Below are positions 1 through 64,000 of a stretch of DNA of 64,000 nt, one piece after another. The stretch is from Candidatus Thalassarchaeum betae. Its GTDB lineage: Archaea > Thermoplasmatota > Poseidoniia > Poseidoniales > Thalassarchaeaceae. Within the stretch, counting starts at the first letter, position 1. The number at the start of each line of letters is the position of its first letter. Below the pieces are notes generated by a model. The model had not been told where the DNA came from. It ran no database searches and saw only the letters and a list, made by a program, of their open reading frames with translations. The translations under genes and the position numbers were made by a program. Where the stretch lies: assembly GCA_022447095.1 (NCBI GenBank), contig JAKUUP010000003.1, forward strand, positions 1 to 64,000, in the 5' to 3' direction.

Positions 1-2264
1 TCGTGATGCGTGCCTCCGCAAGCTTGGGTATCGTAGTCACCGATTTTGATGATGCGAATCTGGCTGTGTTTGGGCGGGCCGCCCTGATATATATCGAAAC
101 CGAACGTCGCATCCGCGTCCGCTCTGTCCAAGACCAGTTTCTCGATTCGAGGATTCGCCCCCACAACTTCGTTCGCCCTGTCCTCGATGGTGTCTAGGAC
201 CTCCCTAGTTAGCCTCGAGTGGTGAGTGATGTCCAGCCTCGCGTAGCGAGCGCCCTTGTTGGAGCCAGCCTGCCAGATATGGGGGCCTAGGACCTCTCTG
301 GCAGAGCCGCCGACGATGTGGACTGCAGTATGGTGGTCCATCAGTTGCTTGCGGCGCTCCCAGTCAATCGTGCCACTGGCAGAGCCGCTACCTAAGGGGG
401 AGTCAGTGAGGTGCAGTATCACGCCATTCTCGACTCGAGTATCGACGACTTTGGTGACCGAGCCGTTCTGGGCTAGCGTGCCTTGATCGCCAAGCTGCCC
501 CCCTCCCTCGGGATAGAACAGAGTGCGGTCTAGTACCACTGCGTGTGTTGGCACTCCACGGACCTCTGAAGACAAGTTCAGAGACTCCACTGCATCGTCA
601 GAAAGTGAGGTGCAGTGTAGCACTTCGGCGGTGAATTCTGTGGCGCTTGTATCGCTGTAGTAGTCTAGTGAAGTCTCAGGTATAGTCGCGACTTCAATAG
701 CGCTTTTTCCGGACTTAGCCTTGGCTGCCGCCTTGGTCATCTCAGCATTGCGAGCGGCCATGTCGGCTGCGAAGCCCACTCGTACCGACAAGTTCTCCCA
801 ACCGAGTCCATGCGCTATCGAAGCCACCATGTCGGGATTTAGACCCCTCTCCTCAGCTAGGCGGAACAGCGTCTCGTCGGAGGCTTCGGTAGAATCCTTT
901 GGAATTGACTTGAGGGCTGTGCGTACCGCGGCCTCACCCTTCCTAAGCATCTCGTGGTACCGCATCTCCTCAAGTTCGAGAATTCTGAGAACTCCCTCGC
1001 GTGACTGCATGTAGGAACTCATATCTAGGTAGGCATCCATGTGATGCGCACCCAAATCGGCGAGGCTGACAGACGCGCCAAGGTCGTCCTTCATCCTGCA
1101 AGCGCGGCGGGCTAGCATCCGTGCAAGATAGCCGGCCTTAGTGTTGCTAGGCACCAGACCATCCCCTAGCATATTGCACAGAGCGTGCATATGATCAGGT
1201 ATGGCGTATATTGAAGACAGTGGCTCAGTCACTCGTTTCAACTCATCCACAGAGAGATCTATGCCGTTCTCGGAGAGTCGTTCGACCAACTTATCGTAGA
1301 GTGCCTCGACATCAGTACCGACATCGATGTTGAGAATCCCGGCAAGCCTCGAGAGTTCTCCGAGAAGAGTGTCCACATCGACCTCCATCCCGAGTGATGA
1401 GACCGTCGAGTCGAAGTCACTGAGTTGTTTCAGCCAATCCACTGATTCGGGGTAGATGGCTTCGTATATCGTAGAGGTACCGGCAGCGGCCCAGCAGAAC
1501 CTCTCGAGACCGTAGCCAGTGTCGATGATTTGCAGGTCCATCTCCTTGTATCGCAGGCCCTTGATTTCGACATCGCCGTCATCGTCCTCCTTGAGGTTCA
1601 TGAAGACAAGCGTGGCAAGTTCTAGCCCGCCGATGATGACCTCTAGGGCCGGGCCGGCGTTGCCGCCCCCGGACCATGGGTTCTCGACGTAGGTGAGTTC
1701 ATCGGGGCTGATTCCGAATGAATCGATGAGCATCTCGTCGCAATAGCGCACGCATTGGTCTATCCAGTAGACAACGTCGCCATCTCTGGGTCTATTGAAA
1801 GCGTGGTGAGCCATCATCTCAAATGTCGATAAGTGTCGACCAGAACGTCCCACTGCGGCCACATCAGTCAATCTGATGCATGGTTGGCTGATGGTCAGCG
1901 GGTTGGCCGGCGGCGGCACCTGCCCGCTGGTCACATGAGGTTGGAAGTCGGCGATGCTGGCGATGGTCAGGTGGATGTCATCGCGCCATCTGGCGATGAT
2001 AGGGTAAGGCTCGACTCGCATATGACCGCGCTTTTCGAAGAAATCTAGGAAGGCTTCCCTCATGGCATCCTTCAGAGCTTTTCCCCGCATAGGAAATCCT
2101 TCGATAGCAGGGTTGCCGATGAAGGTGTATGGATCCTCTGTCGAATCACCGCAAGTGGTGCGATTATTGTCCCTAGTCCAGAAGCGTGCGCCGGTCACTC
2201 GACATGTCTTGCAGATGTGTCCGGATTCTTCCCAGAAGGGGATGTAAATCTCACCGAAAGCCAC
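1..2264 (-). CDS. alaS: alanyl-tRNA synthetase, archaeal type (3' end runs off window start)
   Basis: Reverse-strand frame reads ...[23 protein letters not shown]...[69 protein letters not shown]... and later ...[29 protein letters not shown]...DTQACGGTH. Start (GTG at 2264) is uncertain. Confidence 0.93.
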   Translation of the reverse strand, partial: [754 protein letters not shown]

Positions 2265-2368
2265 GCTACCGCACCTTACCTGCGCTATGCCATCGGACAG
2301 GCAGTCTTGAAGGCAATTGTGCCGGAGGTGCCCGTTGTGTTGAAAGCGAAGGCGTAGCAGGGTTGTTC

Positions 2369-3841
2369 GTGGCGGCCGAGTGGAGGGAATTCCTAGAGAC
2401 GGCTGGTCCGGGGAGAGTGCGCATCAGGAAGCATGGCGGTATGCTGACTGACGCCATGCTGATTGCTGATGAGCAGCACATGGCTGAGCACTCGGACGAC
2501 CGTTCGCCGGGACAACTCGTCAACACCGCTGCCCTGCCTGGGATCGTAGGAGATGCGTGGGCAATGGCGGACTGGCACTTCGGATATGGTTTCCCGATCG
2601 GTGGAGTCGTAGCCACAGACACCGAGGCGGGCGAGCAGGGCGGGGCCATCTCACCAGGTGGAGTTGGTTTCGACATCAACTGTGGAGTCAGACTCTGTGC
2701 AACTGAGATGAGTTTTTCCGACATCGATCCAAAACTGCTCGCGATGAGTTTGTCGCGCTCGATTCCCTCCGGAGCCACCCGAAAGGGAGGGGTTCCATTA
2801 GGGAGCGGCGAGATGGAGTCAGTACTCTCAGAGGGTGCGGGTGCTGCCGTGGAGCTCGGCTGGGGAGAAGACCGTGACCTAGATGCCATCGAGTCGAACG
2901 GGCGCCTCGATAGTGTGGACCGTTTCGTGGGCGAACGTGCGATGAAGAGGGGATCCACTGCGCTGGGAACGCTCGGCTCGGGCAATCATTTCCTCGAACT
3001 CCAAGTAGTCGACCGCATCGTCGACGAATCGGCTGCGGCGGCCTATGGCCTGAGGCAGGGGCAGGTCACTGCGATGATTCACACCGGCTCGAGAGGGCTC
3101 GGCCACCAAGTGTGCACCGAACATGTCGCCGCTATAGAGTCGAAATACCACAAAGTCGGCGACGTTTGGCACTCACCCGAATGGGGGATCACTCTCGCAG
3201 ACCGACAACTCGCGGCCGCGCCGATACACAGTCCAGAGGGAGCTGCCTACCTCGATGCGATGCGCGCGGCGGGCAACTACGCATTCGCCAATCGCTCGGC
3301 GCTGACCCAGCGTCTGCGCAACGCTCTTCGCGAGCAGCACGGCAGGGACGGTGATCTGGAGTTGGTCTACGATGTCAGTCACAACATCGCCAAAATCGAG
3401 GACCACAGGGTACACGGGGTGAGTTGCAGGTGCTGTGTTCACCGCAAGGGAGCCACACGTTCCCTTGGTGGGGACCATCCTGAGTTAGCAGCCAGATTCT
3501 CTGGAGTCGGTCAGCCGGTTCTTGTTCCCGGGGACATGGGCACCGCCTCTTGGGTCCTAGCCGGTCCGACCAGTGGTGCTAACGATGCTTTCTCCTCGTC
3601 CTGCCACGGTGCAGGGCGCCGGCTTTCTCGCACGGCTGCTCGCAAGAGCATTGATTCGGTCTCGCTCAAGGAGACTCTCGAATCGAGAGGCATCCATGTC
3701 CATGTCAAAACCCCCAACGTGCTCTCTGAAGAGGCCCCGGACGCCTACAAGGACGTCGATGAGGTAATTCGTCTCACTGCGGAAGCTGGGCTGGCAAGGC
3801 CGGTAGCGCGTCTGAGGCCCGTAGCCGTAATCAAGGGCTAG
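2369..3841 (+). CDS. rtcB: RNA-splicing ligase RtcB
   Basis: ORF 2186..3841; motifs LPGIVGDAWAMADWHFGYGFPIGGV, GGVGFDINCGVR, GSGNHFLELQ, HTGSRGLGHQVC, VHRKGATR. N-terminal 60 aa of the ORF look non-coding; GTG at 2369 suggested as start. Confidence 0.93.
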   Translation: MAAEWREFLETAGPGRVRIRKHGGMLTDAMLIADEQHMAEHSDDRSPGQLVNTAALPGIVGDAWAMADWHFGYGFPIGGVVATDTEAGEQGGAISPGGVGFDINCGVRLCATEMSFSDIDPKLLAMSLSRSIPSGATRKGGVPLGSGEMESVLSEGAGAAVELGWGEDRDLDAIESNGRLDSVDRFVGERAMKRGSTALGTLGSGNHFLELQVVDRIVDESAAAAYGLRQGQVTAMIHTGSRGLGHQVCTEHVAAIESKYHKVGDVWHSPEWGITLADRQLAAAPIHSPEGAAYLDAMRAAGNYAFANRSALTQRLRNALREQHGRDGDLELVYDVSHNIAKIEDHRVHGVSCRCCVHRKGATRSLGGDHPELAARFSGVGQPVLVPGDMGTASWVLAGPTSGANDAFSSSCHGAGRRLSRTAARKSIDSVSLKETLESRGIHVHVKTPNVLSEEAPDAYKDVDEVIRLTAEAGLARPVARLRPVAVIKG

Positions 3842-4362
3842 TCAGACTTGTCTCGATAGTAGATTTCGATGACATCGTTGTTCTGCATGGCATAATTGCC
3901 GTACTCGTCATTGATTTCGCCATTGACGTACATGACGATCTCGCTATCTTCGTCCACTATGTTGTTGAGTATCTGGTTCTCGTTGAAAGTCTGACCCCAT
4001 ATCTCGAAGAAGGCCCCCACCGGGGCCTCCATCGTCCGAGGGGTCTCGATGTGCAGTTTGCCAGTCTCGTCGTGGGTGTGGATGCCCCTCATCCCGTCAC
4101 AAGTGGCATCGTCGATGCCTGTGTCCGCTGCTATGGCGACCTCGGAGCCATCGAGAAATATACTGAGCGTGGCGTGATCGTGGGAGGAAATCTCACTGTG
4201 ACCGGCGAGGCAGACATCGACGATTTCCCAGTCTTCATCGATCAGTGAATCGGGAGAGAATATCATCACTGCGGCGAATGCCACGGTCATCACTGCGGCC
4301 CCGGTCATCAACCATGACTCCAGTTTCACACTGGGCGCATAGTGGTAGTCGTCTTGAACCAT
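3838..4362 (-). CDS. hypothetical membrane-anchored protein, one N-terminal TM
   Basis: 174 aa, TM segment near N-terminus (WLMTGAAVMTVAFAAVMIF), acidic soluble domain ending DVIEIYYRDKSD. Confidence 0.7.
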   Translation of the reverse strand: MVQDDYHYAPSVKLESWLMTGAAVMTVAFAAVMIFSPDSLIDEDWEIVDVCLAGHSEISSHDHATLSIFLDGSEVAIAADTGIDDATCDGMRGIHTHDETGKLHIETPRTMEAPVGAFFEIWGQTFNENQILNNIVDEDSEIVMYVNGEINDEYGNYAMQNNDVIEIYYRDKSD

Positions 4363-4380
4363 GAGGCCTCAGATTCATGC

Positions 4381-5010
4381 ATGCCCGAGCCCGGAGCAGT
4401 CCCTGAGTACTGGGAGGAGGCAAAGGCCAGTCTAATTCGAGCGGATTCGATCCTAGCCGAGGTCATCGCATCACGCGAACAGCCCGTACTGACCTCGCGC
4501 GGGGACATGTTCCTCACACTGACGGGTTCGATTGTCAGTCAACAAATATCGACTAAAGCAGCCAAGTCAGTCTGGTCGAGAGTCGAGAGTCTGGTAGGTG
4601 AAGTCACTCCCAAATCCATCCTCTCGCACACGCACGAGGAGTTGCGAGGCTGCGGGCTGTCCGGGCGTAAGGCTGAGTACATCCACGGAATCGCCGAGGC
4701 GTGGACCAACGGCTACGGAGATATTCGCTGGGAGGATCTGAGCGATGAGGGGGCATCGGAGAGGTTGGTGGCCCTGAGGGGCGTGGGGACGTGGACCGCC
4801 GAGATGATACTGATCTTCGCACTGCTCAGGCCCGACGTCTTCCCAATCGGCGACATCGGTGTAGTTCGGGCCATGGAGAGGCTGTACAACGACGGAGAGA
4901 GCATGAGCACAGAGGAACTGGTTGGAAGAACTGAGCAGTGGAAGCCTTGGAGGACTGTTGCGACCTGGTACCTGTGGCGCAGTATAGACCCGGAGCCCGT
5001 GCAGTACTGA
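4381..5010 (+). CDS. DNA-3-methyladenine glycosylase (HhH-GPD, AlkA-like)
   Basis: ORF 4342..5010; motifs LTGSIVSQQIS, LRGVGTWTAEMILIFAL...VFPIGDIGVVRAM typical of the HhH-GPD family. Start set at ATG 4381. Confidence 0.85.
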   Translation: MPEPGAVPEYWEEAKASLIRADSILAEVIASREQPVLTSRGDMFLTLTGSIVSQQISTKAAKSVWSRVESLVGEVTPKSILSHTHEELRGCGLSGRKAEYIHGIAEAWTNGYGDIRWEDLSDEGASERLVALRGVGTWTAEMILIFALLRPDVFPIGDIGVVRAMERLYNDGESMSTEELVGRTEQWKPWRTVATWYLWRSIDPEPVQY

Positions 5011-5193
5011 TCACATGCAGTATCCGCGCTTAGGCTGATCGGGAATTGAGGGGGCCGCTCCCGACTGGACGCCATCGGCCTCCTCCATGATGATCGTCAG
5101 CAGCGTGTTGATGAGCTCTTTGAGATCTTCGAGTTCGTCCCTGAGCGCTTCAACTTCACCGGCTCCGCTATCCTCAGGCATCGCGCATCCCAT
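5011..5193 (-). CDS. small acidic coiled-coil hypothetical protein
   Basis: 60 aa: MGCAMPEDSGAGEVEALRDELEDLKELINTLLTIIMEEADGVQSGAAPSIPDQPKRGYCM; heptad-like pattern. The longer ORF 5011..5490 reads through the antisense of the giant gene. Confidence 0.45.
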   Translation of the reverse strand: MGCAMPEDSGAGEVEALRDELEDLKELINTLLTIIMEEADGVQSGAAPSIPDQPKRGYCM

Positions 5194-5302
5194 CTGAGAA
5201 ATCTCTTCCTCAAGTGTACTAACGCCGTTCTGTGGCCTATAAACACGAGAGGTAGAGGGAGTATGGAGGCGTTGGTTCCGCGAGGCCGCCCAAAGGGTCG
5301 GC

Positions 5303-8300
5303 TCACTCGACTTCTTCTTCCGCTGCTTCCTCTTCCTCTTCTCCTTCTTCTTCTCCTTCCTCGTCTTCAACATCCCACGAATCGTCCTCGTAGTAGTCCT
5401 CTTCATCATCGTAGTAGTAGTCCTCGGTCTCTCTGCCTCGTGCCATGAACATCCCAATGCCAAGCACAGCGAGCAACAAGACACCACCAATCATCAGCAT
5501 TTGGGACTCCTCACTGGCTTCGTCGGTCACGGGTGGAGGCTGGACATTGATTCCTGTGATAGGCTGGTAAGGGTTGTCGAAGTCGTCGTTCACGATCAAA
5601 TACAGGTTCGGCTGTCCGGGTTGCCACGACTCCCATTGGAATTCGACATATACGCTCGAACTCTCCGCAGGTAGTGACAGTATGATGGGGCCGTCCCTCG
5701 CAGTCGAAAGCGACTCGGTCCACTGGCCACCGTCTTTCAGTTCGTAGAGGCCAACTTGGAGTTCCCCCTCTCTCTTGCCCTGGTTCTCCCAGAACGTCTC
5801 TATGGTCAGGATTTCTCCCTGTATCGGTGTCTGAGTTGGGTTGATGACCGAGCGCGTGTACTGGCCAAGGAACTCCATGATCCTCAAGGTGACCTGTCTC
5901 GGAGCGACTGCGCTGGCTGATCCGATGATTTCGTTGCCGGACCTGTCGGTTGAAGTCACCCAGAACCAGATGTAATCCCCGCTTTCGATCGTCATGCTAT
6001 TCAGCGGGTTGAGGTCAAGGATTGCCTGATACACATCATTGGTGTCGCCGTCGGTTATCATCATGAGTTCTCCCGTGGTCTCAGTGCCGGCTACCGGTCC
6101 GTTGTCCCTGACATAGACCCAGGCGACCTGTAACGGGCCGTCGACCATGCCGATCTCGTCGACCATTGTCACGGTCACGGTCACGTCGTCAAGCATGTCG
6201 GAGTCGAGGATCGTCAGCGACGAGTCCGGGTACTCTGCAATGTTGAACAGGACTTGTGGCGACTTGCTGTCAACCACTACCGAGGCGTCGCTGTTCACAC
6301 CACTGGAGCCAAGTCCGGGTACATTCAGGACGGTTGTGGTCACCGCCATTTCCGGGTTAAGTGGCACTCTGGAGGGAAGTACCATCGAACCAGAGAAGGT
6401 GCCGTCAGCCTCGACATCGACCACGATGTCAATCTCCTGAGTCCCGTAAACTACCTCGATCTCGACCTGCAGGTCTTCCGGAATATGGCTGGCGATAACC
6501 TGAGAGCCTGCGTAGTAGATAGTGCCGTCCATCTGGAACTCGTCTCCCTGCCTCAGGTAGAGCATCTGTCCTACTGGCTCAATCAGAGGCGGTGTCAGGT
6601 CCAGCACCGATTCGGGTACGGCCATGTACCTGTTGTCCAGATCCCAAGTTAACTCGCCGATGTTATTCTGGTAAGCCACGGTGTTCAGGTCGTCCACGAT
6701 GCTGATGCTGGGCTTGCACCCCAACTGGCCTTCCTCCCAAGGATAGTCCCACGAGAGTTGGAACCCTAGACTGAGCTGGGTCACAGTATTCGAAACCTCG
6801 ACGGTCTGGGCGGCCAGCGGGGAGACCATGCTGTCGTCAGCGGACCACAGAGTCCCTCTCGAGGGGTCGTAGGTGAACTTTCCGAGGGTAGAAGGACCGT
6901 CGCCGCAGAGCATGATGGTGACGTTGTCGAGTGTGTGTATCCCGTTGGGCTCGTCAATCTGCAGGGAGAAGGTGTGTGGGACGCCAGCAAGCAGGTAACC
7001 GAGCTCGCGGTCGAGATCGAAGCCGGTAGGGATGATGCCCGTCGGCTCGTCGGTGGCGACCACCAAAGACGCCCATGCGTTTTCTGCACCCGGGCCTCCG
7101 CCGGTGCCTCCATCCTGATATGAGTACCCTGCCCAGTCTGTACCCTCGATGTACATGTGGACTATGCTGTTGAAGGGAAGGGATGAGACATCCAAGCCTG
7201 CGAATTGTACTTGCTGCTGGCCCGTCATGCCTGAAGTCAGGGGCTGCTGCTGAGACAGGTACTCGTCCTCGTCGGCTATGCCGTCCATGTTGACATCGTC
7301 GATGGTCTCGCGCCAGTAGCGCAGGGTGATGAGTTCGCCGCGGGCTTCCGCCTCGTCTATTGTGACGAATAGGGTGAGGGGATTCTGCGGCTCCCAGACT
7401 TTGCCATGGGCGGATTGCAGACCAATAGCGGTGTTGACCTCCATCGGTCCGGCGATTGGCGGATTGGAATCTACCCTGATGATGACCTCCGGTGCGACAC
7501 CGGTCACATCCTCGGCTCCGGTGGAAGATCCAGTGGGGCCGACAGTGAGCATCATCGGGGACAGAGACAGTTCTGAAAGCGAGGACGGAGGATCTACTAT
7601 CCCTGCGTATCCACCCCCATCTTCAGAGGCTAGAGCGAACAGGTTACCAGACAGGTCCAGCCCTACTGAGTAGTCGCCCGAGTCGGGCCGAGTGTCGACG
7701 GAGTCCTGGAAGCGTACCGTTCCAGTGATGTTCACCTGGCCTCCTGCCATGATTGGGAACGGGTAGAACGGCGAGTACTGGTTGGACAGCAGCCTGCCGG
7801 ACTCGTCCCGAATCTCGAACGAGTCGACCTGAAGGTCGTTCTCGACGGCCTTGGCACCAGACTGGCCGCTGAAGGATACTGCCGGCCACACGGTCTCCCC
7901 TGTGGAGTCGTATGCCTGAGCGACCCAGCGGATGCTATCGACGTCATCCCAACTCCAAGTGATCTCGAACATCCAGTGCACTGAGATGTCGGTCCAGCCG
8001 TCGTTGTGCACGACGTTATCGGTGTAGCTCGATGCCTCGTCCAGCATCGCCACGCTACTTCCCGAAGACTGGCTGAAGGCCGGGGGTGCATCCCAACCCA
8101 TCGTCGGGTCCTTTGTGGCTATGAACTCGAGTATTTCCCCGTCAGAGGCAGTCCCTCTCAGGCTGATTTTGACAATCTCGTCGTTGTCGTACAGGTGATG
8201 GTGCTTGGTCATGATTTCGACCAACTCCCGATTAGGGTACATCGTATTGGGTGTCTGGAAATCTCGGTTGGTCATGATGTAGTCGAAGTCCATTACGCCA

Positions 8301-11300
8301 TCGATGGCCACAGAGCCCATCTCCGCGTAGATGTTCACAGGTACCGAGACCTCTTCTGGTGGCGGATCGTCCTGAGTTTGCGAGTCATGATAGGATGCAA
8401 CATCCGGGCCAAGTCCGGAGGCGTTCTCGAAGATCATGTAGCCGATCCCCATCCTAGTCAGCGTCACCGTCTGGGCGCTGCTTGAATCGATGCTCAGGGA
8501 GACTTCCCTCCACTGCCTTCCGGTGTCGGAATCGGTATGGCTGCCCGGCAGCGAGTTGATTGCCAGTATCTGGGCATTGTCGAGGATATTGTAGAACGGA
8601 GATGCGCCGGCGCTTCCAGTCTGGGTCGCGCTTCCCACAGAGACCGAGACCGGCGACTCGAAGCCGTCTGAGTCGGGGGCTATCGAGATGATGCCGGCGT
8701 TCACCACTCCGGCTGCTGGAATCCTGAAGGACAGCGAGGCGGGATTGCTGCCATCGAGAGCGAGTGAGGCCGCAGTAATCTGGTACTGGGGTTCGCCTCC
8801 AATGTCAGAAAGCAGTGATTGCCATCCGTAGTGACCGTAGTTAGTGCCGAACGGGAAGCTCCACTCGTGAGTCTCGTCACCGAGCACGTCAATGTCGGGA
8901 TTGAGTGCGGGCTCGGCGAAGTTAGCCGTCAAGACCATGCGATCGATCCAGCCGTTCGTGGGCAGCGAGACGGAAACCCCGAATCCGGGCTGCGGGTAGG
9001 TGAAGGCGATGCCGCCCTGTGAGAGCGTTGCCAGAGTCCCGCCGCTAGGGCCGAGGAGATCGATCGCCATGCCGCTGGAGAAGTTTCCGGAGAGTGTGAT
9101 GCTGTTGATCGGTCTCGAGGAATGGATGTAGTCGGAAGAGATGGTTCCGGCCACACCGGTAGCGGTGAGCAGTCCGGATTCGTTCAGACCGACGCTGGGG
9201 CTGAATTCCCATCCGTTACCCTCGATCGAAGCCGCCGTGAGTAGTCTCTTGCCACCGATGTGGATCTTCGTGACCTTGGGGGTCTCCTCCACGTTGTCGG
9301 TGTCCATGTGCAGCTTCAGTCGCATCTGGGGCGTGCTCGTTGTGTCGACGCCTGCAAGGGAGATCGGGAATGACACATTCGAGTAGCCTGGAAGAGCATC
9401 GCCGGTGGAAGGGGATATCAGCGAGCCGCGTATCCAAGTGTCGCCGGGGATGGTGGCGTCTATGTCGATGAAGCCGAGGTTGAAGTCGTGGATGTCTGAG
9501 GCGCTGAAGACCGGGCTGAGCCAGTCGCCGCCCTCCCCGTAGTTAGCGATCATCACCCCGACATTGTCGAGGTACCAGCCAGCGTAGTTCCAGATCGAGT
9601 CACTACCGCCGTGGAACTTGAAGCGCACGGTGTCCCCGGCGTACTGCGCGAGGCTCGCCTCCTTGTGCTCGAACGCGGTTGTTGCAACGGAGTATGTTGA
9701 GCCCGAGCCAGTGCAGTGAACCGAGCCGAAGTAGTTGGAGCCCTGGGGGATTCCGGCGTAGGTGTACGCGATGCTGGGCGTGTCGTAGAAGTTGTTACCG
9801 GGGTCCCAGTAGTTCCAGGATCCTGAACCGACCTTGATGAATATCCCGCCCCCGTCCCAGTTGTTCTCGAAGCACGCCCAGTGGTCGAAGACTAGGGAGG
9901 AACTCGAATTGGCCGGGAGGGTGTACTCGGGCGATATCAGATCGGCATTGAGATTGCCGGCGTATATCCCACCGAGGTTGATAGCCATGGCATAGGGGAA
10001 GGACGGTTCGTTGTTGGTAGGTCCTGCGGCCGAGGCGATTTGTCCGTATGACCACTTTGCACCGGCTGCGCCATTAGGATTGTTCCTAGTCCAGCCGCCG
10101 CCCGGCATGCTGGTCGAGGGGTTGCTGGCGGACGAGTCCTCAAAGCCCTTGATGACATCTTGGTCGCCTTCCGCGAAAATGTAGTAGGCCCAGTCGTCTA
10201 CTCCGGTTTGGGTGTTGGAGGAAGGAGAGGGCCAGACCGCGCCGTAGTGGTACATCGTGGTGGACGTCTCAAGGTCGTCCTCGAAAACCACGTTGTCCGA
10301 GCCGTCGACGATACGAATGGCGTAGACTGTCAGGCCCTCAAGCTCATCGGCGGGGCTGCCTCCGTACTGAGGAATATATGCATCGGAGTCGACGATGAAC
10401 CTGATGTGGACGCTGTTCTGGTTCTGGAACGTGGTCGGGATGTCGAAGGAGACGGACCTGAGGCCATTGCTCTGGTCACCGCTCACCCCGTCATAGCCGT
10501 TGATGCCCGGGATGGCCCCGCTCCTGTCCTCGCAGTTCTGAGTGGTGCTGGAGCCGGTGGACGAGATGTCAGTCCATGAGTTGTTGTTCAGGGAGAGCTC
10601 TACGCAGGCGTTGTCCGAATACGAGCCGGCCAAGTCCCACTCCATGTCGACCTCGATGTTGAAGGTGCTGTTGGTCCCAGTCAGGTTGAGTGTCCTCTGC
10701 AGGGCCCCATACATGTTGTTGGAGTACGAGCAGGACGAGCCGGGTGTGTAGCAGCCGCCGTGCCAAGCGCTGTTCATGATGCCATCGTTGTGGAAGTGGA
10801 AGTTGTCCAAGAACCATCCCGGCCTCTCGTTGGCTGCATTGGGGTCCGTCCAGATGTGGAGCCTGAACTGAATCTTGCTGGCGTTGCCGATATCCGGTAC
10901 CGAAGACATCGAGACGTTGCTGTTGACCCAGCCGCTCTGAATAGGGGAGGCGAACACCGGGACTGCTCCGGAGGGAGCGCCCTCTGGAGATGGGGCGCTG
11001 GTCGACATGGTACTCGGGTAGCCGCCGTCCGGAGCGATGTAAGTCCAGTCGGTCCAGCCGTTTGTGTTGATCCTGTACTCAATCCATGCCCCATCACCGC
11101 CGCCGGCGGCGGTGCTGTCGAGATGGTACCAGTGGTCGAAAGTCAGGTAGTAGCCGGCGATGGTCTCTTCATCGGGGACATCGACCTGAGACATCAGGAA
11201 GTACCCCGAGGTTCCTGCTGGCACAGGTGAGCCGGGCAGAGTTCCTACGGAGACTATGCCTTCGCTGGCTGACGCAGGGACCACCCCGTGGGCCAGCGTC

Positions 11301-12094
11301 TGTCCGTCACCGTAGATTGTCCCATTCAGACCGGTGAATGTAGTCGCCTGCCAGAGTTTGAACTGATGGCAGAAATATGTCTGATTGGTGATTTCGTTGG
11401 AGTCCAGCATATTGTCGCCGTCGAGATTCAGACCTGCCTTCATCAGATTGCCGGCGTAGGGGCAATTCGAACCGGCGGGCACCGGGAGGAAATCGAGCAA
11501 GTAGTACACTGAGGTGCCATTCACCACTTCGTCGCAGAAGTACTCGGTCCACAGCACCTCATCACTGTCTAGGTTGCTGTCGAAGTCGTTGTCCCAGCCG
11601 CGCTCTAGAGTAGTGCCGTTACTGCCGTTGCAGGCTGACAGGCCGGTGGAGTCATAGGCATGGCTGTAGACATGCCTCCAGCCGGGGCTGTACTTGTAGT
11701 TGCTATGCAGATTAACGGTGATATCGCCATCGTCGAAGGTGCTAATGTTAGATCTAGTCCCGTCGTCCGTAAGTACGATTTTCTCATCCTCAGTTAGGTC
11801 GGTTCCGAAGAAGGTCCCGGACGAGAAGTCGGAGCCTTCCCACACAATCCCATTGTCGACGGAGGTCGCCATAGGAGAGTCGGTCACATGGAGCCATCCG
11901 TCGAGGACGGTGGCGTTTCCAGGTACCCTGAAACCTGTCAGCGTGACATCCTCTCCCATGGGGTTGACCGAGTTCGGTCCGACCCAGTTGGCATTCGCTG
12001 CTGCGGCAATCGGTGCTAGGAGCATCAGGAGCACAAGGCCTCCTGCTAGTCTCTTACGCTCGGCTGGCATGCATGGCACGTCGCTACACAGCAA
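5303..12094 (-). CDS. giant secreted surface protein (2263 aa), signal peptide, repeated extracellular beta domains, C-terminal TM and acidic tail
   Basis: N-term hydrophobic segment LAGGLVLLMLLAPIAAAANA; MAM-like 'GWFLDNFHFHN/GWYLDNVGVM' repeats; C-term SQMLMIGGVLLLAVLGIGMFMARGRE then DYYYDDEEDYYEDD...EEEEEAAEEEVE. Confidence 0.9.
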   Translation of the reverse strand: MLCSDVPCMPAERKRLAGGLVLLMLLAPIAAAANANWVGPNSVNPMGEDVTLTGFRVPGNATVLDGWLHVTDSPMATSVDNGIVWEGSDFSSGTFFGTDLTEDEKIVLTDDGTRSNISTFDDGDITVNLHSNYKYSPGWRHVYSHAYDSTGLSACNGSNGTTLERGWDNDFDSNLDSDEVLWTEYFCDEVVNGTSVYYLLDFLPVPAGSNCPYAGNLMKAGLNLDGDNMLDSNEITNQTYFCHQFKLWQATTFTGLNGTIYGDGQTLAHGVVPASASEGIVSVGTLPGSPVPAGTSGYFLMSQVDVPDEETIAGYYLTFDHWYHLDSTAAGGGDGAWIEYRINTNGWTDWTYIAPDGGYPSTMSTSAPSPEGAPSGAVPVFASPIQSGWVNSNVSMSSVPDIGNASKIQFRLHIWTDPNAANERPGWFLDNFHFHNDGIMNSAWHGGCYTPGSSCSYSNNMYGALQRTLNLTGTNSTFNIEVDMEWDLAGSYSDNACVELSLNNNSWTDISSTGSSTTQNCEDRSGAIPGINGYDGVSGDQSNGLRSVSFDIPTTFQNQNSVHIRFIVDSDAYIPQYGGSPADELEGLTVYAIRIVDGSDNVVFEDDLETSTTMYHYGAVWPSPSSNTQTGVDDWAYYIFAEGDQDVIKGFEDSSASNPSTSMPGGGWTRNNPNGAAGAKWSYGQIASAAGPTNNEPSFPYAMAINLGGIYAGNLNADLISPEYTLPANSSSSLVFDHWACFENNWDGGGIFIKVGSGSWNYWDPGNNFYDTPSIAYTYAGIPQGSNYFGSVHCTGSGSTYSVATTAFEHKEASLAQYAGDTVRFKFHGGSDSIWNYAGWYLDNVGVMIANYGEGGDWLSPVFSASDIHDFNLGFIDIDATIPGDTWIRGSLISPSTGDALPGYSNVSFPISLAGVDTTSTPQMRLKLHMDTDNVEETPKVTKIHIGGKRLLTAASIEGNGWEFSPSVGLNESGLLTATGVAGTISSDYIHSSRPINSITLSGNFSSGMAIDLLGPSGGTLATLSQGGIAFTYPQPGFGVSVSLPTNGWIDRMVLTANFAEPALNPDIDVLGDETHEWSFPFGTNYGHYGWQSLLSDIGGEPQYQITAASLALDGSNPASLSFRIPAAGVVNAGIISIAPDSDGFESPVSVSVGSATQTGSAGASPFYNILDNAQILAINSLPGSHTDSDTGRQWREVSLSIDSSSAQTVTLTRMGIGYMIFENASGLGPDVASYHDSQTQDDPPPEEVSVPVNIYAEMGSVAIDGVMDFDYIMTNRDFQTPNTMYPNRELVEIMTKHHHLYDNDEIVKISLRGTASDGEILEFIATKDPTMGWDAPPAFSQSSGSSVAMLDEASSYTDNVVHNDGWTDISVHWMFEITWSWDDVDSIRWVAQAYDSTGETVWPAVSFSGQSGAKAVENDLQVDSFEIRDESGRLLSNQYSPFYPFPIMAGGQVNITGTVRFQDSVDTRPDSGDYSVGLDLSGNLFALASEDGGGYAGIVDPPSSLSELSLSPMMLTVGPTGSSTGAEDVTGVAPEVIIRVDSNPPIAGPMEVNTAIGLQSAHGKVWEPQNPLTLFVTIDEAEARGELITLRYWRETIDDVNMDGIADEDEYLSQQQPLTSGMTGQQQVQFAGLDVSSLPFNSIVHMYIEGTDWAGYSYQDGGTGGGPGAENAWASLVVATDEPTGIIPTGFDLDRELGYLLAGVPHTFSLQIDEPNGIHTLDNVTIMLCGDGPSTLGKFTYDPSRGTLWSADDSMVSPLAAQTVEVSNTVTQLSLGFQLSWDYPWEEGQLGCKPSISIVDDLNTVAYQNNIGELTWDLDNRYMAVPESVLDLTPPLIEPVGQMLYLRQGDEFQMDGTIYYAGSQVIASHIPEDLQVEIEVVYGTQEIDIVVDVEADGTFSGSMVLPSRVPLNPEMAVTTTVLNVPGLGSSGVNSDASVVVDSKSPQVLFNIAEYPDSSLTILDSDMLDDVTVTVTMVDEIGMVDGPLQVAWVYVRDNGPVAGTETTGELMMITDGDTNDVYQAILDLNPLNSMTIESGDYIWFWVTSTDRSGNEIIGSASAVAPRQVTLRIMEFLGQYTRSVINPTQTPIQGEILTIETFWENQGKREGELQVGLYELKDGGQWTESLSTARDGPIILSLPAESSSVYVEFQWESWQPGQPNLYLIVNDDFDNPYQPITGINVQPPPVTDEASEESQMLMIGGVLLLAVLGIGMFMARGRETEDYYYDDEEDYYEDDSWDVEDEEGEEEGEEEEEAAEEEVE

Positions 12095-12109
12095 TATGAA
12101 TGAATTGGT

Positions 12110-12126
12110 CCTGTTCTATGAACAGG
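12110..12126. promoter_or_regulatory. perfect inverted repeat upstream of 2263-aa giant gene
   Basis: CCTGTTC-TAT-GAACAGG. Confidence 0.4.
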
Positions 12127-12185
12127 CGGTTATGGGTTGGTTTTCTTTCAGATTTTCTGTCAATGTTGACTGGGGGGGAGTTAGA

Positions 12186-12260
12186 TGGAGCCACTGGGGG
12201 GAATTGAACCCCCGACCTTCGCCTTACCAAGGCGACGCTATACCCCTAAGCCACAGTGGC
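12186..12260 (-). tRNA. tRNA-Thr (anticodon GGT), CCA encoded
   Basis: Reverse complement GCCACTG-TG-GCTTAGGGGTATAGC-G-TCGCC-TTGGTAA-GGCGA-AGGTC-GGGGGTTCAATTCCCCC-CAGTGGC-T-CCA folds as a full cloverleaf. Confidence 0.95.
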
Positions 12261-12368
12261 AGTGGAGGGGGCATCAGTGGACTCGATTTAACCACTGCGG
12301 ATTTAGCAGTGAATAGGGGGTGCAGATGCAACAGACTCAAGTCGGGGATATCGCTCGTCGGCTCGCCT

Positions 12369-12454
12369 GCCGAGATCGCATAGCCTGGTATTGCGCAAGA
12401 CTGGAAATCTTGTGGGATTTTCCCTCGGGAGTTCAAATCTCCCTCTCGGCGCCA
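12369..12454 (+). tRNA. tRNA-Ser (anticodon GGA), long variable arm, CCA encoded
   Basis: GCCGAGA...CAAGA-CTGGAAA-TCTTG-TGGGATTTTCCCTC-GGGAGTTCAAATCTCCC-TCTCGGC-G-CCA. Confidence 0.95.
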
Positions 12455-12493
12455 CCACCTGCTATCCACCGGCGGCGACGCTGAACACAGCGC

Positions 12494-13672
12494 GTGCCTT
12501 ATGCGGTGTCTCGATTTGCCACGACCGTGGAAGGAGAAGATAGTGGCTCCACCATCGGACTCCAAGCGGGTTCAGAGCCTCTGCGACTGACTGATGTCCA
12601 ACTGCCGTGGAGATTCGCTGAGCGCGACGAGAGGCTAGCCCTGCTCGATGTGTTCCTAGAAGACTTCGTATTCCATGCTGCGATGATTAGGAAGCAATGG
12701 GGGGTGGGTGAGTTCACCTGCCTTGGACTGGCTCTGGCGGGGATGGTACTAGGGGCGTGGGACCTCGGCATAGGAGAGTTGGCAGGCGGGGGTGACTACA
12801 ACCGCGTAGGCCTCAGTGGATTCAGGAACCTCTCTGATTTCTCGCTCATGCTATCTCTTCTCTCGATGATAGCATGGGCGGGTGTGCTGGTGACCATTTG
12901 GTCGAGGTACCCGATCATGCGCGAGAATCTGGTGTACCTCGGAATCGCCATGCTGGCAGTGCAGATGGGTTCCATCAGTGCACACTCTCAATCGCCGGAC
13001 TTCCCGAACGGCTCCGTGGCCAGAGACTGGGCCATGCTGGGAATCGCCAACATGGTGCTGTTCTTCCTGTCGATAGTGGTAGTCCACAGAGCGGTCATAG
13101 AGACTCGTGATATCCATGTCGAGGAACGTCACGCCCACCCTGACCCTAGGGTGGTCCAGAAAGCTTGGAGAGATCACAGTCTGAGAGCGTGGAGTCTCAG
13201 TCTTGGAATGTGGATGATCTTGGTGAACCTGATGGCTTGGTCAGGGGCGCACGCGATAGCCGACCGCCCTCCAATAGAGAGTTACAGCAATCTCGTAGTA
13301 GCGATGTTCGTGGTGACGGGTTTCCTCTCTGCCGGATTCCTGATGCATATCCTCTGGTATCCGCAGTTCATGCTCGGTGGAGCGGAAGATAGGATACAGT
13401 CAGTCAGAGCCAGAGAGGTTGCCGGAGAGGCGCCTGAGGCCATCCCTAAGGCTGAACAGGGAAAGTGTCCTATCTGCAGCAACAACACCCCTGCGATTCG
13501 TCATGCCACAGGGAGGATAGAAGTGACATGCACCTCCGAGTGTTCAGGGTTGGGGAAGCCCGGCACATCCTGCCCTGAGTGCGATTCCATTCTTCCTACG
13601 AGAATTGAGTGCCCCAGTTGCAGTTCAAACACAACAATAGTCAGTCACTTCAGTAGGTCAGAGGCATGGTGA
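12494..13672 (+). CDS. multi-TM membrane protein with C-terminal double zinc ribbon
   Basis: About five TM segments, then CPICSNN...CTSECSG...CPECDSILPTRIECPSCSS. Start uncertain. Confidence 0.75.
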   Translation: MPYAVSRFATTVEGEDSGSTIGLQAGSEPLRLTDVQLPWRFAERDERLALLDVFLEDFVFHAAMIRKQWGVGEFTCLGLALAGMVLGAWDLGIGELAGGGDYNRVGLSGFRNLSDFSLMLSLLSMIAWAGVLVTIWSRYPIMRENLVYLGIAMLAVQMGSISAHSQSPDFPNGSVARDWAMLGIANMVLFFLSIVVVHRAVIETRDIHVEERHAHPDPRVVQKAWRDHSLRAWSLSLGMWMILVNLMAWSGAHAIADRPPIESYSNLVVAMFVVTGFLSAGFLMHILWYPQFMLGGAEDRIQSVRAREVAGEAPEAIPKAEQGKCPICSNNTPAIRHATGRIEVTCTSECSGLGKPGTSCPECDSILPTRIECPSCSSNTTIVSHFSRSEAW

Positions 13673-13752
13673 AGGTGACCGGTGACGGACTTGGCCGTGT
13701 GTGACGAGCATTGAAGGGTCGCGCGTCTCTGAAGTGTCATGAGGATGAGCGT

Positions 13753-15099
13753 ATGGCGGAACGCGGCTGGTGGCAATCCGGCGACGATATCGATGACGTG
13801 GCGGATGCATTCCAAACCGAGCAAAACGAGGGAACGTCCGTCCCGCGCTTCGACGGCACTGACGAGGAAGCTCAAAGCAAGGACGCATTGGGCGTGGTCA
13901 TCGGCATTTCCGCTGGCCTCATCGTGCTGCTCAGTGTTGCTATTGTGATGCTGTGGGTATGGTCCGGAATCGAGGGCGTAAATATCGGAGGCCCTCCCTC
14001 GGCGCTGTTGACCTGGGAAGAAGAGTATCGCGACCTGACGGGTTTCAACGCTGTGGAGGGTGACGGAGGCGGAGTGGTTCTGTGCATCGTGGATTCTGGC
14101 ATCGATATGGAGCATCCTGACCTCAAGCAACTTGAGTTGGCCGGGTGGTTGGATGCCATCGACGGCATCGAGCATCCATACGACAACGAAGGACACGGTA
14201 CCGCGATGGCCGGCATCGTCGTGGCTCGCGACGGGCTGCATGGCAATGCCCCCGGAGTGAGCCTGCTGGTCGCCAAGGCAATCGGTGAGGAAGGCACAGG
14301 GGACGATGAGCAGATTTCCGATGCCGTCGACTGGTGTGTTGAGCAGCAGGCCGACATCGTATCGCTGAGTTTGGGTGGCGACCAAGGGTTCGGCTCCGGC
14401 TTCTTCTCGACCGACGCGCTCGAGCAGTCTGTCGAGGATGCCATCGATGAGGGAGTGTACGTGGTTGCCGCGGCCGGTAACGACGGTGAGGACGATGATG
14501 GGGATGTGGAGTCACCCGGCTCGGTCGAGGATGTGATCTGCGTAGGCGGAATCACGAGATACGGAAACATCTGGGTCGGTAGTTCCGAGGGAGACAACAA
14601 CGGAAGAATCTGGCCAAACCCGATTCTACCGCGAGATGATCCAGACAAGAAACCGGAGTTGGTTGCGCCCGCGCACGAAGTGCCGGTTCTGATGGCGGGC
14701 GGGCTGGAAAGCGGGACATGGTGGGGCTGGTCTAGCGGCACCTCGGCAGCTACCGCCTGGGTCTCGGGGGCCCTGGCTGTCATCCTAGAGGCTCATCCCG
14801 AGATGCAGCGCGAAGGCACGTCCGGTGGTTCGGGAGCAGTGGCTCAGATGAAGGCCTTGGTAATGGAAAACTCACAGATGGAGGAGGGGCAGAGCGAGCA
14901 CGATGACCACTACGGATACGGACATCTCAGGGTCGATCTGCTGCTGCAGGCCCTAGGTAACTCAGGCGATGACTCATCTGATTTCCAAACCTCTAGCACT
15001 GATGCGAGTTACGAGCGGCCTCTAGCCGATGAGCTTCAAGTGGTCCGGCGGAGCACCGCTAGGGTGCCTCCGGCCAGTTCGACGAAGCCTAGGGAGTGA
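13753..15099 (+). CDS. subtilisin-like (S8) serine protease, N-terminal membrane anchor
   Basis: Catalytic motifs VDSGIDMEHPDL, GHGTAMAGIV, SSGTSAATAWVSGALA; TM LGVVIGISAGLIVLLSVAIVMLWVW. ORF 13711..15099. Confidence 0.92.
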   Translation: MAERGWWQSGDDIDDVADAFQTEQNEGTSVPRFDGTDEEAQSKDALGVVIGISAGLIVLLSVAIVMLWVWSGIEGVNIGGPPSALLTWEEEYRDLTGFNAVEGDGGGVVLCIVDSGIDMEHPDLKQLELAGWLDAIDGIEHPYDNEGHGTAMAGIVVARDGLHGNAPGVSLLVAKAIGEEGTGDDEQISDAVDWCVEQQADIVSLSLGGDQGFGSGFFSTDALEQSVEDAIDEGVYVVAAAGNDGEDDDGDVESPGSVEDVICVGGITRYGNIWVGSSEGDNNGRIWPNPILPRDDPDKKPELVAPAHEVPVLMAGGLESGTWWGWSSGTSAATAWVSGALAVILEAHPEMQREGTSGGSGAVAQMKALVMENSQMEEGQSEHDDHYGYGHLRVDLLLQALGNSGDDSSDFQTSSTDASYERPLADELQVVRRSTARVPPASSTKPRE

Positions 15100-15830
15100 G
15101 ACTCGCTCACCTGCTTCACGAAGTTTATCCAACTGTTGAACGACTCAACCTTTCTCTGAGCTGGTGTAGGCTCCGTGCCGGATTCGGCGACTCCGACATC
15201 CCCCGTTGGCACCTCGGGCTCCTGCACCAGCAGCACACCTCCAAGAGACAGCATGTCGAATGCTGCCGAGGCAGTGGAAGGTCGCTCGGACTCCGGTACG
15301 TCGATAATCACCAGATCCAGAGACCGGGGGAGCAGAGAGGAGGTATTGGGCACGGGAAGTGCAGTGGTGGCAGCCGACCACGAAGCGGCCTCAGCCGACA
15401 CCTCCTGCCATGGCTTTGCGATGATCTGTGTCCATGACTCAGCTCCGTGACGACGTACCAGACGATCGATGATGACACCGAACTTGCCGCCGGGCTCGAC
15501 TATCCTGAACGAATCCGGCCTCGGAGGCGGCTGCTCGGGCGGATTAGCAGGATCGCCGCACCATAGATCAAGCAGCCACGCGGCGAGATGCCCGATACCG
15601 CCACCGATCAGGAGGGCATTTCTCGCCGGGACTCTCGCTGCGATGTCCCTAATCCTAGCGCGCATCGAGCGAGGCAAGGGGCGGAGGTCCATGTGCAGCA
15701 TCTGCTCGCCGATACCGGCAGCGATCAGCGGCTCGGAGTCCCCTCGCTCGGAATCCTCAGCGAGTAGTCTATCGAACATCTCACGCTCCGACATCTGAGG
15801 TAGCCCTATGCCACCGCCATCAGCGCCCAT
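15036..15830 (-). CDS. putative SAM-dependent O-methyltransferase-like protein
   Basis: ALLIGGGIGHLAAWLLDLW, IVEPGGKFGVIIDRLVRRHG, LDLVIIDVPESERPSTASAAFDMLSLGGVLLVQEPE resembles a Rossmann methyltransferase. Start uncertain because it overlaps the divergent ORF. Confidence 0.55.
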   Translation of the reverse strand: MGADGGGIGLPQMSEREMFDRLLAEDSERGDSEPLIAAGIGEQMLHMDLRPLPRSMRARIRDIAARVPARNALLIGGGIGHLAAWLLDLWCGDPANPPEQPPPRPDSFRIVEPGGKFGVIIDRLVRRHGAESWTQIIAKPWQEVSAEAASWSAATTALPVPNTSSLLPRSLDLVIIDVPESERPSTASAAFDMLSLGGVLLVQEPEVPTGDVGVAESGTEPTPAQRKVESFNSWINFVKQVSESHSLGFVELAGGTLAVLRRTT

Positions 15831-16518
15831 GGTCGCTCCTTTGAGATGCCTCTATTCAATCATCGCATGCGTGGATGGCTTCAAGAGAGAAGTGCATTCC
15901 CGAGCGCTCGTGCAACCCGATGACCAACACGACGTCGCTGATGTCGCGACATGTCCCAACTGCTTGGTTTCGACCGAGCACGAGGTACTACGCAGAACTC
16001 CCCGAGGTTCGGGAGAGGACCTACTGGCGAAGTGCATGGATTGCGGTGATGTCCGCAAAATCGAGTTGCGCCCGCCAAAGGCAGTGAGTATCACCGCCAC
16101 CCTCTCTGATGGTGGCTTGAGTGATTCTGATATCATCGAGGTCGATGAGGACGAGGTGATCTCAGTAGGCGACTTGTTTGAGCATGATGGGGCGCAGTGG
16201 GAAGTCACTCGAATCGATGGCGCGGCGTCGCAGCCCTTCGACAACCTGCCCGCGAGTGATATCAGGGCCCTCTGGGCCGTGCGCAAGGACAAGGTCGTCG
16301 TACGCCTGACAATGACCGATGGGGAGGACAGTGTTGCGTCGAGCATCGAGTGCGGGCCGGACAGGGTGTTCACCTGTGGAACGATACTTGAGATCGATGG
16401 ACGCAGGTGGAGGATCAGGGCCCTGCACACCGGTAAAGGCAGGACCCTCAGGGGAAGCAGGGAAGCATCGGAGATCAGAAGGATGTATCTCCACCTTCCA
16501 AATAAGCGCAGGTACTAG
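15808..16518 (+). CDS. HVO_0476-family zinc finger protein
   Basis: CPNCLVSTEHEVL...VKCMDCGDV-like zinc ribbon (CPNC...CMDC) followed by SVGDLFEHDGAQWEVTRIDG and the IRRMYLHLPNKRR ending typical of the family. N-terminus uncertain. Confidence 0.7.
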   Translation: MPPPSAPMVAPLRCLYSIIACVDGFKREVHSRALVQPDDQHDVADVATCPNCLVSTEHEVLRRTPRGSGEDLLAKCMDCGDVRKIELRPPKAVSITATLSDGGLSDSDIIEVDEDEVISVGDLFEHDGAQWEVTRIDGAASQPFDNLPASDIRALWAVRKDKVVVRLTMTDGEDSVASSIECGPDRVFTCGTILEIDGRRWRIRALHTGKGRTLRGSREASEIRRMYLHLPNKRRY

Positions 16519-16526
16519 GAAGCCCC

Positions 16527-17504
16527 TCACCTGCGGTTGGACCAAGGCATCATCAGGGCCTTAGCCACGTGCGATGCGACCTCGGGATTCTCTCGCAGTC
16601 TACGCATGCTGTATTCGTACCACTTGGTACCGTAGGGCACATAGACGCGGGTTCGGTGCCCCGCGCTGGCCAGACGTCTGCGGACATCACCCCTGACGCC
16701 GAGTAAGAACTGGAACTCGTAACCCGGACCTTTGTCGGCGGAGCGAGGAACTTCACTCGAATGTCTCGGGTCCGCCTTCTCAGGGCCCATTCCCCGCGAC
16801 TCCAAAGCGCTGAGGGAGTGTTCGATGACGGGAGTATCGTGGGATGCAATAGCAGTGTATGCGCCGGAGTCGAGCATTTCATCGATGGCTTGGTTGGTAG
16901 CATCCACTATCTCCTTGTATCCAGAATGCGCGATGTCGCGAGGTTCGAGGTAGATTCCTTTGCAGATGCGGAAGTCGGTGGCGGCCCCAGTGGCTTTGCT
17001 AATCTCGGTGATGTCGGATGGTGTCCTGAACAGCCTTCCCTGAAGTACTACTCCTATGTTCGTCAGTCCCTTCTCGTGCATCGCCAGAGCCACGTCGATA
17101 GTCGCTTGGGTGACACGGTGGTCCTCCATATCCAGACGCACGAATATGTCGTCACTGGCGGCCCTCCTCAGGAGTCGCTCGATGTTATTGTGGGCCGCCG
17201 AATTGTCGATTAGAAGGCCGAATGCTGTAGGTTTAATGGAAATATTCGCATCTAGGCCACTTTCCACTATGGCATCGATTAGCCTGCCATACTCGTCGAT
17301 GAAGAACTGGGCTTCGTTCAATGTGGCGATCTCCTCGCCGAGGACATCCACTGTGAAGCAGGCGTTCTCGGAGCTCATCCTACTCATCAGAAGAATGGCA
17401 CTGTCGATGTCCGAGCCGGCGACGTAACGCTTGGCGACCCATCTGACGACGAAACGAGGGGTGAGCGGCATCATGGCCACAACGACTCGCCCGAACAGGC
17501 CCAT
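16527..17504 (-). CDS. proline dehydrogenase
   Basis: 325 aa; ISIKPTAFGL, FVRLDMEDH, GVVLQGRLFRTPSDI, RICKGIYLEP, IASHDTPVIE, YEFQFLLGVR, RVYVPYGTKWYEYSMRRLRENPE are PRODH motifs. Confidence 0.92.
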   Translation of the reverse strand: MGLFGRVVVAMMPLTPRFVVRWVAKRYVAGSDIDSAILLMSRMSSENACFTVDVLGEEIATLNEAQFFIDEYGRLIDAIVESGLDANISIKPTAFGLLIDNSAAHNNIERLLRRAASDDIFVRLDMEDHRVTQATIDVALAMHEKGLTNIGVVLQGRLFRTPSDITEISKATGAATDFRICKGIYLEPRDIAHSGYKEIVDATNQAIDEMLDSGAYTAIASHDTPVIEHSLSALESRGMGPEKADPRHSSEVPRSADKGPGYEFQFLLGVRGDVRRRLASAGHRTRVYVPYGTKWYEYSMRRLRENPEVASHVAKALMMPWSNRR

Positions 17505-17547
17505 CTGACAGCGGCAGGGTCCGGCAAGCCTTCACAATTGCTGATGA

Positions 17548-18489
17548 CTAGTTCAACTCTCGACCACGGCGTACTGGCACATCTAGTTCACCTAGAAACT
17601 CGAGTATCGCACTTCGTTGCCAGCCCTTGAAAGACTTCCTGTCAAGGTGCGCAAAAAGGTTGGCACCAGGGAAGGCGGCTCGGGTCGCTCGGACAGAGGC
17701 CTCGAGGGAGTGGCGCCAAGCGCCCGCGGGAGTAGAGTCTCCCTCTGGCAATTCGAAAGGCAGGGCGTAGTTCGCAAGGATGTGGCCTACCCACAGTTCA
17801 GACTCGGACAGAACTGCCTTGTGACGCGGTGCGTAGTGGCCGCCCCCGAGTCCGATCATCACATCGCCCCCGGCCTGCCACTCGACTGCTTGATGGCCAG
17901 ATAAGCCTAGATTGTGCGAGATTACCTGCGCCCAGACGTCAGCAGCTTCCGAGTCCCTCCACTGCTCGATTGTAGAGCCTATCTCGATGTATAGCGCCGG
18001 GCTCCCGAGGAGAGGCCCGTGGTGCGTGGCCTCCAGTGTGAGATCGTACTTCTCGTCAAGCCCGTGCGTGCGGGCTGTGGAGAGCATTGAGCGGAAGAGT
18101 GAGGCGAAACGAGGAGACGGTGGGACTACAGTTCCCTTGGTACCTCCTGCCTGTCCTGACTCGCCATGAGGAGTCTCTCCTGGTAGGCCAATCGCGTGCA
18201 GCGTCAATGCAGGTATCTCAGTGGCCGAGACATGGCGCGAAAGCACGAGTACCTCATCCACTGACTTGCCGGTCTGCTCCTCGTGGATGGCATCGATTCC
18301 GTCGGCTAGGATATGCAACTCGTCGATCAGCAGTAGATGTGCGGGTCGACCCGAGTGCATTCTGACTGTTCCATGCTCCATCTCGATTGCATCGCTCCAG
18401 CTTCCGAGTCGTAGCACGGCATCATGGAGATTGACAGATGCCACATCGCACCTCGATGCTAGCAGCAAGGTGACCATGTGCATCCGAGG
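17548..18489 (-). CDS. dtdA: D-aminoacyl-tRNA deacylase, archaeal/plant DTD2 type
   Basis: LEATHHGPLLGSPALYIEIGSTIEQWRD and GGGHYAPRHK match the DtdA/GEK1 family. ORF extends to 18564; MHMVTLLLAS start preferred. Confidence 0.88.
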   Translation of the reverse strand, partial: PRMHMVTLLLASRCDVASVNLHDAVLRLGSWSDAIEMEHGTVRMHSGRPAHLLLIDELHILADGIDAIHEEQTGKSVDEVLVLSRHVSATEIPALTLHAIGLPGETPHGESGQAGGTKGTVVPPSPRFASLFRSMLSTARTHGLDEKYDLTLEATHHGPLLGSPALYIEIGSTIEQWRDSEAADVWAQVISHNLGLSGHQAVEWQAGGDVMIGLGGGHYAPRHKAVLSESELWVGHILANYALPFELPEGDSTPAGAWRHSLEASVRATRAAFPGANLFAHLDRKSFKGWQRSAILEFLGELDVPVRRGRELN

Positions 18490-18549
18490 GGGGTTGTGCC
18501 TTAATCCTCTCAGCCACACCTTCAAGCATGAACGACGAGGGGGAGGAGC

Positions 18550-19473
18550 ATGAGGCGAGTGCATCTTGGTTTCCCGCCACTGAGAGTGGACAGAGGAGGC
18601 TCTTCCCTAGTTGTGGTAGGCACCTCGGGGGAACTTGTCAGGGTCGCCCCCGACTGTAGTCCGATGCATCCGGCTGTCAAGCCCTTCCCGGCCTCGATCA
18701 CAGGTGGTGCGATACTAGACGAGTTCTGGGTCGGCACGTGGGTCGAGCGTGAACTGCGGCAGGCTAGGATGGCCGCTCTACCTCTAGAGGGAGATTGGAG
18801 GGAAGGAGCAGGTAGGGAGTTCCTGAGGAGTTCGATTAACTCCGCAGGCGATGTAATGCCATCCTCATCGGTGTGGTCCAAGTTCCTAGATGCAGAACCT
18901 CTCGCTCTCTCCAGAGTCGGTGACGGCCTAGTATTCGCCACTCTGGGCAGGGGTGTTTACAGGATCGGTGTCGACGCGGAGGAGTTCTGGCGAGCGCCAT
19001 ATCCCGAATGGCCGAGGCTATCCAAGGTCGCATCCAGAGACGCCCTTGTCTCATCGAATGAGTCGGAAGAAGGGGTGGTGATGTGGTCCGAAGCCGGAGG
19101 GATGGTCATCCTCGACGGCGACGACGGCTCATCTCTGCTGAGTAGGGAGCTGGTGCTTCCAGACATACTGAACGATGTCAGGAGATCAGATGAAGGAGGG
19201 TGGTTGCTGATTCTGAGTGGCGGTGGAGTCGCCCTGCTGGAGAATCTGGAGTCCGAGCCGCGATTCGTTCGGACTCCCGGCCCGGTCTTGGATGCCGTGC
19301 ACGACGGCAGTCGTTGGAGATGGACTGGATGGCGCCATGACGGGGAGTTCCTTGATGGGGCACAGTCGCCTAGGTGCGCAGCAAGGGAAGAGGTTGGAGT
19401 CGCGCTGGTTGGCAATACGGTCCTGACGAACGACGGGACCTGGGATGATTACGGGTTGAATCACTCTGACTGA
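18550..19473 (+). CDS. hypothetical beta-rich (possible propeller-like) protein
   Basis: 307 aa, short repeated segments such as LVVVGTSGELVRVAP, LVFATLGRGVYRIGV, WLLILSGGGVALLEN. Confidence 0.6.
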   Translation: MRRVHLGFPPLRVDRGGSSLVVVGTSGELVRVAPDCSPMHPAVKPFPASITGGAILDEFWVGTWVERELRQARMAALPLEGDWREGAGREFLRSSINSAGDVMPSSSVWSKFLDAEPLALSRVGDGLVFATLGRGVYRIGVDAEEFWRAPYPEWPRLSKVASRDALVSSNESEEGVVMWSEAGGMVILDGDDGSSLLSRELVLPDILNDVRRSDEGGWLLILSGGGVALLENLESEPRFVRTPGPVLDAVHDGSRWRWTGWRHDGEFLDGAQSPRCAAREEVGVALVGNTVLTNDGTWDDYGLNHSD

Positions 19474-19637
19474 TTCCAGATGGTTTTTCCGCACTTGCCG
19501 CAGACCTTGCGGTCTTCGTGCACACCTAGAAAGACCCCTTCCTTGCAGTCGGGACAGAAATCGCCGCGTCGTACCAACTTGCCGTCCTCTACAGAGTACT
19601 TCGAGTGCTTGCCGTTGGGATTCGGTCCGTCGCCCAT
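19461..19637 (-). CDS. rps27ae: 30S ribosomal protein S27ae
   Basis: 58 aa: MGDGPNPNGKHSKYSVEDGKLVRRGDFCPDCKEGVFLGVHEDRKVCGKCGKTIWNQSE; absent from the ORF track because of its length. Confidence 0.93.
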   Translation of the reverse strand: MGDGPNPNGKHSKYSVEDGKLVRRGDFCPDCKEGVFLGVHEDRKVCGKCGKTIWNQSE

Positions 19638-20047
19638 CACTCATCACCGCCTTCTGATTGCTCTTCTGCTGCTGGCCCCTCAGCAGCCTCCTCGACCTGT
19701 TCTTCAACTGATTCTTCAGCGGGCTCTTCGACCGCTGGCTCGACTTTGGCTGGTTTGGCCTTGGGAGCCTTCTTCTCCCCACTGTGCCTTTGCTTGACGA
19801 AATCGTGCTCAAGAGCAGCCGACTCAGCGGTTCCGTAGACTAGAGCAAGGCCTGTGGTCTGGGGGCGGCCGAAACGAGTTTTGACCTCCTTGAGGAAAAC
19901 TAAGTTCTCCTTGGCTCCGGGCTCCGCCTTCGCGGCAGCTGCAACCATCTCCTTCAGGGACGGGGTCGGTGAGTTAGTGTGCTCCCACTGAAACCTAATC
20001 TCGACGCGGCCGAGAAGTGGGTTCTCCTTCCTATCGATGACTTCCAT
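19637..20047 (-). CDS. rps24e: 30S ribosomal protein S24e with acidic C-terminal extension
   Basis: MEVIDRKENPLLGRVEIRFQWEHTNSPTPSLKEMV...KTRFGRPQTTGLALVYGTAESA; Glu-rich tail. Confidence 0.95.
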   Translation of the reverse strand: MEVIDRKENPLLGRVEIRFQWEHTNSPTPSLKEMVAAAAKAEPGAKENLVFLKEVKTRFGRPQTTGLALVYGTAESAALEHDFVKQRHSGEKKAPKAKPAKVEPAVEEPAEESVEEQVEEAAEGPAAEEQSEGGDE

Positions 20048-20059
20048 TCGAATCCTTCC

Positions 20060-20278
20060 TTATCGGATATTGACCTTCAGGGCGTAGTTACCGGGCTGTG
20101 TGACGTTGAGTCTCTTGGCAACTTCTGAACGATTAGGGTGTAGAATTACTACAAAGCCCTGCCAGTCAGTGGTTACGGGGGCACTTGGGCAATGAGTACA
20201 CTGCGCTGGATCGTTCTTTTTCTCCGGCTCGGGCAGAATTCTGTTGCACTCGCCACAGGCGAAGGGTTGCTTGACCAT
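20060..20278 (-). CDS. spt4: transcription elongation factor Spt4 / RpoE2
   Basis: 72 aa; FACGECNRILP...CTHCPSAPVTTDWQGFVVILHPNRSEVAKRLNV. Confidence 0.95.
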   Translation of the reverse strand: MVKQPFACGECNRILPEPEKKNDPAQCTHCPSAPVTTDWQGFVVILHPNRSEVAKRLNVTQPGNYALKVNIR

Positions 20279-20279
20279 T

Positions 20280-20834
20280 TCAGTCAGCCTCCTCTAACGA
20301 GTCGAAGGCACCGAGACCGTCCATCTTGCAGTTGAGGCCTATCTTGGAGGACCGAGGGTCGTTCTGGTTGATTGACTTCGAGACAATCCTCGAGCGGACA
20401 GGAGTCCCCTCTTCGAGGTACTTGCCACTCTGAGAACCCTCGATGCGCTTGTTTTGGATGCCGAGGCTGACTTGGACTGGCTCGTCAAGGATCTGAGACT
20501 TGTGGAGTAAAGCCTCGATAGGTCCAATCCTGACGAATGCTCCGTACTCCGATATCTCGGAAACGGCCCCATCGACGACCTCATTGTTTTCCATAGTGAA
20601 GATGAGTGCCTTGAATCGGACATTCTGGTATATCGCACCGTCGCCATGAATGATTCTGCCTCGATCCACGGCCTCGTGGTCGAACGTTAGCAGGGTGTAG
20701 TTCTCGTTCTCGTCAAAACGGCCCTCAAAAGCATCGTAGGCAAGCTCATCGATATGGTCCTCAAGTTTGCGTCCCGCTCGGATATATTCGGCGGGGATCC
20801 GTATGGTATCATCTCGGGTCACCAAACTGTACAT
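20280..20834 (-). CDS. rpoE1: DNA-directed RNA polymerase subunit E' (Rpo7/Rpb7)
   Basis: MYSLVTRDDTIRIPAEYI...YQNVRFKALIFTMENNEVVDGAVSEISEYGAFVRIGPIEALLHKSQI...KIGLNCKMDGLG. Confidence 0.95.
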   Translation of the reverse strand: MYSLVTRDDTIRIPAEYIRAGRKLEDHIDELAYDAFEGRFDENENYTLLTFDHEAVDRGRIIHGDGAIYQNVRFKALIFTMENNEVVDGAVSEISEYGAFVRIGPIEALLHKSQILDEPVQVSLGIQNKRIEGSQSGKYLEEGTPVRSRIVSKSINQNDPRSSKIGLNCKMDGLGAFDSLEEAD

Positions 20835-20840
20835 GGGTTT

Positions 20841-20882
20841 CTTCCTCCGCAACGAACCCACTCCGAGGCCGGCCGGAGGAAG
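20841..20882 (-). promoter_or_regulatory. inverted repeat in rpoE1 leader overlapping the SD-like sequence
   Basis: CTTCCTCCG (20841-20849) and CGGAGGAAG (20874-20882) are perfectly complementary; on the minus strand the GGAGG-bearing arm lies just upstream of the ATG at 20834. Confidence 0.45.
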
Positions 20883-20993
20883 GGGGTTTCCCTCCCGTCC
20901 CTCATCGGTCATGCCTCTGGAGGAGAGGTCCGTGCGCCCGGCGACCGACCCCCCCTGTATAAGCACAACGGATGCAAATGATGTTTCGGCTAC

Positions 20994-21023
20994 CCCTATA
21001 GGGCAGACAGACCATAGGTCTGT
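20994..21023. promoter_or_regulatory. palindrome plus inverted repeat upstream of 1866-aa giant gene
   Basis: CCCTATAGGG (20994-21003) and ACAGACC-ATA-GGTCTGT (21007-21023). Confidence 0.4.
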
Positions 21024-21077
21024 ATGAGGGTATAGGGCGAATGTTCAAGTGGATTCCGAAAGCCATCTCCTGTTCTG

Positions 21078-24000
21078 ATGGTAGCGAGCGCTTCGCATAG
21101 GAACCCCGCAAGGTTGCGTCAAGTTGCCCTCGGCGCAGCAATGATGCTGCTGATGTCACTGTCTCCGGTACTCGTCCAGTTCGATACACCTCTCAGGATG
21201 GAGTCGGGTGACGGAACCGGAGAGCCATGGGTCGACGGGGGTCAACCATGGCCGCAGTCAGGTAGGACTCCAGACAAGGTTGCGGACGTCCCGACGCACA
21301 GTCCTGACGGGGGTGCTGGCAACGGCACACCAAGTGATGCGCCAGAGTTGATGTCGGTTGTCGAGCCGTCAGTGAACTGGGTCTACGGCTCCTACTCGAC
21401 TGGCACAGATGCTCTAGCCACCCCGATTGCAGATCTGTCTGCATCTGTTTCCAAAGACGAGGATGCTTCAGAACGCTGTGGCGGCAGTTCGCTTTACAGC
21501 ATCCTTGTACAGACTGATTCAAATTCAGATCACACCTACTTAAGAATCGTCGAGGGCGAGGATGCCGACCTCGCATGGGAGATCGACTTGGGCTTGACAG
21601 AGTACGTGAAGGCGGCCCCGATGGTAGTCGATATCGATGACGACGGCATGCAAGAGGTTCTCGTCGCTTACGATGCCTCTGGAACCCTCTATCTCGATGC
21701 TTGGTCCCCTAGGCTTACCTGCTCGGTCACGGGCTGGTCCTCCGGGGGTCATGAGGGCGAGTTGCTATGGTCATGGAGCGACGATTCTCTGATGATTAGC
21801 AGCGATGTGGGGCCATACACATGGAGCGGTCTGGGTGGGCACAAACCAACAGCCCAGCCCCTTCTCGCTGACTTGGATTTGGATGGGGATGCTGAGGTCG
21901 TCATCGCAGCCATAGATGAGGTCTCTGAGGATCCCGTTGTAGTCGCACTGGGGCTATCCAATAGCGGGGCTACCGCGTTGTGGGACGCTACCTTGGACAA
22001 GGGCAGCCACCCTTCCGACCCAGCTTTCGCTCAGACCGACGAGACTACCGGATACGTTCTCCTGACAACTACCCAACACAACAACGGGGCGATGTGGGTA
22101 TGGAAACTGGATTCGACGAGCGGTGATTCCAGTTGGGACGGGCTTTCTCTGGCCAACTCCGATGGTGACACGGACGCGCCCCACGTCAGGTTGCCTGGGC
22201 CTGTGATAGCCAACCTAGACGACGACTCCGCCCCTGAGATGGTACTCACGATACCTACGGATATCGACGGTTACAACTCTGCCGATGGGGCGGAGTTCAT
22301 CGGAATGGAAATCGGGAACGGCGATGAGTTGTGGTCATTCGAGGCTTCAAACGGTTACGCCGACGCGCCTCCGGTGGTAATCGACACCGATGGCAACGGG
22401 GAGCATGACAGGGTCTGCTGGGTCACTTGGTCTCAGGAGACCACAGACAGACACGGCCATGCAGGCTGCCACGATGTAGGCGGCTCCAGTCCCGACCAAG
22501 CCTGGCAGAAGGCCCTTGAGCAGAGCAGTGGTCTGCCTAACGACGAGATTGCGGTCGCCCCGCCTACATGGATGGACATAGATGGCGACGGAAAGCAGGA
22601 GTTACTCGTCGCATACGGGCGCTCCCTGTGGGCCTTCGATGGCGATGACGGTTCATCATCCACAGTCTGGGGAGGAGCGCTTGAACTCAGCCACAGAACC
22701 TGGTCAGCCCCCGCCCTTGCCGATATCGACGGAGATGCCACTCTGGACATAGTTCTCGGAGACACTGTCATCTCGTTAGCGATGGCCGATGTCAGGCCAC
22801 TGCTTGACCAGCGGGGCATAGAATTCAGCCCCAGCGCGCCCGACCCGGGCGAGACGGTGACCGTGACCGCATTCTTCGAGAACTCGGGGACCGCGGACAC
22901 CGATGGCGAGACCAATGCACTGCTGTATGCCAACGGTGAGGAGATAGGGAGTTATGAGGCAGGGACAATGGAACCCTCCGACCCCACTGGCTCAGGAGTC
23001 TTCGAATCGTTCAGCATAGAGTGGAGTGGGCCCTTGGGCGAGCACACTTTCGAACTGGTCCTCGACCCCTATGGCAACATCACACAAACAAGGCATGACA
23101 ACGACGCCCAAACGACTACGCTATCTATCGTAGCCGCTTACAACGCCACCTTTGAGATTTCTACTGAACCTGTGAGAATAGACCCCGGGGGCAGCGCCCT
23201 TGCAACTCCAAATGTCCGTTCGACAGGAAGGTTAGCAGGAAGTTGGAGTCTTGCTGTCGACGACTCCGCTCTGCCGGAGGGCTGGACTTGGAGTGACGAG
23301 ACCAGCGGAGGCTTGAGCGGTGTCGGGATAGACGTCGATGGAGTATGGACTCCAAACCTCCGCATTCACGCCCCAACAGACGCCCTAGGATCCGATGCGG
23401 GTCACCTTGGCCTTACTCTGACTCTAGACGACGACCCGGACAACGTCAGCGTTTCCGCTACGCTGCCGATCGAGGCCAACAGGAGTCGCGGCCTCTCACT
23501 GCGCGGTCCGGACGGGACTGCGTCAAGCACGGGATACGGGCTGATCGGCACGGACGCCCATGCATGGATGCTGCTCCACAACCTCGGCAACGCCGCAGAG
23601 AACCAGATAACTATCTCGTGGGATAGCACTTCTTGGGGCTCCGACCTCAGACTTTACGATACTAATGGCGACGAGCAACCGGCACTGGCTCTGGGTCCGA
23701 ATGAGGTGATGATACTAACCGCGAGGTTGGCGGTGCCGGACGACGTGTTGCTCGGAGAATCGGTCTCCACTCCTCTCTCAATGTGCGTTGGTAATGGCGA
23801 GGAAGAGACGTGTCAGACAATATTCCTGACTTTCGAGGCCGCGGGTGTCGTTGCCGATGTGCACCAGCGGAGCGTGCCGGCACAGGGCCTCGAATGGGCT
23901 ATCTACGCTGATATGCCCATTGGAGTGACGCAACTGACTTGGTCGCTCGCAGACGCTGGTATGACTGTTCAAGGATGGTCCTGGAGCGCGACTGGCGACT

Positions 24001-26678
24001 TGTCGGTCGCCGGAGACACAATCATCATGACAGAACTGGTAGAATCTCAGGCCGTCGGGACTCTGGTCCTCGACCTGCCCGATGATGCTCCTCCAGCCTT
24101 CCACTCCTTCTCCGATGCCAGTGACCAATCATCGGACCATGTTCTGAGGCTCTCACTCGAAGTCTTGCAGATTCACAGGGCCTCACTGGTAGTTACCTCT
24201 CCGACCGAACAACCTCACTTGGTAGAGGTCAGTGAGGAGGCTCTGGTAATGGTCCGCCTCGAGAATCCTGGCAACGGGGACGACACTTATCACTTGACTT
24301 ACGGAATCCTCCTCGACGAGAACATTACTGAGGATCCGGGCGTGGAGGTTTCATTCTCCAATGACATGGTGTCCTTGAGCGCAGGCAGTCTGACCAACAT
24401 ACCTGTAGCCGTTACACTACCTGATACTACTCCTGCTCGTGCCCCCGTCAGTATCGAGATATACATGACCTCAATGGGGGACCAGTCGGTTAGTGACTCG
24501 GACGTCGTGATTCTAGAGGCTAGGCAGGATCACCGATGGAACATCACCGCGAGCGTCGGTGAATCTACTGCCGGCGGGCGCACCTTCGCCGTTGCTCCAG
24601 GAGGGATGCTCGAAGTGAGTGTTGATGCGCAAAACATCGGTAATCTGAACGACGACCTGACTCTGACAGTGAGTTATGAAGTCACCTTGACGGGCGTTGA
24701 CGGCTCACAAGGCTGGGACTCTCAGGGAGATGCGGCAGTCGACGTCGGAGTGAATCAGACTGCACTGATGACGGTCAACGCGACCGTACCTGCAGATGCA
24801 TGGAACGGCTCTACGATGCAAGTAACCGTCACCGCCGTTGCTCAAGATGAGGATGTAGGTTCGTTCACCTTCGGTATCGAGGTGACTCATGTGCCAGCTT
24901 GGTCGGCCTCGGCTGACCAGACCTACCTCGATATACACCCCAATGGCTCAAGCATAGAATTGACTGTGATTCAGCAAGGCAACTCCCCCACGATTCCATA
25001 TGCTACAGTGTGGGTGAGTGGCGAGAGCGGTTGGGATGTTTCCGTCCCCGGCGAGCTCCCCGTACTTTCCCCCGGTGAGACTGCTCCTATGATGCTCAAT
25101 ATCACCCCGCCAGATACAGCGCAACACGGCAGGTCGGTGGAACTACACGTCAAACTTAGAGAAGGTGATGGCAATGGAGAGACAGAGATTACTCTGCCTC
25201 TGCGTGTCGCCATCATCAACGACTTCAATCTGAGCGGACAGGGTCCTTGGTTCGTATCTGACGATGGTGGACATCCGCTCGCGGAACTTCAGAACCTCGG
25301 TAACGCCCCCACTACCATCACCCTGCAGGTCCTGAGCCTGCCCAACGGGTGGACCGTAGCCGGGCAAACCGAAGTCGTCCTCGGCGTCGATGAGATTAGA
25401 GGTGTTCCTCTAGAGGTGATTCCGGCTTCTGACTGGGACGGCAGCGTCCGGACCATACGCATCCTCGCCGAGGACGCTGTAGGGAACCAGCGTGAGGTCG
25501 CTCTAGACACTGAGCAGTCGCCGTACTCCTGGGCATCCTCTCCCGTGGTAGTGGTAATGATGGGTGACCATGCCTTGCTTCAGATTCACGGCACTACCTC
25601 TGCTTCCAGTGTCGTCGATTCCTCATCAGGACAGTTGCAATGGGACGATAGGGGCGGCTGGGCGTTGCCGGCGGTCGCCGGTGGCGATGGCTCCTTGAGC
25701 GTGGGTTCATCCAGCCTCGGCTACGTCGCCCATGTCGTCGAGCCGTCTCTCAGGTCTGCTGAGTGTAATATTCTCGGTAGTTTCGAAGAGGTGGTGGCAC
25801 ATTGTTCTATATTCAATGGGACGGAGGCATTCTCATACTCGATTCTCCTCATCGACGATCAGGGAGTGATGCTGGATTCCGCGTCCGGTCAGGTCTCTGC
25901 AGGCTCCTCTCATGGCCCAATCAACCTCAGCGCTGAGGGCTGGAGTCCGGAGCCGGGTAGCAGGACCCTGACTCTGAGACTGCTGGACGGGAGGGGTTTC
26001 CAGGTCGCTGTGGACGAGACGGACTTCCTAGTCAGAAGGAGTGATTGGAACATAGGCCTGGTGGAACTAGAGCTTGACGGAGAAGGTTCGAACCAGGAAG
26101 TCAAGGTCCTCACTCGAAGGACCAACCACCAACTACTGACTGATGCCGACTGCCATCTCGCGGTAGTCGCAGGAGAACATTCCTCAACTCATCTGGTAGA
26201 TTGGAGCAGCACATTGGCCCCCATCTTCAGAATTGATCGTCCCGATGTCGATGATGGCGTCGAGATCGTGGTGACCATCGGATGCGAGTTCCCATGGGAC
26301 CTAGATTCCGACTCAAGCGATAACGAGGCCAGACTGATTCTCTCGGGCGGATCTGTGGGGCCCTCGGGGTACGCCGACATGGGAATTGCGGTGACTGCAG
26401 CCCTGCTGGTGATTGGCGTATCTCTGGCTTTCGCATGGATGCTAAGGAGTCATCGAGAAGGCAAGGAACTCATGGAGATGGCCATGGCGGCTGCAGAAGA
26501 GAGAGCGGCCAAGAAGCGTATCGAACCGGAGTCTTCCGACGCCCCTGAGCCTTCCCAAATGGAACAGGATGAAGATGAAGAGGACGGAGAAGAGGAAGAT
26601 GGACCTGAACCCGAAATAGAGGATGAGCCTTTGGATGATTTCGAGACCAGACTCAAGCGGCTCATGCGAGAAGACTAG
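21078..26678 (+). CDS. giant secreted FG-GAP/VCBS-repeat and CARDB-like surface protein (1866 aa) with C-terminal TM and acidic tail
   Basis: Signal-like LGAAMMLLMSLSPVLVQ; repeats DIDDDGMQEVLVAYD, ADLDLDGDAEVVIAAID, DIDGDGKQELLVAYG, DIDGDATLDIVLGD; CARDB-like VTAFFENSGTADTDGETNALLYANGEEIGSYE; C-term TM then ESSDAPEPSQMEQDEDEEDGEEEDGPEPEIEDEP. Confidence 0.9.
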   Translation: MVASASHRNPARLRQVALGAAMMLLMSLSPVLVQFDTPLRMESGDGTGEPWVDGGQPWPQSGRTPDKVADVPTHSPDGGAGNGTPSDAPELMSVVEPSVNWVYGSYSTGTDALATPIADLSASVSKDEDASERCGGSSLYSILVQTDSNSDHTYLRIVEGEDADLAWEIDLGLTEYVKAAPMVVDIDDDGMQEVLVAYDASGTLYLDAWSPRLTCSVTGWSSGGHEGELLWSWSDDSLMISSDVGPYTWSGLGGHKPTAQPLLADLDLDGDAEVVIAAIDEVSEDPVVVALGLSNSGATALWDATLDKGSHPSDPAFAQTDETTGYVLLTTTQHNNGAMWVWKLDSTSGDSSWDGLSLANSDGDTDAPHVRLPGPVIANLDDDSAPEMVLTIPTDIDGYNSADGAEFIGMEIGNGDELWSFEASNGYADAPPVVIDTDGNGEHDRVCWVTWSQETTDRHGHAGCHDVGGSSPDQAWQKALEQSSGLPNDEIAVAPPTWMDIDGDGKQELLVAYGRSLWAFDGDDGSSSTVWGGALELSHRTWSAPALADIDGDATLDIVLGDTVISLAMADVRPLLDQRGIEFSPSAPDPGETVTVTAFFENSGTADTDGETNALLYANGEEIGSYEAGTMEPSDPTGSGVFESFSIEWSGPLGEHTFELVLDPYGNITQTRHDNDAQTTTLSIVAAYNATFEISTEPVRIDPGGSALATPNVRSTGRLAGSWSLAVDDSALPEGWTWSDETSGGLSGVGIDVDGVWTPNLRIHAPTDALGSDAGHLGLTLTLDDDPDNVSVSATLPIEANRSRGLSLRGPDGTASSTGYGLIGTDAHAWMLLHNLGNAAENQITISWDSTSWGSDLRLYDTNGDEQPALALGPNEVMILTARLAVPDDVLLGESVSTPLSMCVGNGEEETCQTIFLTFEAAGVVADVHQRSVPAQGLEWAIYADMPIGVTQLTWSLADAGMTVQGWSWSATGDLSVAGDTIIMTELVESQAVGTLVLDLPDDAPPAFHSFSDASDQSSDHVLRLSLEVLQIHRASLVVTSPTEQPHLVEVSEEALVMVRLENPGNGDDTYHLTYGILLDENITEDPGVEVSFSNDMVSLSAGSLTNIPVAVTLPDTTPARAPVSIEIYMTSMGDQSVSDSDVVILEARQDHRWNITASVGESTAGGRTFAVAPGGMLEVSVDAQNIGNLNDDLTLTVSYEVTLTGVDGSQGWDSQGDAAVDVGVNQTALMTVNATVPADAWNGSTMQVTVTAVAQDEDVGSFTFGIEVTHVPAWSASADQTYLDIHPNGSSIELTVIQQGNSPTIPYATVWVSGESGWDVSVPGELPVLSPGETAPMMLNITPPDTAQHGRSVELHVKLREGDGNGETEITLPLRVAIINDFNLSGQGPWFVSDDGGHPLAELQNLGNAPTTITLQVLSLPNGWTVAGQTEVVLGVDEIRGVPLEVIPASDWDGSVRTIRILAEDAVGNQREVALDTEQSPYSWASSPVVVVMMGDHALLQIHGTTSASSVVDSSSGQLQWDDRGGWALPAVAGGDGSLSVGSSSLGYVAHVVEPSLRSAECNILGSFEEVVAHCSIFNGTEAFSYSILLIDDQGVMLDSASGQVSAGSSHGPINLSAEGWSPEPGSRTLTLRLLDGRGFQVAVDETDFLVRRSDWNIGLVELELDGEGSNQEVKVLTRRTNHQLLTDADCHLAVVAGEHSSTHLVDWSSTLAPIFRIDRPDVDDGVEIVVTIGCEFPWDLDSDSSDNEARLILSGGSVGPSGYADMGIAVTAALLVIGVSLAFAWMLRSHREGKELMEMAMAAAEERAAKKRIEPESSDAPEPSQMEQDEDEEDGEEEDGPEPEIEDEPLDDFETRLKRLMRED

Positions 26679-26684
26679 TCCTCG

Positions 26685-27419
26685 CTATACCGCCAGTCTC
26701 AACTTGTGCATGCTCTCATACAGTGGCATAGCCAACTCGAGTATGTGCTCATGCTCGGGGGCCACCTCGTCAGAGCGAGGTCGGTACGGCGCAAAACCGG
26801 TCGAAGACCATACCGAATCGTACCAGTGCTCCCCCCATATTCCGTCGCACTCTCTCGGACCTGCTTCCCATGACAGCATACGCTCACTGAAGTCGATTTC
26901 CCACCGCTCGCAGAGGAGGCGTAGCATCTCTCTTGGATTCTCCAATATCTCCCTAGAGTCAATGATCGGAGGGGTGCTTCCCGAACTCTTAGAAACGTCC
27001 TGTATCAACTGCACCTGCTGAGGCAGTCCGGTAGACCACAGACTGACTTCGTCTGTTATCTTGGAAAGCGAGAGTAGGACCTCCTTCGGATTGCGTATCA
27101 AGAAGCAGTTAGACAGCGAACCGAGCCAGTCTGTGTCCATTCCCGGAAGTATATGGTGGCACATGTGCTTCTGATACCATATCGCCGCGCCGCCTGGAAT
27201 CTCACCCGTCAGGTAATCGACCACCTTGGCGGAATCGGACTCGTGATGCGCCATCACACTCTGTGAATCTGGGTGCTTGATTCCGGTCTGCTTCAGATAG
27301 TGGGCGTAAAGCGGCTCGTCTGTAGCGAAACAGTCCTGCCGGTTGTCGAACGAGTACATCATCGCAGTGGAAATGTTGCGTGGTCCCGACCACATCGCTA
27401 TTCTTACGCCGTCAGCCAC
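26685..27419 (-). CDS. P-loop sulfotransferase-like protein
   Basis: VRIAMWSGPRNISTAMMYSFDNRQDCFATDEPLYAHYL (PAPS-loop-like), CFLIRNPKEVLLSLSK; GTG start at 27419 overlaps the upstream stop. ORF track gives 27467. Confidence 0.8.
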   Translation of the reverse strand: MADGVRIAMWSGPRNISTAMMYSFDNRQDCFATDEPLYAHYLKQTGIKHPDSQSVMAHHESDSAKVVDYLTGEIPGGAAIWYQKHMCHHILPGMDTDWLGSLSNCFLIRNPKEVLLSLSKITDEVSLWSTGLPQQVQLIQDVSKSSGSTPPIIDSREILENPREMLRLLCERWEIDFSERMLSWEAGPRECDGIWGEHWYDSVWSSTGFAPYRPRSDEVAPEHEHILELAMPLYESMHKLRLAV

Positions 27420-28320
27420 GGCACTCACTCCTGAGTAGTTCGATGTAGAGGCTCTGCAGGCGCTCACACATCGGACCCCTCTGACCTTGACTCATCGGCT
27501 CGCCGTCGAACTCGACCACCGGGGTGAGTCCTGCGAAGGTCCCGGTGACGAAGGCCTCGTCGGCCGTGCTGATTTCATTAGTGGTGAAGTCCCTCTCGTA
27601 GGCCGGAATACCATTAGCGAGGCACAGATCGAGGACTTTGCGCCGTGTGATTCCGTCGAGGCAGTGTTCACCCGTTGAAGTCCAGACCTCGCCGTCCCTG
27701 ACGATGAAGAAGTGTGTGGAGTTACATGTGGCTACGTTTCCAGCTGGATCAAGCATCAGCCCCTCTTCACCGCCCTTGGCGGCTGCGTCGACACAGGCAG
27801 CGATGCAGTTGTGTTTGGACAGGCTGTTGATCCGAGGGTCCTGGACATTCTGCTCACCCCTCCTAACATCCACGGTGACCAGTCGTATTCCCTCAACGGC
27901 CCGTTGCTCGTTCGCGGTCTTGTATTCAGGCATTACCACCAAGGTCGGTGGGCTTGAAATCACCCATGGGGCCTGATAGGGGGTAGGCTTGAGCCCCCTA
28001 GTAACAACTAGTCGTACATGCACTCCGTCATGCATGCCGTTGGCCTCAATAACGCTGTTTACCTCATCGAGGATCTGCTCGCGTGTCCGTCCAATGTCCA
28101 TAGATATCGACTCCGCCCCTCTGAACAGTCTGTCCATGTGCTCATCAGCGAAGGCGATGGTTCCGTTATGCAGCCTGAAAGACTCCCATACTCCATCACC
28201 CAACAGGAAGCCTGCGTCGAACACAGAGACCTTGGCTTCCGGGCGTGGCAGCAGTTCACCGTTGACTGAGATGAGGACGCTCTCGTTTCGAGGGTCGCCC
28301 TCATACTCGTGAGTTCCCAT
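27412..28320 (-). CDS. class IV aminotransferase (branched-chain/D-amino-acid type)
   Basis: VFDAGFLLGDGVWESFRLHNG, NSLSKHNCIAACVDAAAKGGEEGLMLDPAGNVATCNSTHFFIV, LDGITRRKVLDLC, EAFVTGTFAGLTPVVEFD. Confidence 0.93.
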   Translation of the reverse strand: MGTHEYEGDPRNESVLISVNGELLPRPEAKVSVFDAGFLLGDGVWESFRLHNGTIAFADEHMDRLFRGAESISMDIGRTREQILDEVNSVIEANGMHDGVHVRLVVTRGLKPTPYQAPWVISSPPTLVVMPEYKTANEQRAVEGIRLVTVDVRRGEQNVQDPRINSLSKHNCIAACVDAAAKGGEEGLMLDPAGNVATCNSTHFFIVRDGEVWTSTGEHCLDGITRRKVLDLCLANGIPAYERDFTTNEISTADEAFVTGTFAGLTPVVEFDGEPMSQGQRGPMCERLQSLYIELLRSECRG

Positions 28321-28328
28321 CCTTCACC

Positions 28329-29240
28329 TCAGAATTCAATTCCCGTGAGGCGTTCGAACATCGATGAGTAGAGTTCTGCGGTCTTGTCTATCATGCTCTG
28401 TGGTAATGCGGGTATGGGGGGCTCGGCGGAGCCCTCGGATCTAGCGTCGTAGAGCGCCTTGTGATGTCCAATGTCAATGTAGTGCTCACGTACGAACTCC
28501 TTCGACAGCGAGACTATCTGGCCGTTTGCGTAGGTCTCGTCGTCCCACCAACGGTCTTCGTCCAGAGTGCCAAACGAATCCACTAGAACGGGCTCTCTTC
28601 CTGGCCCCAAAGCGAACTCCTTCTTGCCATCGACGTGGATGAGTCCGCGCTTTCCTGCCTCACGCTCGATTATGGCGTCAATCTTGAGTACGGCTTCGAG
28701 GATGGAGTCGAGTTCTGCTTCGGTCAGATTGGATATCTCAAGAGCCTCTTCCCTTTCTAAAAGTCTGTCGAACGACTCGAACTTAGTAGAGACCTCTAGG
28801 TAGGGTTCTGGAAGTTTGCAGCCCTCCTCAATCTGAGTCCCGGATTCGAAGCCGAACTCCTCTACCCCGACTTCTCCCTTGGCGTAACGCTGCCATCCCG
28901 ATCCTGCTAGATGATGGCGGCAAATCACCTCGAGGGGAACGAAGACATTTTCCATGTCCCTTGGGATTGCTCCCGGCTCCTTGATGACCTCGAAGCGTTT
29001 GGCCAGACAGCGGTCCGGCGCGTTCATCTCTAGCATGTGCGTGTCACATATGCCCTCAGCCTCCACCAAGTCGAACCAGTGGCATGTAGTTCGGTTCAGG
29101 CTCTCTCCCTTGCGTGGGATGAGGGAAGGGATGATTTGGTCGTAAACGGATATCTGGTCAGTGTACCGGAATTCGAGTACTTCAGGGTCCTCGGTACTCC
29201 ATACTTGCTTGACCTTGCCTTGGTAGAGCAACTCTCCCAT
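28329..29240 (-). CDS. purC: phosphoribosylaminoimidazole-succinocarboxamide synthase
   Basis: LLYQGKVKQVWST, SVYDQIIPSLIPRKGESLNRTTCHWFD, LVDSFGTLDEDRWW, SKEFVREHY. Confidence 0.95.
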   Translation of the reverse strand: MGELLYQGKVKQVWSTEDPEVLEFRYTDQISVYDQIIPSLIPRKGESLNRTTCHWFDLVEAEGICDTHMLEMNAPDRCLAKRFEVIKEPGAIPRDMENVFVPLEVICRHHLAGSGWQRYAKGEVGVEEFGFESGTQIEEGCKLPEPYLEVSTKFESFDRLLEREEALEISNLTEAELDSILEAVLKIDAIIEREAGKRGLIHVDGKKEFALGPGREPVLVDSFGTLDEDRWWDDETYANGQIVSLSKEFVREHYIDIGHHKALYDARSEGSAEPPIPALPQSMIDKTAELYSSMFERLTGIEF

Positions 29241-29293
29241 ACCTCCGTTAAGGCGATTACGCCGATGAACATTCCTCAGTAAGGGGTTCCGAG

Positions 29294-30280
29294 TCAGTTC
29301 CGTCTGACCACTTGGTAGATGATGAAAAGTGAAAGTAATGCTATTGCTATCCAGCGCCGGTCGAATTCATTCGCTGCATCTTCATCGTGAGACACGAATA
29401 GTTCCTGAGCAGTATCCAGAGGAGGGGAATTGTCCGAAGCCATCAACACGATTCCTTCTATGTGGTAGGGGGCGCCACCCCTCATGCCCTTGGAAACCGC
29501 CTTTGCGTTTGTCATAGAGGCCATTACGAAGTCGCAGGTGTCGGCCCTTCTGAGATCCTCAACAGCCTCGAATTCGCCACCGCTGTTCCAAGTCCTGAAT
29601 TCAATCCCTCGGTCCACTGAATAGTGGCTCTCCATCCGACTTACGACCATTCTGGAAATCTCGACCTCGTATCCCTCCATCTCAGCACTCTCGTCCAGTT
29701 TCGACATCGGCGAGCCCTGATCATACATACAGGCCACCATTTCCTTTTCGCCCTCTATTATACGATGGAGGGTGCCGCCCTCAGTAGGGGTTGGCCAATC
29801 GCCCATTACACTGGAGAAATCGGAACCCTTCAGTTCGGTCTCCCCGTGGAACCATGCCATGTATGCTTGCTGGCCGGTGCTTGATGAGAATACCTCCTCT
29901 AGAGCGGCGGAGATAGCATCGAGGAGTTCGGTGTTCCCCCTATCGTCCTGAGTATCGGTACGCACCACCGGAACATACGATTCGGTCTCCTCAATCATCT
30001 CGATGATGTAGAGGCCGGGCATATTGTCAGTGTTAGCCGGATCGGCAGCGATGAGGTGAGAAGTCAGCATGAAATCTTCTTCTCCAGACATCAAGGCACG
30101 CATGGCGAGCTGATGGTCCTCGTAGCCGTTTTCGATTATGTGCCCGTAAGAGCCGATTAGATGCGATACAGGTGTCTCCTGAGAGGAAGCGACGTTGTAC
30201 TGTACCCCTCCTAATGCTACTATGGGAGTTGCCGACAGAACCAATGCACTGAGGAAGAGTGCGAACTTCGCGCTCCTCAT
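29294..30280 (-). CDS. SBP_bac_3-like amino-acid substrate-binding protein, apparently lobe-permuted, signal peptide and C-terminal TM anchor
   Basis: N-term FALFLSALVLSATPIVALGG; lobe-2-like section ends NTELLDAISAALEEVFSSSTGQQAYMAWFHGE; followed by lobe-1-like EMVACMYDQGSPMSKLDESAEMEGYEVEISRMVVSRM...FRTWNSGGEFEAVEDLRRADTCDFVMASMTNAKAVSKGMRGGAPYHIEGIVLM; C-term WIAIALLSLFIIYQVVRRN. Confidence 0.7.
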   Translation of the reverse strand: MRSAKFALFLSALVLSATPIVALGGVQYNVASSQETPVSHLIGSYGHIIENGYEDHQLAMRALMSGEEDFMLTSHLIAADPANTDNMPGLYIIEMIEETESYVPVVRTDTQDDRGNTELLDAISAALEEVFSSSTGQQAYMAWFHGETELKGSDFSSVMGDWPTPTEGGTLHRIIEGEKEMVACMYDQGSPMSKLDESAEMEGYEVEISRMVVSRMESHYSVDRGIEFRTWNSGGEFEAVEDLRRADTCDFVMASMTNAKAVSKGMRGGAPYHIEGIVLMASDNSPPLDTAQELFVSHDEDAANEFDRRWIAIALLSLFIIYQVVRRN

Positions 30281-30340
30281 GCACGCGAAGGCCCGAGGGG
30301 CCGACTTAGCATTGGCGGTCCGCCGAGACTATATCCGAAG

Positions 30341-32659
30341 ATGCACGTCAGAAGCCGGGGGTTCGCGTTGTCAGAGGCTGTCTCAAGAGTGCTCAACCCT
30401 CTGGGGAAGAAGAGTAATCGTCTAGTCGCAATCCTATCGTTTGTGATCCTCATCACTCTGATTACTCCTACCCAAGCGGTCGATTACAACAGCGGTTGGG
30501 ATGTCGCCGACAGTGGTACTGAAGTGGACCTCTTCACGGCGGCCTACGATGGTGAATCGGTCTTTGCTTTCGGTGCTGGAGGGGTGATTCTCCAAAGCGC
30601 CGACAAGGGCGCCACATGGGTGCAACTGGATTCACCTGCTACGACCAGCCTGCATGCGTCAGACTCTGTCGAAGGCGCAATCGCGGTAGTCGGAGAGGGA
30701 GGAGCGGCTTTCCTGCGTGCTGCTGGCAGCGATACATGGCTGGACATCTCCCTGAACCCGCCCGTCGACTTCAGGGGAATGGCGATGACCAGCGCTACTT
30801 CACTGGTCGCCGTAGGCCCTGAAGGGGGCGTCTGGCAATACTCTAGCGATGCTTGGATGCAAAGGGATTCCGGAGTAGTCACAGATCTCAACGATGTGTC
30901 CTTCCTCGATTCCACCCTAGGGATGATAGTGGGAGACAGCGGCACCATCCTTGCTACCAATGACGGAGGCGAAAGTTGGGAGTACAGGGAGGCCCCGGAA
31001 GGGTTGGTTGCGGACATAGTAGCACTCGATTATTACAGTAACATCAGGGTATATGCGGTAACGGACGAGGGGAACATCCTAAAATCGGTTGGAACGACTA
31101 CTGGCACCGCGGCCGGTTATGTCTGGGAACTAGTCGAGATTGAATCGGCGGGCAGAGCCACCAGCCTAGGATTAGAGTTGAGTTCCATTGACGTATCATC
31201 TGTGAACAAGTTACTCGTCTCAGGCCCCTCAAGCTACGTTGCTCTGTCGCTAGATGGAGGCAACATCATCACCTCTCAGATGAACCCACTACCTAGCGTC
31301 AAGGACTTCAATCACGTCTTGTTCCTCAATCTGTTCGATGCAGTAATTGTAGGTGCTGATGGAGTTATATTATTTTCAGAAAATGCCGGAGAGGACGAGG
31401 CGATTGGATTTCAGGTAATCGATTACGGCGACTTCGGGCAGTTCGTCGACTACTCAAAGGGAATGCTGATTGATGGGCTATTCGCGACTATCAGAATTGT
31501 TCTATTCGGAATCTTCCTTGGTTTCTTCCTCGGTGTCATACTCTCGATGATGAAGACCGCCCCCACTACCCTGAAGGATGTTGCACAACTCGATAGATAC
31601 TCTATAATCAGAATAATTCTAATCCCATTATGTATCATTGAGGCTGCCATTCCTTTCATTCGATTAAATGAGAAATCGTGGTCTGCAACAAGAGCAGTAG
31701 GGAGGTTGCGTACTCTGTCCGCCACTTCTACGAGACCGCTCAACACCCTAGCCCTGAGGGCACTGGGATTGGGGATGCTATACTACGGGATTTCGCTGAT
31801 TTTCGCTTTAGCTCCGATAGTTTGGGCCCTAAATCTGGACGGTTTGGAATACATCTACGCGCCTATAGGCCTCATATCTCCGGATGGTATCAATGGAGAG
31901 TTATATTTCGAGAACTTTTTCCAAGCCCTACTTGGTATTGCGTTGATCCTGTTGGGCCTACTGTTCCTGACCTCGAGGAAATTCTTCCTCAAGAGAGAGG
32001 TGCGCCTGCCGTTCCGCGACATCACGCTAAAGTGGAATTTCTGGGGAGTGAGGCCGTTGAACGCTGTCGCAACCGTATACACCGACCTCTTTCGCAATAC
32101 TCCACTGATTGTTCAGTTCATGTTCATACACTTCGGGGTGCAGTTTGGCAAGTTGTTGGGAGATCCGGCTGCGGCAATCCTTGAGGGTGAAACGAATTCC
32201 TTCCTAGTATACATCAGAGACACGATTCTATCAGACAGGGCATGTGTTAGCGCCATCTTCGCTCTTGGCCTGAATTCAGGAGCATATCAGTGCGAGACGA
32301 TACGTGGTGCTATCGCAGCGATTCCCTCTGGCCAGATGGAGGCGGGCAGGAGCATTGGACTGAATTATATGCAGACGATGGGGCTGGTCATCATGCCTCA
32401 GGCAATCAGAATTTGCATACCTCCTATGGGTAATGAAATGGTCAACCTCGTGCTCAACTCATCACTCGCAATGGTCATCGGCTATGCTGAACTAACTAGA
32501 AAGGGACGGCTAATCAACGCCGTTACCTTCCAACTCTTCTGGGGTTATGGCATGGTACTGGTATCTTACTTCGTTGTAACTTGGACGCTGGCTCTGCTCT
32601 TGAGGCATCTCGAGAACAAGTCGAGGATACCTGGACTTGGAATTTCAGGGGGTGCATGA
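30341..32659 (+). CDS. amino-acid ABC transporter permease (HisM/GlnP type) with N-terminal Ycf48/BNR-like propeller and internal TM insertion
   Basis: BNR-like LQSADKGATWVQLDSP, LATNDGGESWEYREAPEGL, then GLFATIRIVLFGIFLGFFLGVILSMMK ... VYTDLFRNTPLIVQFMFIHFG ... EAGRSIGLNYMQTMGLVIMPQAIRICIPPMGNEMVNLVLNSSLAMVIGYAELT. Confidence 0.85.
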   Translation: MHVRSRGFALSEAVSRVLNPLGKKSNRLVAILSFVILITLITPTQAVDYNSGWDVADSGTEVDLFTAAYDGESVFAFGAGGVILQSADKGATWVQLDSPATTSLHASDSVEGAIAVVGEGGAAFLRAAGSDTWLDISLNPPVDFRGMAMTSATSLVAVGPEGGVWQYSSDAWMQRDSGVVTDLNDVSFLDSTLGMIVGDSGTILATNDGGESWEYREAPEGLVADIVALDYYSNIRVYAVTDEGNILKSVGTTTGTAAGYVWELVEIESAGRATSLGLELSSIDVSSVNKLLVSGPSSYVALSLDGGNIITSQMNPLPSVKDFNHVLFLNLFDAVIVGADGVILFSENAGEDEAIGFQVIDYGDFGQFVDYSKGMLIDGLFATIRIVLFGIFLGFFLGVILSMMKTAPTTLKDVAQLDRYSIIRIILIPLCIIEAAIPFIRLNEKSWSATRAVGRLRTLSATSTRPLNTLALRALGLGMLYYGISLIFALAPIVWALNLDGLEYIYAPIGLISPDGINGELYFENFFQALLGIALILLGLLFLTSRKFFLKREVRLPFRDITLKWNFWGVRPLNAVATVYTDLFRNTPLIVQFMFIHFGVQFGKLLGDPAAAILEGETNSFLVYIRDTILSDRACVSAIFALGLNSGAYQCETIRGAIAAIPSGQMEAGRSIGLNYMQTMGLVIMPQAIRICIPPMGNEMVNLVLNSSLAMVIGYAELTRKGRLINAVTFQLFWGYGMVLVSYFVVTWTLALLLRHLENKSRIPGLGISGGA

Positions 32660-33496
32660 ATGCCGGGGAATGTGTTGAGTGTCACTGACATGCACAAGAT
32701 CTACCCCGGAGGGGTCCATGCCGTCCGAGGCATCTCGTTCGAGGTAAACGAAGGGGAATCTGTAGCAATCATAGGGTCCTCAGGAAGCGGTAAGTCGACT
32801 GTTCTGCGATGCATCAACCGACTAATCGAACCCACCGAAGGAGTCGTGCGTCTGCGCGGCGAACACATCAACACCCCCGGGGCCGATATCAACGATGTCA
32901 GATCGAGAATTGGGATGGTTTTCCAGTCATTCGAATTGTTTGCACACCTGAAGGTCATCGACAACGTGACACTAGGTCTGAGACATGTCAGAAAGATGAG
33001 CAAGAACGAGGCCAAAGAGATAGCGATGTCCGCTCTTGAGCGTGTTGACCTTCTTGATCGAGTTGATGCGTACCCCGGAAATCTCTCTGGTGGACAGAAG
33101 CAAAGGGTAGCCATCGCCCGGGCTCTCGCGATGCGTCCCGAGGTTATGTTGTTCGACGAACCGACCAGCGCCTTGGACCCCGAACTGATAGGCTCGGTCC
33201 TAGCTACCATTAGAGGACTGGCTGACGAGGGCATGACGATGGTGATCGTAACTCACGAAATCAGTTTCGCAAGGGACGTTGCTGACCGCATCATCTACCT
33301 AGACGAGGGGGTTGTGGCCGAGGAGGGGCCCTCATCAATCATAGAGGAACCCCGGACTGAACGGCTCAAGAGGTTCCTGTCCTCGATACACGAAGATGAG
33401 GTCCCAGAGCAAATCCACGAAGAATTGGTGGATGAGGATACTGATTATGGATACGTTCCTGATGGTAGAGGAGAACGGCCACGTGGAGGCCGCTGA
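32660..33496 (+). CDS. amino-acid ABC transporter ATP-binding protein (GlnQ type)
   Basis: Walker A GSSGSGKSTVLRCINRL, signature LSGGQKQRVAIARALAMRPEVMLFDEPTSALDPEL, H-loop VIVTHEISFARDVADRIIYLDEG. Confidence 0.96.
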   Translation: MPGNVLSVTDMHKIYPGGVHAVRGISFEVNEGESVAIIGSSGSGKSTVLRCINRLIEPTEGVVRLRGEHINTPGADINDVRSRIGMVFQSFELFAHLKVIDNVTLGLRHVRKMSKNEAKEIAMSALERVDLLDRVDAYPGNLSGGQKQRVAIARALAMRPEVMLFDEPTSALDPELIGSVLATIRGLADEGMTMVIVTHEISFARDVADRIIYLDEGVVAEEGPSSIIEEPRTERLKRFLSSIHEDEVPEQIHEELVDEDTDYGYVPDGRGERPRGGR

Positions 33497-33504
33497 GAAA
33501 TTCC

Positions 33505-36304
<2,800 letters not shown>

Positions 36305-36505
36305 GCCCGACCCTGCGGGGCTTCGATATGCTGCCCCCCCTTGAAACGCACTATCGGCTGGATATCAGACGGAGACGAATTACAGTACATTGGACAGCAT
36401 AGTCACACTCGTTGCATTTCAATTGTCTTTCAATTGCAATACATTCAAGTGCCCCTGCCTCTCTGCGAGGCTCAGGAGGAACCCGAAGTGGCCGGCATCA
36501 GTCCC

Positions 36506-36856
36506 ATGGTCTCACTCAGAATCCCCGAGGATCACCTGCTGGAGATTGACCTGCGGGTAGGTCTCGACGGACTGCGAAACCGCTCCGATGTAATTCGCGA
36601 AGCGGTGCGCAGGTACCTTTCCTCTCCCTTGCCTACAGTTGGAGAGAGAATCGAGGTCGACTTGGGGCCGGACCTGACTGTGCGCATGAGAGAGTTCTGC
36701 AAGTTGCACGGCGAGTCTGCTGACGCGGTTATGCGCCAAGCGGCTAGGGAGCACATCCGCAAGACGACCGTGGAAGATGCGACTGTAGACAGATTCCTCA
36801 CAATGCGCATGGACGAGCTCCGCGCGCATTTCGACGACGATTCGAATGCTCTATGA
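36506..36856 (+). CDS. putative tandem ribbon-helix-helix DNA-binding protein
   Basis: MVSLRIPEDHLLEIDLRVGLDGLRNRSDVIREAVRRYL (RHH copy 1) and RIEVDLGPDLTVRMREFCKLHGESADAVMRQAAREHI (RHH-like copy 2). ORF 36278..36856. Confidence 0.7.
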   Translation: MVSLRIPEDHLLEIDLRVGLDGLRNRSDVIREAVRRYLSSPLPTVGERIEVDLGPDLTVRMREFCKLHGESADAVMRQAAREHIRKTTVEDATVDRFLTMRMDELRAHFDDDSNAL

Positions 36857-36884
36857 GGTGAGAGATTGAGCGATGATGGGATGC

Positions 36885-37100
36885 ACAAAAACGCGGGGGG
36901 GCGTCACCGGCGCCCCCTCGCCCAACCTGTAATCTGCGGCCTCAGGGGACTGCGGGAACGAGCCAAGTTGTCGGACGCAGTGGGCTACAAGGCGAGTGAG
37001 GTCCCGCGCGGGTCCCACGGAGTAACACGCGATACCGATCGCGAGCGTCTACTTTGACACTCATACACACACCGTCCCGCACATCTCGTGCGGGACACCC
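36885..37100. ncRNA. structured intergenic region, candidate ncRNA or leader; class and strand unresolved
   Basis: Hairpins GGGGGCG-TCACCGG-CGCCCCC (36897-36917; on the minus strand followed by CCGCGTTTTT), CTGCG..CGCAG, CGCGAT-ACCG-ATCGCG, GTCCCGCAC-ATCTC-GTGCGGGAC (37074-37096). No convincing ORF. Confidence 0.35.
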
Positions 37101-37130
37101 CCATCTGCGCAGTCTGAACTTTGATGCAGG

Positions 37131-40061
37131 ATGCTGTTATCCGGTACCATGGACGGAGGCATCTCGGACTGGAGTCGATTCGAGCGACTCACTCCGTTCA
37201 GGGTACGTGACGTGCTGTTGGTAGCGAGCCACTTCGATCAGTACCTGCTCGAGGAATCGGGGTACCTCGCCGAGATAATGCAACAGGAGTATTCCGAATT
37301 GAATCTCTCCCAGGCCCCACGCATCATCCACAGCCCGGAGGCTCGGGACGCGCTCCGGCTTCTGCGCGTGCGGGACTTCGACCTCGTCATCACGATGGCG
37401 AGGGTCGGAGAGATGGATGTCAAGGCGTTCGGCAGCGAGGCCAAGAGAATCAGGAAGGGGATTCCGGTAGTCATGCTGAGCCACTACACCCGTGAGTTGG
37501 CAACCCTAAGTGCAGGGGATGGCATAGACCGCATCTTCGTCTGGACAGGAGATAGCGGCATCCTGCTGTCGATATGCAAACTGATTGAGGATGAGCGCAA
37601 TGTGGAGAACGATGTCCGTGACGGTGATGTTCAGGTCATTCTGCTCGTCGAGGACAGCAGGAGGTTCTACTCGGCCTACTTGCCACTACTGTACAAGGAA
37701 CTGGTGCATCAGACCACACGGCTGATGGGAGAGGGCGGAAACCTGCACGAGAAGCTGCTGAGGCTGCGGGCGAGGGCGAAGATTCTCCTAGCCTCAGACA
37801 TGAATACCGCGAAGTCGATCATCGATCGCTACCATAACAACATCATCGGCATCTTCACCGATGGCAAGTTCCCAAACCAAGGAGGGGAGAGAGACACAGC
37901 CGGACTGGAGTTGGTCCGGTACGCCCAAGAGGGTCATCGCTACTTACCCATCCTGTTCCAATCGAAGAATCTCGAACTCAAGGAAGAGGCCGAGACTCTC
38001 GGGGTCCGCTTCGTGCACAAGGAGGACTCGCAGCTCTACCACAGGATCGAGGAGTTCATGGTCGACGAGATGAACTTCGGAGACTTCGTATTCCGGCAGC
38101 CCGACGGGACCGAGGTCGCCAGAGCATCTAATCTCGAGGAGTTGATTCACGGCCTTGAGAATGCGCCTATCGATTCAATCGAGTTCCATGCGTCAAAGAA
38201 CCAGTTCTCACACTGGCTCAGAACTCGGACAGAATTCTCCCTAGCCGCGGGAATGAGGCCGATGACGGTGGAGGACTTCGACACCAGTGAGGGAGTCAGG
38301 AAGTACCTCGCTGACTCGGTACGAGAGCACATAGTGCAGATTCACAGGCGCACCATCAGAGACCATGATGCACGAGTCGGAGATGCTGGTTTCCAGAGAA
38401 TCGGTAGGGGGAGCCTAGGGGGAAAGGGACGCGGGCTTGCATTCTTCTTCACCCGGATGCCCGATCTCGGCCTCGGAATGGCCTTCCCTGATGTCGAATT
38501 TGTCGTACCGAGAACAGTCGTCATAGCGACAGGAGTCTTCGAGGAGTTCATCGAGGGCAACGAACTCGGCAGGTTCGTCCACGAGGACCACAGTGATCCA
38601 GAAGTCGATTCGGCGTTCCTAGCCGGCGAGTTCTCGCCAGAACTGAGAGAAAAGATGTCGGCCCTTCTAGAGAACACCAAGTGGCCGCTGGCGGTTCGCT
38701 CGTCGAGCCTTCTTGAAGACTCGAGTTACCAGCCTTTCGCAGGAGTCTACGCCACCCACATGCTGGCCAACGACCACCCTGAGTTAGAAGTCAGGTTGAG
38801 GCGGCTGCTCGAAGCTATCAAACTGGTCTACGCCTCAACGTATCATCACGGCGCCAAGGCGTACGTGACGGGCACTCCGAGCACGATAGAGGACGAGCGG
38901 ATGGCCGTAGTCGTCCAAGAGCTAGTCGGCGATGAGGTGAATGGGCGATTCTACCCTCTCATCTCCGGTGCTGCGAGGAGTCGTAACCACTACCCTGTGG
39001 AGCCTCTATTGGCAGAGGATGGGATTGCTGCAATATGCATTGGCCTTGGCAGGCAGGTCGCAACGGGTGGCAAGTGCCTGAGATACAGCCCGGGCCAACC
39101 GAAGAGGATTTACCAATTCTACAGTAATCAGGCCACACTCGACACCTCCCAGCGTAACTTCTTCGCCATCCCGATGAATCAAGAGGATGGGTCCGTGCAC
39201 CCATCCGAGGAGGACAACCTGCTGAATCTGCGTCTGTCTGCAGCTGAGGAGGATGGGAGCCTCGCTCTGGTCGGCTCGACGTACGTCGTCTCCGACGACC
39301 GCATGGTCGATTCGATTATGGTCGATGGCGGCCCTAGAGTCGTCACCTTCGCCCCGGTGCTCAAGCATAGGCGATTCCCCCTTTCCGAGATTCTGCATCA
39401 TGTCCTGACCACCTGTCAGAACTACATCGGCTCACCGGTGGAAATCGAGTTCGCCCTATCTATCAACCAGGATTCGGGGAGTCGGAAGTTCGCAATACTC
39501 CAACTCAGGCCGATGATGGAGGAATCTGTCGACATCGACATCGATCTCGGGGAAGTCGACCGGGACAAGGCCATGTGCATCTGCAGCCAGTCGCTCGGCA
39601 ACGGCGTGATAGAGGGAATCAGGGACATCGTATATGTCCACCCCGGGCGACTCGACAGGATGCATACCGTGGGCCTCACCGACGAGATCGAGGCCATCGA
39701 TGCGGGTCTGAGGGCGAAGAAGCGGCCATATGTGCTGATAGGCCCAGGGAGATGGGGTTCAGCCGACCCATCGCTTGGAATCCCCGTGCAATGGGACCAG
39801 ATAATGGGCTCCAAGACTATCGTCGAGGTTCCCATGTCCGACATCCACGTCGAGCCCTCGCAGGGCACCCACTTCTTCCAGAATATCGTCACCTTCAACA
39901 TCGGCTACCTCACTATCGGCGCGGACGACTTCGTGGACTGGGATTGGCTCGACTCGCAGGAGGCTCCAACCGAGTCAGGGGCCCTGCGTCATGTCCGTCT
40001 CTCAGAGCCTCTCAGGGTAATTCTGGACAGCCGGGATTCCGAGGCCATCATCACCAGATGA
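37131..40061 (+). CDS. receiver-like domains plus PPDK/PEP-synthase N-terminal (ATP-grasp) domain protein
   Basis: 976 aa; VILLVEDSRRFYSAYLPLL and other receiver-like segments, then RIGRGSLGGKGRGLAFF, VVPRTVVIATGVFEEFI, WPLAVRSSSLLEDSSYQPFAGVYATHML, GGKCLRYSPGQPK. No swivel His domain or PEP TIM barrel seen. Confidence 0.8.
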   Translation: MLLSGTMDGGISDWSRFERLTPFRVRDVLLVASHFDQYLLEESGYLAEIMQQEYSELNLSQAPRIIHSPEARDALRLLRVRDFDLVITMARVGEMDVKAFGSEAKRIRKGIPVVMLSHYTRELATLSAGDGIDRIFVWTGDSGILLSICKLIEDERNVENDVRDGDVQVILLVEDSRRFYSAYLPLLYKELVHQTTRLMGEGGNLHEKLLRLRARAKILLASDMNTAKSIIDRYHNNIIGIFTDGKFPNQGGERDTAGLELVRYAQEGHRYLPILFQSKNLELKEEAETLGVRFVHKEDSQLYHRIEEFMVDEMNFGDFVFRQPDGTEVARASNLEELIHGLENAPIDSIEFHASKNQFSHWLRTRTEFSLAAGMRPMTVEDFDTSEGVRKYLADSVREHIVQIHRRTIRDHDARVGDAGFQRIGRGSLGGKGRGLAFFFTRMPDLGLGMAFPDVEFVVPRTVVIATGVFEEFIEGNELGRFVHEDHSDPEVDSAFLAGEFSPELREKMSALLENTKWPLAVRSSSLLEDSSYQPFAGVYATHMLANDHPELEVRLRRLLEAIKLVYASTYHHGAKAYVTGTPSTIEDERMAVVVQELVGDEVNGRFYPLISGAARSRNHYPVEPLLAEDGIAAICIGLGRQVATGGKCLRYSPGQPKRIYQFYSNQATLDTSQRNFFAIPMNQEDGSVHPSEEDNLLNLRLSAAEEDGSLALVGSTYVVSDDRMVDSIMVDGGPRVVTFAPVLKHRRFPLSEILHHVLTTCQNYIGSPVEIEFALSINQDSGSRKFAILQLRPMMEESVDIDIDLGEVDRDKAMCICSQSLGNGVIEGIRDIVYVHPGRLDRMHTVGLTDEIEAIDAGLRAKKRPYVLIGPGRWGSADPSLGIPVQWDQIMGSKTIVEVPMSDIHVEPSQGTHFFQNIVTFNIGYLTIGADDFVDWDWLDSQEAPTESGALRHVRLSEPLRVILDSRDSEAIITR

Positions 40062-40102
40062 GGGCCAATCTTCTTGGTCGGTCTATCGTCAGGTCAGTTT
40101 CC

Positions 40103-42106
40103 ATGACGGCGGAACAGGAGGTTGTTCCGAGTTCATTCTTCGCTCATGAATCAATGAGGACGTCTCAACAGGAGATGATTGCTGATGGGATTGAAGCGCT
40201 CTCAGAGAGAGGTTCTCTCCTAGCTGCGGCACCGACTGGTATTGGCAAGACGGCCGCTGCTCTAGCCTCTGCACTTGAGGTTGCGAATAGAGTTCACGAT
40301 TTCTCATATAGGCCGAAGATCCTATTCATGACTGGCAGGCAATCACAACACAAAATCGTCGTCGAAACTGTACGTCAAATAAATTCCAATCTTCCTAGGG
40401 AGACTCCAAGAGTTAAACTCGTAGACATCATTGGCAGAGAAGGGATGTGCGAAAGTGTAGACAAGTCAACAGGTAAGTGCTCCTGCGAAGAGGACATCGT
40501 CGAGGAATCAAGAAAAGATCGCAGGTCGGACTTACGTGATAAGATACTGGAGGAGCCGAGACATGTCGGATGGAGTGTCAATTTTAGTAGGCAAAGGAAG
40601 ATTTGCGCGTGGGCCACCGCTAGATCTGCAGTGAAATATGCAGACATTGTTGTCTGTGACTACAATCATGTCTTCATTGAGGGGATAAGGGAGAGTTCTC
40701 TTCCAGCTATGGGGGTGGATTTAGAGAGCTCTATCCTCATAGTTGATGAGGCACACAACCTTCCAGATAGAATTAGGAAGGGGCTGGAGAGGAGGATTAC
40801 CTACAAGGTGTTCGGAAGGGCGCTTTCGGATGTCCAAGAGTATGGGGGGAACCTCAAGAAAACGGCAAAACAGCTCGATATAGACGATGTTCACGGCCTG
40901 AGTGATGCGATAATTCTGGAGAAGCAAATCAAGGCGCTAAGCGACGATGTCAGTTTGAGAAGTTGGTTCGACGGCAAGCGGACTGAGATTGAGTCCTCCA
41001 ATAAGGATGATCTAAGGATAGAAACGGGAGAGTTCCTCGACATCGTAGCGGGAGCACTCCAAGGTATTGGAGAGGATGGCGACCTTGAAGGAGAGGCTCT
41101 AATCAGGAGAATGAACAGTACTCTCCTTAGTGTCAAGATTGAGGAGGACGAATCCTTAGAAGATGAGGAAAATGACTGCATCAGGCTGGCCGAAATGCTC
41201 CAGATATGCATTGGATACAGAAACAGTCCAGCACTGGCTCTGGTTTTCGACAGAATAGGCGACGAGAACCGCATAACAAGTCACCTACTGGATCCTGGAG
41301 TGATAGGTGGACCAATATTCGAGAAGTCCGCTGGTTCCATACTCATGTCAGGGACTCTATTTCCTCCTGATATGTATTCAGACATCTTGGGGATACCTAA
41401 TGGAAATACGACCTGCGAGGAGTACGAATCTGGATTCCCTCCGGAAAACAGACCGGTTCTAATTGCTAGCGACGTGACGAGCAAGTACACTGAGAGGGAG
41501 GCTAGCTATGGTTCAATCAGGAGCCACATTCAATCAGTTCTGGAGAAGACACATGGAAACGTGGCGGTCTTCGCACCGAGTTATGCCATGTTAGACCGGA
41601 TTCGTGAAGGCATCTACACCTTCGGTAAAGTGGACAAGGTAGAAGGTAGACGCATGTCGAAAAATGAGGTTGAGAGGGTCATCGCAAGTTTGTACGAGAT
41701 GAGGGCGATGGGCAAGGAAACAGTTCTCTTCGGCGTTCTGAGAGGGAAGTTGTCAGAGGGTATTGACTACTCTGATAACATCCTCAATGCAGTAGTTTGT
41801 GTGGGGCTGCCATTTCCACCTCCAAGTGCTAGACAGGATGCCTTGCTGGAGTACTACACTAGGCGTTTCGGCAGTAGGTCCAAGGCATGGAAGTACGCGA
41901 ACCTGCAACCAGCCGTAAACAGCGTACTGCAAGCCTTAGGAAGACCGATTCGGAACGCCGAGGACAAGGCTATTGTGGTGCTTCTGGAGAAGAGATTACT
42001 CGAGAATAGAGTTGGTGATTGCATGCCCAAGTCAATGCATACTCATCAGACCACCAGCCCATCAAGGACCTCCAAATGGGTTGAGCGCTTCTTTGAGATG
42101 TCATAG
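40103..42106 (+). CDS. XPD/DinG-family (DEAD_2) ATP-dependent helicase with candidate Fe-S cysteines
   Basis: LLAAAPTGIGKTAAALASAL, MCES/GKCSC/KICAWATARSAVKYADIVVCDYNHVF, LIVDEAHNLPDRIR, ILMSGTLFPP, LFGVLRGKLSEGIDYSDN, NSVLQALGRPIRNAEDKAIVVLLEKR. Start MTAEQEVV at 40103. Confidence 0.9.
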   Translation: MTAEQEVVPSSFFAHESMRTSQQEMIADGIEALSERGSLLAAAPTGIGKTAAALASALEVANRVHDFSYRPKILFMTGRQSQHKIVVETVRQINSNLPRETPRVKLVDIIGREGMCESVDKSTGKCSCEEDIVEESRKDRRSDLRDKILEEPRHVGWSVNFSRQRKICAWATARSAVKYADIVVCDYNHVFIEGIRESSLPAMGVDLESSILIVDEAHNLPDRIRKGLERRITYKVFGRALSDVQEYGGNLKKTAKQLDIDDVHGLSDAIILEKQIKALSDDVSLRSWFDGKRTEIESSNKDDLRIETGEFLDIVAGALQGIGEDGDLEGEALIRRMNSTLLSVKIEEDESLEDEENDCIRLAEMLQICIGYRNSPALALVFDRIGDENRITSHLLDPGVIGGPIFEKSAGSILMSGTLFPPDMYSDILGIPNGNTTCEEYESGFPPENRPVLIASDVTSKYTEREASYGSIRSHIQSVLEKTHGNVAVFAPSYAMLDRIREGIYTFGKVDKVEGRRMSKNEVERVIASLYEMRAMGKETVLFGVLRGKLSEGIDYSDNILNAVVCVGLPFPPPSARQDALLEYYTRRFGSRSKAWKYANLQPAVNSVLQALGRPIRNAEDKAIVVLLEKRLLENRVGDCMPKSMHTHQTTSPSRTSKWVERFFEMS

Positions 42107-42149
42107 ACAATGGGTTCATCCGAGTGCATCCTCTCGTGGAACCGTCAGC

Positions 42150-42620
42150 ATGGAGTGGTCGAGAGTCGAAATTGATATGCTCGGTGCTGGTGCGCCAGCA
42201 TCGCCGTCTCTCGGAGTGACGATGCCAGGGCTGGATGCCACGGCCGAGGAGATGCACGGATTATTCTTAGAAGATCTGTCGCATCTCGACGATGTTCGTG
42301 TAGGTCACGACAGGGTCTTCTCTGATGTGGCGACCCCGGTGGAGATGTCCAAGTCGCTGGCTAGAGAGATTCAGCCTCTTGAAGAACTCCTCAAGGAGTT
42401 CGGCGGAAGCCGTTCGGATCACAGGATCTTCATACCCCTCCCATCTGCTCTACCCGATGGTCTGATCGTCGAGAAACTCGCCAGTGATGAGGTCGATATA
42501 ATCCGGCTGATCGCGCCGGAGAAGTTTGGCGGTGTGTTGAGGAAGTTCGAGATGCCCGAAGGACGCAGGCTAACGGGGGCCTCTTGGGAAGAGGGTGTTC
42601 TGAGCCTGACGATGGGCTGA
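42150..42620 (+). CDS. hypothetical protein with weak Hsp20-like C-terminal motif
   Basis: MEWSRVEIDML...EKFGGVLRKFEMPEGRRLTGASWEEGVLSLTMG resembles the 'F.R.F.LP...A...(D/N)GVL.(V/L)T(L/M)' ending of alpha-crystallin domains. Confidence 0.5.
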   Translation: MEWSRVEIDMLGAGAPASPSLGVTMPGLDATAEEMHGLFLEDLSHLDDVRVGHDRVFSDVATPVEMSKSLAREIQPLEELLKEFGGSRSDHRIFIPLPSALPDGLIVEKLASDEVDIIRLIAPEKFGGVLRKFEMPEGRRLTGASWEEGVLSLTMG

Positions 42621-42621
42621 A

Positions 42622-45600
42622 TCAGGCTTCGGTGAGGAACGAATCCCGTTCTGGGATGTCTTGCAGTTCGTCTATCTCCTGCAGAACCGTGGACAGCGCC
42701 ATCTGCGCGTTCTGGCGATGCGGCTCACCGAGCACGTGGCTGGAGTACCTAGCCTCCTCGAAAATCCGGTCTAAGGCGACGAGAGCCTGCTCGCTGATTG
42801 GCAGGGCGTTGCGAATCGCCAACTCAAACTCACGCACCGTCTCGAAGTCCCGGCGCAGGAATCCCCTGCGCATGAGAATCCGGCACAGGCTCTCGTAGCA
42901 GTTGAAGATAGCCTCGCGGACCTCGTCGCCTGCTGCCAGTAGTTCAGCAGTGTAATTGAACACCCCTGCGAGCTCGTCAATAGCCGCCTGCTTTCGACGG
43001 CGGAAGAGCACGAGGGACCCGGCTAGCAGACCGAGGACAATGAGGGCCACGAGTGCGTACAATGCCGGTCGGAAGGACTGCGGGTCCTGCTGCTCATACT
43101 CGATGTCGAGGCCACCGTGGAAGTTGGCCAGCCATGTCTTGTTTATCGGGTCGACGAAATCCGAGTTGGTGCTGAAGCATACTCGCAGTTCGCCCCAGAA
43201 GCTGTCGTTGTGGAACGAAGGCAGACCGATGACCGATTCGAACTGGTAGGTGAACTCGCCACCCTGGTCTGTCAGTCCGACCCTGCTGAAGTGGGTAGAG
43301 GAGTCTCTGTTGTCGCAGGTGCTGTTGACCAAGTAGGCAGACAGGGGGAAGTCCGGCACGGGTTGCCCGGTGTCCAGCGCTGAGACATTGACCGATCCTT
43401 CGAGCAGTCTCTGACCCTCTGCTAGGAACAGCGAGTCGGGCTCGAAGACGAAGACGACTGAGATCAGAATCATGACTTCGACTTCGATGGAGTCGCCATT
43501 CAGGTATCTCGAGCCGTCTGGCTCGACCTTTATCGTGAGTGTCAACGGTCCAGGGGGCATGACTTGGATGGCATTGGTGATGAGGCCGAAGTGTTCGGTG
43601 CCGTCATCCTGCCACGGGTTGCCTATCAGGGGCAGCAGGCTGTCGCCCCAGTACAGTGCTATCGTCATGTTGTGCATGACGTTGCCCTCGCCGCCTATCT
43701 CCAGGATGCGTCCCTGAAGTTTGATTGGGGAATCAGGATCCCCGCGGATGATTGCCAAGTTATTCGAGAACACTTCGATGTCGATGTCCGCTCTCGTGTA
43801 TACGGTCATATTGTACTGCACCGGGAGGTAGAATGTCTCGCCGGAGAATGAGAATGCCACATTGTGGGGGCCGCGGGCAATCGCGTAGCCAACGTCGTGT
43901 GAGTAACTGAAGGTGCCGTCAATCGAAGTGGTCAGACTACCTACGATCTGCCCATCGAGCCTGAAGACGAGTTCCCTGCCCTCCATACCGGGGTGCCCCG
44001 AGGAGTCGGCGTCGAAGAGGCGCCCGGTGAAGTTCCATGTTCCCCCTCGGGTTATGACAGTCGAATCCACCTGCAAGGTCATCCCGGTGTGATAAGCGAC
44101 CGTCAGCACAGTCTCAGTTGAGTCGAGGCGGTGATAGCCCTGTTCAGGGGCCATGATGATCATAGTGTGGTTGCCCACTTCAAGGAAGTCAGAGACTACC
44201 CAGGCATAGCTCCACCCTCCGTTCTCGTCGGTGCTGGTTATGCCCACCAACACGCCATCGACGAAGATCTGCAGGGAGTGGTTGGACAACCACCCCTCCG
44301 GCAGGTTGTCCTTGACCGTTCCTTGCAGGGTGAGCAAGTCTCCGACAGCGATAGTGGGGGGCTTGACCACAGATACCTCGACTGGGCCGTAGACAGTGAA
44401 GATGGTCGAGGAGTTGGAACCCAGTATGAATTCCTCACCTTGGAAAGATATCAGCACCACACGAGGGCCGAGCTCCATATCAGGAGGAACGGGGATGTAG
44501 AGGCTGAAGGTCCCATTCTCATCAACCGTCAAGCCAGTCAGGAACTGCCCGTTCATAGAGACGTCGAGGTCCCTGTAAGGTAGCACCCTGCCTGAGCCGT
44601 CGGTCAACATGCCCTCGATAAGCAGCAGTTCGTTACGGTCGATATCACCCGGTGGGGTAGTCAGCACGACCTGTGAGGTCTGGGTTGCATTGAATTGCGT
44701 AGTATGGGATGATGGCAAGTAGTACTCTGGATTAAGGGAATCACCCTGGCCCATCGGATCAACCCAGGTAAAACCGCCGAGGAAGTTCACGGTGACTGTA
44801 TGCATTCCGTAATCCACGTCCAGAGGCAAGTCGTAGGTGATTGACCACTCTCCTGTGCTGGCGTTGGACTGCGTGGAATACGTCGGTCCGACGGTGACGC
44901 CGTCGATTGCCAGATGGATGATTCCACCGGCGGCATTGCCTCCGTGAAGCAGTAACTGGCCGTGCTCGTCTAGCAGCGTGCCGCTGAAAGTGATACTCTC
45001 CCCGGCTATCGCGGATCCTGTGATTGAAGTGATGTTCAACTCTGTCGGTGCCAGAATGATGACACGTGTCCACGACTCGTCGCCGAGCAGGCCCGTGGTG
45101 CCGTTGATTCCAGCGAACTGTGCCGTGATTGTCATCGGTCCAGGTGCCCTCATGACGTCGACCGACAGGACGGTGTTCATCGAGCCGTTGACATCGGTGG
45201 TCCCGCGCCACTCAAACAAGCCGTCCACATACATATCGACTGGGACTGAATCCACAGGCTGCCCTGCATTGTCGATCAGCGAGATGTTGACGCTGATGAC
45301 GTCGCCACGAATGGTCCTGCTGTCGGGGTCGAGGTCCGAGGGATCTAAGATGGACAGTAGTGAGTACCCCCGGCTGTCGAAGGTGCCGTTTCCGGTGCTC
45401 GAGCCGTAGTAGTTGACATTGGGAGTGTAGGTGGCCATCAGGTCGTGCGTCCCTCGCGGGAATGAGAGGTCGAGGTGGATCACGGCGCTCCAAGAGCCGT
45501 TCGGGGAAACCGCTCCCCCAGTCATGGTGAATGTGTTGCTCTGGCCATCAATGTTGAATGTCAGCGCTGGTGAAAGGGTGTTACCGTCGCGGTCAGTGAT

Positions 45601-48600
45601 GCCACTGCCGTTGCTGGACGTCAGCATGCCGCTGACTGTGAAGAACTCGCCGGCAGCAGGGTTGTCAGTTATCGGGTCGAGAGTGAGGTTGGTCGGCGAT
45701 CTGATGGTGATGGTGGTGATGATAGTCGCCGTCGAGTGCAGGGTGCTGGAGCCGTTGAACATGAGTGTGATGGCTATCAGACCCAGAGGGTGGGAGTGGG
45801 GTATTTCGAAACTGAAGTTGGTCATCCCAGCGCCATTGGTCTGCACCGGAGTCAGCCAAGTGTCGTGGAACTTCGCTGTCACAGTCGCATCGTCAATCTG
45901 CCTGTCGTTGTCACTCGACTCGACCAGTCGGGCGCCGAAGTTGACGGAAGAGCCCCTATCAGCGACAGTGTTGATGACTGGGTTCCTATCGATGAATTGG
46001 GTCACGCCGCGGACTAGGATCGAGGCGTTGCCCGTGCCGGTCAGGTAGAATGGTGAGCTGCCGTTGATGACGCTGACTACGACGGTCTTAGTCCCACTAG
46101 TCACTCCGTCTCCCATGGGATCGGTCGGCACCAAGATAGTGAAAGACCCGTTGCTTGAAGTTGTCTGACTCAATACCAGAGTCTCACTGGCATCATTCAG
46201 GAAGAAGACTTCTACTGCCATGGGTCCGTTGACAGTTCTGTTGCTGTCCGCGCCGTCGATGACCCGGCCGCTAATGGAGAATGCCTGCCCAGCGGTCACC
46301 TCTGTGGGAATGCTGTCGATCTCGACAAAACTCGAGACCTGCACTGTGAGGTTCACCAAGCTATCGTTGCCGAGCCACCGTCCGGCGTTCTCAACAGTCA
46401 GGTTGTCCGATAAGTCGTCTGGTGCGTGTACTCGCACGGAGTAGTACCCAGGCGGGGTCGATGCAGGAATCATCGAGTTGAATCTAACGAGGCCGTCGGA
46501 ACCCGTGGTCTGGTTCTGTAAAATCTGCTGGAGTGGCCCACCCCAATCGAAGTAAAGGTCTGCGAGAACGCCTTGCAGCAGGCCGTCGTCTTCGACATCA
46601 GTAATCGTCGCATTGAGCGTCATAGTGGAGCCAGCGGCGACTATCAGCGAGCCGGGGGCGGCCACGACCACGAACTCGGTCTGGATGCCCGCCCTGACGT
46701 ATTCGGCTTCTTGCTCCTTGAAGAAATAGCCACCTTGGGGAGGGAAGCCCGAGAAATCCAGTTTCACCCTTAGATCGTAGACGCCCGCTCCTACGCCGCT
46801 GGGCATTACGAAACTCATGTTGTACCCTCCGGTGGACTGGTTGATCCAGCCAGATGCTAGGCGGTAGATCACAGGTGAAGCCGGTGAGCCATCAGGAGCA
46901 GGGGGGAGGTTTGAGGGGACTTCCAGTTGGACCAACACGGAGGAGTTGTTCCCAAGAATCGGTATCTCGTGGAAGATGTCGTTCGCTGATCCTGCTACCC
47001 AGTTGGTAGCCCCTCTCGGAGTCCATTCTAAGCCGATTTCGACAGTTGCGTTGGCCCTTCCTCGAATCCTGATCTCATCTACTGCTGTGGCCGGATAGAA
47101 CCACGTCGAGCCGGAGAAATTCAGCACCCAGCTGTAGTCACCTGCGAACATCTGCCACGGTGGCGTCCAAGTGACCTCCAGCCTCGGATTGTCGGGATCT
47201 GTGACATTCCAAGTCTCGGGGCCGTTTGTTGTGTTCCAAGACTCACTGCCGTTGAACTCGAGGACATATGTGCCCCGGAATTGTGCTAGGGAGGTATATG
47301 TGTGATCCGTCAGAATCACCTCGACGTTGTTCAAATTGCCTCTCATCGCTGGTCCCAGAGTGTAGTTGAAGTTGATGAAACTCCTTATTCCGTACTGGTC
47401 TGTGAAGGTGGACTGATCGTTGGCATACAGGCCCTCCGAATCGAACTCGACTTTCACTTGTACCTCCCCTGCCGGTATGGGTACGTCGGAGGCGGCGAAC
47501 AGCCAACTGACGGCGAACTCCCCGGGAGTCGTGGTCCAATTGCTGTCATTGAGGTACCACGTAGCGAGGGTAGTGTACGGGCCATTCGTGGTTGCACGGC
47601 GCATCTTTAGAAACAGCGTGCCATTCAGAGACTCAGTGTTCGGCCCCCGACTCAGAACAGTCCCGTTGAGATAAACTGGCTCGTCGATGTCCAAAATGGA
47701 GTTGTTCGCGTCCGTTCCTTCCAGTGTGACCGTGAGATTGGGTGCAGGGGTGATGTTGAACATGAATCCAAATGTGGCTGGCCTGACATGGTACGAGGGT
47801 GTGCTGGCGTTGTTCAGGTCCTCTTCGTGCCATCCGAAGAAGTTCAGTGAGGCGTTGATCAGACCGAGCGGTTCGCTCTCGTTAATCGCCAAGGAGAACT
47901 CGTAGTAGCCACCAGCCCCGATTTCAGCGATCAGGCTCACTGGGCCATCAGTGGCGGTAGTGTAGTTCAGTATGACCTGCATGCTGTCCAAAGCAGAAGG
48001 GTCGGTGTACGGGGCGCTAGCCCAGTACATGTCGCCCGTCACCAGCGTTTCCACGCCCGCGCCCAAGGGAGGCTCATCGGTCGGAGGAGGTTCCCTCAAA
48101 GATAGATTGACGTCATCTGAAACGTTCAGGCGCCACTCGAATGAGATTCCTTGAGAGCCGACATATGCCCTCTCAAGCACGTGAAGCACAAGGGCCCCGA
48201 AACCGGGATCTATGACGATGTCCGGAGTTCCATTGAGTTGGAAGCTGCCGTTCTGATCGGTCGTCCCGTTGGCTACCAGATGGTGGCTGACAGCCGCACT
48301 TCCCGGTACATTGGCGGTTTGGTTAGACCTGACTAGATAGAGGTTGAGCGTGATGTTTTCTGCAGCACTGTGGTTTTCGACGAATCGCAACGAGCCGTTC
48401 AGCCATATCGAGCCAGAGGAGTGGTCCCTCTCGACCCAAGTAGGACCCCATTCCTGGTTCACCACCTCTATCGAAGCCATCTCGGGGCAGGCCTCAAACG
48501 GAACCCAGCCCATGTCCAACCCGCCTTGGTTCGCATTGGTCTCAAGGTGGACCTCGACCCATCTGGTGAAGTCCTTGCCGTAGACCTCAAAGGAATCCCC

Positions 48601-51594
48601 GGTCCAGGTCCCGCCAGCGAACCCTGTGACTTTCCTAGTAGACAGCCCGGCGAGCCTCAGCATGACTGCGAACACCGTGGTGAACTCATCGCAGCTTCCC
48701 TCCTGCGTGCTGTTGAGAATCCAATGGGCGATGTCACTATCCGAATCTAAACCGTCCATACGCCCCGAACCATCGTGATTCAGTAGGAATTCGGTGGTGT
48801 TGTTCCCGTTGATCAAGTAGTCTTGAATCGCCAATACCTTGTCCCAAGCGGAAAACGCACCTGACTCGTTGACCACTGTCTGAGTGACCGATGCGACGTA
48901 TGAGCTGTCCCTGTCCAGGAAGAAAGAGGGGAGGTCGTAGGCGTAGCTACTGCCCGAGAAGGCAGTGGTGTTCTCGGTGATTTCAGGTCCGAAGAAGACT
49001 TCAGGAGCGGTCACATAAAGCGTATCCACGGTGGACTCGTCAATCAGGATATCACGTGTGAAGTTGGAAAAGTTAAGCCCGGCCCAACCGTCCAGCCAAC
49101 TGGTGAAGTTGACTGCGTTGTAAGGCGCTATCAACTCATCTCCAGGCCCCATGATGCCGTCCGACTTGTAGCCGATCGTCCACCCGAGGACTTCGGACCC
49201 ATTCCAGAAGAACGAGTTTGGGACTCCCTGTAGAGTCGACCATTCCGGGAACATCTCAGTGTAGCCTACCAAGGTGGTGTTGACACCCCAAGAGACTCCG
49301 GTGTAACTGTCATAGGTATGCCATCTCCAGTAGTGTCTCTGAGTTGGGTCGACGCCGGACGAAGTGTTCTGTGCAACGAAGTAAAGCGCGTTGTCGTCTA
49401 TGTCGTCGTTAGGGTCCCAAGGGTTGCCATCTGCATCCACGCATCCCCAGTCCCAGTACTCGGGGGCGCACTCCTGGCCATCAGGGACTCCTCCTCCATC
49501 GGTGTCAGGGTCTCTCCAGTCAGTGCCAATCTGCTGCTCGATAGTGTCGGGTATGCCATCACCGTCAGTGTCCAATGGATTGAGGTCGTCTGCAGAGTTG
49601 TTCTGGGGATTGGTGCCGTCGACATACTCTTGGCCGTCGCCCACACCACCGTTGTCGGTGTCGGTGACATTCCACAACGTGTAGTAAGTGTCCAGAGTCC
49701 CATTGCCACCCATACCGAAGTTCAGGGGGCATCCGATAGTGCTCTCGAAGTAATTGTTCAGCCCGTCGCCGTCACTGTCCAGATTATTGTCGCAGGGGAG
49801 GCTTGGATTTGTGTCATTCAGTATCTCATTCAGGTCGTCGACGCCATCTCCGTCGGTATCGGACATATTAGGCAGTGAGAGGTACCCCCACGTCCCTAGG
49901 AACTCCTCCCAGTCAGCTAGGCCGTCGCCGTCAGTATCGACGTAGTCATCGTCGCAGTGAGGTTCGTTGAGCGCCCCAACAGTAGCGTTCCAGCACCACG
50001 AGAAATTGAGGAATACCACGGTCGAGGCATTATTCGGCTTGGCGACGTCGACATCTCGAAGAGTGTCGAACTGCATAGACCCGAACATGAAGGGAGTCCG
50101 ACTACCGTTCGTAGAGACGTAGTATGCCATCGGTGCACCATGCTGCCTCCAGTCTGTTGGATTGGGATTCAATCCTGTAGTTGAGTTGAGTGTGAGTTCC
50201 GAGTTCGTGGCGTCCCACGAGAGGATCTGCTTCTCGATCTCGACAGTCGACAGGCAGGGGTCGGTGGCGTGGGAGAGATCGAGCTCATCCCCGTCATTTA
50301 CCCCACCTCCGTCGGTGTCTGAGACGTTCCACAGGGTGCACGTCATGTTCTCCTCCCAGTTGTCTATGCCATCATCGTCGATGTCGCCCGAGTCCTCTAC
50401 CCTGGTCGGATCGGTCTCCCCAGGATCGACGATGCCGTTTCCATTGACATCTTCCTCGCCGTCATCGAACTGGTCGCCGTCGGTGTTGTTGTTCCTCGGG
50501 TCGGTGGCAAGCGGTGGGTCGCCATAGGCACCGTTGACCTCGACACCGTCAGGAATTCCGTCCCCATCGGTGTCGGCGGCGGTCGGGTCCGTGAGCAGGA
50601 TGAAGGCCTCATAGGAGTCGTTCAGATTGTCCCCATCGGTGTCGTTGTTGTTAGGATCGGTCTGGGTGATGCCGTCAACCTCTGCAGTGAATATCACACA
50701 GCCGCCGGGACCGAGTCCGAGAATCGGATTGCAGGGCGATTCGGTGGCTGTCATGTTAAATGGGCCCGGTCTGAAGTACTGAGTAGGGGGGTTGGTCGAG
50801 CCGTTCCGGGTGCCCCATGCCGGGTTGACGTACTCCCAGAGGTTACCTAAGCCGTCGCCGTCGGGGTCGCCGTTTGGTCCGTCAACGTTGGTGGTTGAAG
50901 GCGGGTCGAGTCCGTTAGCGACCTCCCAAGCGTCTGGCATCCCGTCGCCGTCAGTGTCCCAGCCATCTGGATCCTCGTCAATGGCGCCATCACCATCGTC
51001 GTCGTCGCTGGAGCAGTCGGCATCACCGTCACCGTCACCGTCGAAGGAGTCAACGAGCCCGTCCTTGTCATTGTCCATCTGGTCGTTGCAGATATTTCCC
51101 ATCGGATCCTCGTCAGCGCCATCTGAACCAGACCCCTGGATGATCTGCATGGCGCTCTCCTCGTCCCAGTTCCTCGTAGGCACGGTGCCGTTCCACCAGA
51201 CGCCGTTGTCCAGCACAGAGGGAGTCGAAGGGGAGTCCCAGCCTGCTGGAATGGCATACTGGTACTCGTTGAGATTGGTGAATGCGTCCCCGTCGGGATC
51301 ACCAGTGGAGCCGTTGTCCCCGGAGGCCGAAAGGGGGTTCAGGCCGTACTGCCACTCCCATCCGTCGGGCAGGCCGTCGTTGTCGGAGTCCCAGTCCTGC
51401 GGCTGGGTGTTGATGTAGAACTCAAGACCGTAAGTCAGGCCATCGCCGTCAGCGTCGGTGGAGGCCATAGCCTCCCACACGCCATACTCGAAGGCAGCGT
51501 AGGAAGACAACAGGAGCATGGTGCTGAAGAGGAGTGCGGAACGACGCTTGCGAGACAGAGTCTGGTGTTCATCGACAGCAGAAACAGCGTGCAT
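42622..51594 (-). CDS. giant surface protein (2990 aa): TSP3-like Ca-binding repeats, transglutaminase core, many Ig-like repeats, TM, cytosolic DUF4129-like domain
   Basis: DTDGDGIPDGVEVNG-type repeats; TQEGSCDEFTTVFAVMLRLAGLSTRKVTGFAGG...FTRWVEVHLET; repeats such as 'TVDENGTFSLYIPVPPDMELG'; C-term RPALYALVALIVLGLLAGSLVLFRRRK then REAIFNCYESLCRILMRRGFLRRDFETVREFELAIRNAL. Confidence 0.92.
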   Translation of the reverse strand: MHAVSAVDEHQTLSRKRRSALLFSTMLLLSSYAAFEYGVWEAMASTDADGDGLTYGLEFYINTQPQDWDSDNDGLPDGWEWQYGLNPLSASGDNGSTGDPDGDAFTNLNEYQYAIPAGWDSPSTPSVLDNGVWWNGTVPTRNWDEESAMQIIQGSGSDGADEDPMGNICNDQMDNDKDGLVDSFDGDGDGDADCSSDDDDGDGAIDEDPDGWDTDGDGMPDAWEVANGLDPPSTTNVDGPNGDPDGDGLGNLWEYVNPAWGTRNGSTNPPTQYFRPGPFNMTATESPCNPILGLGPGGCVIFTAEVDGITQTDPNNNDTDGDNLNDSYEAFILLTDPTAADTDGDGIPDGVEVNGAYGDPPLATDPRNNNTDGDQFDDGEEDVNGNGIVDPGETDPTRVEDSGDIDDDGIDNWEENMTCTLWNVSDTDGGGVNDGDELDLSHATDPCLSTVEIEKQILSWDATNSELTLNSTTGLNPNPTDWRQHGAPMAYYVSTNGSRTPFMFGSMQFDTLRDVDVAKPNNASTVVFLNFSWCWNATVGALNEPHCDDDYVDTDGDGLADWEEFLGTWGYLSLPNMSDTDGDGVDDLNEILNDTNPSLPCDNNLDSDGDGLNNYFESTIGCPLNFGMGGNGTLDTYYTLWNVTDTDNGGVGDGQEYVDGTNPQNNSADDLNPLDTDGDGIPDTIEQQIGTDWRDPDTDGGGVPDGQECAPEYWDWGCVDADGNPWDPNDDIDDNALYFVAQNTSSGVDPTQRHYWRWHTYDSYTGVSWGVNTTLVGYTEMFPEWSTLQGVPNSFFWNGSEVLGWTIGYKSDGIMGPGDELIAPYNAVNFTSWLDGWAGLNFSNFTRDILIDESTVDTLYVTAPEVFFGPEITENTTAFSGSSYAYDLPSFFLDRDSSYVASVTQTVVNESGAFSAWDKVLAIQDYLINGNNTTEFLLNHDGSGRMDGLDSDSDIAHWILNSTQEGSCDEFTTVFAVMLRLAGLSTRKVTGFAGGTWTGDSFEVYGKDFTRWVEVHLETNANQGGLDMGWVPFEACPEMASIEVVNQEWGPTWVERDHSSGSIWLNGSLRFVENHSAAENITLNLYLVRSNQTANVPGSAAVSHHLVANGTTDQNGSFQLNGTPDIVIDPGFGALVLHVLERAYVGSQGISFEWRLNVSDDVNLSLREPPPTDEPPLGAGVETLVTGDMYWASAPYTDPSALDSMQVILNYTTATDGPVSLIAEIGAGGYYEFSLAINESEPLGLINASLNFFGWHEEDLNNASTPSYHVRPATFGFMFNITPAPNLTVTLEGTDANNSILDIDEPVYLNGTVLSRGPNTESLNGTLFLKMRRATTNGPYTTLATWYLNDSNWTTTPGEFAVSWLFAASDVPIPAGEVQVKVEFDSEGLYANDQSTFTDQYGIRSFINFNYTLGPAMRGNLNNVEVILTDHTYTSLAQFRGTYVLEFNGSESWNTTNGPETWNVTDPDNPRLEVTWTPPWQMFAGDYSWVLNFSGSTWFYPATAVDEIRIRGRANATVEIGLEWTPRGATNWVAGSANDIFHEIPILGNNSSVLVQLEVPSNLPPAPDGSPASPVIYRLASGWINQSTGGYNMSFVMPSGVGAGVYDLRVKLDFSGFPPQGGYFFKEQEAEYVRAGIQTEFVVVAAPGSLIVAAGSTMTLNATITDVEDDGLLQGVLADLYFDWGGPLQQILQNQTTGSDGLVRFNSMIPASTPPGYYSVRVHAPDDLSDNLTVENAGRWLGNDSLVNLTVQVSSFVEIDSIPTEVTAGQAFSISGRVIDGADSNRTVNGPMAVEVFFLNDASETLVLSQTTSSNGSFTILVPTDPMGDGVTSGTKTVVVSVINGSSPFYLTGTGNASILVRGVTQFIDRNPVINTVADRGSSVNFGARLVESSDNDRQIDDATVTAKFHDTWLTPVQTNGAGMTNFSFEIPHSHPLGLIAITLMFNGSSTLHSTATIITTITIRSPTNLTLDPITDNPAAGEFFTVSGMLTSSNGSGITDRDGNTLSPALTFNIDGQSNTFTMTGGAVSPNGSWSAVIHLDLSFPRGTHDLMATYTPNVNYYGSSTGNGTFDSRGYSLLSILDPSDLDPDSRTIRGDVISVNISLIDNAGQPVDSVPVDMYVDGLFEWRGTTDVNGSMNTVLSVDVMRAPGPMTITAQFAGINGTTGLLGDESWTRVIILAPTELNITSITGSAIAGESITFSGTLLDEHGQLLLHGGNAAGGIIHLAIDGVTVGPTYSTQSNASTGEWSITYDLPLDVDYGMHTVTVNFLGGFTWVDPMGQGDSLNPEYYLPSSHTTQFNATQTSQVVLTTPPGDIDRNELLLIEGMLTDGSGRVLPYRDLDVSMNGQFLTGLTVDENGTFSLYIPVPPDMELGPRVVLISFQGEEFILGSNSSTIFTVYGPVEVSVVKPPTIAVGDLLTLQGTVKDNLPEGWLSNHSLQIFVDGVLVGITSTDENGGWSYAWVVSDFLEVGNHTMIIMAPEQGYHRLDSTETVLTVAYHTGMTLQVDSTVITRGGTWNFTGRLFDADSSGHPGMEGRELVFRLDGQIVGSLTTSIDGTFSYSHDVGYAIARGPHNVAFSFSGETFYLPVQYNMTVYTRADIDIEVFSNNLAIIRGDPDSPIKLQGRILEIGGEGNVMHNMTIALYWGDSLLPLIGNPWQDDGTEHFGLITNAIQVMPPGPLTLTIKVEPDGSRYLNGDSIEVEVMILISVVFVFEPDSLFLAEGQRLLEGSVNVSALDTGQPVPDFPLSAYLVNSTCDNRDSSTHFSRVGLTDQGGEFTYQFESVIGLPSFHNDSFWGELRVCFSTNSDFVDPINKTWLANFHGGLDIEYEQQDPQSFRPALYALVALIVLGLLAGSLVLFRRRKQAAIDELAGVFNYTAELLAAGDEVREAIFNCYESLCRILMRRGFLRRDFETVREFELAIRNALPISEQALVALDRIFEEARYSSHVLGEPHRQNAQMALSTVLQEIDELQDIPERDSFLTEA
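49400..51480 (-). repeat. DNA encoding imperfect thrombospondin type 3-like DxDxDG repeats
   Basis: Recurring gtc(g/a)ccgtc(a/g)gtgtc-type units (e.g. GTCGCCGTCAGTGTC/GTCGCCGTCGGGGTC) encoding DTDGDG/DPDGDG across about 2 kb. Confidence 0.75.
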
Positions 51595-51676
51595 TCGGAC
51601 ACCTACTGACTGCCTACGGCAGAAGTACGGGTCTTAAGACGAATGGAGCGCCGTTCGGACGCCGATTCGCCTGACC

Positions 51677-54613
51677 TCAGACGAGTTCAATCTCATCGTC
51701 TTCGTAATCGTCCGACTCTTCTTCCTCGACTGCGGTCACAGGGGCTGGTAGGTCCGACCCCCCATCGTCGTCTCCGCCTTCTTCTTCATCGTCGTCCAGT
51801 GCCTCGAGAAGGGCCAAGTGGGCAGTCCAGCGGCGACGGTTCATCCTGCTCTGTACCCCAGCGACGAGGAGCAGTATGCTGACCAAGCCGATTACCAAGG
51901 TCGAGAGGCGTGGATGGGTAATTTCGTTAATCAGGATTTCTAACAGCGATGAAATCCCCACTGTCATCGTGATCGTCGTCGTAGCGGTGTACTCGTCGGG
52001 CCAACTCTGTTCCGTGTCGAAAGGGGTGGCGGTGACGACAACCGGAACCTGCTCGCCGTTGTTAGCGGATTCTGGAATGGTTACATCAAGGGTGAAGGTA
52101 GCCTCCTCAAAGGCCTCAAGCTCGATCAGTGGCGAGCCGGAAGGGCCTTCGACATCGATGCTCCAACCGGATTGCTCGACTTCGGCATCGAGCAGCACGG
52201 TCAGAGGCCCGTTGCCGTTGTTCTTGACCTTGAGTTGTATCGAGTAGGACTCGCCGGGCAGCAACTGCCTGTTCGGCGAGACCTGTACAATCTCAAGATT
52301 TGGCTCGTCGGCTTCGATCTCAAATACCATTGGCAGGTCGAAGTACCTCGCGTCATCGTCGGTGGTGTCCTCTATGATACGGAGGTAGACAGTATGATTG
52401 CCGGCTATGACCTGACTAGTCAGAGTCACTGTGACGAAGACCTCAGTAAAGTCTCCGGGTCCGAGGGACACTCTAGGGACTGCGTCGCCGTCCTCGTCGA
52501 GGATCAGGAACTGCCACTGCCCGTATGCCGGGTCCCGATCGGTGTTCTCTTCGAGCGAGGCGGGGTTCTGTATCCTCCACCATGTGGCGGACTCGCCGCC
52601 GGACATGCTGTTGGTTATCCTGACTCTCATGTCGACAACAGCATTGCCCGAGCCAGGCGAGCACAGCGACACCTGCATATGGCCGAGGGGGGAGCCGTCG
52701 CAGTCGTGAGAGACTTCGGCGTGTATCCCGTAAGTCCTCTGAATGGTGAAGATGACGTTCGTTCTGAGCGATGAGTTGCCGTCGCTAATCACCTCAACCT
52801 CAATCTCCCCTATATCGGGGTCATCTCGGTCGGAGGACGGTTTGATATTGAACAACAGGACCTGAGTAGAATGTCGCTCGAGGAGAGCGGTATGGAAGGT
52901 ACCGTCGCCCTCGTCCTCAAGTATCCTCTCTCCTGTGTCGTTGTCATAAATCTGGATGATCGACTTGGCCCTGCGAAGGACATCGATCCTGAATGTGTCA
53001 GCATCGAAGCCGGTGTTGAATATCTCCAGCAGGAAGGGGGTGAACTCGTCATGCTCGACGTATCTTGGCGCGCTCTGATCGAAGTCGTCAGGTCGAGTTG
53101 AGTTCGCCATCTGGACGTCGTGGTCCTCGTTCCACACCGAAACCTCGGGGGGTTGGTAGACGTCTATCTTCTTCAAGTCAATCTGCAAGATTTTCTGGTC
53201 CACCACTTGCAGGACACTCTCTACCTCAGCCTCAGCGACCGCCCTGATTTCGATGTTTTCGGGGGTGGCGGTCAGATCATCGGGAGCTTGCAGAAGAAGC
53301 GTCGGCATGACGATGGTGCCGCCTGCGTTAAGTGTATAGCCGCCCGGCGAGTCGAACTCAAGCAGCCAAGAGCTGCCTAGATTGGTCAGAACTTCCAATT
53401 CCACCTCCATCGATTTGGTCGAGTCTCCCGTGTGCATAAGTTGCAGTTCTATTGTAGTGGCCTGACCAGGAGCGATATACTCAGTGAGCCGGTTCAGGCG
53501 ATGGGTAATTGAGACGCCCCACTGGTGCATCTCGACCGGGTCATGGTCAATCAGGAAGGCGTTACCCTGGATGTCGGTAATCTCCAATTCGACGGAGTAC
53601 TCGCCGGCAGGAAGACCGCTTGGGTAGGTCCAGATGTACTCGCCGAATATGCCCTGGCTGGTATCCTCGATGTCCTCGTCGTCCTCGTTGATGATGTGGT
53701 CAATCCTGTAGACTCCAGCAGGATCCCTCATAATCAATCGGGTCGACTCGATGTCGAAGCGACCGAAGGCGCTCTTGACATCGAAAGTGAACTGCATGGC
53801 GCGCTCGGAGAGTAAGTCGTTCGGGTACCAGTCGAGTTCAGGGCCCTCGGCTAGTTCGGCGCCCTCTCGCTGTAGAACGACGAGGCTGCTGGAGATCGCA
53901 TTGGCCTCGACCTCGAGTTGGGAGAATCTGTTATTCTCGTCGTCGATCTCGTTCCAAGCGACCTCGGCCTCGCAACTGGAACCGCCCGGGAACGAGCCAC
54001 CGTCGCAGCCGGACATCTCGGCACTGACGGTGATTTCGATCCTCTCGTCCTTGGTAACCGTGAACGACTGGTCCTGACCCATGTCTATGTCGAACTCCTC
54101 GTGGTCGAAGCTGCAACTGTTGGTAAAACTCGTAGTGCAGGCTTCAGTATCCCAAGACGATGTGCCGACTTGGGAGCCGCCGGCCTTGAGGGTGATAGTC
54201 CAGTCTACTGTCGAGCCGCTGGGCCCCGTGGCTCTTAGAAACAGGTCCAGCGGGAGATAGTATGAACTGGAGCCGCTGCCGTGCTGTGGCCTTCCGTGAG
54301 CCACGAGCGAGGAGAGCATATCTCCGGAACGGAACTCGACTTCGTTATCGAGAGCACTGGCACTGTCTTGGCCGCCGGACTCGGGCACCTTCGTCGTGAT
54401 GTAGCCGTCGCCTCCGGCGGACGAGTTCTGCGAGGATAAGTACAGGGTGTACATCTTCAGTTCGGCGTCGTCGTCAACCGACATTGACTCGGAATAACGC
54501 AGTTCCGGGCCCGGGGCCATAGAGAGGTAGATGGGGGCCGTAATCACCAGAGCAAGGGCAATAGCCAGTCTGGCGCGCCCAACTCCTACATTCGATGTGC
54601 TACTCGCCTGCAC
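51677..54613 (-). CDS. secreted CARDB/NEW3-like surface protein (978 aa) with C-terminal TM and acidic tail
   Basis: Signal ARLAIALALVITAPIYLSMA; segments VSPNRQLLPGESYSIQLKVKNNGNGPLTVLLDAEVEQSGWSIDVEG; TM LSTLVIGLVSILLLVAGVQS; tail DDDEEEGGDDDGG...ESDDYEDDEIELV. Confidence 0.9.
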   Translation of the reverse strand: MQASSTSNVGVGRARLAIALALVITAPIYLSMAPGPELRYSESMSVDDDAELKMYTLYLSSQNSSAGGDGYITTKVPESGGQDSASALDNEVEFRSGDMLSSLVAHGRPQHGSGSSSYYLPLDLFLRATGPSGSTVDWTITLKAGGSQVGTSSWDTEACTTSFTNSCSFDHEEFDIDMGQDQSFTVTKDERIEITVSAEMSGCDGGSFPGGSSCEAEVAWNEIDDENNRFSQLEVEANAISSSLVVLQREGAELAEGPELDWYPNDLLSERAMQFTFDVKSAFGRFDIESTRLIMRDPAGVYRIDHIINEDDEDIEDTSQGIFGEYIWTYPSGLPAGEYSVELEITDIQGNAFLIDHDPVEMHQWGVSITHRLNRLTEYIAPGQATTIELQLMHTGDSTKSMEVELEVLTNLGSSWLLEFDSPGGYTLNAGGTIVMPTLLLQAPDDLTATPENIEIRAVAEAEVESVLQVVDQKILQIDLKKIDVYQPPEVSVWNEDHDVQMANSTRPDDFDQSAPRYVEHDEFTPFLLEIFNTGFDADTFRIDVLRRAKSIIQIYDNDTGERILEDEGDGTFHTALLERHSTQVLLFNIKPSSDRDDPDIGEIEVEVISDGNSSLRTNVIFTIQRTYGIHAEVSHDCDGSPLGHMQVSLCSPGSGNAVVDMRVRITNSMSGGESATWWRIQNPASLEENTDRDPAYGQWQFLILDEDGDAVPRVSLGPGDFTEVFVTVTLTSQVIAGNHTVYLRIIEDTTDDDARYFDLPMVFEIEADEPNLEIVQVSPNRQLLPGESYSIQLKVKNNGNGPLTVLLDAEVEQSGWSIDVEGPSGSPLIELEAFEEATFTLDVTIPESANNGEQVPVVVTATPFDTEQSWPDEYTATTTITMTVGISSLLEILINEITHPRLSTLVIGLVSILLLVAGVQSRMNRRRWTAHLALLEALDDDEEEGGDDDGGSDLPAPVTAVEEEESDDYEDDEIELV

Positions 54614-54646
54614 GCTATTTCGGTCGTCAGAGTGGCGTTAAAGCGT

Positions 54647-54665
54647 TCGTACCTTTAGGGTACGA
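54647..54665. promoter_or_regulatory. perfect inverted repeat between the 978-aa surface gene and tRNA-Leu
   Basis: TCGTACC-TTTAG-GGTACGA. Confidence 0.35.
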
Positions 54666-54731
54666 GATACGTCAATTGTCGGGGGCCTATCGTGCGCTCG
54701 GTTCAAGTGAGGATGGCCCCGCTGGAGGGGC

Positions 54732-54813
54732 GCAGGGGTTCCCGAGTGGTCAAAGGGGCCGGACTTAAGCTCCGGTGCTTAGTGCTTCGCAGGTTCAAAT
54801 CCTGCCCCCTGCA
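54732..54813 (+). tRNA. tRNA-Leu (anticodon TAA)
   Basis: GCAGGGG...CCGGA-CTTAAGC-TCCGG-variable arm-GCAGGTTCAAATCCTGC-CCCCTGC-A cloverleaf. CCA not encoded (followed by CTC). Confidence 0.95.
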
Positions 54814-54815
54814 CT

Positions 54816-55220
54816 CTATTTCAACCGGGTCATGGAGCATCCCAGTCTGCCGCCGTCCTCAAGGGCGTCCAACTTGGCGATACAAACAGAAGCCGCGACG
54901 GTTTCTGCGGGAGCGAGGACCTCGTCGAGCAGCCTAGTCGCGAGGGTCTCGAGCAAGGCGGGTCGTTCCATCTCTAGGGTCCTGTGCAGAGCGGCTAGCA
55001 GGTACTCGTAGTCCAAGACCTGGTCAATCAAATCCTCCGGGGGCTTCTCAGCGCCCTCGATCATCACGTGGATATCGAAACTTACTCGCTGTGGCGAGCC
55101 CACCTCATGAGAGTGAATACCGACATCGACCTCACGGACGACGCCTTCTAGGAACAGAGACGAGACCCCTCTGCCACTGGATTCAAGCAGTTTTAGGAGT
55201 GCTTTGCTGTGGCTGTCCAT
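54816..55220 (-). CDS. folB: dihydroneopterin aldolase-like (FolB)
   Basis: LEGVVREVDVGIHSHEVGSPQRVSFDIHVMI...DQVLDYEYLLAALHRTLEMERPALLETLATRLLDEVL. Confidence 0.82.
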   Translation of the reverse strand: MDSHSKALLKLLESSGRGVSSLFLEGVVREVDVGIHSHEVGSPQRVSFDIHVMIEGAEKPPEDLIDQVLDYEYLLAALHRTLEMERPALLETLATRLLDEVLAPAETVAASVCIAKLDALEDGGRLGCSMTRLK

Positions 55221-55224
55221 GAAC

Positions 55225-55986
55225 TCACTCCGTCTCGAACAGTACATCCCTTACGCGGGAGAGGAACCTCTCCCCTGAGTCTACGAACAGCACTTGGCCA
55301 GTGACTGCTTTGGCGCCCAATAAGTAGGATACGGCCTCGGCGACATCTTCGGGGGAAGGGCCGTAGCCGAGAGGGGATTCTGACTGGGCGCGAGAGAATC
55401 CGGCCTCAGTCTGTTCTTCGCTCGACAGGGTGTGACCGGGTGCCACGGCATTGACCCTGATGCGGGGTGCGAGTCCTCTGGCGAGTGCATCGGTGAGCCC
55501 CAGTAGAGCATAACGAGAGGCCGTATAAGAGAGGTGATCTGGATTAGGTTCGGCTATCTTCTGGTCCAGTACATTAACCACGCAAGCCCTGCCATTGTCG
55601 TCAATATGCTGTTTGAGAGAACGAATCAGCAACATCGGAGACTTGGCGTTGACGTCCATGTGAGCGTCCCAGCCCTCAGAGTCGATGCTGTCGATGTCGT
55701 CGTGAGCGAACAAGGATGCGTTGTTGACGAGGCCATACAGAGGACCCAAACTGCTGGCCTGAGAGACCAGCGATGCTGCAGCCTCGGCGTCAGAGAGGTC
55801 GGCTTGAACGGCAACGGCGCTGCCACCTCCCGAGTGAATCTGTCTGACGACCTCTGCAGCATCATCCTCAGAACTGCGGTAGTGTACGGCGATCGAGTAA
55901 CCTTCAGCCGCCAAACGCAGTGAGATTGCCCTCCCTATACGCCTAGCTCCACCAGTCACCAGCACAGCGCCCCGGTCCATGAGCAT
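55225..55986 (-). CDS. SDR-family oxidoreductase, pteridine-reductase-like
   Basis: VLVTGGARRIGRAISLRLAAEGYSIAVHYRSSEDDA, LVNNASLF, YTASRYALLGLTDALARGLAPRIRVNAVAPG; adjacent to folB. Confidence 0.85.
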   Translation of the reverse strand: MLMDRGAVLVTGGARRIGRAISLRLAAEGYSIAVHYRSSEDDAAEVVRQIHSGGGSAVAVQADLSDAEAAASLVSQASSLGPLYGLVNNASLFAHDDIDSIDSEGWDAHMDVNAKSPMLLIRSLKQHIDDNGRACVVNVLDQKIAEPNPDHLSYTASRYALLGLTDALARGLAPRIRVNAVAPGHTLSSEEQTEAGFSRAQSESPLGYGPSPEDVAEAVSYLLGAKAVTGQVLFVDSGERFLSRVRDVLFETE

Positions 55987-56083
55987 CCGAGGGACACTCC
56001 CAATATTACCCGTTGTATCTACAGAAGCATGCTGATTCTCCGTAGGAGAATGGTTAACGGCGAGCGTTTGTCCGATACACTCG

Positions 56084-57091
56084 ATGGCAACGCGCCTCCC
56101 TACCGTCAATGCCGAAGCCGCTCTCGGCGGCGGTTGCGGCGGTGTGCCCAGAGGTACGGCCCGAGAGCGCCGCAGAGCAGTGCGGAAGCGCCTGCCGGGA
56201 TGGTTCAGGACCTCCTTGCCTATTGGCGCCGCCCAGATTCGCTACAACGAGACTAGGTCCAACGTCCACGAGCACGGTTTGCACACAGTCTGTGAGGAGG
56301 CTAGGTGCCCGAACGTACACGACTGCTGGGGCAGAGGCACAGCGACATTCATGGTCGCCGGCGAGGTCTGCACCCGCGGCTGCAGGTTCTGCGCTGTTGG
56401 CACCGTCAAGACCCCTCCTCCAATAGATGCTGACGAGCCGACCGAACTGGCCGAGGCTGTCGAGAGGATGGGGCTGAGTCACGCTGTGATCACAGTGGTC
56501 AACCGTGATGACCTGCCCGACGGCGGTGCCAGTCACTATCGTGACTGTATCGTCGCCGTCAACCAACGCAGCCCCGAAGTCGGACTGGAGTTGTTGTGCT
56601 CTGACCTAGACGGTGATCTAGAGGCGTTGGCCATGCTGTTAGATGGTCTGCCGCTACGGGTCTTCGCGCACAACGTCGAGTGTGTTCCGCGCCTCGATGC
56701 ACTGGTCCGAGACCCGAGGGCTTCGTTCAAGCAGTCTCTGAGGATCCTCAGTGAAGCGAGGCGACTACGCCCCGACATACGTATCAAATCCAGTATCATG
56801 GTAGGACTCGGAGAGAGTGATGATGAAGTCACCGAGGCCATAGGAATGCTGTATGAGGCTGGAGTGGAGATGGTTACCCTAGGGCAATACCTACAGCCCG
56901 GAGACCGTCATCTACCCGTTGAGAGGTTTCCCGAGCCACGGCAGTTCGCAGAGTGGGATCGGGAAGCCCGCGAAATGGGATTCAAGGCGGTGGCGAGCGG
57001 ACCGCTCGTCCGCTCCAGTTACAGAGCAGGGCTGCTCTGGGAGGAGGCCGAGGGTGGCGAGCCGGTGCTGACGGGAGGTCAAACATCATGA
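56084..57091 (+). CDS. lipA: lipoyl synthase
   Basis: HTVCEEARCPNVHDCWGRGTATFMVAGEVCTRGCRFCAVGT, MVGLGESDDEVTEAI, VTLGQYLQPGDRHLPVERF. Confidence 0.96.
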   Translation: MATRLPTVNAEAALGGGCGGVPRGTARERRRAVRKRLPGWFRTSLPIGAAQIRYNETRSNVHEHGLHTVCEEARCPNVHDCWGRGTATFMVAGEVCTRGCRFCAVGTVKTPPPIDADEPTELAEAVERMGLSHAVITVVNRDDLPDGGASHYRDCIVAVNQRSPEVGLELLCSDLDGDLEALAMLLDGLPLRVFAHNVECVPRLDALVRDPRASFKQSLRILSEARRLRPDIRIKSSIMVGLGESDDEVTEAIGMLYEAGVEMVTLGQYLQPGDRHLPVERFPEPRQFAEWDREAREMGFKAVASGPLVRSSYRAGLLWEEAEGGEPVLTGGQTS

Positions 57092-57113
57092 GTGGAGAAG
57101 AGGCGTTGTAGGT

Positions 57114-58349
57114 ATGGCGAGGAAGAAGAAAGACAAGACGCTTCACGTGCCAACCGCTCCGTTCAGACCGGGTGAAGAGGCTTCCTTCGAACCATGGCCT
57201 TGGAAGCCCGGTGACCTAAAGCGACCAGATCCGAAGAAGTGCAGTGCGGACGATACCTTAGCGCATGCACATGGGCTCGTCAGGGTGCTTGGCGACGACC
57301 ACAAGGCGTCGGGAGACTGGAATCCGAAACTCAGTGCTGACGAGTTGCGTCAAGGACTGGAGCACATGGTCCGACTCAGGATATTCGATGATCGCATGAT
57401 GAAGATGCAGCGCACTGGAAAACTCTCGTTCTACATGCGCTCGTTCGGCGAGGAGTGCATCGCTATAGCACAGACGATGGCACTTGAGACACAGGATTGG
57501 ATCTTTCCCTCCTACAGGCAGCCGGGTGCCCAGTTCGTACGCGGGCGGGACATGGTTAGCATGATATGTCACTGCATCGGTAACGTCGAAGACAACATCA
57601 AGGGTCGGCAGATGCCGGTTCACTACTCCTACAAGGAAGGTCGTTTCATCTCCATCTCAAGCCCGGTCGGGACTCAGTTCAGCCAAGCTGTAGGAGTAGC
57701 TATGGCATCGCAGTACAAGGGGCTTGACGAGGTCACCATCACTTGGATCGGAGACGGCGCCAGTGCTGAGGGAGACTATCACTACGCCCTGAATTTTGCC
57801 AGCATCTACAAGGCCCCTGTAATCCTAAACCTAGTCAACAACCAATGGGCGATCTCCACGCATGTGAATTTCGCAACCGGAGGTGATGAATTCGGTTCCC
57901 GTGGCCTGCCCTACGGACTGGCCTCGATCAGAGTCGATGGAAACGACTTTCTCGCCCTCTATGCAGTCACAAAGTGGGCGCGTGAGCGCGCCGCGGCGGG
58001 CAAGGGAGCAACTCACATAGAGGTGCTGACATATCGTGCCGGCGCGCACAGCAGCAGCGATGATCCGAGTCGCTATCGGCCAGTTAACGAACACACCAAG
58101 TGGCCAGGCGGCGACCCTATTGACAGACTCAGAGACCATCTGATCAAGATTGGTGAGTGGAGTGAGGAACAACAGTCCGATATCGAGGAGCGCATCGACG
58201 GCGAAGTAATTAGTGCATACAAAGAAGCCGTCAAGTTCGGAGATCTGGCGAGCGGCCCATATCCCGAGACTGAAACCATCTTCACAGAAGTCTACGAAGA
58301 AGTTCCTTGGCACCTCAAGGAGCAGTATGATGAGGCCAGAGAGGATTGA
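57114..58349 (+). CDS. 2-oxoacid (branched-chain type) dehydrogenase E1 component alpha subunit
   Basis: FPSYRQPGAQFVRG, TWIGDGASAEGDYHYALNFASIYKAPVILNLVNNQWAIST, EVLTYRAGAHSSSDDPSRYRP. Confidence 0.95.
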   Translation: MARKKKDKTLHVPTAPFRPGEEASFEPWPWKPGDLKRPDPKKCSADDTLAHAHGLVRVLGDDHKASGDWNPKLSADELRQGLEHMVRLRIFDDRMMKMQRTGKLSFYMRSFGEECIAIAQTMALETQDWIFPSYRQPGAQFVRGRDMVSMICHCIGNVEDNIKGRQMPVHYSYKEGRFISISSPVGTQFSQAVGVAMASQYKGLDEVTITWIGDGASAEGDYHYALNFASIYKAPVILNLVNNQWAISTHVNFATGGDEFGSRGLPYGLASIRVDGNDFLALYAVTKWARERAAAGKGATHIEVLTYRAGAHSSSDDPSRYRPVNEHTKWPGGDPIDRLRDHLIKIGEWSEEQQSDIEERIDGEVISAYKEAVKFGDLASGPYPETETIFTEVYEEVPWHLKEQYDEARED

Positions 58350-58351
58350 AT

Positions 58352-59362
58352 ATGCCGAACATGAACATGATCCAGTCCCTCAACAGCGCTCTGGACATCA
58401 TGCTCGAGCGCGATGAGGATGTCATCGTCTTCGGCGAGGATGTCGGCTACTTCGGCGGCGTCTTCAGGACCACTGACGGTCTGCAGGAGAGGCACGGCGC
58501 GCATCGCGTGTTCGACTCTCCGCTCTCGGAAGGCGGCATCATGGCGGCGGCTTTTGGAATGGGGATTAACGGGCTGAGACCAGTCGTTGAGATCCAGTTC
58601 GCCGACTACATCTTCCCGGGCTACGACCAGATCGTCAATGAGTTAGCTAAGATCAGGCATCGCTCGGGCGGCCAGTACTGGGCTCCTGTCACTGTGCGCA
58701 CGCCGGCCGGAGGAGGTATCAGGGGCGGGCACCATCACTCACAGTCACCAGAGTCTCAATTCACCCACACACCTGGCCTTAAAGTGGCGTACTGCTCGAC
58801 CCCTTTCAACGCCAAGGGACTCCTCATAAGCGCCATCGAGTGCAACGACCCTGTCATCTTCTTCGAGCCCAAGAGATGTTACCGCGGCCCGTTCTACGGT
58901 GACCCTCACAACGTCCTCAATTGGGAGGGTCATCCGGAGGCCGAGGTCCCTCAATCACACTACACCGTTCCTCTGGGCGAGGCTCGGCTGGCGATGGAGG
59001 GCGACGAGTGCACCGTGATTTCGTGGGGGGCCATGGTTCACGTCAGCGAGCAGGCGATTCGGGACAGTGGAGTGTCCTGCGACCTCATCGACCTGCAGAC
59101 ACTGGTGCCGTGGGATCGGGATGCAGTCGTCAACTCAATCGAGAAGACCGGTAGATGCGTAATTGTTCATGAAGCGCCTAAGACCAGTGGGTTCGGTGCC
59201 GAGATGGCCGCATCGGTGCAAGAGCGTTGCTTCTACCACTTAGAGAGCCCCATCCAGAGGGTCACAGGGTGGGATACCCCGTTCCCACATACCACTGAAT
59301 GGGATTACATGCCGGGACCTGCTCGCATAACCGCAGCGATACGTAGGACGCAGGAGGACTGA
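58352..59362 (+). CDS. 2-oxoacid dehydrogenase E1 component beta subunit
   Basis: VIVFGEDVGYFGGVFRTTDGLQERHG, RVFDSPLSEGGIMAAAFGMGINGLRPVVEIQFADYIFPGYDQIVNE, GGHHHSQSPESQFTHTPGLKV. Confidence 0.96.
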   Translation: MPNMNMIQSLNSALDIMLERDEDVIVFGEDVGYFGGVFRTTDGLQERHGAHRVFDSPLSEGGIMAAAFGMGINGLRPVVEIQFADYIFPGYDQIVNELAKIRHRSGGQYWAPVTVRTPAGGGIRGGHHHSQSPESQFTHTPGLKVAYCSTPFNAKGLLISAIECNDPVIFFEPKRCYRGPFYGDPHNVLNWEGHPEAEVPQSHYTVPLGEARLAMEGDECTVISWGAMVHVSEQAIRDSGVSCDLIDLQTLVPWDRDAVVNSIEKTGRCVIVHEAPKTSGFGAEMAASVQERCFYHLESPIQRVTGWDTPFPHTTEWDYMPGPARITAAIRRTQED

Positions 59363-59364
59363 GA

Positions 59365-60615
59365 ATGGGGACGCATGTGTTCAAACTGCCAGACATCGGT
59401 GAGGGCGTCGTCGAGGGAGAAGTAGTCCAATGGCACGTCAGCGTGGGTGACGTCGTAAAGGAAGATGATCCGATAGTCGATGTCATGACTGACAAAGCGG
59501 CGGTTACCATCCCCTCTCCAGTTGGCGGTGTAGTCAGTTCTCTGAGCGGCGAGGTCGGTGACATGGTTGCAGTCGGCTCCGCTCTAGTGGAGTTCGACTC
59601 CGATGACACGCCCCCTGCCGCCGAGCCCGTAGAGGTGACTGAACCCGAGGTCGAGGTCGTCCCGGAACCCGAACCGGAGCCTGAGGCAGAGCCTGCATCC
59701 GAACCAGAACCAGAACCCGCTCCAGCTCCCACAGCGCCTTCCGGCAGGGCGCTGGCGAGCCCGGCCCTACGACGGCGTGCCCGAGAGGCCGGCATCGACA
59801 TAGCCCAAATCAGCGGCTCTGGACCATCAGGAAGGATTCGTAACGCCGATCTCGACGCGTTTATCGCCGCGGATGGCCCGGTGACCGGAACGGAACCTAC
59901 TGCTCAATCCGCCGAACGCACGGACATCACCGAGGTCAAGGTTGTCGGGCTGCGGAGAAAGATAGCCGAGCAGATGACCACTAGCAAAACGAGGATCGCG
60001 CACTTCTCCTACTTCGAGGAGGCTGATGTCACCGAACTTGAGGCACTGAGGCAGACCCTCAACGCATCGCGCGACGTTACCCAACCAAAGCTGACCTACC
60101 TACCATTCATCATGCTCGCATTATCTAGGATAATGCCAGATCACCCGGAGTGCAACGCCATTTACGATGATCAAGTCGGAGTGGTGATGCGACACGGAGC
60201 AGTCCACATCGGAATAGCCACGCAGACTGAGCGCGGCCTGTACGTACCCGTGGTCAAGCATGTCGAAGCGATGAATGCCTGGCAGGCGGCTGAAGAGATG
60301 CAGAGAGTCGCCGGCGCTGCTCGTGACGGCACGGCGAGCCTTGACGACCTGACTGGTTCTACCTTCACCATCACCAGCCTTGGCCGCGATGGGGGGCTAG
60401 GAGCCACTCCAATCATCAACCATCCCGAGGTAGCGATCCTCGGTGTCCACAAGGCGCGCGATATGCCGGTCGTTAGAGACGGCCAGATAGTCGTCCGCAG
60501 GATCATGAACCTCTCAAGTTCGTTCGACCATCGAGTCGTGGACGGTGCCGATGGTGCAGCACTGATACAGCACCTGAAGAGGATGCTCGAGAACCCTGCG
60601 CTCATCTTCATGTGA
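59365..60615 (+). CDS. dihydrolipoamide acyltransferase (E2)
   Basis: Lipoyl motif VDVMTDKAAVTIPSP; Pro/Glu linker; ASPALRRRAREAGIDIAQISGSGPSGRI; SSSFDHRVVDGADGA. Confidence 0.96.
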   Translation: MGTHVFKLPDIGEGVVEGEVVQWHVSVGDVVKEDDPIVDVMTDKAAVTIPSPVGGVVSSLSGEVGDMVAVGSALVEFDSDDTPPAAEPVEVTEPEVEVVPEPEPEPEAEPASEPEPEPAPAPTAPSGRALASPALRRRAREAGIDIAQISGSGPSGRIRNADLDAFIAADGPVTGTEPTAQSAERTDITEVKVVGLRRKIAEQMTTSKTRIAHFSYFEEADVTELEALRQTLNASRDVTQPKLTYLPFIMLALSRIMPDHPECNAIYDDQVGVVMRHGAVHIGIATQTERGLYVPVVKHVEAMNAWQAAEEMQRVAGAARDGTASLDDLTGSTFTITSLGRDGGLGATPIINHPEVAILGVHKARDMPVVRDGQIVVRRIMNLSSSFDHRVVDGADGAALIQHLKRMLENPALIFM

Positions 60616-60623
60616 GGTGAAAG

Positions 60624-62060
60624 ATGGTTGAGTCCAGGAAATGTCAGGTCCTAGTAATCGGCGCGGGTCCAGGCGGCTATGTCGCCGCAATCAGGGCCAG
60701 CCAACTAGGTCTGGACACCGTGATAGTCGAGGCCGACAGAGCAGGGGGTACCTGTCTGATTCGCGGTTGTATCCCCAGTAAGGCCCTCATCCACGCAGCA
60801 GAGCGTTTCGAGGCCTTGCAGCAGCATTCTTCAGACGGAGGGCATATGGGTCTCTCGATCAGTAGTAGGCCCGAAGTCGACATGGCAGCGATGGTGTCGT
60901 GGAAGGATGCGATTGTCGAGCGTCTGAACTTGGGGGTGAAGGGACTTCTGAAGGGCGCGGGTGCCGAGCTCATCAAGGGCTGGGCCACTTTCAAGGACCC
61001 TAGGCACTGCACAGTAGATACCGCCGATGGTCCTGTGAAGATTGAAGCAGAGAATGTCATCATCGCCACGGGCTCTAGTCACATCGATCTTCCCTTCATG
61101 CCATGCGACGAGGAGTTCATCCTCTCTTCGACCGGCGCTCTCGACCTCGACAAATTGCCCAAGAGCGCAGCGATTGTCGGAGGCGGGTACATTGGACTCG
61201 AACTCGGATGCGCTCTTGCCAAACTCGGCACCGATGTGACTGTGGTCGAGGGCCTGGACAGTATTCTCGCCATCGTGGACAAGGAGATTCGTAAGCCGTT
61301 AGAGATCTGGCTCAAGAAGCACAAGGTAACGATTCACACCAATGCGCTCGCGCGGGGCACGGAGATCAAGGGCAAGGGCGCTGCGCGCAAAGTCCAACTC
61401 AACTTCGAGAAGAACAATGAGGAACACTCTGTCAAGGTCGACAAGGTTCTGGTGACCGTCGGACGCAAGCCCAATACCAAGGGATGGGGATTAGAGAACA
61501 TGGGAGTTCGCATGGACGCTTCGGGACGCTTCATCCGCATCGACCGGCAGTGTCGGACCTCAGTCCCTAGCGTCTATGCCATCGGTGATGTCGCTGGCGA
61601 GCCCATGCTCGCCCACAAAGCCAGTGCGCAAGGGGAGATGGTGGCCGAGATCATCGCGGGACACCCACGCGAATTCGACAAGGTAGCAATACCTGCCATC
61701 ATCTTCACGGAGCCCGAGATCGTCTCAGTGGGGCTCACACCTGACGAGGCGAAGAAGCGGGGCGAGCAAGTCATAGTTGGTAAGTTCCCACTCGCCGCCA
61801 GCGGCCGAGCACTGAGTATCGAGGCTGAGAAGACTGGTGGTTTCATCCGAGTGACGGCTCGTGAATCGGACCACGTCATACTCGGAATACAAGCCGTCGG
61901 CAGCCATGTTGCCGAACTGCATGGGGAGTTCATACTCGCATTGGAGATGGGTGCACTGCTTGAAGACGTAGCGGGTACCGTGCACGCGCATCCGACGATG
62001 ACTGAGGCGTTCCACGAGAGCGTGCTGAAGACGCTCGGTCACGCGATACATACCACTTGA
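60624..62060 (+). CDS. lpdA: dihydrolipoyl dehydrogenase (E3)
   Basis: VIGAGPGGYVAAIRASQLG, GGTCLIRGCIPSKALIHAAE (redox Cys pair), AHPTMTEAFHE. Confidence 0.97.
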   Translation: MVESRKCQVLVIGAGPGGYVAAIRASQLGLDTVIVEADRAGGTCLIRGCIPSKALIHAAERFEALQQHSSDGGHMGLSISSRPEVDMAAMVSWKDAIVERLNLGVKGLLKGAGAELIKGWATFKDPRHCTVDTADGPVKIEAENVIIATGSSHIDLPFMPCDEEFILSSTGALDLDKLPKSAAIVGGGYIGLELGCALAKLGTDVTVVEGLDSILAIVDKEIRKPLEIWLKKHKVTIHTNALARGTEIKGKGAARKVQLNFEKNNEEHSVKVDKVLVTVGRKPNTKGWGLENMGVRMDASGRFIRIDRQCRTSVPSVYAIGDVAGEPMLAHKASAQGEMVAEIIAGHPREFDKVAIPAIIFTEPEIVSVGLTPDEAKKRGEQVIVGKFPLAASGRALSIEAEKTGGFIRVTARESDHVILGIQAVGSHVAELHGEFILALEMGALLEDVAGTVHAHPTMTEAFHESVLKTLGHAIHTT

Positions 62061-62069
62061 GGCGAGCGA

Positions 62070-62744
62070 ATGGATCAGATCAGAATTCTCCGAGCAGGTG
62101 TCGTCGAGCATCACGTGATGGCTGAGGTGATGAAGGAGATGCAGCAGCATAGGATCGCCGACGAGATTTCCGATACTCTGATCCTGGTCGAGCACCCTGA
62201 AGTCGTCACCGTGGGACCCAAGGCGATACGCGAAGGCGTCGTGGTCGATGGTTATCCTACTGTGCGCACCGACCGTGGAGGTGGCATCACTTGGCACGGC
62301 CCCGGGCAACTGGTCGCTTACCCAATAGTGAAGTGGCGGTTGGAGGAGCAGAGCATCCGAACCATCATCGGTAGACTGGAGGACTGGGCCATCAAGGCGT
62401 TCGCAGACTGTGGCATCGGGGCCTACAAGGATCCCTCCATGCAAGGCACTTGGGTTGACGGGCACAAGATCTGCTCGATCGGACTCTCGTTCCTGCACTG
62501 GGTCAGCCGCCATGGCATGTCGATCAACATCCAGACACCGGGCACCCGGGTAGAGGACCTAGAGGGCTGCGGCATGAGAGCGGGCGTCCACACCAGCCTC
62601 GCCCAACTGGGATACACTCACGACCTCGAAGGCAGAGCCATCGACATGGCCCGCATCGAAGAAGCTCTGCTCGTGAACTGCGAGGAAATTCTCGGCAGAG
62701 CGCCCATGCAACCTGAGCCATGGACTGCCGAGGTAGTCGCATGA
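62070..62744 (+). CDS. lipB: lipoyl(octanoyl) transferase
   Basis: TVGPKAIREG, DRGGGITWHGPGQLVAYPIVKW, KICSIGLSFLHWVSRHGMSINI. Confidence 0.95.
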   Translation: MDQIRILRAGVVEHHVMAEVMKEMQQHRIADEISDTLILVEHPEVVTVGPKAIREGVVVDGYPTVRTDRGGGITWHGPGQLVAYPIVKWRLEEQSIRTIIGRLEDWAIKAFADCGIGAYKDPSMQGTWVDGHKICSIGLSFLHWVSRHGMSINIQTPGTRVEDLEGCGMRAGVHTSLAQLGYTHDLEGRAIDMARIEEALLVNCEEILGRAPMQPEPWTAEVVA

Positions 62745-63934
62745 GCGTGTTCCCTCGCAGGAGCGAACTCGCACACCACTGGTCACTCGATCCCAACACC
62801 GTCTTCCTCAATCACGGCTCTTTCGGAGCTTGCCCGAAGGCTGTCCTCGAGAAACAGGAGAGGTTGAGGGCACAGATAGAATCGGACCCAGTTAGATTCT
62901 ACGAAATAGAGGGTGATGAGATGTGGGCAGAATCACTGGAAGTTCTCTCCAAGTTCCTAAACGCAGACCCGGCGGGTATGGCCTTCGTCCCGAACGCAAC
63001 AGCAGGCGTGAACACCGTCCTTCGCTCACTCGCCCTCTCTCCGGGTGACGAGATACTGGTTCCCGACCACTCATATCAGGCGTGCTGGAACGCGGTAGAC
63101 TTCGTTACTGAGAGGATCGGAGGCAAGACGGTAGTTGTTCCCATACCGTTCCCTGTCGAAAGTGAGGAAGAGGTTGTAGAGGTAATTCTGAGCCATGTTA
63201 CCGAGCGAACCCGACTCGCGCTCATCGACACCATAACCAGTCCGACTGGACTTAGGATGCCTTTCGAGCGCCTTGTCGGAGAGTTGCAATCGAGGGGGGT
63301 CGACGTACTGCTGGATGCAGCCCACGGCCCGGGAATCGTGCAACTGGATATCGGCCAACTGCAACCCGCATACTGCGCTGGAAACCTGCACAAGTGGTTG
63401 TGCACCCCAAAGGGTTCGGCGTTTCTACATGTGAGAGATGATCGAAGAGAAGGAATCAGACCTCTTTCGATAAGCCACGGTGCCTCGATTCCGGGAACTG
63501 TGAATGAGAGGTTCAGAACGGAATTTGACTGGCCTGGGACTCAAGACACCACCCCTTGGCTTTGCATCCCGAAGGCAATCGAGTATATCGGCGGCCTCGT
63601 CGGCGGCGGCTGGCCTAGGATCATCGATCGCAACCGGAGCCTCGCACTGGCCGCTAGGAATATCTTAGCCGAGGCACTCGGCACCCCCCTCCCATGCCCC
63701 GACACCATGGTATCCGCACTTGGCACGGTGCTGATGCCGGAGGGTGGGCCGGTTGCGACGTCGGTGTTCGACGGAGACCCACTCCACACCTCCCTGCTGG
63801 ATGATTACCGCATTCAAGTCCCTGTGTTCAACTGGAGTCATCACAACAGGAGGTACTTGCGAGTCTCCTCTTACCTCTACAACCACATAGACGAGTACCG
63901 GTACCTAGCAGAGTCTCTCGAGGAAGGCGGATGA
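62741..63934 (+). CDS. class V aminotransferase (isopenicillin-N-epimerase-like)
   Basis: FLNHGSFGACPKAVLEKQERLRAQIESDPVRFYE, FVPNATAGVNTVLRSL, LLDAAHGPGIVQLDI, YCAGNLHKWLCTPKGSAFLHV. ATGA overlap with lipB stop. Confidence 0.93.
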   Translation: MSVFPRRSELAHHWSLDPNTVFLNHGSFGACPKAVLEKQERLRAQIESDPVRFYEIEGDEMWAESLEVLSKFLNADPAGMAFVPNATAGVNTVLRSLALSPGDEILVPDHSYQACWNAVDFVTERIGGKTVVVPIPFPVESEEEVVEVILSHVTERTRLALIDTITSPTGLRMPFERLVGELQSRGVDVLLDAAHGPGIVQLDIGQLQPAYCAGNLHKWLCTPKGSAFLHVRDDRREGIRPLSISHGASIPGTVNERFRTEFDWPGTQDTTPWLCIPKAIEYIGGLVGGGWPRIIDRNRSLALAARNILAEALGTPLPCPDTMVSALGTVLMPEGGPVATSVFDGDPLHTSLLDDYRIQVPVFNWSHHNRRYLRVSSYLYNHIDEYRYLAESLEEGG

Positions 63935-63976
63935 GCTAGGGAAACCATTCAAGGACGAGATGGGCTATCGATTACC

Positions 63977-64000
63977 ATGCCTGAGGCCGTCGTAGCGATA
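63977..64000 (+). CDS. possible start of next CDS (truncated by window end)
   Basis: ATGCCTGAGGCCGTCGTAGCGATA = MPEAVVAI; only 8 codons visible. Confidence 0.25.

What the first reader, a model, noticed from the sequence alone, without database searches (positions are those of the whole stretch)
30341..32659. ABC amino-acid permease fused to an N-terminal Ycf48/BNR-like extracellular propeller
Seen: a signal-like TM, then repeated units (VILQSADKGATWVQL; VWQYSSDAWMQRDS; ILATNDGGESWEYREAP; ILKSVG...; VILFSENAGED) to about 31400, running in frame into a HisM-type permease with canonical 'GLFATIRIVLFG..LG', 'DLFRNTPLIVQ' and the EAA-loop 'EAGRSIGLNYMQTMGLVIMPQAIR'. Established: Ycf48/BNR repeats form propellers (photosystem II assembly factor, sialidase Asp-boxes), and HisM permeases are normally ~220 aa with no such domain. 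Inference: the propeller may dock the tethered SBP, bind substrate or sense the envelope.
Basis: partly seen in the sequence, partly recalled or inferred. Interest (0 to 1): 0.8.

Follow-up and report, generated by a model that had tools for sequence, protein, structure and literature searches.

The report
Amino-acid importer permease wearing a propeller
In a family of uncultivated ocean archaea the membrane channel of an amino-acid importer is built in one piece with an outer seven-bladed protein wheel otherwise known from photosystem assembly, and it sits beside a shuffled binding protein that many relatives have lost, so it may show how a well-known importer design works with a different outer part.

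Summary
The fusion is real. ORF 30341-32659 (772 aa) is one open frame that passes the Pfam cut-offs for both PSII_BNR/Ycf48 and BPD_transp_1. AlphaFold2 gives a confident seven-bladed propeller (residues ~48-356); the best PDB matches are all Ycf48. It is no assembly artefact: about 90 Thalassarchaeaceae (marine group II) genomes and four genomes of another order in the class carry it, and 38/38 aligned relatives hit both domains. I found it in no other family of the order.

The next gene is a GlnQ-type ATPase with adjoining start codon. Upstream, divergent, lies a membrane-anchored type-3 substrate-binding protein (SBP) that is circularly permuted; in the best homologue the breakpoint falls between residues 115 and 116 of a solved binding protein. 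In the other order this SBP keeps the amino-acid-binding Arg and Asp. In the window's family it has lost them, and most genomes have lost the gene (at least three changes), while propeller and permease stay under purifying selection.

Best reading: a homodimeric polar-amino-acid ABC importer with a tethered extracellular propeller that docks proteins, originally its permuted SBP. The propeller's role is inferred. New variant of a known kind.

The parts
30341..32659 (+). Propeller-permease fusion, 772 aa. The exact start codon is uncertain: the first ~24 residues are poorly conserved and of low model confidence.
   Evidence: One open frame with both Pfam domains; conserved in relatives
30416..30481 (+). 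Signal-like hydrophobic segment, about residues 26-47
   Evidence: Hydropathy and helix 24-41 in the model
30482..31408 (+). Extracytoplasmic Ycf48-type seven-bladed propeller, about residues 48-356
   Evidence: PSII_BNR above cut-off; confident model; best PDB matches all Ycf48
31436..31555 (+). First helix of the permease, about residues 366-405
   Evidence: Model helix 365-405; aligns with the start of ArtQ 4yms
31556..32044 (+). Lineage-specific insert with extra hydrophobic helices, residues 406-568
   Evidence: Length varies in the family, 22 aa in the other order
32045..32626 (+). HisM/GlnP-type permease core with EAA loop, about residues 569-762
   Evidence: BPD_transp_1 571-759, HEQRo_perm_3TM, 4yms
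32660..33496 (+). GlnQ-type ABC ATPase; its ATG follows the stop codon of the fusion directly
   Evidence: ABC_tran and GlnQ models; follows the fusion in relatives
29294..30280 (-). Circularly permuted SBP_bac_3 protein, 328 aa, with signal sequence and C-terminal membrane helix
   Evidence: Profile halves in swapped order; model; neighbour of the fusion in 17 of 17 genomes that have it
29831..30199 (-). SBP residues ~28-150: corresponds to the usual C-terminal half
29381..29803 (-). SBP residues ~160-300: corresponds to the usual N-terminal half
29303..29359 (-). C-terminal membrane anchor of the SBP, about residues 308-326
   Evidence: Helix 299-327 in the model; sequence

Best explanation
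This is a polar-amino-acid (PAAT, HisM/GlnP type) ABC importer whose single permease carries an extracytoplasmic Ycf48-type seven-bladed propeller on its N-terminus. Shown: one polypeptide with both domains, an adjoining GlnQ-type ATPase, and a divergent, membrane-anchored, circularly permuted type-3 SBP. Inferred: the permease works as a homodimer with an ATPase dimer, so two propellers stand on the outer face, on the terminus that faces outward. The propeller is a protein-docking platform, as Ycf48 is for its membrane-protein partners. It positioned the tethered SBP over the permease, and in lineages that lost this SBP it is kept to recruit another extracellular protein (for example AapJ, or a peptidase that releases amino acids) or to stabilise the outward face of the dimer.
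For: Both domains above Pfam cut-offs and contiguous in all 38 aligned relatives. Ycf48 is the best fold match. ATPase of the amino-acid type adjoins. The SBP-fusion-ATPase module is shared with another order of the class, so it is ancient. The SBP gene, where present, is always next to the fusion. Propeller under purifying selection, median dN/dS 0.12-0.15. Fused receptor domains at this same N-terminal position are known in GlnPQ (PMC11331510) and seen here in another family of the phylum. Ycf48 binds membrane-protein partners (PMC8038367).
Against: No direct evidence of contact between propeller and SBP, and none of transport. Many genomes keep the fusion without this SBP. The propeller is much less conserved than the permease core (mean entropy 1.75 against 0.73 bits) and no face stands out as a binding site. 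The permease half of the model is of low confidence. Substrate unknown.
Confidence: 0.45

Rival explanations
1. The propeller has taken over substrate capture, so the fusion plus ATPase is a type-I importer that works without a free SBP. The permuted SBP is a degenerating relic or has turned into a regulator.
For: The SBP lost the Arg and Asp aligned with the ligand-binding residues in all 15 aligned copies of the window's family, and the gene is missing in most genomes with the fusion. The listed SBP_bac_3 hits in SBP-less genomes belong to other operons. Propeller still constrained there.
Against: No type-I importer with a propeller receptor is known to me. In the other order a good SBP coexists with the propeller, so the propeller did not arise as a replacement. 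AapJ-like SBPs could serve two permeases. No conserved ligand site found.
Confidence: 0.2
2. The propeller is an assembly or stability factor for the permease dimer, as Ycf48 is for photosystem II, with no part in the transport cycle.
For: Closest relative is an assembly factor (PMC8038367). Explains retention with or without the SBP.
Against: A covalent, permanent fusion is unusual for an assembly factor, and other PAAT permeases of the same genomes (Aap operon) do without it.
Confidence: 0.2
3. The complex has become a sensor or regulator of uptake or of the cell envelope and no longer imports anything.
For: SBP pocket lost in the window's family; unusual extracellular domain.
Against: Permease core strongly conserved (dN/dS 0.02-0.04) and an ATPase with intact motifs follows; no signalling domain in the fusion.
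Confidence: 0.1
4. Assembly chimera or sequencing join of two genes.
For: The window's genome is an incomplete assembly in 70 contigs.
Against: The same fusion occurs in about 90 separately assembled genomes, at identities down to about 40%, and in four genomes of another order.
Confidence: 0.01

Closest known systems
HisM/GlnP/ArtQ polar-amino-acid permeases (PAAT; PF00528, TIGR01726; ArtQ structure 4yms)
   Same: Permease core, EAA loop, GlnQ-type ATPase beside it, type-3 SBP nearby
   Different: Carries an N-terminal propeller and, in this family, an insert with extra helices; known members are about 220 aa
Ycf48/HCF136 photosystem II assembly factors (PF14870; 2xbg, 5oj5)
   Same: Seven-bladed propeller fold, best structural matches, secreted side of a membrane
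   Different: Fused to a permease, in non-photosynthetic archaea; about 16% identity over the fold; equivalog model far below its cut-off
GlnPQ-type importers with N-terminally fused SBP domains (PMC11331510; also L164, L165 here)
   Same: Extracellular domain fused to the N-terminus of a PAAT permease
   Different: The fused domain is a propeller, not an SBP
TpMglB-2, circularly permuted sugar-binding lipoprotein of Treponema (PMC4990184)
   Same: Naturally permuted, tethered binding protein of an ABC transporter
   Different: Other class of binding protein (sugar, type I); the SBP here is type 3, amino-acid type, and anchored by a C-terminal helix
Aap general L-amino-acid transporter (AapJQMP), described for this family in PMC9723583
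   Same: PAAT permease and ATPase in the same organisms
   Different: A separate complete operon with two permeases and a lipoprotein SBP in normal order; no propeller

Membership tests
PAAT/HisM-type ABC permease | BPD_transp_1 and PAAT-type 3TM region above curated cut-offs | tested here: met
   PF00528 51.9 bits, TIGR01726 55.6 bits
PAAT/HisM-type ABC permease | Amino-acid-type ATPase encoded with it | tested here: met
   GlnQ-type ATPase starts at the next base
PAAT/HisM-type ABC permease | Compact permease of about 220 aa without other domains | tested here: not met
   772 aa with propeller and insert
PAAT/HisM-type ABC permease | A working type-3 SBP as partner | tested here: inconclusive
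   SBP beside it lacks the ligand residues; absent in many relatives
Ycf48/HCF136 | PSII_BNR profile above cut-off | tested here: met
   46.6 bits against 27
Ycf48/HCF136 | Seven-bladed propeller fold | tested here: met
   Model and fold search
Ycf48/HCF136 | Single-domain lumenal or lipoprotein | tested here: not met
   Fused to a permease
Ycf48/HCF136 | Ycf48 equivalog model above cut-off | tested here: not met
   NF010237 45.1 bits against 326
Ycf48/HCF136 | Binding of photosystem subunits | not testable with these tools
   No binding data can be had here
SBP_bac_3 (type-3 amino-acid SBP), for the neighbour 29294-30280 | SBP_bac_3 profile above cut-off | tested here: met
   35.9 bits against 26.4
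SBP_bac_3 (type-3 amino-acid SBP), for the neighbour 29294-30280 | Usual order of the two halves | tested here: not met
   Swapped order
SBP_bac_3 (type-3 amino-acid SBP), for the neighbour 29294-30280 | Conserved ligand-binding Arg and Asp | tested here: not met
   Lost in the window's family, kept in the other order
GlnPQ-type fused importer | SBP domain fused to the N-terminus of the permease | tested here: not met
   Fused domain is a propeller
AapJQMP | Two permeases with AapJ-type SBP in one operon | tested here: not met
   One permease here; the Aap operon lies elsewhere

The most novel reading that the evidence does not exclude
The propeller is the substrate receptor of a type-I ABC importer that no longer needs a substrate-binding protein; the permuted SBP first lost its pocket and then, repeatedly, its gene.
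Probability: 0.2. Interest if true: 0.85.

Novelty: new variant of a known kind. Interest (0 to 1): 0.6.

Why it matters
Type-I ABC importers are taught as needing a bilobed binding protein. Here an ancient, conserved importer module carries a different extracellular domain, and its binding protein can be seen losing the ligand site and then the gene while the transporter stays under selection. That makes a testable case of how the outside of an importer can be rebuilt by evolution. It also adds an importer that I found no description of in a very abundant but uncultivated group of ocean archaea, and a natural circular permutation of an amino-acid-type binding protein (paper searches; open-licence library only).

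Tried and rejected
Assembly chimera: rejected. The permuted SBP-LivK protein on contig C16 of the same genome as partner: rejected, because in relatives that protein lies in an operon with a fused Liv-type permease and two further ATPases. The fusion as the missing AapM of a split Aap system 65-77 kb away: rejected, because the Aap operon has its own second permease and ATPase. Linear fold search of the SBP gives only TM about 0.3, which is what a permuted chain would give but proves nothing, so I relied on sequence tests. A conserved ligand face of the propeller: looked for by loop and strand entropy, nothing decisive. The Ycf48 crystal-structure paper is not in the library, so its Arg patch could not be compared. 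Plasmid search: no fusion covering 80% of the query.

Full report
What is there. The ORF at 30341-32659 encodes 772 aa in one frame without a stop. A hydrophobic segment at about residues 26-47 is followed by a region that passes the Pfam cut-off for PSII_BNR (Ycf48) and by a region that passes the cut-off for BPD_transp_1. NCBIfam gives HEQRo_perm_3TM above its cut-off, with GlnP, HisM and cystine permease models below theirs; the Ycf48 equivalog model is matched far below its cut-off. By sequence the best solved relatives are the ArtQ permease 4yms and Ycf48 proteins. The window's genome holds no other PSII_BNR match.

Structure. An AlphaFold2 model from 38 relatives has a confident propeller: ten-residue blocks from 51 to 350 score 83-94, except one weaker block (59) at 251-260. 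I count seven blades. The permease half is of low confidence. Against the PDB the twelve best matches are all Ycf48, TM-score 0.72-0.77 by target length. The propeller core is conserved in glycines and tryptophans; the most conserved charged and polar positions are R216, R236, E268, K290 and Q313.

Not an artefact. A family-wide search finds strong matches in six genera, about 90 genomes of 148, and a pattern scan finds 72 loci in the public genome collection, titled Marine Group II, Thalassarchaeum, Poseidoniales or simply Euryarchaeota. No match occurs elsewhere in the order. A profile search over the phylum finds the same fusion in four genomes of a different order of the class, as 613-620 aa proteins with almost no insert. 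They come from contigs of 4-7 kb, so their binning could be questioned, but together they form a deep, fully supported clade. Other permease matches in the phylum are mostly plain 220-270 aa proteins.

The permease. In the window's family 94-252 residues lie between alignment positions 400 and 568, with extra hydrophobic helices; the other order has 22 residues between 405 and 568 against 163 in the window. HisM-type permeases are reported with the N-terminus outside (own knowledge), which fits an exported N-terminal domain. One permease gene and one ATPase gene suggest a homodimer, as for ArtQ (inference).

The neighbourhood. A GlnQ-type ATPase starts at the base after the stop codon and follows the fusion in nearly every locus with enough flank. 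A glutamate dehydrogenase gene often lies convergently behind it. Divergently upstream is a 328 aa SBP with a signal sequence and a C-terminal membrane helix.

The SBP is circularly permuted. In the window the SBP_bac_3 profile positions 89-131 come before 4-98 on the coding strand, although both stretches are weak in that search. Swapping the halves on paper turns out-of-order matches to TIGR01096 into one match over profile 36-250, and the score rises from 23.2 to 30.9 bits. The homologue in the other order shows it best: its residues 175-287 match residues 9-115, and its residues 29-141 match residues 116-232, of the binding protein 4zv1, so the breakpoint is exact. The window-family profile shows the same swap. 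The model of the window SBP has mean pLDDT 82.

History. In the other order the SBP keeps the motifs aligned with the ligand-binding Arg and Asp of solved proteins (that these two residues bind the ligand is own knowledge of the family). In the 15 aligned copies from the window's family both are replaced. Only 17 genomes of 148 have a strong full-length hit for this SBP, always next to the fusion. In most other loci the gene directly upstream is SAICAR synthetase. On a tree of 41 fusion proteins the presence of the SBP needs 4 changes, at least 3 forced by well-supported branches. Because the divergent arrangement is shared with the other order, I read these as losses. In SBP-less genomes the listed SBP_bac_3 hits are mostly an AapJ-like lipoprotein of the Aap operon or a protein of about 1050 aa in a Liv-type operon; very divergent SBPs and assembly gaps remain possible. 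The propeller is still constrained there: median dN/dS 0.15 against 0.12 where the SBP is present; permease core 0.02-0.04.

Mechanism. Shown: domain make-up, conservation, operon, permutation, loss of ligand residues and patchy loss of the SBP gene. Inferred: an amino-acid importer with the propeller as an outer docking platform. N-terminal SBP domains in GlnPQ (PMC11331510), and tandem SBP-permease fusions seen here in another family of the phylum, show that receptor domains can sit at this position. Ycf48 propellers bind membrane-protein partners (PMC8038367). The rival that the propeller itself is the receptor is not excluded and is the most novel reading. TpMglB-2 is a published precedent for a permuted, tethered binding protein of another class (PMC4990184). 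The aapJ and livK genes of this family are known and highly transcribed (PMC9723583); the passages read there do not mention the fusion.

Verdict. The finding is real, conserved and, as far as an open-licence library shows, undescribed. It is a new variant of a known importer kind; the role of the propeller is open.

Noticed in passing
L144:1896-5003; own genome contig C16:18739-19494 (L149:2545-4620): A second circularly permuted SBP_bac_3 domain with a different breakpoint (profile 35-131 before 2-39), fused to a LivK-type Peripla_BP_6 domain in one lipoprotein of about 1050 aa. It shares the linker motif PTPTEG with the window's SBP.
   Followed up: partly
L144:5095-8817, L145:5150-9034: A permease of about 1240-1295 aa with two BPD_transp_2 stretches, apparently LivH and LivM in one chain, in the same Liv-type operon.
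   Followed up: partly
L165:59-3913, L164:1376-3580: In another Thermoplasmatota family, four (or two) SBP_bac_3 domains in tandem are fused to the N-terminus of a PAAT permease.
   Followed up: partly
L146, L147, L151, L148: A separate complete Aap-like operon (AapJ lipoprotein, two large permeases, ATPase); in the window's genome it is cut by a contig end.
   Followed up: partly
L167:1380-3050 (-): A stand-alone predicted secreted protein with Ycf48-like repeats in another Thermoplasmatota genome; a possible relative of the fused domain.
   Followed up: no
window 33505-35034 (-): Glutamate dehydrogenase gene that lies convergently behind the ATPase in many relatives; synteny or a hint to glutamate as substrate.
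   Followed up: no
window 21078-26678 (+): A 1866 aa secreted protein with one C-terminal membrane helix and an acidic tail.
   Followed up: no
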